The position numbers and the translations under genes are program-made. From assembly GCA_902768125.1 (NCBI GenBank), contig CACXKA010000015.1, forward strand, positions 1 through 46,456: a stretch of 46,456 nucleotides of DNA, given 5' to 3'. The DNA comes from an uncultured Bacteroidales bacterium. Lineage in GTDB: Bacteria; Bacteroidota; Bacteroidia; Bacteroidales; Bacteroidaceae. The notes beneath the pieces were generated by a model. That model saw only the letters and a program-made list of their open reading frames with translations. It searched no databases and was not told the origin of the DNA. Below are positions 1 through 46,456 of the stretch, piece after piece (the stretch's first letter is position 1; each line of letters starts with the position of its first letter).

Positions 1-259
1 CAAGACGGGTGCGGCTGTCAAGACCATCAAGTTGCTCGCACAGAGCACTGGCGACTTCACCCGCGACGAGCTGAAGAAGGATGTCAAGCTGTCTTGGACG
101 GACAAGACGAAGGCTGAGATTGCAGCTGCGAAGGGTGAGAACGGTGGCAGCGGTTCCAACAGTTCCAACGGTGGCGGCACCAACACAGGCGGCAACTCCG
201 GTGGTGACAACAACGGAGGCAACAACGGCGGCTCTGGTGGCTTCGACACTGGCGACTGA
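1..259 (+). CDS. Gly/Asn-rich C-terminal tail protein (3' part only)
   Basis: Only the last 85 codons are in the window; the open frame runs in from the left edge and stops with TGA at 257-259. The visible protein is a charged, Lys/Asp/Glu-rich segment (about residues 1-47 of the visible part) followed by a low-complexity tail rich in Gly, Asn and Ser that ends GGFDTGD. The tail is almost identical in protein sequence to that of the gene ending at 46139 on the other strand, which suggests paralogous proteins. I do not recognise the globular part. Bacteroidetes HU-like DNA-binding proteins often carry Gly-rich tails and sit beside smalltalk genes, so this is one possibility, but no HU motif is visible in the fragment. 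It converges on oadB across the hairpin at 289-324. Confidence 0.6.
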   Translation, partial: KTGAAVKTIKLLAQSTGDFTRDELKKDVKLSWTDKTKAEIAAAKGENGGSGSNSSNGGGTNTGGNSGGDNNGGNNGGSGGFDTGD

Positions 260-288
260 TGAAGTCTGACGTCTGACGTCTGATGTGA
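260..288. repeat. short GTCTGAC tandem repeat
   Basis: Just after the stop codon the 7-nt unit GTCTGAC occurs twice in tandem (264-277) and is followed by a degenerate third copy. It resembles other short simple repeats found between genes in this window (13129-13163, 16776-16812, 45321-45400). No function is apparent. Confidence 0.5.
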
Positions 289-324
289 AACAGGGGGAGG
301 TTCCAATCGGAGCCTCCCCCTGTT
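289..324. terminator. bidirectional hairpin terminator
   Basis: A 16-bp stem (289-304 with 309-324, one G-T pair) encloses the loop AATC. The stem is very GC-rich (CAGGGGGAGG). It lies between convergent genes, the Gly/Asn-tailed gene on the left and oadB on the right, and probably ends transcription from both sides. Confidence 0.8.
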
Positions 325-349
325 GCTTTATATAATAGTTGTCTGTGTT

Positions 350-1612
350 TTACAGCGACATGTTCTGCAGGAAAGAGATGAGCACACCTGCGGCAACGGC
401 AGAACCAATCACACCTGACACGTTGGAAGACATGCAGTAGTTGAGCACGTGGTTCTTGGGGTCGTACTTGGTGGAAATCTCGTTGCAGACACGAGATGCC
501 ATTGGCACGGCTGAAAGACCTGTGGCACCGATGAGCGGGTTGATCTTCTTCTTGGAGAAGAGGTTGGAAATCTTCACCATGCAGATACCAGATGCAATGG
601 AAAGACCGAAAGCGAAGAAACCGCCAACGACGATACCGATGGTTGTCCAGTTGAGGAATGCCTGAACGGTCATGGTTGCACCTACGCAGAGACCGAGGAA
701 TACGGTTGCGGTGTTCATGATGGAGTTGGAAATGGTGTCGAACAAACGGCTGGTGTCGGAACCAATCTCCTTCAGGAGGTTACCAAACATGAGCATACCA
801 ATCAGTGATACTGCTGATGGAACGAGCAATGCAACGATGGTGGTCACAGCGATAGGGAAGATAATCTTGATGACCTTCTCGTTCTTCATCTTCTGACCAG
901 AAGGGAAGAGCTTGTCCTGCTCCTTCATGTTAATCTTCAGTTCCTTCTCTGTGCAAAGCATCTTCACCACCAATGGAATAATCACAGGTACGAGTGCCAT
1001 GTAAGAGTATGCCGCGATGGCGATAGGAGCCAAGAGGTGAGGAGCCAACTTGATGGTTGTGAAGATGGCGGTAGGACCGTCAGCACCACCGATGATACCA
1101 AGTGAAGCAGCTTCCTTGATGTTGAACTGACCTGATGCCACAGCGATGATGAGCACAGCAAAGATACCCATCTGTGCAGCTGCACCAAAGATAGAGAGGC
1201 GAAGGTTGCGAAGCATAGGACCGAAGTCAGTCAACGCACCCACACCCATGAAGATTACTGGAGGGAGGAAACCTGTCTTGATGAGCATGTAGTAGAGGAA
1301 GTTCATCAAGCCAAGGTCGTGAGCAATCTGGGGAAGCGACATCTCCCAAATGTTCTCTGCCAGCACTTTGCCTTCTGCATTGACAATGCGTCCTGCTTCG
1401 TCTGCCTGATACACACCCATGTCACCGCCTGGGAAGTTGGCAATCAACACACCAAAGGCGATAGGAATGAGGAGCAGTGGCTCGAAGTGCTTGACAATGC
1501 CGAGGTACAAAAGCACGAAGGCAAGCAAATACATAACGAGGTATGTACCATTGGCGGCGATAATGTCGCTGAACGCCGTCATCTGGTATATGTTATTGAA
1601 TATTTCTTCCAT
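350..1612 (-). CDS. oadB: Na+-translocating decarboxylase beta subunit (OadB family)
   Basis: This 420-residue integral membrane protein is the Na+-pumping subunit of a biotin-dependent decarboxylase (oxaloacetate, methylmalonyl-CoA or glutaconyl-CoA type). In this family the beta subunit decarboxylates carboxybiotin and exports Na+. The sequence has about 9-11 hydrophobic segments and the family signature GGADGPT in a re-entrant region, preceded by NIKEAASLGII. Length is close to the usual 375-435. It is the last gene of a gamma-alpha-beta operon; the ATG lies 3 nt from the alpha-subunit stop, consistent with translational coupling. The sequence alone does not settle the substrate. In succinate/propionate-forming Prevotella either oxaloacetate or methylmalonyl-CoA is plausible; the fused biotin domain on the alpha subunit favours oxaloacetate. 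Confidence 0.93.
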   Translation of the reverse strand: MEEIFNNIYQMTAFSDIIAANGTYLVMYLLAFVLLYLGIVKHFEPLLLIPIAFGVLIANFPGGDMGVYQADEAGRIVNAEGKVLAENIWEMSLPQIAHDLGLMNFLYYMLIKTGFLPPVIFMGVGALTDFGPMLRNLRLSIFGAAAQMGIFAVLIIAVASGQFNIKEAASLGIIGGADGPTAIFTTIKLAPHLLAPIAIAAYSYMALVPVIIPLVVKMLCTEKELKINMKEQDKLFPSGQKMKNEKVIKIIFPIAVTTIVALLVPSAVSLIGMLMFGNLLKEIGSDTSRLFDTISNSIMNTATVFLGLCVGATMTVQAFLNWTTIGIVVGGFFAFGLSIASGICMVKISNLFSKKKINPLIGATGLSAVPMASRVCNEISTKYDPKNHVLNYCMSSNVSGVIGSAVAAGVLISFLQNMSL

Positions 1613-1615
1613 TTG

Positions 1616-3457
1616 TTAAGCCATTTTCATGATTGGGTCATCTTCTTCTACAGAGTCGCCTGAGTTGACGAGGATAGCGGTGATGGTACCAGCCTTGTCG
1701 GCACGGATGGCGTTGAAGGTCTTCATTGCCTCGATGTAACCAAGCGTGTCACCAGCCTGTACGGTGTCGCCCACCTTCACAGGAGTCTCAGAGTTGTCCT
1801 TCACGAGGTAGAACTTACCTTCCAGTGGAGCCACGATGTCTTCACCTTCACCAGCTGGAGCAGCTGCTGGTGCTGCACCTGCTGCTGGAGCGGCAGGAGT
1901 GGCATCGCCATAAGCAATCTCCACCTTGTAGTTCACACCATTCACCTGAACAGTCACGCTCTTAGGACCTTCAGCACCTGCTGCAGGAGCGTTCTTGGCA
2001 GCCTTGCGCTTAGCGAGGTCCGCCTCGAAGTCAGCCTTAGCCTTGCCGCTCTTGTAAGCACGATACTGCTCTGGGTGCATAGCGAGTTCGAAGAGTTCCT
2101 CATCGTCCTCACCAAGTTCCCAACCGTTCTGCTTCATTTCCTCACGGAATTCATCGAGCTTGTCAGGGAAGTATGACTGTGGATCTTGTGTCTCGAATTC
2201 ACGACCCTGTTCCTTTGCCATCTCAACGAGTTCAGGAGCTACAGGACCAGGCAACTGACCTGCCTTGCCGAGAATCATGTCCCAGATAGTGTCGGCAATC
2301 ATGCTCCAACGCTGCTTGCCTTTCTCCATCTGCATCACGTTCATCAGAGCGAGGTTCTTCACATACTGAGAGAATGGAGTCACGAGGCAAGGATAACCCA
2401 CCTTAGGCCAAACGTAAGCCACCTCGTCGAAAAGCTTGATGAGGAGGTCGTCAGTAGTCAACTCTGGCTGACCATTCTTCACCTTCCACTTGTTGAGTGA
2501 CTTGAGGTTGTCCTCGAGGTCAGTCATCAAAGAACCCATCATACCGCCTGGAAGACCTGGCTTCACGAGGAGTGAGTTGTTGATGTGGTTGAGGTCTGGG
2601 ATGTAGTAGCCGAGGAAGTCGTCGCACATCTCCTGAATCTGAGTGCGGACATCCATGTAAGCTGCCATATTGATTTCCTTCACCTTGAAGCCTGCGTCCT
2701 TCAACATCTCCTGAACGGCGATGATGTCAGCGTGACCAGTACCCCAAGAGAGTGGAGACATACCCGTGTCGATGTAGTCACAACCTGCGTTGCAGACTTC
2801 GAGGATGGAAGCCATGTTGAAGCCAGGACCAGCGTGAGAGTGATACTGGATCACGATGTCCTTCTTCACGTTCTTGATACCTTCCACGATCTTGCCGAGT
2901 GATACAGGACGACCGATACCTGCCATATCCTTCAAGCAGATTTCGTCAGCACCAGCCTCGATGAACTTCTTGGCAAGGTTCACGTAGTAGTCAACGGTGT
3001 GGATAGGAGAGTATGTGATGCAGAGAGAAGCCTGAGCAATCATGCCAGCCTCTTTTGCATACTGGATAGAAGGAATCACGTTGCGTGGGTCGTTCAATCC
3101 GCAGAAAATACGAGTGATGTCAGTACCCTGAGCCTTCTTCACCTTGTAGAAGAGCTTGCGCACATCCTTTGGCACAGGGCTCATGCGCAATGCATTCAGC
3201 GCACGGTCAAGCATGTGGGTCTGGATGCCAGCCTCATGGAAAGGCTTTGTCCATTCACGCACAGACTTGTTAGGGTTCTCACCATAGAGAAGGTTCACCT
3301 GCTCGAAACCACCACCGTTGGTCTCAACGCGGTCGAAACATCCCATCTTGATGATGGCTGGAGCCACCTTAACGAGTTGGTCCACACGAGGCTGATACTT
3401 ACCAGCACTCTGCCACATGTCGCGGAAGACCAACGAGAATTTTACTTCTTTTGCCAT
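1616..3457 (-). CDS. oadA: oxaloacetate decarboxylase alpha subunit / pyruvate carboxylase B-like, with biotin domain
   Basis: This 613-residue carboxyltransferase moves CO2 from the substrate to biotin. The N-terminal half is a PYC/OADA-type TIM barrel: the FRDMWQS motif near residue 11 replaces the commoner RDAHQS, CLKDMAG carries the Lys, and YHSHAGPG carries the metal-binding His pair. A conserved carboxylase region follows, then an Ala/Pro-rich linker (about residues 490-540), then a C-terminal biotinyl domain with EAMKT and the biotin-acceptor Lys579. Thr instead of Met after the Lys is a variant of the usual EAMKM. It lies between oadG and oadB, so the three form the membrane decarboxylase. 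MmdA-type methylmalonyl-CoA decarboxylases normally have the biotin domain on a separate protein, which argues against that assignment. Confidence 0.9.
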   Translation of the reverse strand: MAKEVKFSLVFRDMWQSAGKYQPRVDQLVKVAPAIIKMGCFDRVETNGGGFEQVNLLYGENPNKSVREWTKPFHEAGIQTHMLDRALNALRMSPVPKDVRKLFYKVKKAQGTDITRIFCGLNDPRNVIPSIQYAKEAGMIAQASLCITYSPIHTVDYYVNLAKKFIEAGADEICLKDMAGIGRPVSLGKIVEGIKNVKKDIVIQYHSHAGPGFNMASILEVCNAGCDYIDTGMSPLSWGTGHADIIAVQEMLKDAGFKVKEINMAAYMDVRTQIQEMCDDFLGYYIPDLNHINNSLLVKPGLPGGMMGSLMTDLEDNLKSLNKWKVKNGQPELTTDDLLIKLFDEVAYVWPKVGYPCLVTPFSQYVKNLALMNVMQMEKGKQRWSMIADTIWDMILGKAGQLPGPVAPELVEMAKEQGREFETQDPQSYFPDKLDEFREEMKQNGWELGEDDEELFELAMHPEQYRAYKSGKAKADFEADLAKRKAAKNAPAAGAEGPKSVTVQVNGVNYKVEIAYGDATPAAPAAGAAPAAAPAGEGEDIVAPLEGKFYLVKDNSETPVKVGDTVQAGDTLGYIEAMKTFNAIRADKAGTITAILVNSGDSVEEDDPIMKMA

Positions 3458-3483
3458 ATTCTTTGTGTTCTTTATTTTTTATT

Positions 3484-3753
3484 CTACAATTTCTCAATTT
3501 TTGTAGCACGACCCTTGCCGCCAGTGATCTGACTGATCGTGGCGTCAATGATTGCCTTTGTGTTTGCATCGATGCTGGCAATAGCCTTGGCAGCGGGAGC
3601 CACCTTCTTAGCCACAGTTTCTTCTGGCGCCCACTTGTTCACAGCCCAGATGAGCAACTTGCCGAGATAAATCACGATGAGGAGCACAGCGAACACCGTG
3701 AGCATACCGACAACAAGGAGCTGTAAAGCTCCGTAAATGTCATTTGTAATCAT
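3484..3753 (-). CDS. oadG: decarboxylase gamma subunit (OadG family)
   Basis: This is an 89-residue protein with one N-terminal membrane helix (about residues 9-36) and a charged, Ala-rich cytoplasmic tail. OadG subunits anchor the alpha subunit to the beta subunit and help assemble the Na+ pump. The assignment rests on size, topology and position as the first gene before oadA and oadB; sequence conservation in this family is low. The ATG at 3751-3753 is 43 nt from a TATATTTG promoter element on the same strand (3796-3803). Only 26 nt separate its stop from the oadA start. Confidence 0.85.
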   Translation of the reverse strand: MITNDIYGALQLLVVGMLTVFAVLLIVIYLGKLLIWAVNKWAPEETVAKKVAPAAKAIASIDANTKAIIDATISQITGGKGRATKIEKL

Positions 3754-3795
3754 ATAAAACGATAATTATTAAATCTTTCTACATTAAAAACGGTG

Positions 3796-3803
3796 CAAAT
3801 ATA
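3796..3803 (-). promoter_or_regulatory. Bacteroidetes -7 element for oadGAB
   Basis: On the minus strand the sequence reads TATATTTG, a match to the Bacteroidetes sigma consensus TAnnTTTG. A clear -33 TTTG is not visible; the nearest candidate is TTTC at about 3827-3830. It is placed correctly to drive oadG. Confidence 0.55.
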
Positions 3804-3843
3804 GTCATTTTTTTTCACATTGCTACGAAAACCCGCTCGCTTT

Positions 3844-3875
3844 TTTGTAAAATGACAAAATTTTGCCTACTTTTG
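3844..3875 (+). promoter_or_regulatory. Bacteroidetes promoter for the PTS IIC-kduI pair
   Basis: TTTG at 3844-3847, a 20-nt spacer, then TACTTTTG at 3868-3875 match the Bacteroidetes -33/-7 consensus. The ATG at 3901 lies 25 nt downstream. It is divergent from the oadGAB promoter in the same 147-bp spacer. Confidence 0.75.
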
Positions 3876-3900
3876 TGCCCGAATTACAACTAACTAATTT

Positions 3901-5259
3901 ATGGAACAAGTTTTTGCTTACATTATCGGCCTTGGTGCGGCCGTAATGATGCCTATCCTTTTTACCATTATCGGACTATGCATTGGCATGAAGTTTGGCA
4001 AGGCGCTCAAGAGTGGTCTTTATGTGGGTGTCGGCTTCGTGGGACTCAATGTGGTGACCAAGCTTTTGACCGATAATTTCTCCACTCCTTTGGAAGATAT
4101 ATCCGACCTCTATTCCCTCGCTTTGAAAGTGTTCGACATGGGTTGGCCTGCTGCTGCCGCTGTGGCTTACAACACAGCCGTTGGAGCTTTGATTATTCCC
4201 ATTCTCTTAGGGGTTAATTTCCTTTTGTTGATTACTAAATGTACACGCACGGTCAATATTGACTTGTGGAACTATTGGCACTTCGCCTTTATTGGTGCTG
4301 TGGTGTATTTCGTGACAGGTCAGTCGTTGGCTTGGGGCTATTTTGCCGCGATTGTCTGCTACATCATCACGCTGGTGATGGCAGACCTGACAGCCGAGAA
4401 ATTTCAGGCACACTATGACCTGCCTGGCATCTCCATTCCTCAACCTTTCTGTCAGAGTTTCACACCCTTTGCCGTGTTGATCAACAAAGGACTTGATTTG
4501 ATTCCTGGCTTTTCCAAGTTGGATGTGGATGCCGAGGGATTGAAGAAGAAGTTTGGTGTGTTGGGAGAGCCTTTGGTGCTGGGCGTTGTCGTGGGTGTCA
4601 TTATTGGTGTGGCTGCCCAACAGAACGTCAAAATGATTCTGGCTTTGGGTGTGACGATGGGTGCTGTCATGGAACTGATACCCCGTATCACGAGCCTCTT
4701 CATTGATGGCTTGAAACCCATTGCAGAGAAGACGCAGGAAGTGGTGAAGAAGAAATTCAAGGGCAAGGAAATCTATATTGGTATGTCGCCAGCGTTGGTC
4801 ATTGGACATCCCACCACATTGGTTTGCTCCGTCATTCTCATCCCCGTCATTCTTGCCATTGCGGTGTTGGTGCCAGGCAACCAGTTCCTGCCGTTGGCTT
4901 CGTTGGCAGGAATGTTCTATCTGTTCCCCCTCATTCTGCCTTACACGAAAGGAAATGTGGTGAAGAGTTTGATTGTGGGATTCGTTGCTTTGGTGGTGGG
5001 ATTGTATTTCGTCACCGACATGGCTCCTGCTTTCACACAGGCTGCCCATGAGGTGTATGCTGCCACCAAGAACGATGCCGCCAAGATTCCTGAGGGATTC
5101 GAGGCGGGTGCGATGGACTTTGCTTCCAGTCTCTTCGGATGGGCGATCTACAAATGTGTGGCTTACCTCCATTGGGTGGGAGCGGGTATCCTGACGGTCA
5201 TCACCATTGGTATGGTGTTGTGGAACCGCCGGCGAATCAACAAGACATCCAACCTTTAA
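3901..5259 (+). CDS. galactitol-type PTS EIIC permease, orphan
   Basis: This 452-residue polytopic membrane protein matches the EIIC-Gat (GatC-like) family: a hydrophobic N-terminus starting MEQVFAYIIGLGAAVMMP, a DLWNYWHFAFIGA segment, a long central loop with PGISIPQPF, and a GHPTT segment followed by more membrane helices. In a complete PTS this subunit carries the sugar while IIA and IIB supply phosphate. No EI, HPr, IIA or IIB gene is in this window, so it may work as a phosphorylation-independent transporter. Its stop is 30 nt from kduI on the same strand, which suggests an operon and a uronate or related acidic-sugar substrate. The substrate is inference. Confidence 0.85.
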   Translation: MEQVFAYIIGLGAAVMMPILFTIIGLCIGMKFGKALKSGLYVGVGFVGLNVVTKLLTDNFSTPLEDISDLYSLALKVFDMGWPAAAAVAYNTAVGALIIPILLGVNFLLLITKCTRTVNIDLWNYWHFAFIGAVVYFVTGQSLAWGYFAAIVCYIITLVMADLTAEKFQAHYDLPGISIPQPFCQSFTPFAVLINKGLDLIPGFSKLDVDAEGLKKKFGVLGEPLVLGVVVGVIIGVAAQQNVKMILALGVTMGAVMELIPRITSLFIDGLKPIAEKTQEVVKKKFKGKEIYIGMSPALVIGHPTTLVCSVILIPVILAIAVLVPGNQFLPLASLAGMFYLFPLILPYTKGNVVKSLIVGFVALVVGLYFVTDMAPAFTQAAHEVYAATKNDAAKIPEGFEAGAMDFASSLFGWAIYKCVAYLHWVGAGILTVITIGMVLWNRRRINKTSNL

Positions 5260-5289
5260 TAGACAACAACTAATTAACTAACAACTGAT

Positions 5290-6264
5290 ATGAGAAAGTA
5301 TTTATTATTGGCAGCTTGGGCTGCTGTAGCGATGGGTGCTTCTGCACAGGTGAAGGTGAGTTTCCAGACCGCTTGTCATCCTGCCGATGTGAAGCACTAC
5401 GACACCCAGACGCTTCGTGAGCGTTTTGTGATGGAGAAGGTGATGGTACCCAATGAAATCAATCTCACTTACTCCCATTATGACCGTTTCATCTTTGGTG
5501 GTGCGATGCCTGTCACCAAGGACTTGAAACTGGAGGCATTCCCTGAACTTCGTGCCCCTTATTTCCTCTACAATCGTGAAATCGGCATTGTCAACACGGC
5601 TGGCGATGGTGTGGTGATTGTGGATGGTGTGGAATATCCGTTGGGTGCCAAGGAGGCTTTGTACATCGGACGTGGAAATCTTGGAAAGGACAAGAACGGG
5701 AAGAGCATCGAGTCCAACCAGGAAGTCATCTTCCGTTCCAAAGACCCCAACAAACCAGCGAAGTTCTATATCAATTCTGCCACCGCTCATCAGCACTACA
5801 AGACACAATGGGTGACGCTGGATGGTCGTAAGAATGGGAAAATCCAGTCGTTGAAGGCTACTGTCACAGGTCCGCTGGGCACGCTGGCTGAGTCGAATCA
5901 GCGCACCATCTACCAGCTGATTGTCAACACCTCTCTCGAGGAAGGTCCCTGCCAGTTGCAGATGGGATTGACGCAGTTGCAAGAGGGTAGTGTGTGGAAC
6001 ACGATGCCACCTCACACGCATGGTCGTCGCATTGAGGCTTACTATTACTTCAACCTGCCTGAAGGTCAGACTGTCAGTCACATCATGGGAGAGCCTCAGG
6101 AGAGCCGTGTGGTATGGCTTCACAACGAGCAAGCCATCATGTCGCCCGAATGGTCTATCCATGCTGCTTCTGCCACCTACTACTACACCTTCATCTGGGG
6201 TATGGCTGGCGAGAATCTCGACTATAATGACAAGGATGTCATCAAGGTGACCGACCTCAAGTAA
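5290..6264 (+). CDS. kduI: 5-keto-4-deoxyuronate isomerase (KduI) with signal peptide
   Basis: KduI converts 4-deoxy-L-threo-5-hexosulose uronate, the product of pectin or glycosaminoglycan lyases and unsaturated hydrolases, to 3-deoxy-D-glycero-2,5-hexodiulosonate. The cupin metal ligands are present: His242 and His244 in [12 protein letters not shown], Glu249, and His291 in WSIHAAS. The protein has 324 residues against about 278 in the cytoplasmic family. The first 20 residues ([20 protein letters not shown]) look like a Sec signal peptide with an ASA cleavage site, so the enzyme is probably periplasmic. It follows the PTS IIC permease by 30 nt. Signal-bearing KduI implies isomerisation before import, which is an inference. 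Confidence 0.9.
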
Positions 6265-6283
6265 GGAGGCTTTCTAACAAAAA

Positions 6284-6316
6284 ATGCACCCGCTACGTTC
6301 TTCGTGGTGGGTGCAT
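6284..6316. terminator. bidirectional terminator between kduI and the esterase gene
   Basis: Stem 6284-6297 pairs with 6303-6316 around the loop TTCTT, with the core ATGCACCC / GGGTGCAT. A-rich sequence precedes it and TCTGTTTTT follows, so it can act on both strands for the convergent pair. Confidence 0.8.
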
Positions 6317-6322
6317 CTGTTT

Positions 6323-7432
6323 TTACCAGTTCATCAGTTTCTTCAGATAGGGCGTCAGCTCGTTTGCCATCTTCTCATGTTGTCGCATGGAAGGATGCCA
6401 GTCGGCACCATAGCCCAAAGAACCATCGTGGGGCGTGAAGTCGAAACGATAGACCTCCTTGTCACCTTGCTGCTGGGCATAGGAGAGGGTGGTGTCGAGG
6501 GCTTCTTTGGCAGAACGCAGTTGCTCGCCCGACATCATGCAGCCACAAAGGAGAACAATCTTGGCTTGGGGATAGTGCGAACGTACCTGGTGATAGAGCT
6601 TCTTGAAACCATTCACCAACAGCGTGGAGTCAGCTCCCTGTGTGGAGGTGTCGTTCGTGCCCAGATTGATGCAAACCAGTTCGGGAGTGTAGCGAGAGAA
6701 GTCCCATGGGTGCTTATCGTTATATAATAATGTATAAGGGTACTCCGTGTTCATGTTCACCTTGTCACCCGTTTTCGGACCATTATAGCTACGATACACG
6801 CCGATGCCGCTACGAGCCACCACCACAGCCTGTGCATCGAGGTTTCTTGCCGTACGGGCAGCGTAGGTGTAGTAGAAGTTGGCGGTCTTTTCTTCGTAGT
6901 GCTCAGCTTCTGAGTTGGCTTCGATGCCATAGCCACAAGTGATGCTGTTGCCAATGAACTCAATCTTGTGCTTAGGCAGGGGAGCGGCAGGAGCGAGTGT
7001 CTTGCCTTTATCCACAAAGAAGCCGTGGAACTCAGGCACATTCTCATAGCCCTCGCCAATGTAGGTGATGATGGCTTGGTGTGTGCCGTCGGACAAGTCT
7101 CTTGCCAGATTCGTGACGGTGTTGCCGATGAATGAAATCTTGAAAGGTTCTCCTCCGTCAATCTCTGCCATGAAGTAGCCGCTGTGGAGCTTGCACATCA
7201 TCTCGAGCGAAGTGCCTGTGAATCCCGTTCGTATCTGCACACCCGGATAGGTGAACTTGATGAAATTCGGGTCGGAATCCTCAATGCGTCCGATGTACTT
7301 GATGTTTGTGTCTGTCGGATGGAACAGGTCTTTGTTCGTGCTTTTCCCTGCGCTCTTCACCTGAGAGTGAGCGCATTGGGTGATGAATAATGACAGCATG
7401 GCAAGCATGGTTACGATAAAAGATTGTTTCAT
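6323..7432 (-). CDS. secreted SGNH/GDSL esterase, CE2-like acetyl esterase
   Basis: This 369-residue protein has an N-terminal signal (hydrophobic residues 5-19, then a Cys at 20 in FITQCAHS that could be a lipobox). A beta-sandwich-like region follows (about 40-150), then an SGNH hydrolase domain: catalytic Ser163 in GNSIT, NLGTND near 256-261, and Asp344/His346 in DWHPS. The two-domain layout matches carbohydrate esterase family 2, which deacetylates xylan, mannan or their oligosaccharides. It begins 7 nt after the GH51 stop, so it is in the same operon, and removal of acetyl groups would expose arabinoxylan or similar glycans to the neighbouring hydrolase. The natural substrate is inferred. 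Confidence 0.82.
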   Translation of the reverse strand: MKQSFIVTMLAMLSLFITQCAHSQVKSAGKSTNKDLFHPTDTNIKYIGRIEDSDPNFIKFTYPGVQIRTGFTGTSLEMMCKLHSGYFMAEIDGGEPFKISFIGNTVTNLARDLSDGTHQAIITYIGEGYENVPEFHGFFVDKGKTLAPAAPLPKHKIEFIGNSITCGYGIEANSEAEHYEEKTANFYYTYAARTARNLDAQAVVVARSGIGVYRSYNGPKTGDKVNMNTEYPYTLLYNDKHPWDFSRYTPELVCINLGTNDTSTQGADSTLLVNGFKKLYHQVRSHYPQAKIVLLCGCMMSGEQLRSAKEALDTTLSYAQQQGDKEVYRFDFTPHDGSLGYGADWHPSMRQHEKMANELTPYLKKLMNW

Positions 7433-7439
7433 GATGCTT

Positions 7440-9914
7440 TTATTTTTTGTTTTTGTTGATTCGAATCACAGAGAGGGAATAGGCAGGAACCTTCACGCTG
7501 AACGTGTTGCCGACTGTGAGCGTCTGGTTCTCGTTGATTCTCCAGTTACGTTCGTTCTTGGGATTGTCGTCACCAGCCATCACGGAGAGGTGGGCTGTGG
7601 TGTTGTATCCCTTGAGCGTTTCTGCTCCCAAGTCGATGTTGAGGTTGGTCTCGAGGGGCAGGATGCTCACCACCTTGATGATGAGGTCGCCTGTCTGGGA
7701 ATCGATGACCACAGACTTGTCGATATAGTTGGTGAGGTTGTCGCTTTGGAAGGTCAACTTGCCACTGGTGGAGGTGAAGGAAGCCTGTAGGTCTGAATAC
7801 ACGTACTTGTCGCCAGCGTTCTGACCAAAGGCACGTTGCACGAAATAATTGACCGTTGGCTTCACCTCCTTGTTGTCGAAGTAGATGAGGTCGGGATTCC
7901 AGCTGGTGTGTCCCTCCTTGGCAAGCAAAGGGGCATAGGAAGACATGACCACCACGTCGGCATTGCGTTCCACGTTGGCAAGATAGGCGGCTTCCATCAA
8001 GGCATTGATGACGTTGTTGCCCTTCGATGCCCATTCTCCCAGATACACCTTGGTGCCTTGGCGGTCGTAGTTGTCGTAGAAGTCACGATGGTGGAAATAC
8101 CAGTTGATGGAATTGTAGTAGTGTTCATCCACGATGGGGATGTGCTTCTCCTTTGCCTCTCTCCAGCCATATTCGTAATCGCTGCCTTCCCAGAAAGGTC
8201 CCACCGTGCCTACGATGGTGATTTCGGGATGTGCTTTCTGAATGCCTTCGATGAGAAAACGGTAACGCTTCAGGAAAGTCTCACCAATCAGGTCTTCGTT
8301 TCCGATGCCCAGGTATTTCAGGTTGAAAGGCTTGGGATGTCCTGCCTTGGCACGGATTTGGGCGAGTTCAGAGGTCTTGGGGTCTCCATTTGCCCATTCG
8401 ATGAGGTCAAGGAGTTCCTGCAGATAGCTCTCCATCGTGAGCGGTTTGCCCATGTAGGAGTAGGGCGATGGCTTTCCGTTCAGATCTGCCTCGAAGGGGA
8501 TGCCGCCTTGCTGACCGGCTCCACCTTTCCAAGAGTTCTGACAAGGAACGCCTGCTGCCAACACGGGGAGAGGCTCTGCGCCGATGTCCTCACAGAATTG
8601 GAAATACTCAAAAAAGCCCAGTCCGCGTGTCTGGTGATAGCTCCAGATGTTCATGTCGGGTTGGCGTTCCCAGAGGTCACCCACAGTGGCTTGCCAATGG
8701 TAGATGTTGTCGATGCCCTGACCATGAGTGGCACAACCGCCAGGGAAACGTACGAAGCGTGGTTTCAGGTCGGCAATCACTTCGGCAAGGTCTTTCCTGA
8801 GACCATTCGGACGTCCCTTGAAGGTCTCCTGTGGGAAGAGGGAAATGAAGTCGATGTCAACGTTGCTGGCTTCGAGTGGTTCTATCACCAACGATGCTTT
8901 GTCGGCTGATGCAGAAGGGGTTATGACAAACTTTTGTTGTCTCCATTCCTTGGTGGCTTTCAGAGTGGTGGAAGCGAGGGATTTACCGTCGCTCACCAAT
9001 GAGATGCGTAAGGTGCCAGCTCCTTTGGTGAAGAGAGAGAGGTTGTATTTCTTACCCTTCTGAAGTGTGATGCCGTCCCATCCTTCGTTGATGAGTTTGG
9101 CACCAGGAGAGCTTGTCAGGAGTGTGGAATAGTGAGGGTTGTTTCGATGGAAGGGAGCGTGGTTGGCGATGCTCCAAGTGGTGCCTTCTCCTTCCAGTCT
9201 CCAAGCCGTCTTGGCGTCCCAACCACGATGATCGTCGGCTGTGTATTCGAAGTCTCGGTTCTGAATCAGTTCGGCATAGAGACCACCATCGGCGGCGTAG
9301 CTGATGTCCTCGAAAAAGATGCCCATGAGGTCGGGTGAGATGTCCTTCACGTCGTTCATGTTCACTTTGAGGGTGGCGTTGATGCTCTTGGCATTTTTCT
9401 TCAACACGTCTGTGGCACCCAAGAAATCGTCGCGTTCCAATGCGTTGTTGCGGTTAGCCCACAATTGTTTGTTGAACAGGTTCTGCAATCCTTCGTATGG
9501 GATGCGGATGACATTGGTTTGGGATGCTCGCTCTTGTTTCTCCACGATGTTCTGGAACTCGCTGTTGGAGGAAATGTAAGGGTATTCCTGAGGAGTCCAG
9601 AGGGCAAAATCCTCCGATTCGGTGATGGCGATTTGTCCATTCTTCAGGTTGGGGATGAAGGTGGTGCGGTAGGTCTTTCCGTCGTAGGAGAGAACAGGGT
9701 GGAAGAGTTTCTTCTCGCTACCCCAAGTGCCATAGTCGCTGTCGAAGAGGGTGCAGTTCACGTGTGTCCAATGAACGTTGTCGATGGAATAGGCGATTTG
9801 GAAGGCACGGGTGCCGTTCTGCACATCAGGTCGCACATACACGGAGTCGGGATGATGGGCAAAAGCTGCCAGCGACAGGAGGGCAGCGGTGAGGGTCAGG
9901 AAAAGATGTTTCAT
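7440..9914 (-). CDS. secreted alpha-L-arabinofuranosidase, GH51
   Basis: This 824-residue enzyme has a signal peptide (residues 1-19). An extra N-terminal domain (about 20-130) resembles sugar-active-enzyme accessory domains. A CBM4/9-like sandwich occupies about 230-360. The GH51 (beta/alpha)8 catalytic domain has acid/base Glu540 in GIGNED, DEHYYN at 596-601, and probable nucleophile Glu627 in YLGEWAS. GH51 enzymes release terminal alpha-L-arabinofuranose from arabinan, arabinoxylan or arabinogalactan. Classic GH51 proteins have about 500 residues, so this is an extended form common in gut and rumen Bacteroidetes. It lies between a lipoprotein gene and a CE2-like esterase. It is probably periplasmic or surface-associated. 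Confidence 0.92.
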   Translation of the reverse strand: MKHLFLTLTAALLSLAAFAHHPDSVYVRPDVQNGTRAFQIAYSIDNVHWTHVNCTLFDSDYGTWGSEKKLFHPVLSYDGKTYRTTFIPNLKNGQIAITESEDFALWTPQEYPYISSNSEFQNIVEKQERASQTNVIRIPYEGLQNLFNKQLWANRNNALERDDFLGATDVLKKNAKSINATLKVNMNDVKDISPDLMGIFFEDISYAADGGLYAELIQNRDFEYTADDHRGWDAKTAWRLEGEGTTWSIANHAPFHRNNPHYSTLLTSSPGAKLINEGWDGITLQKGKKYNLSLFTKGAGTLRISLVSDGKSLASTTLKATKEWRQQKFVITPSASADKASLVIEPLEASNVDIDFISLFPQETFKGRPNGLRKDLAEVIADLKPRFVRFPGGCATHGQGIDNIYHWQATVGDLWERQPDMNIWSYHQTRGLGFFEYFQFCEDIGAEPLPVLAAGVPCQNSWKGGAGQQGGIPFEADLNGKPSPYSYMGKPLTMESYLQELLDLIEWANGDPKTSELAQIRAKAGHPKPFNLKYLGIGNEDLIGETFLKRYRFLIEGIQKAHPEITIVGTVGPFWEGSDYEYGWREAKEKHIPIVDEHYYNSINWYFHHRDFYDNYDRQGTKVYLGEWASKGNNVINALMEAAYLANVERNADVVVMSSYAPLLAKEGHTSWNPDLIYFDNKEVKPTVNYFVQRAFGQNAGDKYVYSDLQASFTSTSGKLTFQSDNLTNYIDKSVVIDSQTGDLIIKVVSILPLETNLNIDLGAETLKGYNTTAHLSVMAGDDNPKNERNWRINENQTLTVGNTFSVKVPAYSLSVIRINKNKK

Positions 9915-9961
9915 TTTTTAGTGTAATAATTAGTTAGTCAGTCAGTGAGTCGAGAGTGGGG

Positions 9962-10414
9962 TTATTCTTCTTCAGCTCGTACGGTGAATGTCACGCTGTT
10001 GTTCTCGATAGAGGCATTTCCGAACGGACTGCCGTTGCCAAAGAGGCTGGAAGCGCTGACGGTGCCGGGGTTCACTCTCAGGGTGTACATGCCCAGGGTG
10101 TCAGGCACCACGAAGGTGAAGGTGGGTTCCGTGATATCAATGGTCGTGCCCTGACCCTTCACGTTGTATTGAGGCTCTTGCTGATAGCGGCTGAGTGTCC
10201 ATTTGTATTCCATCTTGTACCAGTTCTTGCCCTTCGACATGAATTTGACAGTTGCCGTCACGGTGTCGCCCATGTGGGGCTTGGCAGGACTGATGACCAC
10301 TTCCTTGAAGGAGGGTGGAACGGCGTCCATGGTGGGGTCATTACTGCAATTGGTGAAGAAGAGGGGGCTTGCCATCAGCAGGAACAAAGCCCACAAAAGC
10401 ATGTTACGTTTCAT
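9962..10414 (-). CDS. small lipoprotein with Ig/PKD-like domain
   Basis: This is a 150-residue lipoprotein. The signal (MKRNMLLWALFLLMASPLFF) ends in the lipobox-like TNCSN with Cys at 23, so it is probably lipidated and anchored in the outer membrane. The rest is beta-rich, with repeated TVTATV-, FTFVVPD- and VTFTV-type strands typical of an Ig- or PKD-like fold. It is the first gene of the operon with the GH51 and CE2-like genes (47 nt spacer). It could bind a glycan or partner protein, but no specific function can be read from the sequence. Confidence 0.7.
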   Translation of the reverse strand: MKRNMLLWALFLLMASPLFFTNCSNDPTMDAVPPSFKEVVISPAKPHMGDTVTATVKFMSKGKNWYKMEYKWTLSRYQQEPQYNVKGQGTTIDITEPTFTFVVPDTLGMYTLRVNPGTVSASSLFGNGSPFGNASIENNSVTFTVRAEEE

Positions 10415-10458
10415 TTTTTGTTTGGAAGAATTTGACTTGTTATACTTTAAATTTCTTG

Positions 10459-10466
10459 CAAAGGTA
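10459..10466 (-). promoter_or_regulatory. -7 element for the lipoprotein-GH51-CE2 operon
   Basis: On the minus strand the sequence is TACCTTTG, a match to TAnnTTTG, 44 nt upstream of the lipoprotein ATG. No clean -33 TTTG is seen, which is compatible with an activator-dependent promoter. Confidence 0.55.
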
Positions 10467-10509
10467 AAGAAAAGTTAGGAGTTGAGTGTCACGAGTTAAG
10501 AGTTTTTCG

Positions 10510-10517
10510 TATCTTTG
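10510..10517 (+). promoter_or_regulatory. -7 element for riboflavin synthase
   Basis: TATCTTTG matches TAnnTTTG and sits 28 nt before the ATG at 10546. The leader is far too short for an FMN riboswitch. Confidence 0.6.
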
Positions 10518-10545
10518 CACACATATTTAATATAATTTAGAAGTT

Positions 10546-11148
10546 ATGTTTAGCGGAATCGTAGAAGAATTTGCCACCGTCGTGGCGATAGAGAAGGAAC
10601 AGGAGAACGTGCATTTCACCCTCACTTGCTCGTTTGTCGATGAGTTGAAGATAGACCAGAGTGTGGCGCACAACGGCGTGTGTCTCACCGTGGTGAAGCT
10701 CTTTGATGGCAAGTATGTGGTGACTGCCATGAAGGAGACGCTCGACAGGAGCAACTTGGGACTTCTGAAGGTGGGCGACAAGGTGAATGTGGAACGTTCC
10801 ATGATGATGAACGGACGGCTGGATGGTCACATCGTGCAGGGTCATGTGGACCAGACTGCTGAGTGTGTGGCAAAGATTGACCAGCAAGGCAGCTACACCT
10901 TCCGTTTCCAGTATGCCCTCGACCGTGCGATGGCGAAGAAAGGCTACATGACGGTCGATAAGGGAAGTGTCACCGTCAATGGCGTGAGTCTTACTGTCTG
11001 CAATTCTCAAAACGACAGTTTCGAGGTGAATATCATTCCATACACTTACGACCATACCAATTTCCATCAGATTGAGGTTGGAACGAAGGTGAATCTTGAA
11101 TTTGACATCATCGGAAAGTACATTGCACGCATCCAATCGTTCAACTAA
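10546..11148 (+). CDS. ribE: riboflavin synthase alpha chain
   Basis: This 200-residue enzyme dismutates two molecules of 6,7-dimethyl-8-ribityllumazine to riboflavin. It starts with the family-typical MFSGIVEE. Two lumazine-binding repeats are visible: the first (about 1-95) with NGVCLTVV, the second (about 96-195) with GHVDQTA and VNGVSLTV. It appears to be a single-gene unit, with its own -7 element at 10510 and a hairpin at 11194. The other rib genes are not in the window. Confidence 0.95.
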   Translation: MFSGIVEEFATVVAIEKEQENVHFTLTCSFVDELKIDQSVAHNGVCLTVVKLFDGKYVVTAMKETLDRSNLGLLKVGDKVNVERSMMMNGRLDGHIVQGHVDQTAECVAKIDQQGSYTFRFQYALDRAMAKKGYMTVDKGSVTVNGVSLTVCNSQNDSFEVNIIPYTYDHTNFHQIEVGTKVNLEFDIIGKYIARIQSFN

Positions 11149-11193
11149 CCGTTCTCAAATCGCGCTTTTGTGTGCAAAAATAGGAGAAAAAAG

Positions 11194-11232
11194 GATGGAA
11201 ACTTCGCGAAAAGTCAGGTTCCATCTTTTTTT
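11194..11232 (+). terminator. terminator after ribE
   Basis: GATGGAA (11194-11200) pairs with TTCCATC (11219-11225), followed by a run of T residues up to 11232. It separates ribE from the ilv promoter. Confidence 0.7.
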
Positions 11233-11268
11233 ATTATTAAATATGTGTAAAATGTGGCGAGGATTTCG

Positions 11269-11276
11269 TAACTTTG
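11269..11276 (+). promoter_or_regulatory. -7 element for the ilv operon
   Basis: TAACTTTG matches TAnnTTTG, 47 nt upstream of the ilvD ATG (11324). The 47-nt leader holds no Leu/Val/Ile-rich peptide or attenuator hairpin, so classic enterobacterial attenuation is not evident. Confidence 0.6.
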
Positions 11277-11323
11277 CAAAGTTTTTCGTTAAGCGTAAAA
11301 AGATTTAGAACTCTAACATAAGT

Positions 11324-13126
11324 ATGAAGCATCAGTTACGTAGTGCTGTCTGCACTGAAGGTCGCCGCATGGCTGGAGCGCGTGCTCTGTGGGTAGCCAA
11401 CGGCATGAAGCGTGAACAATTTGGCAAGCCTATCATTGCCATTGTCAATTCTTTCACCCAGTTTGTTCCTGGTCACACGCATCTGCATGAGGCAGGACAG
11501 ATTGTGAAGGAGGAGATTGAGAAGTTGGGGTGCTATGCCGCCGAATTCAACACCATCGCTATCGACGACGGTATTGCGATGGGGCATGATGGCATGCTCT
11601 ATTCGTTGCCTTCACGCGACATCATTGCTGACTCTGTGGAATATATGTGCAATGCACACAAGGCTGATGCAATGATCTGCATCTCCAACTGTGACAAGAT
11701 TACACCGGGCATGCTGATGGCTGCCATGCGTCTGAACATCCCTGCCGTTTTTGTCAGTGGTGGTCCTATGGAGGCAGGTAAGTACAAGGGCGAGAACCTC
11801 GACCTGATTGCTGCGATGATTAAGGGCGCTGATCCCACGGTGAACGATGAGGAATTGGCAGAGGTGGAAAACCGTGCATGTCCTGGTTGTGGTTGCTGCT
11901 CTGGTATGTTTACAGCAAACTCGATGAACAACCTGACGGAAGCCATCGGTCTTTCGCTGCCTGGCAACGGAACGATTCTTGCCACTCACGTGAACCGCCG
12001 AGAGCTGATGAAGGCTGCTGCCCGTCAGATTGTGAAGAATGCCTTTGCTTATTATGAGGATGGTGACGAGAGCGTGCTCCCACGTTCGATTGCCACTCGC
12101 AAGGCGTTCCTCAATGCGATGACGCTGGACATTGCGATGGGTGCTTCCACGAACACCGTGCTGCACCTCTTGGCTGTGGCTCAGGAGGCTGGGGTGGACT
12201 TCACGATGGCTGACATCGACAAGCTCTCTCGCAAGACGCCATTCCTCTGCAAGCTGGCGCCAAACTCACAGAAGTATAGTGTGCAGGAATGCGGTCGTGC
12301 AGGTGGTATGCTGAACCTCCTCGGCGAACTGGCTAAGGGTGGCTTGATTGACACGAACGTGAAGCGTGTGAACGGTGCCACACTGGCGGAGGACATTGAG
12401 AAGTATTCGATTCTGAAAGACAATATCGACCCAGAGGCTAAGCGCATCTACTCAAGCGCTCCTGCTGGTGTGTTCTGCAATAAACTGGGTGTTCAGGACA
12501 CGAACTATGAGACACTGGACACTGACCGCGTGAATGGCTGTATCCGTGACATTGAGCACGCCTACACGAAGGACGGCGGTATGGCTATCCTCTTCGGCAA
12601 CATTGCACAGGACGGTTGTGTGGTGAAGACCGCAGGTGTGGACGAGAGCATCTGGAAGTTCTCTGGTCCTGCCGTGGTGTTCGACTCTCAGGAAGACGCT
12701 TGTGAGGGCATCCTTGGCGGCAAAGTGAAGAAGGGCGACGTGGTCGTCATCACACACGAGGGACCGAAGGGTGGTCCTGGCATGCAGGAGATGCTTTATC
12801 CAACCTCATACATCAAGAGTATGCACATGGGTAAGGAATGTGCCCTTATCACTGACGGTCGTTTCTCTGGTGGCACTTCAGGTCTGTCTATCGGACACAT
12901 CTCTCCTGAGGCTGCATCGGGTGGCAACATCGGCAAGATTGTGGATGGCGACATCATCGACATCGACATTCCAAACCGCAGCATCAACGTGCGCCTGTCT
13001 GACGAAGAACTGGCAGCACGTCCACAGCAACCCCTCAAACGCAACCGCGTGGTGAGCAAGGCGCTCCGTGCATACGCCCAGAGTGTGGCAAGTGCTGACA
13101 AGGGCGGCGTGAGGATTATTGATTAA
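11324..13126 (+). CDS. ilvD: dihydroxy-acid dehydratase
   Basis: This 600-residue Fe-S enzyme dehydrates 2,3-dihydroxy-3-methylbutanoate and -pentanoate to the 2-keto acids of valine and isoleucine synthesis. Family motifs are present: [12 protein letters not shown] near residues 118-129 and [17 protein letters not shown] near 187-203 provide the cluster cysteines, and GRFSGGTSG lies near 513. Length is normal. It opens the cluster ilvD-ilvB-ilvN-ilvC. The 95-nt spacer to ilvB is longer than elsewhere in the cluster and contains simple repeats plus a 36-nt sequence shared with the smalltalk gene at 45.4 kb. Confidence 0.97.
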
Positions 13127-13128
13127 AG

Positions 13129-13163
13129 ATTTGAGGTTTGAGGTTTGAGATTTGAGGTTTTTT
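13129..13163 (+). repeat. TTTGAGG-type simple tandem repeat
   Basis: Four near-identical 7-8 nt units (TTTGAGG / TTTGAGA) lie in tandem right after ilvD. A related, inverted set occurs at about 45377-45400 beside the smalltalk gene. It is non-coding, with no obvious hairpin. Confidence 0.6.
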
Positions 13164-13165
13164 TA

Positions 13166-13201
13166 GCAAGCCAAGCGTGCTAAAGATACGATAAGAGATT
13201 T
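13166..13201 (+). repeat. 36-nt exact copy of the smalltalk 3' end
   Basis: These 36 nt are the exact reverse complement of 45398-45433. There the sequence spans the last five codons of the smalltalk gene (Ala-Ser-Gln-Ala-Cys), its TAA stop and about 18 nt beyond. Here it is isolated, with the TAA at 13181-13183 in no gene. It therefore looks like a remnant of a lost smalltalk copy, or a dispersed repeat that also supplies the end of that gene. Confidence 0.8.
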
Positions 13202-13221
13202 TTTTAGACAAATTGATAGAA

Positions 13222-14913
13222 ATGGAAAAGATAACAGGTGCAGAGGCATTGATGAGGGCATTGGAGCATGAGGGCGTGGATGTGCTCTTCGGCTATCCAG
13301 GCGGTTCCATCATGCCGACCTACGATGCACTTTACGATCATAAGAAAACGCTGAATCACATCCTGGTTCGTCATGAGCAGGGTGCGGTTCATGCTGCTCA
13401 GGGTTATGCCCGCGTAAGCGGAAAGGTGGGTTGCGCCATCGTGACTTCAGGTCCGGGTGCCACCAACACGGTGACTGGTATCGCTGATGCCATGATTGAC
13501 TCCACGCCAATGGTGGTCGTCTGTGGTCAGGTGGGTGTTGCCATGCTGGGTACGGATGCCTTTCAGGAGGTCGACGTGGTGGGTGTGACATCGCCTATCA
13601 GCAAGTGGAGCTATCAGATTCGCCGTCCTGAGGATGTGGCTTGGGCTGTTGCCCGTGCCTTCTACATCGCCAAGAGTGGACGCCCGGGTCCTGTGGTGCT
13701 CGACTTTGCCAAGAACGCCCAGACGGGATTGGTGGAGTATGAACCAGCCAAGGTGGATTTCATCCGCAGCTATGAGCCTGAGCCCGATTTGAACATGCCC
13801 GACATCGAGCGTGCTGCCCAGATGATCAATAACAGCGTGAAGCCTTTCGTGCTGGTGGGTCAGGGTGTGGAACTCGGCAATGCGACGGAGGAACTGCGCA
13901 CGTTCTTGGAGAAGGCTGACCTTCCTTGTGGCACCACGTTCATGGGACTTTCTGCCATTCCATCAGACCATCGCCTGAACATGGGTATCCTCGGCATGCA
14001 CGGAAATCTCGGACCGAACGTGATGACCAACCAATGTGACTTGCTCATTGCGGTGGGTATGCGTTTCGACGACCGTGTGACGGGCAATCTTGCCACTTAT
14101 GCCAAGCAGGCAAAAATTATCCACTTCGACATTGACCGTGCGGAGTTCAACAAGAACGTGCCGGTTGACCTGAAGGTGTGGGGCAACTGCAAGGAGACGC
14201 TGGCAGCCGTAACGAACCTGATTTCTCCAGCCAAGCATACGTCTTGGATTGAAGGTTTCAAACCATACGAAGAGAAGGAATATGAGAAGGTGATTGACAA
14301 GGCACTCCATCCAACGGAAGGACCTCTCTTGATGGGGGAGGTGATTCGCAAGGTGAGTGAGGCTGCCGAAAACAAGGGCATCATGGTGACTGACGTGGGT
14401 CAGAACCAACTAATGGCTTGCCGCTACTTCAAGTTCACCCAGAAGCGTTCGGTGGTGACATCGGGTGGTCTCGGCACGATGGGCTTTGGTCTTCCTGCTG
14501 CCATTGGTGCCACGTTTGGCGCTCCCGACAGAACGGTTTGTCTCTTCGTGGGCGACGGTGGCTTGCAGATGACCATTCAGGAACTCGGCACCATCATGGA
14601 GCAGGGCGCACCTGTGAAGATTATCCTCCTGAACAACAACTTCCTGGGCAATGTGCGCCAGTGGCAGGAGATGTTCTTCGCTCACCGCTACTCGTTCACT
14701 CCGATGTTGAATCCGAACTACGAACTCATCGCCAAGGGTTACGGTATTCCAGCCAAGACGGTGATTGAGAGAAAAGACCTCGATGGAGCCATCGCTGAGA
14801 TGTTGGCAACGCCTGGTCCATTCCTCTTGCAATGTGCCATCAAGGAAGAAGACAACGTGCTTCCGATGACACCTCCAGGAGCCAACATTGACGAGATGCT
14901 GCTTGAGTTATAA
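13222..14913 (+). CDS. ilvB: acetolactate synthase large subunit
   Basis: This 563-residue TPP-dependent enzyme condenses pyruvate with pyruvate or 2-ketobutyrate in the first common step of branched-chain amino acid synthesis. Visible features are FGYPGGSIMPTYDAL near 23-37, catalytic Glu52 in RHEQGA, and the TPP/Mg motif GDGGLQMTIQELG followed by NNN. I chose the ATG at 13222; an in-frame TTG at 13213 adds only three residues. The stop overlaps the next start (TAATG at 14911-14915), so the small subunit is translationally coupled. Confidence 0.96.
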   Translation: MEKITGAEALMRALEHEGVDVLFGYPGGSIMPTYDALYDHKKTLNHILVRHEQGAVHAAQGYARVSGKVGCAIVTSGPGATNTVTGIADAMIDSTPMVVVCGQVGVAMLGTDAFQEVDVVGVTSPISKWSYQIRRPEDVAWAVARAFYIAKSGRPGPVVLDFAKNAQTGLVEYEPAKVDFIRSYEPEPDLNMPDIERAAQMINNSVKPFVLVGQGVELGNATEELRTFLEKADLPCGTTFMGLSAIPSDHRLNMGILGMHGNLGPNVMTNQCDLLIAVGMRFDDRVTGNLATYAKQAKIIHFDIDRAEFNKNVPVDLKVWGNCKETLAAVTNLISPAKHTSWIEGFKPYEEKEYEKVIDKALHPTEGPLLMGEVIRKVSEAAENKGIMVTDVGQNQLMACRYFKFTQKRSVVTSGGLGTMGFGLPAAIGATFGAPDRTVCLFVGDGGLQMTIQELGTIMEQGAPVKIILLNNNFLGNVRQWQEMFFAHRYSFTPMLNPNYELIAKGYGIPAKTVIERKDLDGAIAEMLATPGPFLLQCAIKEEDNVLPMTPPGANIDEMLLEL

Positions 14914-15605
14914 TGCAAACGACAAGGAAAACTTTCGGAGGACAATGTGGTGAGTGTTCCTCATGCGGCAAATGCCAGCGTGTACTCGAACAGGGTAATC
15001 CTCCTAAAGAAAAAGAAATAAAAGTACAAACTCCAACAATGGAACAAGATACAAGTACAAAACTCTATACCTTCCTGATTTACTCGGAGAACGTGCCAGG
15101 TCTGCTTTCTCAGATCACGGCTGTGTTCACCCGTCGTCAGGTCAACATTGAGTCATTGAACGTGTGCGCTTCCAGCACGCCAGGGGCACACAAGTACACG
15201 GTTACTGCCTACTGCGATGAGCGGATGGCTCGCATCCTCACCTCACAGGTGGAGAAGCGCATCGAGGTGCTTCAGGCACACTTCTACACCGACGATGAAC
15301 TGTTCATCAACGAGACCGCGCTCTTCAAACTGAGCACGCCTGCCATGATGAAGAATCGTGAGGTGAGCAGTCTGGTGCGCTCTTACGACGCCCGCATCAT
15401 CGAGGTGAACAGCACGTATTCAGTGGTGGAAATCACAGGCTTCACCGACGAAATCATCGCACTCTTCGACAAGTTGCAGAAACTCGACTGTGTGTTGCAG
15501 TTCGTGCGTTCAGGACGCATCTGCATCACCAAGAGCCGCGTGGAGCACTTGGACGAGTATCTGGCTGTGCGTGAGGCTAAAAGAGCAAGAGAAGAAAAGA
15601 AATAG
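14913..15605 (+). CDS. ilvN: acetolactate synthase small subunit with Cys-rich N-terminal extension
   Basis: This regulatory subunit binds valine through an ACT domain and stimulates the large subunit. From the overlapping ATG (14913) it has 230 residues. Residues 51-125 form the ACT domain (YTFLIYSENVPGLLSQI, NIESLNV), followed by the C-terminal ALS domain ending SGRICITKSRVEHL. Most relatives begin near the second in-frame Met43 (15039). The first 42 residues are an extra piece with Cys12, Cys15, Cys18 and Cys21 in CGECSSCGKC, a CxxCxxCxxC pattern like that of Fe-S or Zn sites. The TAATG overlap with ilvB and the open frame throughout support the long form. Internal initiation at Met43 remains possible. 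Confidence 0.88.
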   Translation: MQTTRKTFGGQCGECSSCGKCQRVLEQGNPPKEKEIKVQTPTMEQDTSTKLYTFLIYSENVPGLLSQITAVFTRRQVNIESLNVCASSTPGAHKYTVTAYCDERMARILTSQVEKRIEVLQAHFYTDDELFINETALFKLSTPAMMKNREVSSLVRSYDARIIEVNSTYSVVEITGFTDEIIALFDKLQKLDCVLQFVRSGRICITKSRVEHLDEYLAVREAKRAREEKK

Positions 15606-15626
15606 ATTAATCTTTAATAATAACCA

Positions 15627-15643
15627 GCAAGGAACTTCCTTGC
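15627..15643 (+). other. perfect palindrome in the ilvN-ilvC spacer
   Basis: GCAAGGAA and TTCCTTGC flank a single C, giving a tight hairpin in the transcript 22 nt before the ilvC ATG. There is no following T-run, so it is more likely an mRNA-stability or processing element, or a protein site, than a terminator. Confidence 0.5.
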
Positions 15644-15664
15644 ACAATTAAAACAAAAATCAAA

Positions 15665-16708
15665 ATGGCAAAAATGAATTTTGGTGGCGTTATCGAAGAG
15701 GTAATGACACGTGAAGAATTCCCACTCGAGAAGGCTCGTGAGATTTTGAAGGACGAGACCATCGCAGTGATTGGTTATGGTGTACAGGGTCCTGGTCAGG
15801 CTTGCAACCTCCGCGACAATGGTTTCAACGTGATCGTTGGTCAGCGTCAGGGCAAGACTTTCGAGAAGGCAATTAAGGATGGTTGGGTACCAGGCGAGAC
15901 TCTCTTCTCTATCGAAGAGGCTGCTGAGAAGGGTACTATCGTGATGTGTCTGCTTTCAGACGCAGCTGTGATGTCTGTATGGCCCACTTTGAAGCAGTAC
16001 CTCACTCCAGGTAAGGCACTCTACTTCTCTCATGGTTTCGCTATCACTTGGAATGACCGCACTGGTTGTGTTCCTGCTAAGGACATCGACGTGATTATGG
16101 TGGCTCCAAAGGGTTCCGGTACATCACTCCGCACCATGTTCCTTGAGGGTCGTGGTCTGAACTCTTCTTACGCAGTATATCAGGACGCTACAGGCAAGGC
16201 TCTTGACCGTACCCTCGCTTTGGGTATCGGTATCGGTTCTGGTTACCTGTTCGAGACTACTTTCCAGCGCGAGGCTACTTCTGACCTCACTGGTGAGCGT
16301 GGTTCATTGATGGGTGCAATCCAGGGTCTTCTCCTCGCTCAGTACGAAGTGCTCCGTGAGAACGGTCACACTCCATCTGAGGCATTCAACGAGACTGTTG
16401 AAGAGCTCACTCAGTCGCTCATGCCTCTCTTCGCTCAGAAGGGTATGGACTGGATGTATGCAAACTGCTCAACTACTGCACAGCGTGGTGCTCTCGACTG
16501 GATGGGTCCTTTCCACGATGCCATCAAGCCAGTTGTTGAGAAGCTCTACGCTTCTGTGAAGTCTGGTCACGAGGCTCAGATCTCTATCGACGCAAACTCT
16601 AAGCCTGACTACCGTGTAGGTCTTGAGAAGGAGCTTGCTGCTCTCCACGATTCTGAAATGTGGCGCACAGCAGAGGTGGTTCGTCAGCTCCGTCCTGAGA
16701 ACAACTAA
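15665..16708 (+). CDS. ilvC: ketol-acid reductoisomerase
   Basis: This 347-residue enzyme isomerises and reduces acetolactate or acetohydroxybutyrate to the dihydroxy acids. The N-terminal Rossmann domain has the dinucleotide motif GYGVQGPGQACNLRDNG at about 38-54, followed by VGQRQG. The C-terminal knotted domain contains the metal-binding acidic residues, for example in SDLTGERG and FNETVEEL. It is a class I-length protein. It has many T-ending codons (GGT, GCT, ATC) and looks codon-biased for high expression relative to its neighbours. It is the last ilv gene, 59 nt after ilvN, and is followed by a strong terminator. Confidence 0.96.
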   Translation: MAKMNFGGVIEEVMTREEFPLEKAREILKDETIAVIGYGVQGPGQACNLRDNGFNVIVGQRQGKTFEKAIKDGWVPGETLFSIEEAAEKGTIVMCLLSDAAVMSVWPTLKQYLTPGKALYFSHGFAITWNDRTGCVPAKDIDVIMVAPKGSGTSLRTMFLEGRGLNSSYAVYQDATGKALDRTLALGIGIGSGYLFETTFQREATSDLTGERGSLMGAIQGLLLAQYEVLRENGHTPSEAFNETVEELTQSLMPLFAQKGMDWMYANCSTTAQRGALDWMGPFHDAIKPVVEKLYASVKSGHEAQISIDANSKPDYRVGLEKELAALHDSEMWRTAEVVRQLRPENN

Positions 16709-16736
16709 TTCTCTTCTCATTAGAGAACAAAAGAAA

Positions 16737-16775
16737 CGCCTCGGTTGGATGTCCAGCCGGGGCGCTTTGTTTTTC
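16737..16775. terminator. terminator after ilvC
   Basis: CGCCTCGGTTGG (16737-16748) pairs with CCAGCCGGGGCG (16753-16764) with two or three G-T pairs, then CTTTGTTTTT. It also lies at the end of the convergent GH35 gene. Confidence 0.8.
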
Positions 16776-16812
16776 TAGTGAGACTAGTTAGACTAGTTGA
16801 AATAGTTCCACT
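16776..16812. repeat. ACTAGT-rich simple repeat
   Basis: A short stretch contains several ACTAGT/TAGTT units (GACTAGTTAGACTAGTTG, then CCACTAGTTCTACTAG) between the ilvC terminator and the GH35 stop. It is non-coding, and similar in kind to the other intergenic micro-repeats here. Confidence 0.5.
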
Positions 16813-16824
16813 AGTTCTACTAGC

Positions 16825-19233
16825 CTAATAAAGATAAATCTTATAGTTCTTCACGCTGCCAGGAGCACCTTGCTCGGCACGAGGCAGGTATTCGAGGGCG
16901 GAGATGGTCTGCTCGCTGCCAAGGTCGATGACAAGGAGGTGGGGCAGGGTGGCACTCTTCTCGGTCTGCCAATATGTGGATTCCTGCAAGTCATACACCT
17001 TGTCGCCGGTGTGGTTGCCGTTCTCCTCTTCGGAATTGGCATACTTGGTGGTCCAAGGTTCGCGAGAGATGCGCTTGCCGTCGGTGCCTTGCAGATAGAG
17101 TTCAGCAATCGCCACTTGTGACTTGCCGTCTTGGGTGGACGTGCATTCGATGGCGAGGTAACGACCCTTTTGTGGCGCAGCAAACTTGACGGTCTGCCAA
17201 CCATTGCCAGCCTTGAAGGCTCCTGTGGCAGCAGGGGTGGCGCTGTTGAGGTCGGGCTTGTCACCAATGTTGTTGTGCTTGTTCGACTTCTCCAACTGGA
17301 GCTTGTTGAGTTCTGGCTCAGCCTGTCCCCAAACCACAGCCTCACGAGGACCCACCACATCCAGCACGATGATTTCGTTCTTTCCCTTCTTCAGCCAGCA
17401 ACCAGGCACATAGAGCGTTTGCTGAGGACCAATGCTCCAGATGCGACCCAAAGCGTGACCATTCACATAGACCTGTCCCTTGCCCCAAGTCTCGAAGTTG
17501 AGGAAGGTGTCACCCACCTTAGTGAGGTTGAAGTAGCCTCGGTGATAGCCTGGCTTGAGGAGGTCACTAAGTTGCTTTGACCCTTCATAGCCCTGTGTGA
17601 GGGCAAGCCCGGGTACACTCCCTGTCACCTTTCCAGCAGCAACCTGGTCGTTAACACCCTTCACGATGTCGAGGGCAAAGACGGCGGTCCCATAGTTATC
17701 AGGGATGGGTGAGTTCCTCCAGTTCTTGGGCGTGAGCACCATCTCCACGTCGTCGGCCTCGGTGGTGAGGGTGACATCGCCAATGATGCCCTTGAAGTCC
17801 TTAATGGCGCGTCCGAAGTTGATGCGTCCCATGCCCTCGACGAGGATGGTGAGGTCGGCTCCCTTCTTGACAGCAGGGATGGTGAGCGACTTCTCGTTCT
17901 TCACACGGTCAATCTTTCCGATATATTTGCCGTCGATGAACACCTGGGCGAAATCGTGGAACTCGCCGGAGAGGACACTCTCGGACGTGATTTCGGGCAG
18001 GCGAGTGGAGTAGAGCATGCAGCCCCATCCCATGCCGATGCCAACCTCTTCGAAAGTCTTCGGCGCTCCCTTATAACTATCGTCCCACGCGAGCATGAGG
18101 GGCGCAAACTCCGTCAGCTCAAACTTAGGAATGGTGATGATAGGCATCGGAGGATTGGGCACAGCAGGCAGTTTCTTATCGCTGTACTTCTGCATCATCT
18201 CGCGCAGCTCGTAGTATTTCTCTGTGGCATGACCATATTCGTTGATAGGAGCATCGTAGTCATACGAAGTCACATCAGGCGCAAAGCCTGGAGAGTTGGC
18301 ACCTGCCCAATGTCCGAAGGATGTTCCTCCGTGGGTCATGTAAAGCGAGAAGGAAATACCTTTGGAGAGCATTTCATCCATACCAGCCACCATGTCCTTG
18401 GCAGAACGGGTTTCATGCTGCGCTCCCCATTTGTCGAACCATCCGCTCCAGAATTCTGAACACATCTTGGGTGCATTGGGACGCAACTCGCCGAGACGAC
18501 GGAACTGGTCATCGATATTGGCACCTGTACCGAAATTCATCGTCCACACGAGGTCATCCAAGCCGTTCTTCTCGAAATTGGAAGACCAGTCGCATTGGAA
18601 GAGCGTCAAATCCTTGCCGTAGATACCACGCAGACAATCACGAATCTCAGAGACGTAAGGCTTGTCTTCGCCATAGGAACCATACTCGTTCTCCACCTGC
18701 ACCATGATAATTGGACCGCCATTCTGAATCGTCAGCGGAGCCAGTTGTTCGCCCACCTTCTCTTCGAAGATTTTCACACGCTCCATGAAGTAAGGGTCGC
18801 GCTCTCTGAGTTTGATGTCTTTCTTCTTCAGCAGCCACCAAGGCAGACCGCCCATTTCCCATTCTGCACAAACGTAGGGACCAGGACGCACGATGACGTA
18901 CATGCCATTCTTCTGTGCCAAACGACAGAATTCAGCCACATCGTTGTTGTCGGTGAAGTTGAAGTCGCCCTCACGCTGCTCGTGGATGTTCCAGAAGATG
19001 TAAATGCACACGGTGTTCATGCCGAGTGCCTTGCACATCTTGATGCGATGATCCCAATAAGGCTTGGGAATACGGGGATAGTGAATCTCTGCGGCTTTCA
19101 CCACAAAGGGCTTTCCGTTGAGTAGAAACGTGCCGTTGCCAGCCTCGAAAGTACCCTTTGCTTTCTGCGCAAAAGTAGGGGTAGCCACCAGCATGGCAGC
19201 CACGAGGGAAAACAAATAGATGATTTTTCTCAT
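16825..19233 (-). CDS. secreted beta-galactosidase, GH35, with C-terminal discoidin-like domain
   Basis: This 802-residue enzyme has a signal peptide (about residues 1-22, ending TFAQ). The GH35 TIM barrel occupies about 30-350, with acid/base Glu183 in QVENEYGSYG and nucleophile Glu260 in CSEFWSGW. Beta-sandwich domains typical of GH35 follow (about 390-640), and the C-terminus (about 665-802) looks like an F5/8 type C (CBM32-like) domain. It would release beta-linked galactose from galactan, xyloglucan or host glycans in the periplasm or at the surface. It has its own promoter at 19267-19298, divergent from the Na/Pi transporter, and no PUL genes (susC/D) adjoin it. Confidence 0.93.
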   Translation of the reverse strand: MRKIIYLFSLVAAMLVATPTFAQKAKGTFEAGNGTFLLNGKPFVVKAAEIHYPRIPKPYWDHRIKMCKALGMNTVCIYIFWNIHEQREGDFNFTDNNDVAEFCRLAQKNGMYVIVRPGPYVCAEWEMGGLPWWLLKKKDIKLRERDPYFMERVKIFEEKVGEQLAPLTIQNGGPIIMVQVENEYGSYGEDKPYVSEIRDCLRGIYGKDLTLFQCDWSSNFEKNGLDDLVWTMNFGTGANIDDQFRRLGELRPNAPKMCSEFWSGWFDKWGAQHETRSAKDMVAGMDEMLSKGISFSLYMTHGGTSFGHWAGANSPGFAPDVTSYDYDAPINEYGHATEKYYELREMMQKYSDKKLPAVPNPPMPIITIPKFELTEFAPLMLAWDDSYKGAPKTFEEVGIGMGWGCMLYSTRLPEITSESVLSGEFHDFAQVFIDGKYIGKIDRVKNEKSLTIPAVKKGADLTILVEGMGRINFGRAIKDFKGIIGDVTLTTEADDVEMVLTPKNWRNSPIPDNYGTAVFALDIVKGVNDQVAAGKVTGSVPGLALTQGYEGSKQLSDLLKPGYHRGYFNLTKVGDTFLNFETWGKGQVYVNGHALGRIWSIGPQQTLYVPGCWLKKGKNEIIVLDVVGPREAVVWGQAEPELNKLQLEKSNKHNNIGDKPDLNSATPAATGAFKAGNGWQTVKFAAPQKGRYLAIECTSTQDGKSQVAIAELYLQGTDGKRISREPWTTKYANSEEENGNHTGDKVYDLQESTYWQTEKSATLPHLLVIDLGSEQTISALEYLPRAEQGAPGSVKNYKIYLY

Positions 19234-19266
19234 TGTATAAATAGGTTTATATTAGCTTTCTCACCA

Positions 19267-19298
19267 CAAAGGTACTGTATCTTTCGTTTTTCTACAAA
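19267..19298 (-). promoter_or_regulatory. Bacteroidetes promoter for GH35
   Basis: On the minus strand TTTG (19295-19298), a 20-nt spacer and TACCTTTG (19267-19274) match the -33/-7 consensus, 33 nt upstream of the ATG. Confidence 0.75.
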
Positions 19299-19313
19299 CT
19301 TTTTCGATAAAAT

Positions 19314-19345
19314 CTTGTATCAAACATAAAAATGACGTACCTTTG
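19314..19345 (+). promoter_or_regulatory. promoter for the Na/Pi cotransporter
   Basis: CTTG (19314-19317), a 20-nt spacer and TACCTTTG (19338-19345) fit the Bacteroidetes consensus with one -33 mismatch. The ATG is at 19392. Confidence 0.65.
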
Positions 19346-19391
19346 TAAGGCAAAAAACTAATTATTTACCCCATAGATTCGATTTACCAAT

Positions 19392-21161
19392 ATGTCAATT
19401 TGGATTATTTTCAAGCTTCTGGGTTCGCTTGCGCTCCTCATGTTTGGTATGAAGGCCATGAGTGAAGCCCTACAGAAGATGGCAGGTCCCCAACTGCGCC
19501 ACGTGCTCGGTGCCATGACCACCAACCGCTTCACAGGTATGTTGACGGGTACAGTAGTCACCGCTTCTGTACAGTCTTCAACAGCCACAACGGTGATGAC
19601 GGTTTCGTTTGTCAACGCTGGTTTGTTGACATTGGCACAGGCCATCTCAGTCATCATGGGTGCGAATATCGGTACGACACTGACGGCTTGGATCATGGCT
19701 GTAGGTACATCGGGAAGCGAAGTTTCTCCATTTGACATCAGCATCGTGTCCTATATTGGTTTCTTCATCGGTATTGTACTCATCTACATGAAGAAGCATC
19801 GATATATTGGTGATTTCCTGTTTGGTATTGGTTTGTTGCTATTGGGTCTGACTACTTTGAAGGCTACGGGTATGTCAATGGATTTGGCAAACAATGAGAC
19901 CGTCACTTCTTTCTTCAAATCATTTGATCCTAACTCCTTCTGGACAACGCTCGTCTTTCTGCTCTTGGGTGGTATCATGACATTCTGTGTGCAGTCATCT
20001 GCAGCCGTGATGGCTATCACGATGTTGTTGTGCTCCACAGGTGCCATGCCTATCTACCAAGGTATTGCTTTGGTGCTGGGTGAGAATATCGGAACAACGG
20101 TCACTTCGAATTTGGCTGCCTTGTCGGCTAACACACAAGCTCGTCGTGCCGCCCTTGCCCACATGTTCTTCAACGTGTTTGGTGTGTTTTGGATTCTGTT
20201 CGTCTTCCGTTATTTCATCGACATGGTTTGCGGATGGGTGGACTACGATGTTGAAATGACGAAAGAAAGTGCCAGTGCTGCTGCATTCCTTGCCAACGCT
20301 GGTAAGTTGAATTTCGTGTTGGCAGCCTTCCATACCACGTTTAATGTGGTCAATACGATGATTCTCATCTGGTTCATTCCTCAGATAGAGAAATTTGTCT
20401 GCTGGGTGATCAAGCCGAAGAAGGTGGATGAGGAAGAAGACTTCCGTCTGCATTTTATTACTGCCGGAATCATGAAGACACCTGAACTTTCAGTCTTTGA
20501 AGCACAGAAGGAGATTCAGGCTTTTGCAGACCGTATGCAACGTATGTTTGACATGGTGCGTGAATTGCTTGTACTCTCAAGCACAAATACAGCCAACAAG
20601 AAGGGCTCACAAAACAAAGACTTCAATAAGCTGTTTTCTCGTATTGAGAAATATGAGGACATCTCAGATAGCATGGAATTGGAGATTGCCAAATACTTGG
20701 ATCAAGTGAGTGATGCACATTTGTCTGACGAGACGAAAGCAAAGATTCGTGCCATGTTGCGTGAGATTTCAGAATTGGAGAGTATCGGTGATTCCTGCTA
20801 CAATCTTGCCCGTACCATCAACCGCAAGTACAGCAGCAAGCAGGAACATTTCAACGATCAGCAATATGACAACATCCACCAGATGATGGACCTTACCGAA
20901 TCTGCCCTCACACAGATGAACGAGTTGATGGCTGGTCGCAAGGAATCTTTCGATGTGAATCGTACATTCAACACAGAGAACGAAATCAACAACTTCCGCA
21001 ACCAACTCAAGTCGCAAAACATCAGCGACGTGAACAACCACAAGTACACCTACGCTGTTGGTACGGTCTATATGGACCTCATCAACGAATGCGAGAAACT
21101 TGGCGACTATGTGGTCAACGTGGTAGAGGCACGTATGGGTACACGTCTGAGAATTGCGTAA
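19392..21161 (+). CDS. Na+/phosphate cotransporter with PhoU-like domain
   Basis: This 589-residue protein is of the NptA/PNaS family. The N-terminal part (about 1-335) is membrane-embedded, with two inverted repeats carrying the QSS signatures QSSTATTVM (near 61) and QSSAAVMAI (near 201) and the paired motifs GANIGTT and GENIGTT. The cytoplasmic C-terminal part (about 355-580) is helical and PhoU-like, with several acidic residues. The family imports inorganic phosphate with Na+, which fits a bacterium that also has a Na+-pumping decarboxylase here. It is monocistronic, with a promoter at 19314 and a hairpin at 21177. Confidence 0.92.
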   Translation: MSIWIIFKLLGSLALLMFGMKAMSEALQKMAGPQLRHVLGAMTTNRFTGMLTGTVVTASVQSSTATTVMTVSFVNAGLLTLAQAISVIMGANIGTTLTAWIMAVGTSGSEVSPFDISIVSYIGFFIGIVLIYMKKHRYIGDFLFGIGLLLLGLTTLKATGMSMDLANNETVTSFFKSFDPNSFWTTLVFLLLGGIMTFCVQSSAAVMAITMLLCSTGAMPIYQGIALVLGENIGTTVTSNLAALSANTQARRAALAHMFFNVFGVFWILFVFRYFIDMVCGWVDYDVEMTKESASAAAFLANAGKLNFVLAAFHTTFNVVNTMILIWFIPQIEKFVCWVIKPKKVDEEEDFRLHFITAGIMKTPELSVFEAQKEIQAFADRMQRMFDMVRELLVLSSTNTANKKGSQNKDFNKLFSRIEKYEDISDSMELEIAKYLDQVSDAHLSDETKAKIRAMLREISELESIGDSCYNLARTINRKYSSKQEHFNDQQYDNIHQMMDLTESALTQMNELMAGRKESFDVNRTFNTENEINNFRNQLKSQNISDVNNHKYTYAVGTVYMDLINECEKLGDYVVNVVEARMGTRLRIA

Positions 21162-21176
21162 GTTCATAGAAAAAGT

Positions 21177-21216
21177 AAAGCGGGCTGTCTTCCCATTGGA
21201 GATAGCCCGCTTTGTT
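21177..21216. terminator. bidirectional terminator between the Na/Pi gene and trmD
   Basis: AAAGCGGGCTGTCTTCC pairs with GGAGATAGCCCGCTTT (stem 21177-21193 with 21198-21213), followed by GTT. The A-run on the left and T-run on the right suit both convergent genes. Confidence 0.8.
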
Positions 21217-21228
21217 ATGATTGATGCA

Positions 21229-21927
21229 TTATTCGTCGAGTAAGTCAGGTCGCAACGCTTTCGTTCTTGCCAGAGCCTGTTCGTATTCCCATTCCTTAAT
21301 CTTTGCCTCATGTCCAGAAAGCAGCACCTCAGGAACACCCCATGTCTCGTCAGGATTGCTAACGGGGTGATATTCTGCTGGTCGTGTATAAACTGGAGGC
21401 TCCAACAGATTATCCTGGAAAGAATCGGATAGGGCACTTTCCACATCACCAATCACACCAGGGATAACCCTCACGATAGCATCTGCCATCACAGCGGCAG
21501 CCAATTCGCCACCCGTCAGCACGAAATCGCCGATGCTTACTTCCCGTGTGATAAGATGTTCGCGGATGCGATAATCAATACCTTTGTAATGTCCGCAGAT
21601 GATGATGATGTTCTTCTTTAGCGAAAGCTCGTTTGCCATAGGCTGGTCAAACTTCTCACCATCGGGAGCCGTGAAGATGATTTCATCGTAGTCACGTTCT
21701 GCCTTCAGGGCTGAGATGCAGGCATCCAATGGCTGGCATTGAATGAGCATTCCTGCCGCACCACCAAAAGGATAGTCATCCACACGCCGATGCTTGTCCG
21801 TCGTGTAGTCACGCAAGTTGTGAACATGTATCTCGGCAAGACCTTTCTTCTGTGCCCTGCCGAGTATGCTCTCTTGAGTGAATGGCTCTATCAGTTCGGG
21901 CAGAACTGTGATGATATCTATTCGCAT
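21229..21927 (-). CDS. trmD: tRNA (guanine-N1-)-methyltransferase
   Basis: This 232-residue SPOUT enzyme methylates G37 of tRNAs to prevent +1 frameshifting. Motifs include the start [22 protein letters not shown] near residues 50-60 and the trefoil-knot SAM site, with GHYKGIDYR and [13 protein letters not shown]. The third Gly of the usual GGGAGM is Ala here. Length is normal. It is the last gene of glmS-carA-carB-trmD, 15 nt after carB, rather than in the rpsP-rimM-trmD-rplS operon of many bacteria. Confidence 0.96.
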
Positions 21928-21942
21928 GATGTGTTGATCATT

Positions 21943-24900
21943 CTAAAACTCACCCCATGACTTGATTTCGATGTCATCGAGACTCTTCGTACAGAAAGCG
22001 TCAATGAATGCGGAAGCAAGACGGGAGTTGGTGATAAGCGGAATATTGAGGTCGATGGCTGCACGACGGATTTTGTAACCGTTGGTCAACTCACCGACAG
22101 ACAAGTTCTTTGGTACGTTCACCACCATGTCAATGTCGTGGCTGTGAAGCAAGTCAAGTGCCTGCGGCTGTTGACCTTCTTCGCTGGGCCAATGAACGAG
22201 TGTGTTGGCAATGCCATTCTCCTCCAAATAGCGTGAAGTACCACCTGTAGCGTAGAGTTGGTAGCCATGCTCAATGAGCTGTTGGGCTGCACGAAGCATG
22301 TCTGCCTTTTGTTTGCCTGGACCCGTGGAAAGAAGAATGCCTTTCCTTGGAATACGATGACCCACGGAGAGCATGGCGCAAAGTAGGGCAGAAGCTGTGT
22401 CATCACCAATACATCCCACCTCACCCGTTGATGCCATATCGACACCCAGCACAGGGTCTGCTTTTTGCAAACGGTTGAAAGAGAACTGCGATGCCTTGAT
22501 GCCCACGTAGTCAAGCTCGAAGAGGTTCTTCTCTGGACGCTCGATGGGGAGTCCCAACATAATCTTGGTTGCCAACTCAATGAGGTTGAGTTTCAACACC
22601 TTCGAAACGAATGGGAACGAACGTGAAGCACGTAAGTTACATTCAATCACACGCAAATGGTTCTGTTCAGCAAGGAACTGGATGTTGAAGGGTCCTGAAA
22701 TATGCAGTTCTTTCGCAATCTTTCTGGAAACCTTCTTGATTTGACGCACAGTTTCCACATATATTTTCTGTGGAGGGAACTGAATGGTGGCATCACCAGA
22801 GTGCACTCCAGCAAACTCAATGTGCTCGCTGATGGCGTAGGCGATTATTTCACCATCCTTTGCCACAGCATCCATCTCAATCTCCTTGTTGTGTTCGTGG
22901 AACTTGCTGACCACAACAGGGTGTTTCTTGCTGATATTAGCTGCCAACTGAAGGAAGCGTTCCAACTCATCTTGGTTGGAGCAAACATTCATGGCTGCAC
23001 CACTCAGCACATAAGAAGGACGCACGAGGACTGGGAAGCCGACTTTCTCAATGAACTGGTTGATATCGTCCATCGAAGTCAAAGCTGCCCATGCGGGTTG
23101 ATCCACGCCGATGCGGTCACACATTGCTGAGAACTTGTCTCGGTCTTCAGCATTGTCGATGCTCTTGGCAGAGGTACCGAGGATAGGCACTCGCTCGCTG
23201 TCAAGACGCATGGCGAGGTTATTAGGAATCTGTCCACCTGTTGACACAATGACACCATGTGGGTTCTCCAGTTCAATGATGTCCATGACACGTTCGAAGG
23301 TCAGTTCATCGAAGTAGAGACGGTCGCACATATCGTAGTCGGTGGAAACCGTTTCGGGGTTATAGTTAATCATCACGGAACGATATCCGTTCTTTCGGAT
23401 AGTGTTAAGTGCTTGAACACCACACCAGTCGAACTCTACACTTGAACCGATACGATAAGCACCACTTCCAAGTACGATGATTGAGTTACGGTCGTTCTCG
23501 TAATTGATATCATGAGCCACACCGCTATAGGTGAGGTACAGATAATTCGTCTGTGCAGGATACTCAGCAGCCAAAGTGTCTATCTGCTTCACCACAGGGA
23601 CAATGCCCATCTGCTTACGTAATTCGCGTACCAACTTAGTAGCAATTTCTGGATCAATCAGTGCCTCTAAACCTACAGCACGAGAAATCTGGAAGTCTGT
23701 GAAACCCTGCACCTTTGCACGACGCATGAGTTCAGCATCCACATTCTGAATCGCTCCTTTCTGTTGCAATTCCTCATACGTGTTACGAATGTTCTGCAAT
23801 TTCTGAAGGAACCACTTGTCAATCTTGGTGAGGTTGTGAATCTGGTCAATTGTATATCCACTATGGAGGGCTTTCTCCACCACCAACACACGCTTGTCCG
23901 TTGGTGCTTTGAGAGCAGCATCCACATCGTCAATCGACAATTCATGATTGCCCACAAAACCATGCAGACCCTGTCCAATCATTCGAAGTCCCTTCTGGAT
24001 GGCTTCCTCGAAAGTACGGCCAATCGCCATCACTTCACCGACTGATTTCATAGAAGAACCCAATTCGCGGTCAACACCACGGAATTTGCCGAGGTCCCAG
24101 CGAGGAATCTTGCACACCACATAGTCAAGGGCAGGCTCGAAGAATGCGGAAGTTGTCTTGGTGACTGAGTTCTTCAAATCAAAGAGTCCATAACCCAATC
24201 CGAGTTTGGCGGCAACGAATGCCAATGGATAACCAGTTGCTTTTGATGCCAAAGCAGAGGAACGTGAGAGTCGGGCATTGACCTCAATCACACGATAATC
24301 CTCACTTTCAGGGTCGAACGCATATTGAACGTTACACTCGCCGACAATGCCGATATGACGGATAATCTTGATGGCAAGGGCACGAAGTTTGTGGTATTCA
24401 CTGTTGGTAAGTGTCTGTGATGGAGCAATCACGATGGACTCTCCCGTATGGATGCCGAGGGGGTCGAAGTTTTCCATGTTGCAGACCGTGATGCAGTTGT
24501 CAAAACGGTCACGCACCACCTCATATTCGATCTCCTTCCAGCCTTTCAAAGACTTCTCCACCAAAACCTGGGGAGAGAAGGAGAATGCTTTCTCTGCCAG
24601 TTTGTTCAATTCCTCTTCGTTGTCACAGAAACCAGAGCCAAGACCACCGAGTGCATAAGCAGCACGGATGATGACAGGGTAGCCAAGGTCGGCAGCTGCT
24701 TTGCGTGCTTCCTCAATGGTTTCGCAAGCATGACTCTTGATAGTCTTCACCTCAATCTCATCCAGTTTCTTCACGAAGAGTTCGCGGTCTTCTGTGTCAA
24801 TAATTGCCTGAACAGGTGTACCTAGCACCTTCACATTGTATTTCTCAAGAATCTTCTGCTGATAGAGCTCCACACCACAATTGAGTGCGGTCTGTCCACC

Positions 24901-25167
24901 GAATGCCAAGAGGATGCCCTGTGGCTTTTCCTTTTGGATGACCTTTTCCACGAAAAATGGCGTCACAGGCAAGAAATAAATCTTGTCGGCAACACCCTCG
25001 GAAGTCTGAACCGTCGCAATATTGGGATTAATGAGCACAGTCTCGATGCCCTCTTCCTTCAATGCTTTCAATGCCTGACTGCCTGAATAGTCAAACTCAC
25101 CAGCTTCACCAATCTTTAAGGCTCCAGAGCCTAAGAGAAGAACTTTCTTTATATTTGAATCCATCAT
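21943..25167 (-). CDS. carB: carbamoyl-phosphate synthase large subunit
   Basis: This 1074-residue enzyme makes carbamoyl phosphate from ammonia (delivered by CarA), bicarbonate and two ATP, for pyrimidine and arginine synthesis. The two homologous ATP-grasp halves are visible: the first begins KKVLLLGSGALKIGEAGEFD, the second NSIIVLGSGAYRIGSSVEFD near 560. A C-terminal MGS-like allosteric domain (about 940-1074) contains LYATGGTSRYL. The start could be the first or second of two adjacent Met codons. It is 12 nt from carA. Confidence 0.97.
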   Translation of the reverse strand: MMDSNIKKVLLLGSGALKIGEAGEFDYSGSQALKALKEEGIETVLINPNIATVQTSEGVADKIYFLPVTPFFVEKVIQKEKPQGILLAFGGQTALNCGVELYQQKILEKYNVKVLGTPVQAIIDTEDRELFVKKLDEIEVKTIKSHACETIEEARKAAADLGYPVIIRAAYALGGLGSGFCDNEEELNKLAEKAFSFSPQVLVEKSLKGWKEIEYEVVRDRFDNCITVCNMENFDPLGIHTGESIVIAPSQTLTNSEYHKLRALAIKIIRHIGIVGECNVQYAFDPESEDYRVIEVNARLSRSSALASKATGYPLAFVAAKLGLGYGLFDLKNSVTKTTSAFFEPALDYVVCKIPRWDLGKFRGVDRELGSSMKSVGEVMAIGRTFEEAIQKGLRMIGQGLHGFVGNHELSIDDVDAALKAPTDKRVLVVEKALHSGYTIDQIHNLTKIDKWFLQKLQNIRNTYEELQQKGAIQNVDAELMRRAKVQGFTDFQISRAVGLEALIDPEIATKLVRELRKQMGIVPVVKQIDTLAAEYPAQTNYLYLTYSGVAHDINYENDRNSIIVLGSGAYRIGSSVEFDWCGVQALNTIRKNGYRSVMINYNPETVSTDYDMCDRLYFDELTFERVMDIIELENPHGVIVSTGGQIPNNLAMRLDSERVPILGTSAKSIDNAEDRDKFSAMCDRIGVDQPAWAALTSMDDINQFIEKVGFPVLVRPSYVLSGAAMNVCSNQDELERFLQLAANISKKHPVVVSKFHEHNKEIEMDAVAKDGEIIAYAISEHIEFAGVHSGDATIQFPPQKIYVETVRQIKKVSRKIAKELHISGPFNIQFLAEQNHLRVIECNLRASRSFPFVSKVLKLNLIELATKIMLGLPIERPEKNLFELDYVGIKASQFSFNRLQKADPVLGVDMASTGEVGCIGDDTASALLCAMLSVGHRIPRKGILLSTGPGKQKADMLRAAQQLIEHGYQLYATGGTSRYLEENGIANTLVHWPSEEGQQPQALDLLHSHDIDMVVNVPKNLSVGELTNGYKIRRAAIDLNIPLITNSRLASAFIDAFCTKSLDDIEIKSWGEF

Positions 25168-25179
25168 AGTCTTTGAGTC

Positions 25180-26271
25180 TTAAAGGAGTTTCACAAAATC
25201 ATCAAAAAGGAATTCTGTATCGACAGGACCACTGGCTGCCTCTGGATGGAACTGCGCAGAGAACCAGGGATACTTCTTGTGGCGGATACCTTCGTTCGAA
25301 CCATCATTCATGTTGACGAAGAGTGGTTCCCAATCATTAGGCAAGGTCTTGCTGTCCACTGCATATCCATGATTCTGCGACGTGATGAAACAGCGTTGTG
25401 TACCCACTTGCTGCACGGGTTGATTGTGTGAACGATGTCCGTATTTCAACTTATAGATAGTGGCACCAGCCGCCTTGGAGAGCAATTGGTTACCCATGCA
25501 GATACCCATGCAAGGACGAACCTTTCCTTTTTCTGATTCTGTCGTGAGGAACTTTTTGATATGCTCTACGGTTTCCACAGCGGTGTCGGGGTCGCCAGGA
25601 CCATTCGCCAAGAAGAGACCGTCGAATTCAAGCGTATTGAAATCATAGTTCCAAGGAACGCGAATGACTTCAACGCCTCGTTTGAGCAAGCAGCGGATAA
25701 TATTGTTTTTCACACCACAATCCACCAAGACCACCTTCTTTGAGGATGGCTCGTTCTTGTAACGAATCACTTCCTTGCAAGATACTTTAGCAATGTAATT
25801 CACACCCTCATATTGTGCGGTTGGGATATTGTCTGGTTCATCGTCAAAAAAAATCTTGCCCATCATCACACCATGTTCACGCAACACTTTGGTGAGGTAG
25901 CGTGTATCGATTCCAGTAATACCAGGCACCTGCTCACGCTTCAGCCAATCAGCAAGGCTCTCTTTGGCGTTCCAATGTGAATATTCAGTACTGTAATCGC
26001 TGACGATAATCGCTTCTGCATGAATCTTCTCGCTTTCCATATAGGTGGCGATACCGTTAGACTCAATGCTGAAGGATGGCACACCATAGTTTCCAACAAG
26101 AGGGTAGGTGAGCACCATCATCTGACCAGCATACGATGGGTCGGTCAAACTCTCTGGATAACCCATCATGGCTGTATTGAAGACCACCTCACCAGCCACA
26201 GGCTTTTCGTAACCGAATGATTTCCCATGAAAGGCTGTGCCGTCTTCTAATAGAAGTGTAACGTTTTTCAT
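25180..26271 (-). CDS. carA: carbamoyl-phosphate synthase small subunit
   Basis: This 363-residue glutaminase subunit hydrolyses glutamine and channels ammonia to CarB. The N-terminal CPSase_sm domain occupies about 1-135. The class I amidotransferase domain has Cys258 in GICMGNQ and His342/Glu344 in FHPEA. Length is normal. It lies between glmS and carB on the same strand, with 35 nt and 12 nt spacers. Confidence 0.97.
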   Translation of the reverse strand: MKNVTLLLEDGTAFHGKSFGYEKPVAGEVVFNTAMMGYPESLTDPSYAGQMMVLTYPLVGNYGVPSFSIESNGIATYMESEKIHAEAIIVSDYSTEYSHWNAKESLADWLKREQVPGITGIDTRYLTKVLREHGVMMGKIFFDDEPDNIPTAQYEGVNYIAKVSCKEVIRYKNEPSSKKVVLVDCGVKNNIIRCLLKRGVEVIRVPWNYDFNTLEFDGLFLANGPGDPDTAVETVEHIKKFLTTESEKGKVRPCMGICMGNQLLSKAAGATIYKLKYGHRSHNQPVQQVGTQRCFITSQNHGYAVDSKTLPNDWEPLFVNMNDGSNEGIRHKKYPWFSAQFHPEAASGPVDTEFLFDDFVKLL

Positions 26272-26306
26272 TTTGTCGTTTGAGTGTTTTTACAACTTAT
26301 GAGTTA

Positions 26307-28151
26307 TTATTCCACTGTCACTGATTTAGCCAAGTTTCTTGGTTGATCCACATCCTTGCCCTTCGCCACAGCGATGTAATAAGCAAGCATCTGCAACGGG
26401 ATGGAAGCCAAGAGTGGCTCGAGGCATTCCTCTGTTTGTGGTAGTTCTATGACGGCATCAGCCATCTTTCGGATGGTTTCGTCGCCTTCACTGACAATTG
26501 CGATGACACGTGCTTTACGTGCCTTGATTTCCTGAATGTTGCTGACCACCTTTTCGTAGAGCACATTCTTTGTGGCCACCACCACCACAGGCATCTCGTC
26601 ATCTATCAGCGCAATGGGACCATGTTTCATCTCTGCAGCAGGATAACCTTCTGCATGGATGTATGAAATTTCTTTCAATTTCAACGCTCCTTCCAGTGCA
26701 ACAGGGTAGTTGTAACCACGACCCAAGTACAGGAAGTTATGTGCATAGGTGAAGATGCGACTGATATCCTTGATGTCATCACTCAGCTTGAGCAGTTGTT
26801 TCATCTTCTCGGGGATGGCATTCAAGGCCTTCAATACTTTTGTATAACGTACATTGTCAATCGTTCCTCTTTCTTTTCCCAATGCTAATGCCAACATCAT
26901 GAGCACCGTCACCTGACCTGTAAATGCCTTAGTGGAAGCCACACCAATTTCTGGTCCTACGTGGATGTATGAACCCGTGTGGGTGGCACGAGGTATGCTT
27001 GAACCGATGGCGTTACAGATGCCATAGATGAAAGCACCCTTGCTTTTAGCCAGTTCTATAGCTGCTAATGTGTCGGCAGTCTCACCTGACTGACTGATGG
27101 CGATGACAACATCTTGGTCGTTGATGACAGGCTTGCTGTAACGGAACTCACTGGCATATTCCACCTCAACAGGAATCTGACAAAAATCTTCAATGAGTTG
27201 TTTGCCAATCAAACCTGCGTGCCAAGAAGTTCCACATGCCACGATGATGATGCGACGAGGATTGATGAGCTGTTTCCGGTAGTCGATGATGGCTGAAAGT
27301 ACCACATTGTTTGCCTCCACATTCACACGACCTCTCATACAGTCTTTCAGACAATCGGGCTGTTCAAAGATTTCCTTCAGCATGAAATGAGGGAAGCCAC
27401 CTTTCTCTATTTGTGCCAAGTTGAGGTCCACTTTCGTCACTTCATGTTCCATCTTCTCATTGTTGAAATCAACCACTTCGACCTCTTTACCACGACGAAT
27501 GACGGCAATGTCTTTATCGTCCAGATAGATTACCTTGTCCGTGTATTCAATGATAGGACTGGCATCAGAACCCAAGAAGAACTCATCTTCACCAATACCT
27601 ACTACCAATGGACTGCTCTTGCGAGCTGCAATGATTTGGTCGGGGTCATCCTTGTCGAGAATAGCGATGGCATACGCACCAATCACAGAACGCAAAGCGA
27701 GGCGCACTGCTGTGAGCAAGTCCACATTCTTTTTCGTGCGTACATATTCTATTAATTGTACCAGCACTTCTGTGTCAGTATTACTCTTGAACTCGATGCC
27801 ATGTTCCTGCAATTGCTTCTTCAGCACTGCATAGTTCTCGATGATGCCATTATGGATAATTGCCAAATTGCCCGTATAAGAGATGTGTGGGTGGGCATTT
27901 GTAGAATTAGGTTCTCCGTGTGTTGCCCAACGAGTGTGGGCGATACCGACGGTTCCTGTGATGTCTTTGTCAGCAGCATAAGCCTCCAAGTCTGCCACCT
28001 TTCCCTTGGTCTTATAGACTCTCAAATCTCCATTTTCAGTCAATAGGGCCACTCCTGCACTGTCATAACCTCTGTATTCCAAACGCTTAAGTCCCTTGAT
28101 CAAAACAGGGTAGGCACTACGTTTGCCTAAATATCCTACAATTCCACACAT
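26307..28151 (-). CDS. glmS: glutamine-fructose-6-phosphate aminotransferase (isomerizing)
   Basis: This 614-residue enzyme makes glucosamine-6-phosphate for peptidoglycan and LPS. The N-terminal nucleophile is Cys2 (MCGIVGYLG), and the class II glutaminase domain covers about 1-225. Two SIS domains follow; ISQSGETADT is the sugar-phosphate site of the first, and the C-terminus ends LAKSVTVE, the usual active-site tail. The leader upstream (28152-28220) is too short and lacks the pseudoknot elements of a glmS ribozyme. It is the first gene of a glmS-carA-carB-trmD cluster. Confidence 0.97.
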   Translation of the reverse strand: MCGIVGYLGKRSAYPVLIKGLKRLEYRGYDSAGVALLTENGDLRVYKTKGKVADLEAYAADKDITGTVGIAHTRWATHGEPNSTNAHPHISYTGNLAIIHNGIIENYAVLKKQLQEHGIEFKSNTDTEVLVQLIEYVRTKKNVDLLTAVRLALRSVIGAYAIAILDKDDPDQIIAARKSSPLVVGIGEDEFFLGSDASPIIEYTDKVIYLDDKDIAVIRRGKEVEVVDFNNEKMEHEVTKVDLNLAQIEKGGFPHFMLKEIFEQPDCLKDCMRGRVNVEANNVVLSAIIDYRKQLINPRRIIIVACGTSWHAGLIGKQLIEDFCQIPVEVEYASEFRYSKPVINDQDVVIAISQSGETADTLAAIELAKSKGAFIYGICNAIGSSIPRATHTGSYIHVGPEIGVASTKAFTGQVTVLMMLALALGKERGTIDNVRYTKVLKALNAIPEKMKQLLKLSDDIKDISRIFTYAHNFLYLGRGYNYPVALEGALKLKEISYIHAEGYPAAEMKHGPIALIDDEMPVVVVATKNVLYEKVVSNIQEIKARKARVIAIVSEGDETIRKMADAVIELPQTEECLEPLLASIPLQMLAYYIAVAKGKDVDQPRNLAKSVTVE

Positions 28152-28173
28152 AATAGCATTTCATTTGTTTGTG

Positions 28174-28181
28174 CAAAGGTA
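28174..28181 (-). promoter_or_regulatory. -7 element for glmS-carAB-trmD
   Basis: TACCTTTG on the minus strand matches TAnnTTTG, 22 nt upstream of the glmS ATG. The -33 region is AT-rich without a clear TTTG. Confidence 0.6.
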
Positions 28182-28267
28182 CGGAATAATTCTCTTTTTA
28201 TCATTATTTTCCTTGATATTTTTTATAATTGAAAGTGAAAATATGATTTCTCGTGACGAAATGTCAC

Positions 28268-28299
28268 AAAAAGAGCATATCCAATAGACGGATATGCTC
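28268..28299 (-). terminator. terminator after lysA
   Basis: GAGCATATCC (28273-28282) pairs perfectly with GGATATGCTC (28290-28299) around a 7-nt loop. On the minus strand it is followed by a T-run (A-run at 28268-28272), correct for ending the his-lys operon. Confidence 0.8.
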
Positions 28300-28328
28300 T
28301 CTTTGTTGGTATGACGTTTTTGTGTTCA

Positions 28329-29492
28329 TTATTGCAATTCTTCATTGGTGTAACCCTCAGGCATTCTACGACAGTTGTAACTTGATGCCATGATTTCGCC
28401 GTAAGCACCAGCTGAAAGGAGAGCGATGAGATCACCACGTTTTGTCTTTGCCAGCGAAATGTCTTTGTCGAAGACATCGGATGACTCGCAGATAGGACCC
28501 ACCACATCGTAGGTGTCTGTCTCTGCCGTGTTGCTGGTGAGGTTGACAATTTTATGGTGTGCATCGTAGAGAGCTGGACGGATGAGGTCGGTGAAACCTG
28601 CATCTACAATCGCAAACTTCTTGATGGCGTTCTCCTTCACATAAAGAACCTTGGTGATAAGGGCACCACACTGACCTACGACAGCACGTCCAAGTTCGAA
28701 GTGAACGGTCTGGCCAGGGCGTAGTTTCAGGTACTTGTCATAAACGGCAAAGTAATCCTTGAAGTTGGGGATAGGGTTGCCTTGTGGATTTGAGTAGTCA
28801 ATGCCAAGACCACCACCCACATTCACAATCTCAATCTTGATGCCAGCTGCCTCCAGTTGGTCTTGCAAGTCGTTAATACGATGGGCGAGGGCGATGAAAT
28901 CGTCCATCTCCAGAATCTGAGAACCGATGTGGAAGTGCAAGCCCTTGAACTGCACGTTCTTCATTCCTTGAGCCAAACGAATCACCTTCTCCATATCCTG
29001 CATGTCAATGCCAAACTTGTTCTCAGCCAAACCTGTGGTGATATTGGCGTGCGTGTGGGCACCAACGTTGGGGTTGATGCGGAAGCACACTGTGGCAACC
29101 TTTCCCTTCTTGGCAGCAATCTCGTTGATGACTTCCAATTCAGGAATACTCTCCACGTTGAAGCAGAAGATGTCCTTGTCGAGTCCTAACTCAATTTCCC
29201 AATCGCTTTTGCCCACTCCGGCAAAGACGATTTTATTGGCAGGGAAGCCTGCCTTGAGCACTTGCTCAATTTCGCCACCTGATACGCAGTCAATACCGAA
29301 ACCAGCCTCATTGATAACGCTCAGCACCTTCATGTTGGCGTTAGCCTTTACAGCATAGTGGACGAAAAAGTTGTCGTGCTTCTTGATTTCTGCGTTGATG
29401 GCGTCGAGCGTCTGGCGCAGGATGTTTGTGTCGTAATAGTAGAAAGGCGTGCGGATGTTCGCAAGCCTTTCCATATTAAATTTGATACCCAT
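28329..29492 (-). CDS. lysA: diaminopimelate decarboxylase
   Basis: This 387-residue PLP enzyme of the alanine-racemase fold decarboxylates meso-DAP to lysine. The PLP lysine is Lys49 in VHYAVKANAN. GIDCVSGGE, HFHIGSQI and the Gly-rich phosphate loop GGGLGIDY are present. The active-site ICESSDVF segment near the C-terminus supplies the partner Cys. It starts 5 nt after the lysC stop. It is the last gene of a seven-gene minus-strand run beginning with hisH. Confidence 0.96.
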   Translation of the reverse strand: MGIKFNMERLANIRTPFYYYDTNILRQTLDAINAEIKKHDNFFVHYAVKANANMKVLSVINEAGFGIDCVSGGEIEQVLKAGFPANKIVFAGVGKSDWEIELGLDKDIFCFNVESIPELEVINEIAAKKGKVATVCFRINPNVGAHTHANITTGLAENKFGIDMQDMEKVIRLAQGMKNVQFKGLHFHIGSQILEMDDFIALAHRINDLQDQLEAAGIKIEIVNVGGGLGIDYSNPQGNPIPNFKDYFAVYDKYLKLRPGQTVHFELGRAVVGQCGALITKVLYVKENAIKKFAIVDAGFTDLIRPALYDAHHKIVNLTSNTAETDTYDVVGPICESSDVFDKDISLAKTKRGDLIALLSAGAYGEIMASSYNCRRMPEGYTNEELQ

Positions 29493-29497
29493 AATCT

Positions 29498-30814
29498 TTA
29501 TTCGTTAAACAGATGGTCGCTGAGTGATTGCAGTGCCTTCTTTTTGTCGTCTGCTGAAATGAGGAAGGAGATGTTGTGGTTGGAACCTCCGTAGGAAATC
29601 ATGCGGACAGGAATTTCCTTGAGTGCCTCGGTTGCCTTGCTTTCGAAACCAACGTTCTCAGCATCGAGGTCACCTACCACACAAATGATACACATATCCT
29701 TGTCCACGTGTACATGACCGAATTTCTTCAGTTCGTTCACGATGGCATCAAGGTTGGTGATGTTGTCGATAGACACGCTCACACCCACTTCTGAGGTGGC
29801 GATCATGTCGATGGAAGTCTTGTATGATTCGAAAATTTCGAATACCTTGCGAAGGAAACCATAAGCCAACAGCATGCGTGAAGAAGTGATTTTGATGGCT
29901 GTGATGTTGTCTTTGGCAGCCACAGCCTTAATCTTTCCACGTTCAGTTTCGTTGCTGATGACAGTGCCAGGAGCTGTTGGATCCATTGTGTTGAGCAACT
30001 TCACTGGAATACCTGCATACTTAGCTGGTTGCACACAAGTTGGGTGCAGAATCTTCGCACCGAAGTATGCCAGTTCGGCAGCCTCCTCGAAGTGCAGATG
30101 ATTGACAGGAGAAGTGTTCTCAACGAAACGAGGGTCGTTGTTGTGCATACCGTCAATGTCTGTCCAAATCTGGATTTCTGATGCACCCACAGCTGCACCA
30201 ATCAATGATGCCGTGTAGTCAGAACCGCCACGTTGCAGGTTGTCCACCTCGCCGTATGCATTGCGGCAGATGAACCCCTGTGTGATGTAGATTTCCTTGC
30301 CTGGATTCTCGTCAAGCTGCACCTTGATTTTCTCACGGATATACTCGAGGTCAGGCTCAGAGTTCTTGTCTGTGCGCATGAACTCCAAGGCAGGAATCAG
30401 CATGGCGTTGTAACCCTGTTCGATGAGGTAATTCGTCACCATGTTGGTGGAAATGATTTCACCCTGAGCCACGATGATTTTCTCCTCAAACATCGTGAAG
30501 ATGCCTTTGGTGAAAGAACGCAGGTAGTCAAACTCCTCTTTCATGAACTGAAGCGTCTTCCGCTTCATCTCGTCAGTCGAGTAGAGTTCATCCACATGCT
30601 TCTTATATTTCTTCTCAAGTGCGTTGATGGTTTCGTTCGCACCTTCTGGTTTTTTTTTGTAGAGGTAATCTGAGATTTCCACCAGTGAGTTGGTCGTGCC
30701 TGACATAGCTGAGAGAACGACAATCTTCTGCTCGCCGTCAGTGATGAGTTTTACGACATCCTTCATTCGCTGAGGAGTGCCTACGGATGTTCCGCCAAAC
30801 TTAAGTACTTTCAT
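29498..30814 (-). CDS. lysC: aspartate kinase (monofunctional)
   Basis: This 438-residue enzyme phosphorylates aspartate, the first step to lysine, threonine, methionine and DAP. The kinase domain starts [12 protein letters not shown], with the substrate motif GGSDYTA near 205. Two ACT domains (about 300-438) suggest feedback control, probably by lysine or threonine. No homoserine dehydrogenase domain is fused. It is directly upstream of lysA, which points to lysine/DAP supply, and 25 nt downstream of an FtsE-like ATPase gene. Confidence 0.95.
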
Positions 30815-30839
30815 AATATATATTATATGTGTATTGTTT

Positions 30840-31550
30840 TTAATCTAATTCTTCTGTTTCTTCAGTATCTTCTTCTCGTTCCTGAAGCGTCATGTCAGTC
30901 AGTTGATGATTCTCACAGAGCAATTGGCGTCCAGGGAACTCTTCGATTAAGTTCAGGTTGTGGGTGATCATCACGACGGTGCTTCCTGACTGACAGATTT
31001 GTCGCAGAAGTTCCACAATCTGACGACTGGTCTCTGCATCGAGGTTTCCCGTTGGCTCGTCGGCAAGGATGAGTCGGGGACGGTTCAGAATCGCACGCGC
31101 GATGACGATACGCTGTTGTTCACCTCCTGAAAGTTCCGACGGCATCTTGTAGCCCTTGGTTGACATTCCCACCAACTCCAGCACGTCGCTGATGCGCTGG
31201 TTGATGTCCACCTTGTTCTTCCAACCCGTTGCCTTCAGCACAAAACGCAGGTTTGCATCTACCGTGCGGTCAGTCAGCAGTTGGAAGTCCTGAAAGATGA
31301 TGCCCAACTTCTTGCGGAGTTCTGGCAGGTGTCGGCGCTTGAGTCCGTTCATCTCATAATCGAGCACCTTAGCCTCGCCTTCCTTCACAGGGATTTCGCC
31401 ATAGAGCGTCTTCAAGAATGAGCTTTTGCCTGTGCCCACTTTGCCCGTCAGATAGACGAATTCTCCTTCGCCAATCTGCACATTGACATCTTGGAGCACC
31501 AGTTGCGACTCCTGATAGACGTTGACGTTCTTGTAATCGATTAGATTCAT
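30840..31550 (-). CDS. FtsE-like ABC transporter ATPase
   Basis: This 236-residue ATPase has Walker A GKVGTGKS (36-43), a Q-loop in IIFQDFQLL, signature LSGGEQQR, Walker B LILADEPT and an H-loop in MITHN. It is closest in style to FtsE, the cell-division ATPase that with FtsX controls peptidoglycan hydrolases. No membrane partner is adjacent. It lies in a histidine-lysine biosynthetic run, 6 nt from hisIE. The Glu/Asp-rich tail ([13 protein letters not shown]) is extra. A LolD/MacB-type role cannot be excluded. Confidence 0.8.
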
Positions 31551-31556
31551 TGTTTT

Positions 31557-32168
31557 TTAGTGTTTATGCCAGTTGGGGTCGTGACGTTCAGCCAGTTCGG
31601 CTGCCAAGTCTTCGATGGTCAAGCCCTTTGAGGTGAGCAGCACGATGAGGTGGTAGAGCATATCGGATGCTTCATACACCAGTCGCTCGTTGTTGTTTGC
31701 CACAGCCTCGATGACAGCCTCCAATGCCTCTTCGCCGACCTTCTGTGCCATGCGGTGGCAACCATCCTTGAAGAGGGAAGTGGTGTAACTGCCCTCAGGC
31801 ATCTCCTCATGACGCTTCTCGATGAAACGCTGCAACTCCACCAGGAACATGATAGGGTTGTCATTTTTCTCGTCCCAGCAAGTGTCAGCACCCGTGTGGC
31901 ACACTGGTCCTACAGGGTTAGCTTTGATAAGCAGCGTGTCCTTGTCGCAGTCGTTCAGAATCTCCACCACGTTGAGGAAGTTGCCGCTTGTCTCGCCCTT
32001 TGTCCAAAGTGTCTGGCGAGTGCGGCTATAGAAAGTCACTTTTCCTGTCTCCACTGTCTTCTTGTATGCCTCCTCGTTCATGAAGCCGAGCATCAGCACC
32101 TTCAGTGTCTTGGCATCCTGCACAATCGCAGGCACCAGACCGTCCATTTTGTTGAAATCAATTTCCAT
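31557..32168 (-). CDS. hisIE: bifunctional phosphoribosyl-AMP cyclohydrolase / phosphoribosyl-ATP pyrophosphatase
   Basis: This 203-residue fusion performs the second and third steps of histidine synthesis. The N-terminal PRA-CH domain (about 1-110) has FYSRTRQTLWTKGETSGN, the metal motif around CDKDTLL, and GPVCHTGADTC. The C-terminal PRA-PH domain (about 115-203) has a MazG-like helical pattern with EEALEAVIEA and EASDMLYHL. It follows hisF by 20 nt. Confidence 0.96.
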   Translation of the reverse strand: MEIDFNKMDGLVPAIVQDAKTLKVLMLGFMNEEAYKKTVETGKVTFYSRTRQTLWTKGETSGNFLNVVEILNDCDKDTLLIKANPVGPVCHTGADTCWDEKNDNPIMFLVELQRFIEKRHEEMPEGSYTTSLFKDGCHRMAQKVGEEALEAVIEAVANNNERLVYEASDMLYHLIVLLTSKGLTIEDLAAELAERHDPNWHKH

Positions 32169-32188
32169 TATCTTTTTTCTTTTTCAAT

Positions 32189-32980
32189 TTACAATCTCAC
32201 GTTCACTCCCTCGCTGGTCAGATACTGCTTCAGTTCAGGAATGGGAATCTCTCCGAAGTGGAACACGCTGGCTGCCAAAGCGGCATCGCTGTGTCCATTC
32301 AGGAACGTGTCGCGGAAGTGTTCCTTACTTCCTGCACCACCTGAGGCAATCACTGGAATGGTCAGGGAATCTGCCAACTTTCGGAGTGCCACATCTGCAA
32401 AGCCTCGCTTCACGCCATCGTGATTCATCGACGTGAACAGAATTTCACCAGCACCTCTCTCGTTCGCCTCTTTTGCCCAGTCGAAGAGCTTGTATTGGGT
32501 CGGAACACGACCTCCATTCACGTAGCACACCCAGTCGCCGTCAATCAGCGGGTCACCATTCTCATGAACCGTGTCATCCTCACATTTCGCATCAATCGCC
32601 ACCACGCATACCTGACTGCCAAAGTGCTTCGCAATCTCATCAATCAGTTCAGGTCGTCTCAAGGCTGCTGAGTTGATACTCACCTTGTCGGCACCAGCAT
32701 TCAGGAGTCTGTCAACATCTGACAGCTCATTGATGCCGCCACCTACAGTGAAGGGAATATTGATTTCCTGTGCGATGCGCTTCACCAATTCTGTGAATGT
32801 CTTGCGTCCCTCATGCGAAGCCGTGATGTCCAGATACACCAGTTCATCCGCACCTTGGTCACTATAAAGTTTGCCCAGTTCAATCGGGTCGCCAGCCTGA
32901 CGAAGGTTCACGAAGTTCGTACCCTTCACCGTCTGTCCGTCCTTGATATCCAGACAAGGTATGATTCTCTTTGCTAACAT
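32189..32980 (-). CDS. hisF: imidazole glycerol phosphate synthase, cyclase subunit
   Basis: This 263-residue TIM-barrel enzyme uses ammonia from HisH to turn PRFAR into imidazole glycerol phosphate and AICAR. Catalytic residues are Asp11 in CLDIKDG and Asp130 in VAIDAK. Phosphate-binding GGGI and ASGGAG motifs are present. It follows hisA by 34 nt; that spacer contains a GTAAACAGTAAAC-type simple repeat. Confidence 0.97.
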
Positions 32981-33014
32981 GCTTTTCTAAACTGTAAACA
33001 GTAAACCCATAAAT

Positions 33015-33737
33015 TTACCCCACGTACTTCTCCAACTCTTCCATCTTAATCTTTCCCTCGTAAATCGACTTGCCAAACACCACGGCAGGGATGCCTGCCG
33101 AATTCAGTTTGTCAATGTCCTCCACACAGCTCACACCACCGCTGGCAATCAAATACAGGTTAGGGAATTCCTTCATGATGTCCTCATACAACTGGATGGC
33201 AGGTCCTTCCAGCATTCCATCCTTGCTGATGTCGGTGCAGAGCACATTGTCCACGCCTTTTGCCACATAGCGATGCAGGAACGGCAGCAGTTCATCTTCT
33301 CCTTCTTCTTTCCAGCCGTTGATGCTGATGCGTCCGTTCTTCACGTCGGCGCCAAGGATGATTTTGTTGTCGTTGTACTTCTCGAGCCAAGTCTCAAACA
33401 GGGTGGGGTTCTTCACAGCCACACTGCCGATGGTCACCATCGTGGCACCGCTAGCAAAGGCAATGTCGATGTCCTCGTCCGACTTGATGCCACCGCCGAA
33501 GTCAATCACCAGAGAAGTGTGGTCGGCAATACGCTCGATGGTCTTGTAGTTGACGATGTGCTGTGAACGCGCACCATCCAGATCGACCGTGTGCAAACGA
33601 CGGATGCCGTGAGCCTCAAACATCTTGGCAACCTCCACGGGGTCTTCGTTATAGACTTTCTTCGTGTCGTAGTCGCCTTGTGTCAGACGCACGCATTTAC
33701 CGTCAATAATGTCAATCGCTGGAATTATCTCAATCAT
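33015..33737 (-). CDS. hisA: phosphoribosylformimino-5-aminoimidazole carboxamide ribotide isomerase
   Basis: This 240-residue TIM-barrel isomerase opens the ribose of ProFAR. It starts MIEIIPAIDIIDGKCVRL, with catalytic Asp9, and has FGGGI and ASGGVS phosphate-binding loops. The start overlaps the hisH stop by 4 nt (ATGA), so the two are translationally coupled. Confidence 0.97.
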   Translation of the reverse strand: MIEIIPAIDIIDGKCVRLTQGDYDTKKVYNEDPVEVAKMFEAHGIRRLHTVDLDGARSQHIVNYKTIERIADHTSLVIDFGGGIKSDEDIDIAFASGATMVTIGSVAVKNPTLFETWLEKYNDNKIILGADVKNGRISINGWKEEGEDELLPFLHRYVAKGVDNVLCTDISKDGMLEGPAIQLYEDIMKEFPNLYLIASGGVSCVEDIDKLNSAGIPAVVFGKSIYEGKIKMEELEKYVG

Positions 33738-34327
33738 TTCAGTTCAATAAAATTCTTTAATATCCTTTCGCCCACCTTGCCACTCTTTTCAGGGTGGAAT
33801 TGCGTGGCATAGAAGTTATCCTTATGCAGCGCAGAAGAGTAGGGCTGAATGTAGTTTGTCGTGGCAATCGTCCAGTCGCAGGTCGGCACGTAGAAACTGT
33901 GGATGAAATACACAAACTCAGGCTTCTCAAACCCTGCAAACAGGGGACTCTTCACATCCTCCACCGTGTTCCATCCCATCTGTGGCACTTTGTCCTCGTG
34001 CGCTTGTGGAATGAAACGCTTCACCTCCACGTCGAACACCCCCAGACAGTCCGTGTCCTGCTCCTCGCTGTGTCGGCACAACAGCTGCATGCCGATGCAG
34101 ATGCCCAGCACAGGCTGCTTCAGACCCACAATCACCTCATCCAGTCGATGTGCCTTCAGATAAGCCATCGTGCTGTGTGCCTCGCCCTGTCCAGGGAAGA
34201 TGACGCGGTCGGCAGATTGAATCAATTCGGGGTTGTCAGTCACCATCGGTTCCAGTCCCAAACGCCTTACAGCATTCTCCACAGATCCGATGTTGCCCGC
34301 ATTATATTTTACGATTGCTACGTTCAT
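33734..34327 (-). CDS. hisH: imidazole glycerol phosphate synthase, glutaminase subunit
   Basis: This 197-residue class I glutamine amidotransferase feeds ammonia to HisF. The triad is Cys77 in LGICIGMQ and His178/Glu180 in QFHPEKSG; the oxyanion region is PGQGEA. It is the first gene of the minus-strand his-lys run. The remaining his genes (G, D, C, B) are not in this window. Confidence 0.97.
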   Translation of the reverse strand: MNVAIVKYNAGNIGSVENAVRRLGLEPMVTDNPELIQSADRVIFPGQGEAHSTMAYLKAHRLDEVIVGLKQPVLGICIGMQLLCRHSEEQDTDCLGVFDVEVKRFIPQAHEDKVPQMGWNTVEDVKSPLFAGFEKPEFVYFIHSFYVPTCDWTIATTNYIQPYSSALHKDNFYATQFHPEKSGKVGERILKNFIELK

Positions 34328-34357
34328 TTTGCTTCACTAAACCATATAAAACGGGGA

Positions 34358-34365
34358 CAAAGGTA
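34358..34365 (-). promoter_or_regulatory. -7 element for the his-lys operon
   Basis: TACCTTTG on the minus strand matches TAnnTTTG, 30 nt upstream of the hisH ATG. No histidine-rich leader peptide or T-box is visible. Confidence 0.6.
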
Positions 34366-34586
34366 CGACTTTTCCATGACATACATACAATATTTAATAA
34401 GAAATCACATCATCTTCCCGTTGGAATCAGCATTTTTCACCAAAATCACCTTTGCCCACAACATTTAAATTCTCTTTTTCGTATCAAAAGGTTACTTTCT
34501 CTGCACCACAGGCACGATGTGGGATAAAATTGAGGGCATCGATGAAAAAATGCATGAAAAATAGTGTGATATTGAGGAAATTGTAG

Positions 34587-34594
34587 TAACTTTG
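34587..34594 (+). promoter_or_regulatory. -7 element for tig
   Basis: TAACTTTG matches TAnnTTTG. Transcription would start near 34601, giving a leader of about 80 nt that contains the stem-loop at 34615-34641. Confidence 0.6.
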
Positions 34595-34614
34595 CAGCCG
34601 ATTTTGAGAGATTG

Positions 34615-34641
34615 GCAACTGATGCTGAGTTTATCAGTTGC
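34615..34641 (+). promoter_or_regulatory. 5'-UTR stem-loop of tig
   Basis: GCAACTGAT (34615-34623) pairs perfectly with ATCAGTTGC (34633-34641) around a 9-nt loop. It begins about 14 nt into the predicted transcript. With no T-run it is not a terminator; a 5'-end stabilising structure is more likely. Confidence 0.6.
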
Positions 34642-34679
34642 TGATTATTTGTGTGAAAATCTATAATTAAGGTAAAAAT

Positions 34680-36014
34680 ATGAACATTTCAGTTGAGAAC
34701 ATTGACAAGGTAAATGCGGTCATCACAGCCGTGGTGGAACCAGCCGACTATACAGAGAAGTATGAGAAGGCTATCAAGGACGCTAAGAAGAAAATGAACA
34801 TGCCAGGCTTCCGTCCAGGTATGGTGCCAGTTGGCTTGATTAAGAAGCAGTTTGGCGTGAGCATCCTCGCAGACGAGGTGAACAAGGTGCTTCAGGAGGG
34901 TCTTTTCGGCTATATCCGCGAGAACAAGATTAACATGCTGGGCGAGCCTCTGCCCACTGAGGATAACAACAATGTAGACCTGAAAGAGGGCGAGAGCTTC
35001 ACTTTCAAGTTCGACTTGGCGATTGCACCTGAGTTTGAGGTGTCGCTGACCAAGAAGGACAAGATTGACTACTACAACGTGGACGTGACTGACCAGATGG
35101 TGGAGAACCAGGTGGAGATGTACCGTCAGCGTGGTGGCAAGTACGAAAAGGTGGACTCTTATGAGGACAACGATATGATCAAGGGTGTCATCACTGAGCT
35201 GGACGTGGAGAATCCTGTGACAGCGGAGGACGTGGTGATGTTGCCTAAGTATTTCAAGAACGATGACCAGAAGAAGTTCTTCGATGGTGCGAAGGTGAAC
35301 GACATCGTGACTTTCAACCCATCTGTGGCATACAACGACAACGAGGCTGAGCTGACTTCCCTGTTGAAGGTGGAGAAAGAGGATGCTCTGAATCACAAGG
35401 GTGAGTTCAACTTCCAGATCACAGAGATCACTCGTTTCGTGCCAGGTCCTTTCAACCAGGAGTTGTTCGACACAGTGTTCCCTGGTGGTGAGGTGAAGAC
35501 TGAGGCAGATTTCCGTGCAAAGGTGAAGGAGTTGATTGCTGACCAGTTCAAGAAGGACAGCGACTACAAGTTCCTCCTCGACGTTCGCAAGCACGTAACC
35601 AAGAAGGTGGGCAAACTTGAGTTCCCAGAGGAGAAGCTGAAGAAGATTCTGTTGGCGAACACAGGCGACCAGGCAAAGGTGGACGCTCAGTTTGACAAGA
35701 GCATTGAGGAGTTGACTTGGCACCTCATCAAGGAGAAGCTCGTGGAGCAGAACGAGGTGAAGGTGGATGACGAGGATGTGAAGAACATGGCGAAGGAAGT
35801 GACTCGCATGCAGTTCGCTCAGTATGGTATGTTGAACATCCCAGATGAGTATCTTGAGAACTCAGTGAAGGAGATGCTGAAGAAGCGCGAGACGGTGGAC
35901 AACCTCATCGACCGTTGCATTGAGGTGAAGTTGGGCGTTGCCATCAAGGAGAAGGTGACCCTGAAGGAGAGCACAGTCAGCGCAGAAGACTTCAACAAGA
36001 TGTTCGAGCAGTAA
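34680..36014 (+). CDS. tig: trigger factor
   Basis: This 444-residue ribosome-associated chaperone binds nascent chains. The N-terminal ribosome-binding domain (about 1-115) has the signature GFRPGMVP (43-50), where the family usually has GFRxGKxP. A divergent PPIase (FKBP-like) middle part follows, then a helical C-terminal domain (about 260-444). Bacteroidetes trigger factors are often divergent in the middle domain. It is followed by a hairpin, then clpP and clpX, the usual protein-quality cluster. Confidence 0.93.
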   Translation: MNISVENIDKVNAVITAVVEPADYTEKYEKAIKDAKKKMNMPGFRPGMVPVGLIKKQFGVSILADEVNKVLQEGLFGYIRENKINMLGEPLPTEDNNNVDLKEGESFTFKFDLAIAPEFEVSLTKKDKIDYYNVDVTDQMVENQVEMYRQRGGKYEKVDSYEDNDMIKGVITELDVENPVTAEDVVMLPKYFKNDDQKKFFDGAKVNDIVTFNPSVAYNDNEAELTSLLKVEKEDALNHKGEFNFQITEITRFVPGPFNQELFDTVFPGGEVKTEADFRAKVKELIADQFKKDSDYKFLLDVRKHVTKKVGKLEFPEEKLKKILLANTGDQAKVDAQFDKSIEELTWHLIKEKLVEQNEVKVDDEDVKNMAKEVTRMQFAQYGMLNIPDEYLENSVKEMLKKRETVDNLIDRCIEVKLGVAIKEKVTLKESTVSAEDFNKMFEQ

Positions 36015-36033
36015 ACATTTCTTAAAAATAGAA

Positions 36034-36072
36034 AAAAAAGTGGCAAGAATTTTGGTTCTTACCACTTTTTTT
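36034..36072 (+). terminator. terminator after tig
   Basis: AAAGTGGCAAGAA pairs with TTCTTACCACTTT (one mismatch), followed by T-rich sequence to 36072. It lies immediately before the clpP -7 element. Confidence 0.75.
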
Positions 36073-36073
36073 A

Positions 36074-36081
36074 TACCTTTG
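36074..36081 (+). promoter_or_regulatory. -7 element for clpP
   Basis: TACCTTTG matches TAnnTTTG, 41 nt before the ATG at 36123. The last G is also the first base of an upstream in-frame GTG, so that GTG cannot be the start of this transcript's product. Confidence 0.65.
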
Positions 36082-36122
36082 TGTTCCAAAATGAAATTTC
36101 AAGAGACTTAACGAACACTTTT

Positions 36123-36791
36123 ATGATAAACGACTTTAAGAAATATGCTACTAAGCATTTGGGAATGAGCAGTATGGTGCTTGACGACGTGATCAAATCT
36201 CAAGCAGGTTATTTGAACCCTTATATTTTGGAGGAAAGACAACTGAATGTCACTCAGCTTGACGTTTTCTCACGTTTGATGATGGACAGGATTATTTTCC
36301 TCGGCACAGAGGTGAACGACTATACTGCCAATGTGCTTCAGGCGCAGATGTTGTATCTGGACAGCGTGGATAGCGCGAAGGACATCAGCATCTACATCAA
36401 TTCTCCTGGTGGTAGCGTGTATGCAGGTTTGGGCATTTACGACACGATGCAATTCATCAACAGCGATGTGCAGACCATCTGTACGGGTATGGCTGCCAGC
36501 ATGGCTGCTGTTCTGTTGGTGGCAGGCAAGGAAGGCAAGCGTAGTGCCTTGCCTCACAGCCGTATCATGATTCACCAGCCAATGGGTGGTGCACAGGGAC
36601 AGGCAAGCGACATCGAGATCACAGCTCGTGAGATTCAGAAACTGAAGAAGGAACTCTATACCATCATCAGCGATCACAGCCATCAGCCTTTCGACAAGGT
36701 GTGGGCAGACAGCGATCGCGACTACTGGATGACAGCCGAAGAGGCTAAGGAGTACGGTATGGTGGACGAAGTGCTTTCGAGAAAAGGTTGA
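36123..36791 (+). CDS. clpP: ATP-dependent Clp protease proteolytic subunit
   Basis: This 222-residue serine protease forms the tetradecameric chamber used by ClpX. The triad includes Ser126 in GMAASMAA and His151 in MIHQPMGG; the YINSPGGSV motif lies at 91-99. The ATG at 36123 is chosen because the promoter element overlaps the further-upstream GTG. The N-terminus has roughly 30 residues before the conserved core, a common Bacteroidetes feature. clpX follows after 116 nt. Confidence 0.95.
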
Positions 36792-36796
36792 TGGAT

Positions 36797-36873
36797 AGTA
36801 TACAGTTTACCGTTTACAGTTTATAAGTCAAAGGTTTCCCCAAATCCGTAAACAGTAAACCGTAAACTCCCAA
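36797..36873. repeat. GTTTAC/GTAAAC simple inverted repeats between clpP and clpX
   Basis: CAGTTTACCGTTTACAGTTT and the inverted AAACAGTAAACCGTAAACTC face each other across about 28 nt and could form an imperfect hairpin. The same GTAAACAGTAAAC word recurs at about 32994-33005 between hisF and hisA. Confidence 0.5.
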
Positions 36874-36907
36874 TATACATTATATATAATAATAAGGAAA
36901 GAAATAA

Positions 36908-38140
36908 GTGGCAAAAATCAATAAATGCTCGTTCTGTGGCCGTACTGAACATGAGGTGAACTTGCTGATATACGGTATTGATGGCTACATTTGTGATGAA
37001 TGTGCGGAGCAGGCGATGAACATCATTAAGGAGACGAGGGCGTCGAAGGGTGCCGACAAGAAGTTGGAAAACCTGCCCACTCCTATGGAAATCAAGGCAT
37101 ATCTGGACAAATATGTAATTGGTCAGGATGCTGCGAAGATTGCTTTGTCTGTGGCTGTCTATAATCACTATAAGCGTCTGAACCATCGTGGTGAGACGGA
37201 TGATGTTGAACTGGAAAAGTCGAACATCATCATGGTGGGAAGCACTGGTACAGGAAAGACTTTGCTTGCAAGGACGATTGCCAAGATGCTGTTGGTGCCA
37301 TTCGCCATTGTGGATGCAACAGTATTGACAGAAGCAGGCTATGTGGGTGAGGACGTGGAGAGTCTTTTGGCTCGACTCTTGCAGGCTGCCGATGGTGATG
37401 TGAAGTTGGCAGAGAAGGGTATTGTCTTCATTGACGAGATTGACAAGATTGCCCGCAAGGGTGACAACCCCAGCATCACGCGAGATGTGAGTGGTGAAGG
37501 TGTGCAGCAGGGACTCTTGAAACTGCTGGAGGGCAGCATCGTGAATGTGCCTCCTCAGGGTGGACGAAAGCACCCAGAACAGCAGTTCATCCAAGTGGAC
37601 ACTCGCAACATCCTCTTCATCTGTGGTGGTGCATTCGATGGCATTGAAAAACGTATTGCCCAGCGTCTGAACACTCATGTGGTCGGATTTGACGCTGCTC
37701 GGAATGTGGCGAAGATAGACAAGTCAAACATGATGCAGTATATTGCACCCATGGACTTGAAGTCGTTTGGCTTGATTCCCGAAATTATTGGTCGTCTGCC
37801 TATCTTGACACACCTGGAACCATTGGACAGAAAGGCGTTGCGCTCCATCCTGACGGAACCCAAGAACTCGATTGTCAAGCAGTATAAGAAGATGTTCGAG
37901 ATTGATGGCGTGAAGTTGACCTTCCAAGAGGAAGTGCTGGATTACGTGGTGGACAAAGCCATTGAGTTCAGTTTGGGTGCACGAGGTTTACGCTCCCTCA
38001 TCGAAGTCATCATGATGAAGCCGATGTTTGAGGTTCCATCAACCGACTTGAAAGAGTTTGTGGTGACGCTCGATTTTGCACGTCAACAGGTGGAAAATGC
38101 TAACATGGCAGTACTAAAAGAAAGTACAGAAGATAAGTAA
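36908..38140 (+). CDS. clpX: ClpX, ATP-dependent unfoldase subunit
   Basis: This 410-residue AAA+ protein recognises substrates and feeds them to ClpP. The N-terminal zinc domain has Cys7, Cys10, Cys29 and Cys32. Walker A GSTGTGKT lies near 112-119, Walker B is VFIDEIDK, and the LGF/IGF-type ClpP-contact region and sensor 2 (GARGLRS) follow. The start is GTG at 36908, preceded by AAGGAAAG, one of the few plausible Shine-Dalgarno sequences here. Length is normal. Confidence 0.95.
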
Positions 38141-38141
38141 A

Positions 38142-38180
38142 TGTGATTTTTTCCTAAAAATGTCACACTTTTCTTGTTTT
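38142..38180 (+). terminator. probable terminator after clpX
   Basis: TGTGA and TCACA flank an AT-rich inner stem (TTTTT / AAAAA), followed by ACTTTTCTTGTTTTTT. It is weaker than the other hairpins but well placed. Confidence 0.5.
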
Positions 38181-38183
38181 TTC

Positions 38184-38232
38184 TTTGAAAATACAAAACA
38201 GACTCTTAACTTTGTTGATACTTTGTTGATAG
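38184..38232 (+). promoter_or_regulatory. recQ promoter with duplicated -7 region
   Basis: TTTG (38184-38187), a 19-nt spacer and TAACTTTG (38207-38214) match the consensus. The word ACTTTGTTGAT occurs twice in tandem (about 38209-38231), so the -7 region is partly duplicated. Further down TCTAACATCTAAT is also repeated just before the ATG. Confidence 0.65.
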
Positions 38233-38288
38233 AATGCGTAATGTTCCCTCAATATAATGCTCTCTAACATCTAATTTTCTAACATCTA

Positions 38289-40877
38289 ATGAAGAAATTT
38301 ACAACACTCCAGCAAGCGCTGAAATACTACTTTGGCTTTGACACGTTCAAAGGTGACCAAGAGGCTATCATCAAAAACCTTCTTGATCATAAGGACACCT
38401 TTGTGCTGATGCCAACTGGTGGCGGTAAGTCTTTGTGCTACCAGTTGCCTGCATTGCTGATGGAGGGAACGGCGATTGTGATTTCTCCGCTGATTGCCTT
38501 GATGAAGAACCAAGTGGATGCCATCAAGCACATCAGCGAGGAGGACAGCGTGGCTCATTTCATCAATTCTTCATTGAGCAAGGCGAATATTGACCAGGTG
38601 AAGGCTGACATCATGGCGGGCAAGACGAAGATGCTGTATGTTGCCCCTGAATCGTTGACCAAGGAGGATAACGTGGATTTCCTGAGACAGGTCAACATCT
38701 CATTCTTTGCCATCGACGAAGCGCATTGTATTTCAGAATGGGGACATGATTTCCGTCCTGAGTATCGCAAGATCCGTCCAGTCATCAACTGGATTGCGAT
38801 GGCGCCTGTTATCAAGTTGTTCTTGCCAAGAGAGAAATTGCTTGTCATCAAGGCAATCAGCGATACTTATCGCCAGAAGAAGCAGAAATATGATGAGATG
38901 AGCAAGGACTTCAAGCAGTTCCCAGAACGCGTGGATGAGAAAGAGATGGAGGCCTTGGGCAATAGTGTGAAGGGATTGGCAGAAGTCATTGACTTCATGG
39001 CTGAGATGAAAGACCAGATTAAGGAGAAGTCAGACAAGTGTCCTCGATTGGATTCCCATTTCGTGGATGCCTTGTTGGAAATGATGCCAGGCATCCGTCG
39101 CGACTATCAGTCTTTGCGTGAGCGGATGGCTGATGAGCCTGCTGTGATGGCATTGCCCGACCTCCCAACCGATGAAGCCATCAAGGAGGCTTCCTCCAAG
39201 ATATATGACGCTCCAGTCATTGCCCTGACTGCTACAGCGACTGACAAGGTGCGTAACGATATCAAGAAGAATCTGGGCATCATTGACGCCAAGGACTACA
39301 AATCTTCCTTCAACCGTCAGAACCTCTACTATGAGGTGCGCCAGAAAACTGCGGATGTGGAAAAGGACATCATCAAGTTCATCAAGCAGCATCCGAACAA
39401 GAGTGGTATCATCTACTGCCTGAGCCGTAAGAAGGTGGAGGATTTGGCAGAGGTGCTTCGTGCCAACAACATCAAGGCGGCTGCCTACCATGCAGGTATG
39501 GACAACAAAGACCGCAATGAAACACAGGACGATTTCATCATGGAACGCGTGGATGTCATTGTGGCTACGATTGCCTTTGGTATGGGTATTGACAAACCCG
39601 ATGTGCGCTATGTCATCCATTACGATATCCCCAAGAGTTTGGAGGGCTATTATCAGGAGACAGGTCGTGCAGGACGAGATGGCGGCGAAGGTAAGTGCAT
39701 CACCTATTATTGCCACAAGGACCTTGAGAAGCTGGAGAAGTTCATGAAGGACAAGACGCCAGCGGAGAAAGATATCGGCACCCATCTCTTGAGTGAGACA
39801 GCCGCCTACTGTGAATCGTCCGTTTGTCGTCGCAAGATGCTGTTGCATTACTTTGGCGAGGAATACGACAAGGACAATTGTGGTAACTGCGACAACTGTC
39901 TGCATCCGAAGACCAAGAGCGACCAGAAGGACAACCTCTTGCTGGCTCTGCAAACCATCTTGGCGGTGAAGGAGAACTTCAGGAAAGAACATATCATCAA
40001 CATCTTACGAGGTGAAGAGAATGAAACCATCCTGAGTCACAAGCACGACAAACTGGAGCAGTTTGGTACTGGCGCAGATGTGGAGGAAACCATGTGGGAT
40101 GCCATCTTCATACAAGCAGGTCTCGATGGCTACATCGACAAGGAAGTGGAATCTTATGGTTCTCTGAAACTGACGAAGGCGGGCAAGAAATTCATCAAGA
40201 AACCCGTGCCGTTCATGGTGGTGGAGAACAACGACTTCGATGGTGATTTCGATGACAGTTCCGACCAAGGAGGTACAGGCGTGGCAGACGAGGTGTTGTA
40301 TGGCATGCTGTTAGACCTTCGGAAGAAAATCGCCCAAAAATACGATGTCCCTCCGTATGTGGTGTTCCAGGATGCATCGCTCGAATCAATGTCCACCCTG
40401 TATCCTGTCAACGAAGAGGAATTGCAAAACATCCCAGGCGTGGGGGCAGGAAAAGCCAAACGCTATGGTGCAGAGTTCTGCAAACTCATCCAGAGACATT
40501 GTGAAGATAATGACATCGTTCGTCCTACCGATATGCGTGTCAGGACAGTAGCCAATAAATCAAAAGTGAAAGTAAAAATCATACAAGCCATCGACCGAAA
40601 GGTAAGCCTTGAGGACATTGCCAAGAGCAACGGACTCGACTTCGACGAATTGCTCGATGAGATGGAGGCAATCGTATATAGTGGTACGAAACTCAACATC
40701 GACTATTACTTCGAGGACATCGAGATGGATGAAGACATCATCGATGAAATCTACGACTATTTCCGTCAGAGCGACACCGACGATTTGGACACAGCGCTCG
40801 ACAACCTCGATGGCGACATCTACGAGGAAGATGTAAGGCTTGTTCGCATCAAGTTCATTAGCGAATTGGCGAACTAA
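38289..40877 (+). CDS. recQ: RecQ-family DNA helicase with an extra internal segment
   Basis: This 862-residue 3'-5' helicase of recombination and repair has motif I TGGGKSLC (43-50), DEAH (143-146), motif III TATA (314-317) and GRAGRDG (459-465). A Cys4 zinc site follows (about 513-537, CGNCDNC), then an RQC winged-helix region (about 545-640) and an HRDC domain (about 665-740). After that comes an acidic, helix-turn-helix-like tail. Bacteroidetes RecQ usually has about 720-730 residues. The excess is a charged helical segment at about 176-307, between motifs II and III and bounded by the repeated word APVI (172-175 and 308-311). The frame is intact throughout. Activity should be retained, but the insertion is unusual. 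Confidence 0.92.
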
Positions 40878-40888
40878 AGATGAAAATT

Positions 40889-42466
<1,578 letters not shown>

Positions 42467-42481
42467 TAAAAAGACAATCAT

Positions 42482-42520
42482 AATAAAGGGCTGTACCAAT
42501 CGGTGCAGCCCTTTATTTGT
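42482..42520. terminator. bidirectional terminator between guaB and the nfn gene
   Basis: AATAAAGGGCTGTACC (42482-42497) pairs with GGTGCAGCCCTTTATT (42502-42517) around AATC, followed by TGTTG. The loop AATC is the same as in the hairpin at 289-324. Confidence 0.82.
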
Positions 42521-42535
42521 TGATGTATGTATGTT

Positions 42536-44887
42536 TTATGCTTGCTCTTTCAGCATCGCGTCAATGTTGGCAGCAGCCTTGCGACCATCACCCATTGCCA
42601 AGATGACTGTAGCACCACCACGCACGATGTCGCCACCTGCAAAGATGGTTGGGATGTTCGACTGCATCTTCTCGTTCACAGCGATGGTGTTCTTGCGACC
42701 CAGTTCGAGACCTTCCACAGACTTTGGAACGATTGGGTTGGGAGACACACCCACTGCCACAACGGCGAGGTCGATGTCGCGAGTGACAATCTTGCCTTCC
42801 ACAGGGATAGGGGAACGACGGCCTGATGCATCTGGCTCGCCCAATTCCATCACCTGGAGTTTCACCTGCGTCACGTTGCCCTTCTCGTCAGCGATGTATT
42901 CGATAGGGTTGTGGAGCGTGAGGAACTCGATGCCCTCTTCCTTAGCATGCTTCACCTCTTCGAGACGTGCAGGCATTTCAGCCTCGCTACGACGGTAAGC
43001 GATGAACACGTTCTCAGCACCCAGACGCTTTGCCGTACGGCAAGAGTCCATAGCAGTGTTACCACCACCGACAACCATCACGTTCTTAGCCTTCACGATA
43101 GGTGTGTCAGATGCAGGGTTGCTGGCATCCATGAGGTTGATACGAGTGAGGTATTCGTTAGATGACATGATGCCCACGCTGTTCTCACCAGGGATGTTCA
43201 TGAAGTTAGGCAGACCTGCACCAGAAGCCACGAAGATAGCCTTGTAGCCCTCCTTCTCGAGGTCCTCGATCGTAATGGTCTTACCCACGATGCAATCCTT
43301 CACGAAGTTCACACCAATCTTGCGGAGGTTCTCGATTTCCACATCCACGATGGCGTTAGGCAGACGGAACTCAGGAATACCATACTTGAGCACACCGCCA
43401 ATCTCGTGCAATGCCTCGAACACAGTCACTTCGTAACCAGCCTTCGCCAAGTCGCCTGCACAAGAAAGACCTGCAGGACCTGAACCCACGATAGCCACCT
43501 TCTTGCCGTTCTTTGGCGCACACTCTGGGAGTGCCATCTTGCCTGACTGGCGTTCGAAGTCAGCAGCGAAACGCTCCAAGTTACCGATAGCCACAGCCTT
43601 GTGACCCATCTTCAGGTGGATACACTTGCTCTCACACTGCTTCTCCTGAGGACATACACGACCACAGACAGCGGGTAGGGCAGAAGTGGCTTTGAGCACC
43701 TTGGCAGCCTCCAAGAACTGACCACGCTCGATGTTCTTCACGAACGATGGGATATTGATGCTGACAGGACAGCCCTCCATACAAGAAGGCTTCACGCAGT
43801 CGAGACAACGCTTTGCTTCCGTGAGTGCCTGGTCGATGGTGAGACCCGTGTTCACCTCCTCAGTGCGAGTGGTGGCACGATAGACAGGGTCAAGTTCGCC
43901 CATCACGCAACGCTCAATCTCGCCACGCTCCTTTGCCTTCATGCTGCCAGCCAATTCCTTGCGCCATGCAGCGTTGCGGTCGAGGAGTTCAGCCAGTGGC
44001 GTGTCAGTCGTCATGCCAGCAGCGTCAGCCTTCGCCTCTTCCTTCTTCGTGGCAGCAACACCTTCCACGTGCTCCTCCAACTTCTTCATCTCTTCGATTT
44101 CGATAGGCTTGAAGGCACCCATACGCTTGAACATCTCGTCGAAGTCCACCTCGTGACCGTCAAACTCAGGACCATCCACGCAGACGAAACGAGTCTTGCC
44201 ACCCACCGTGATACGGCAAGCACCACACATACCCGTACCGTCCACCATGATCGTGTTGAGCGACACGTCAGTAGGCACGTTATATTTCTTTGTCAAGAGA
44301 CAGCAGAACTTCATCATGATGGCAGGACCAATGGCAAAGCACTTGTCCACCTTCTCGCGCTGAATCACCTGCTCGATGCCGACAGTCACCACACCCTTCT
44401 GACCGTACGAACCGTCGTCCGTCATGATGATGACCTCGTCAGAGTGCTTGCGCACCTCATCCTCGAGGATGATCAACTCCTTCGTGCGACCAGCCAACAC
44501 AGACACGACCTTGTTGCCAGCAGCCTTCAAAGCCTTGATGATAGGGAGCATGGGAGCCACACCCACACCACCACCGGCACAAACGACCGTGCCGAACTTC
44601 TCGATGTGAGTAGCCTGACCCAGAGGACCCACCACGTCAGTGATGTAGTCACCCTCATTGAGGTTACAGAGTTTAGTAGAAGAATAACCCACCTTCTGCA
44701 CCACCAGTGTGATGGTGCCAGCTTCGATGTCGCTGTCAGCGATGGTGAGAGGCATGCGCTCGCCCTGTTCGCCCACGCGAACAATCACGAAATGACCAGC
44801 CTTGCGAGATTTAGCAATGAGAGGAGCCTCCACAACCAGTTTGAAGACCTTCTCACTGAACTGCTCTTTCTTAACGATCTTATTCAT
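42536..44887 (-). CDS. fused NfnA-NfnB: NADH-dependent reduced ferredoxin:NADP+ oxidoreductase-like
   Basis: This 783-residue flavo-iron-sulfur protein fuses two modules. Residues 1-275 resemble NfnA / dihydroorotate dehydrogenase electron-transfer subunit: a FAD domain with RMPLTIAD, an NAD site (CAGGGVGVAPMLP) and a [2Fe-2S] loop with DGTGMCGACR and FVCVDGPEFD. Residues 300-783 resemble NfnB / glutamate synthase small subunit: N-terminal [4Fe-4S] cysteines (CLDCVKPSCMEGCP and VCPQEKQCESKC), a FAD motif (VGSGPAGLSCAG) and an NADPH motif (VGGGNTAMDS). No glutamate synthase large subunit or pyrD adjoins it, so an electron-bifurcating transhydrogenase role is more likely than a GltD or PyrK role. 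The fusion is common in Bacteroidetes and is often annotated as a bifunctional protein. Confidence 0.85.
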   Translation of the reverse strand: MNKIVKKEQFSEKVFKLVVEAPLIAKSRKAGHFVIVRVGEQGERMPLTIADSDIEAGTITLVVQKVGYSSTKLCNLNEGDYITDVVGPLGQATHIEKFGTVVCAGGGVGVAPMLPIIKALKAAGNKVVSVLAGRTKELIILEDEVRKHSDEVIIMTDDGSYGQKGVVTVGIEQVIQREKVDKCFAIGPAIMMKFCCLLTKKYNVPTDVSLNTIMVDGTGMCGACRITVGGKTRFVCVDGPEFDGHEVDFDEMFKRMGAFKPIEIEEMKKLEEHVEGVAATKKEEAKADAAGMTTDTPLAELLDRNAAWRKELAGSMKAKERGEIERCVMGELDPVYRATTRTEEVNTGLTIDQALTEAKRCLDCVKPSCMEGCPVSINIPSFVKNIERGQFLEAAKVLKATSALPAVCGRVCPQEKQCESKCIHLKMGHKAVAIGNLERFAADFERQSGKMALPECAPKNGKKVAIVGSGPAGLSCAGDLAKAGYEVTVFEALHEIGGVLKYGIPEFRLPNAIVDVEIENLRKIGVNFVKDCIVGKTITIEDLEKEGYKAIFVASGAGLPNFMNIPGENSVGIMSSNEYLTRINLMDASNPASDTPIVKAKNVMVVGGGNTAMDSCRTAKRLGAENVFIAYRRSEAEMPARLEEVKHAKEEGIEFLTLHNPIEYIADEKGNVTQVKLQVMELGEPDASGRRSPIPVEGKIVTRDIDLAVVAVGVSPNPIVPKSVEGLELGRKNTIAVNEKMQSNIPTIFAGGDIVRGGATVILAMGDGRKAAANIDAMLKEQA

Positions 44888-45156
44888 AATAATAATATCT
44901 AAAATTATCTTTTTACCATTAGTTTACGTAAAAAACGGTGCAAAGTTACTACTTTTTTTTTACTTCTCAATGATTTCTCATTATTAATAATAAGTTTTTT
45001 CGTTTTTTAGTTTCTTAATTTCAAATATCAAAACTATTAATGAGCTGAAGGTTCATGGGCATTTATGATTTTTCTTTTAACATATATTTATCAGGAATTG
45101 TCCAGAAATTATTCATAAATTAAATTTGTGTTCGGTTTTCTCTGTTTTTCTTGGAA
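44888..45156. other. AT-rich intergenic region upstream of nfn
   Basis: This stretch carries the nfn promoter element and otherwise AT-rich DNA with long T-runs. A 22-codon ATG-TAA frame (45055-45123) has no supporting signal. No gene is called here. Confidence 0.6.
44941..44948 (-). promoter_or_regulatory. -7 element for nfn
   Basis: TAACTTTG on the minus strand matches TAnnTTTG, 53 nt upstream of the ATG. ATTG, 19 nt further up (44968-44971), may be the -33 element. Confidence 0.6.
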
Positions 45157-45263
45157 GTGCTGCCAGCCGCAGGCTATTCTGAGTTGTCGGGCAAGGGCTG
45201 TCGAGCTTGCTTGAACAGAACTTGAATGAGAACTTAGAATGAGGCTCGTAGAGCCAGCAGCAC
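45157..45263 (+). repeat. 107-bp semi-palindromic repeat, copy A
   Basis: This unit is inverted relative to 45699-45805. Both are exactly 107 bp, with about 12 mismatches (near 89% identity by eye). The ends are GTGCTGC and GCAGCAC, and the two halves are imperfect reverse complements of each other, so a single strand could fold into a long hairpin. Seven nt after the unit comes GGTTTTCGTGGTTTTT. No coding function is apparent. Confidence 0.85.
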
Positions 45264-45270
45264 CTCCAAG

Positions 45271-45294
45271 GGTTTTCGTGGTTTTTGTTTTTTC
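45271..45294 (+). repeat. 24-nt direct repeat, copy 1
   Basis: These 24 nt, beginning GGTTTTCGTGG, recur exactly at 46002-46025. A degenerate, inverted version (GGTTTTAATGGTTTTC on the minus strand, about 45677-45692) lies 7 nt beyond copy B. All three stand at one edge of a palindromic element. Confidence 0.85.
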
Positions 45295-45320
45295 CGTCTT
45301 TTTCGGAATCTTTGACCTTT

Positions 45321-45400
45321 AACCGTTAACCTTAAACTTTTGAACCTTTGAACTTTGAACTTTGAACTCTTGACTTAAACCTCCAACCTCAAAACTCAAA
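45321..45400. repeat. short degenerate tandem repeats (AACCTT/GAACTTT/AACCTC)
   Basis: Runs of 6-8 nt units (CCTTTAACCGTTAACC, TTTGAACTTTGAACTTTGAA, CTCCAACCTCAAAACTC) fill the stretch before the smalltalk 3' end. They are inverted relatives of the TTTGAGG units in the ilvD-ilvB spacer. Confidence 0.6.
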
Positions 45401-45433
45401 TCTCTTATCGTATCTTTAGCACGCTTGGCTTGC
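45398..45433 (-). repeat. 36-nt repeat overlapping the smalltalk stop codon
   Basis: This is the exact inverted copy of 13166-13201. It covers the last five codons, the stop (45416-45418) and 18 nt of downstream sequence. Confidence 0.85.
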
Positions 45434-45538
45434 CAAGAAACCTAAGCACGAGGTTGTTCCGAGTGCTGTCAGGAATGCTGTGAGTGCAGCTACTACAATC
45501 TTCACCACAATCTCCAATGCTCTTTGCTTCTTATCCAT
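45416..45538 (-). CDS. smalltalk-type small protein
   Basis: This 40-residue protein starts MDKKQRALEIVVKIVV, continues with a hydrophobic stretch (about 11-27) and has the LGTTSC motif near its end. Charge, length, hydrophobic centre and TSC ending match the tiny Bacteroidetes family named 'smalltalk protein', usually found beside HU-like DNA-binding proteins and an N-acetylmuramoyl-L-alanine amidase. The function is unknown; the Cys after a hydrophobic helix suggests a membrane peptide. Here the C-terminus runs nine residues past the Cys. The gene is downstream of the Gly/Asn-tailed gene on the same strand (600 bp), but no amidase follows. The ATG at 45538 is preferred over an upstream frame that only translates hexamer repeats. 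Confidence 0.72.
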   Translation of the reverse strand: MDKKQRALEIVVKIVVAALTAFLTALGTTSCLGFLASQAC

Positions 45539-45546
45539 AATCTTTT

Positions 45547-45591
45547 TAACCTTAACGATAACCTTAACCTTAACCTTAACTTTAACTTTAA
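45547..45591. repeat. AACCTT/AAGGTT hexamer tandem repeat upstream of smalltalk
   Basis: About seven 6-nt units (CCTTAA, with some CGATAA and TTTAAC variants) end 9 nt before the smalltalk ATG on its 5' side. On the coding strand they read GTTAAG, so they place several AAGG-like sequences in the leader. Unit-number changes could alter spacing and thus expression, which is speculative. Confidence 0.65.
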
Positions 45592-45599
45592 TTCTCACA

Positions 45600-45670
45600 C
45601 AGATTTCACGGATTTCACGGATTTTTTTTGTCCACGAACCTTCAGCTCGGCGGAGCCAATTTCACGGATT
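45600..45670. repeat. ATTTCACGG-type repeats
   Basis: CAGATTTCACGGATTTCACGG (tandem 9-mers at about 45601-45622) and a further AATTTCACGGATTT (45659-45672) flank a short GCTCGGCGGAGCC palindrome (about 45645-45657). GGCTC..GAGCC words of the same kind occur inside the 107-bp units. Non-coding. Confidence 0.6.
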
Positions 45671-45698
45671 TGAAAGAAAACCATTAAAACCTCGCTCT

Positions 45699-45805
45699 GT
45701 GCTGCTGGCTCTGCGAGCCTCATTCTAATCTGCCTTTCAAGTTCTGTTCGAACAAGCTCGACAGTCCTTGCCCGACATCTCAGAATAGCCTACGGCTTGC
45801 AGCAC
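45699..45805 (-). repeat. 107-bp semi-palindromic repeat, copy B (inverted)
   Basis: This is the inverted partner of 45157-45263, about 89% identical by eye. Together A and B enclose the smalltalk gene and 435 bp of DNA. On the minus strand the unit is followed after 7 nt by GGTTTTAATGGTTTTC, matching the layout beside copy A. Confidence 0.85.
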
Positions 45806-45870
45806 TCAGCGAAAAACCTAAAAAATTAACGATGAACAATCAATAGGTTCCCACATAATGTTCTTGGTTT

Positions 45871-46001
45871 TTCTTTTGGACAGGTTGAAATCCTGATAAG
45901 GATGAGATGATGTGGATGAAGACTTTTATCTGTGAGCTGGCTCACAAGGAAAAGAATACAGATACAACATCATAGACGATGGTCTTAACCTGAACAAAAG
46001 A
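45871..46001. repeat. 131-bp imperfect palindrome
   Basis: The centre is a perfect 7-bp stem, TGTGAGC (45931-45937) with GCTCACA (45940-45946), loop TG. The outer arms TCTTTTG..CAGGTT (about 45872-45886) and AACCTG..CAAAAGA (45987-46001) are again inverted, and GATGATGT pairs loosely with ACATCATA. The transcript would fold into one long hairpin. It abuts the second copy of the 24-nt GGTTTTCGTGG repeat at 46002. It could be a MITE-like element or a structured RNA. Confidence 0.65.
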
Positions 46002-46025
46002 GGTTTTCGTGGTTTTTGTTTTTTC
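46002..46025 (+). repeat. 24-nt direct repeat, copy 2
   Basis: Identical to 45271-45294 over 24 nt. It begins at the edge of the 131-bp palindrome. Confidence 0.85.
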
Positions 46026-46113
46026 GATGTTTTAGAAATCAAATCATCTGCGGTTTCTGTGCTATCTGTGCGACCTTTTTCATTTTCTCATTTTTTCATT
46101 CTTTCATTCTCAA

Positions 46114-46141
46114 AAGGTTGCGCCCGAAGGCGCGAACCTTA
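46114..46141 (-). terminator. terminator overlapping the stop of the right-end gene
   Basis: AAGGTT with AACCTT and GCGCC with GGCGC form a stacked stem with one bulged G around a CGAA loop (46114-46140). The TAA stop codon of the minus-strand gene sits at the stem base. The following minus-strand sequence is A/T-rich with T-runs. Confidence 0.65.
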
Positions 46142-46456
46142 TGAGCCTGTGTCGAAGCCACCACTTCCACCGTTGTTGCCACCGTTGTTGTCACCACCAG
46201 AGTTGCCTCCTGTGTTGGTACCACCGTTGTTCTCACCACCGCCGGTCTCTTCGCCTTCTGCATCCACGATGTCCCAAGCGGAAAGCGGGGTGCGGAGGGT
46301 GTAGGACTTCTCCTTGCCGCCGATGGTCTTCTTGAAGGTCTCCACCAGGTAGGCGAACTGGAGGGAACACTGGTCCTTGAACTTCTTCGAGGTGATTTCC
46401 TCGCCCTGTGCGTTCTCAGGCAGGAAGGTGAAGTTCACGCCTGCCACCATGTTGTT
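46139..46456 (-). CDS. Gly/Asn-rich C-terminal tail protein (5' end outside window)
   Basis: The open frame continues past the right edge; about 105 codons are visible before TAA at 46139-46141. A globular part (about 70 residues, with GVNFTFLPENAQGEEITSKK and a basic, mixed alpha/beta character) is followed by a Gly/Asn-rich tail ending GGFDTGS. The last 28 residues differ from those of the left-end gene only at the final position. I do not recognise the globular part for certain. The place upstream of a smalltalk gene suggests an HU-like nucleoid protein of the kind Bacteroidetes carry with Gly-rich tails, but this is context, not motif evidence. Confidence 0.6.
   Translation of the reverse strand, partial: NNMVAGVNFTFLPENAQGEEITSKKFKDQCSLQFAYLVETFKKTIGGKEKSYTLRTPLSAWDIVDAEGEETGGGENNGGTNTGGNSGGDNNGGNNGGSGGFDTGS

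Follow-up and report, generated by a model that had tools for sequence, protein, structure and literature searches.

Repeats at the end of the contig

The window, by which is meant the whole 46,456-nucleotide stretch of DNA that was analysed, ends in a region where a glutamate-synthase-like gene, a smalltalk gene and an ORF without assignment are the neighbours of a pair of inverted repeats. The repeats, here called hp1, are of the same length, lie on opposite strands and are about 89% identical, just as the earlier note had described them: copy A at 45157-45263 (+) and copy B at 45699-45805 (-) are each 107 nt, and 95/107 positions agree. An inverted-repeat search of the window returns arms of 108 nt that are 89% complementary, with 435 nt between them. 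Chance is excluded as the origin of the repeat, since in a search of the genome copy B matches a 151-bp query around copy A at E=1.5e-34. On its own strand, each copy is followed by the 7-nt spacer and GGTTTT module that had been claimed for it (GGTTTTCGTGGTTTTTG at copy A, GGTTTTAATGGTTTTC at copy B), and a module of this kind, GGTTTTNNNGGTTTTTG, occurs 8 times in the genome versus 0 times for its reversed control. A second hairpin, hp2, had been overlooked; it is unrelated to hp1 in sequence, carries the same outer module and stands back to back with copy B. The features of the region are as follows.

45140-45156 (+): inner T-rich module of copy A (CTCTGTTTTTCTTGGAA), which pairs partly with the outer side and extends the stem
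45157-45263 (+): hp1 copy A, a cloverleaf hairpin, apparently solo (hp2 partner not found); R1 model 129.9 bits over 45151-45269
45264-45290 (+): outer module of copy A, 7-nt spacer plus GGTTTTCGTGGTTTTTG
45416-45538 (-): smalltalk gene, 40 aa, MDKKQRALEIVVKIVV...; a neighbour, outside the element
45596-45625 (no strand): periodic repeat CACACAGATTTCACGGATTTCACGGATT, outside the hp1 side of the window pair
45677-46018 (no strand): MITE-like derivative without a gene, rc(hp1)-67 bp-hp2, with the order and orientation found around the intact GxxExxY gene C1:5346-5783 of this genome (G000)
45677-45698 (-): outer module of copy B; its AAAACCATTAAAACCT is the mirror of the module outside hp2
45699-45805 (-): hp1 copy B, one end of the hp1-hp2 pair; R1 model 119.7 bits over 45693-45811
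45879-46000 (+): hp2, the second cloverleaf hairpin and other end of the pair; R2 model 106.4 bits
46001-46018 (+): outer module of hp2, GGTTTTCGTGGTTTTTG
46046-46073 (no strand): periodic repeat ATCTGCGGTTTCTGTGCTATCTGTGCGA, in opposite orientation, outside the hp2 side (by eye)

The terminal inverted repeats of the window pair are its outward modules, which are inversely oriented at the two ends. The periodic repeats were considered as a clean terminal inverted repeat of the pair and set aside, the automatic inverted alignment having picked the AAAACC modules instead; repeats like CACACAGATTTCACGGATTTCACGGATT also lie outside hp2 on contigs C6, C13, C17, C21, and C27 of the genome. No gene remnant was found in the 67-bp linker.

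Among nine relatives in which the flank was read, synteny stops short of the window repeats. The ORF at 46139-46450, near the contig end, has a Gly/Asn-rich tail and may be HU-like; it has no Pfam or NCBIfam match. A phage or plasmid origin of the repeats was dismissed, as there is no match in either sequence collection; two IMG/VR pattern matches look like chance and are accompanied by no hairpin-model match. A known RNA family was likewise discarded for the hairpins, no Rfam family reaching threshold in 40000-46456, where two sub-threshold matches lie elsewhere in the region and no rRNA family is found. No terminator-like site was scored in 44900-46140.

A conserved cloverleaf fold

The copies had been taken for imperfect palindromes with GTGCTGC/GCAGCAC ends. 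The ends are exact, but the unit is not a simple end-to-end palindrome (ungapped self-complementarity of the two 107-nt copies is 36/107 and 40/107); it is a four-way cloverleaf. hp1 and hp2 share this architecture, which consists of an outer stem, a small hairpin, a long central stem and a second small hairpin, and T-rich modules flank both.

Covariation was assessed in sequence-only MAFFT alignments of 7 hp1 and 11 hp2 sequences, each with 500 shuffles, plus slid controls. In these alignments, which hold few, related sequences and from which the structure was itself derived, 6/44 pairs of hp1 and 10/36 pairs of hp2 are changed on both sides, numbers that are equalled by 5/500 and 0/500 of the shuffles, respectively; the shuffles keep the relatedness. 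The cells with both-side changes (11 in hp1, 23 in hp2) exceed 500/500 shuffles in both alignments, with the slid controls reaching at most 5. Further pair types do not rise above the shuffles in either alignment (73/500 and 224/500). The cloverleaf fold is conserved, with compensatory changes.

An internal-loop motif, ATCT...AAGGA, located beside the apical stem, is kept (by eye) in the central stems of hp2 and of the hairpins at L166, L195, and L205. Shared by otherwise unlike hairpins, this motif is a possible recognition point.

Dispersal of hp1 and hp2 in the genome

The copy search that the earlier note had called for, run with 151 bp around copy A, gave 11 matches in the 41-contig draft, and BLAST with an hp2 relative as query gave 10 matches in this genome. 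With strands merged, the covariance models place hp2 at 9 distinct places (18 matches) and hp1 at 7 (12 matches), one of the 7 having a loop insertion. The idea of a dispersed, non-coding, MITE-like family is borne out by these 7 hp1 places and by additional fragments; as MITEs are, the hairpins are short, non-coding, multi-copy and intergenic.

The two hairpins usually occur together. An hp1 or hp1 fragment adjoins 8/9 hp2 places, diverging from it as rc(hp1)-hp2, and the ninth place (C13) is cut by a contig end. At C6, C17, C21, and C27, the hp1 partner is merely a fragment. Seemingly solo hp1 copies are present at C15:45151 and C25:1777, and the copy on C11 sits at the contig start. Six of the 82 contig ends (on C11, C13, C17, C21, C26, and C27) fall inside such a unit or no more than 25 bp from one; because near-identical copies break the assembly, the true copy number is probably higher.

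Two individual copies are unusual. One hp1 copy on C1 (L037:17386-17566) is 181 nt long, with about 75 nt extra in its terminal loop that are partly foldable themselves; it is a hairpin with a passenger in its loop. Another hp1 copy is the same in two species (L003 on G000 C25 and L009 on G006 C25), but the G006 copy breaks off within the hairpin and so lacks the outer half and the adjoining flank.

Copies that carry a GxxExxY gene

The full form, found at C1:5167-5999, is about 830 bp and reads rc(hairpin)-GxxExxY gene-hairpin, with T-rich modules framing each hairpin. Its intact GxxExxY gene, encoding 145 aa (C1:5346-5783, -), lies between hp2(-) and hp1(+). A truncated GxxExxY gene is located at C1:17702-17827 between hp1(-) and hp2(+), within a copy that spans C1:17380-18008. 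Read along the gene, both copies are rc(hp1)-gene-hp2. The same order and divergent orientation are seen, now without a gene, in the pair at C1:7890-8222 and in the window pair, so that the copies look like a series from full to half to empty. In the gene-bearing copies whose sequence was read, GxxExxY is the sole gene between the hairpins. There is good support for the view that the gene-less window pair derives from a GxxExxY element.

The product of C1:5346-5783 scores 110.6 bits against TIGR04256 (cut-off 35) and 111.1 bits against PF13366 (cut-off 22). The catalytic-type residues D81 and E91-x-K93 do not vary among 38 proteins. An AlphaFold model built for the L143 protein from 38 sequences (pLDDT 93.6) has the compact alpha-beta core expected of PD-(D/E)XK proteins, and its best Foldseek matches are SSO0001 (E 9e-4, TM 0.51, weak), which we take to be Cas4-type, and lambda-type exonucleases. 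The predicted structure and its matches speak for a DNA nuclease but for no specific reaction. Sequence searches found no solved-structure relative of the protein, and the Pfam scan gave PF13366 plus one chance match only, with PF04754 (Rpn) not among them. A role as a defence gene was considered and dropped, there being no PADLOC match.

Two of the copies are missing from the matching site in relatives, as revealed by a comparison of C1:4300-8900 with six of them. At the first site, shared flanking matches are separated by 965-974 bp here, by about 71 bp in G006 and by about 123 bp in G017. The second site holds a pair here, with 393-519 bp between the matches; the pair is lacking in three relatives, namely G006, with no gap between the matches, G013, with 129 bp, and G017, with 364 bp that are unrelated and in part tandem. 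With flanks that are 70-89% alike in G006 and G017, insertion points and target duplication are not readable to the base.

Hairpins at GxxExxY loci in other genomes

A scan of 84,980 species genomes with the GxxExxY protein yielded 115 relatives, the best 80 of which were taken as named loci. These 80 belong mostly to uncultured Prevotellaceae and other Bacteroidales and include Xylanibacter brevis and Hallella mizrahii, both of which have GxxExxY loci with hairpin-model matches. Over the best 80 of 115 loci (463,152 bases), the hairpin covariance models match 88 distinct places at E <=0.01; matches with E 0.01-0.1 (2/33 and 12/94 in the two model scans) were left out. Of the 88 places, 74 lie no more than 400 bp from a GxxExxY gene, in a space of only 62,857 of the 463,152 bases, and 14 lie elsewhere. 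The near hairpins point outward, as predicted, in 62/74 cases; the other 12 point inward. At least one near hairpin is present in 43/80 of these best 80 of 115 loci and both ends are present in 20/80, with the qualification that the loci are partly non-independent and that three of the hairpins used to train the models belong to GxxExxY copies in this genome. A GTTTT-N2..5-GTTTT outer module accompanies 44/62 outward, 6/12 inward and 7/14 far hairpins versus 29/4000 random stretches, leaving 18/62 outward hairpins without one.

The arrangement of the ends varies. At L143, L149, and L170, an hp1-like end lies upstream and an hp2-like end downstream, as in this genome, and L159 has the reverse; at L145, L150, and L163, the hp1 model matches both ends. 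Among 17 elements compared, the likeness of the upstream to the downstream hairpin runs from 0.43 to 0.97 (L163), the between-locus mean being 0.49, and the two ends are alike over their full length in some loci only (L163, and L205 at 0.86, for example). Since the ends of one element can be anything from unlike to near identical, hairpin ends seem to be exchanged between elements.

A hairpin scan of 61 genomes that was not seeded with the gene found R2 matches in 12 genomes and R1 matches in 3, this genome included. Outside this genome, 2/18 hairpin places are beside GxxExxY genes, in the predicted orientation (G001:C16:32855 and G033:C44:5356), and 16/18 have no adjoining GxxExxY gene. PF13366 is present in 37/61 genomes, far more than have R2 or R1 matches, so that many GxxExxY genes, lacking a nearby hairpin of either model, use other ends.

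A probable hairpin-ended element and its relation to known systems

The dispersal, the conserved fold, the specific and oriented linkage to GxxExxY genes across many Bacteroidales, the shortened forms and the two absences are all observed directly. The window repeats are probably the end-hairpins of a small mobile element, the hp1-hp2 pair being a gene-less derivative of a GxxExxY element and copy A a solo hairpin. In the mechanism that we infer, the PD-(D/E)XK nuclease would drive mobility: it would recognise extruded hairpins and cut at or near them, host repair would copy the element into new places, and an intact relative would move gene-less copies in trans. The GxxExxY element is a candidate MITE parent that would supply the enzyme in this way.

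A broader and more tentative proposal, which we hold to be somewhat less probable than its negation, is that such elements form a class of their own, one that moves without any known transposase or recombinase. Their sole gene would be that of the 145-aa GxxExxY nuclease, which would read the cloverleaf ends by shape and not by sequence; the letters of the hairpins could change freely, ends could be swapped, the intergenic repeats of Bacteroidales, both palindromic and periodic, would be seeded by gene-less copies, and S23p/IVP elements would form a sister class. Genomes of Bacteroidales often encode GxxExxY proteins (37/61 searched). If GxxExxY is the enzyme of hairpin-ended elements, many palindromes and periodic repeats between the genes of bacteria from gut and rumen would be explained by one family, as would some breaks in assemblies, and a small stand-alone nuclease would be a mobility enzyme. 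In a literature search largely outside subscription journals and preprints, no description of GxxExxY elements or of hairpin-ended nuclease elements in Bacteroidales was found, and a published passage that mentions GxxExxY assigns it no role.

Although MITE-like in nature, the element has an unusual presumed parent, in which cloverleaf hairpins enclose a GxxExxY nuclease gene and no other. An ordinary MITE, in which hp1 and hp2 are classic transposon ends served by an unrelated transposase and GxxExxY is a passenger, would account for the MITE size and layout of the gene-less copies. GxxExxY is, to our knowledge, not a known transposase, and the genome is 89.66% complete, so the enzyme could be missing from it. 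This explanation is nevertheless unlikely, given that the gene-bearing copies read hold no gene other than GxxExxY between their hairpins, that the 62 outward hairpins of the 74 near ones keep their predicted orientation about it, and that Y1 transposase genes were not found in this genome.

Several known systems invite comparison, among them REP elements and REPINs with their RAYT transposases and integron attC sites (R and L core boxes, integron integrase), to which the hairpins bear a resemblance as folded strands. "REP-like", which the earlier note had offered beside "MITE-like", fits less well. A REP is a palindrome of 20-40 nt tagged with GTAG or CGTC at one end and partnered by a RAYT (PMC3733652); the unit here is 107 nt, has no GTAG or CGTC end tag and contains GTAG only inside a small hairpin. 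A RAYT/REP origin was also rejected on the enzyme: PF01797 (Y1/RAYT) has 0 matches in this 89.66% complete genome versus matches in 5/14 control genomes. More widely, PF01797 has matches in 22/37 genomes; among 10 of the same genus, 3 are strong (G004, G015, G020) and the rest weak. There are likenesses, in that both kinds are palindromes located between genes, alone or as inverted pairs, which are not autonomous and are presumably moved in trans by a hairpin-reading enzyme (PMC3733652), but units here are about 107-120 nt, have several helices and have a PD-(D/E)XK nuclease gene as partner.

BrickBuilt, a MITE of Porphyromonas gingivalis, is similar in comprising short, intergenic, non-coding repeats with inverted ends at some 10-20 per genome (PMC4596501). 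Its ends, of 12 bp, resemble those of ISPg (an IS5-family element), and tandem repeats of 23 nt lie inside it (PMC4596501); the hairpins here, in contrast, form cloverleaf ends, and the element presumed to be their parent has a GxxExxY gene. Rpn/YhgA-like proteins are stand-alone PD-(D/E)XK nucleases that are thought to spread horizontally and to promote RecA-independent recombination (PMC5350276). GxxExxY is likewise a stand-alone PD-(D/E)XK nuclease, but the Pfam families differ (PF04754 for Rpn, PF13366 here).

Inverted repeats around other GxxExxY and S23p genes

Inverted repeats surround GxxExxY genes more widely. The 84 same-genus matches provided a sample of 46 GxxExxY genes, namely the full set of 4 from this genome plus 42 from elsewhere. 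Of this sample, 33/46 lie between inverted repeats that score higher than the 99th percentile of shuffles, versus 5/151 control ORFs (those at multi-gene loci being counted more than once). At the same threshold, 55/79 are bracketed in the best 80 of 115 loci versus 5/94 controls. Many of the bracketing repeats are periodic (CACACAGATAACACAGATT and similar) and other than cloverleaves. The genes of the same-genus set are co-directional with both neighbours in 36/43 cases, compared with 25/70 at the named loci (best 80 of 115) and 5/19 at loci with both cloverleaf ends (a set of 21, with rounded gene ends). Because the orientation bias is present in the same-genus genes and not at the cloverleaf-ended loci, two sub-classes may exist, the first perhaps acting at the RNA level.

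A similar pattern is found at S23p/IVP (PF05635) genes (L223-L251), of which 26/29 tested, from 30 loci fetched, are bracketed by inverted repeats at the same threshold. The median score at these loci is 22.4 for inverted repeats versus 11.1 for direct and 10.7 for cross-locus comparisons. When set against the 99th percentile of inverted scores between loci, 0/29 are higher; this control is probably inflated by near-identical loci such as L239/L240.

These results bear on the possibility that the repeats belong to an RNA-level element resembling the intervening sequences (IVSs) of 23S rRNA, in which RNase III processing or termination makes the insertion harmless. The two are alike as small selfish insertions whose complementary ends enclose a single short ORF, and IVS stems are cut by RNase III (PMC4990558). 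Compensatory pairs would suit an RNA, as would the 36/43 co-directional same-genus genes and the bracketed S23p/IVP genes. However, the bias is absent where both cloverleaf ends are present and across all the named loci, the searches for terminator-like sites and Rfam families described above were negative, and IVSs reside in 23S rRNA and encode S23p, whereas the elements here are intergenic and encode GxxExxY in their full form. An RNA-level origin is improbable, and the mobile element with end-hairpins remains the preferred reading.

Linkage of the hairpins to smalltalk genes

The smalltalk ORF of the window scores 28.2 bits against PF20096 (cut-off 22.7) and 23.9 bits in NCBIfam, just below the cut-off of 24.7. 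It is one of at least 8 smalltalk genes in this draft genome (C6, C13, C17, C21, C25, C26, C27, and 45416-45538 of the window), of which the C25 copy lies at a contig start. The hp2 end stands directly upstream of near-identical smalltalk genes at C6, C13, C17, C21, and C27, and an hp2 fragment is present at C26, so at least 5/9 hp2 places, or 6/10 with the C26 fragment, are just upstream of such a gene. Segmental duplication accounts for these hp2 copies as well as transposition does, and several other hairpin copies may have been multiplied by duplication of smalltalk loci.

Duplication of smalltalk loci in place of transposition is unlikely to explain the copies as a whole. It is true that C6, C13, C17, C21, C27, and the C26 fragment have an hp2 end, a periodic repeat and a smalltalk start that are nearly identical among them, but the three C1 pairs and the copies on contigs of other species have other neighbours, empty counterparts exist for two C1 copies, and the window pair is reversed relative to the smalltalk-linked copies, its hp1 end facing smalltalk.

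The earlier note had the two repeats bracket the smalltalk gene; the geometry is correct, but they do not form a unit, since copy B pairs with hp2, and the bracketing is incidental. An invertible switch, in which the hp1 copies flip the smalltalk segment, would suit their inverted geometry, 435 bp apart, but is very improbable with arms only 89% alike, copy B paired with hp2 instead, and solo or divergent arrangements elsewhere that enclose no smalltalk between two hp1 copies.

S23p matches of this genome lie on other contigs, C6 and C34. The repeats of S23p genes elsewhere often have a period of 6-9 nt, and the runs TTTGAACTTTGAAC and TTAACCTTAACC around the window smalltalk gene (45313-45400, 45540-45592) are likewise periodic and resemble the repeat ends of those genes.
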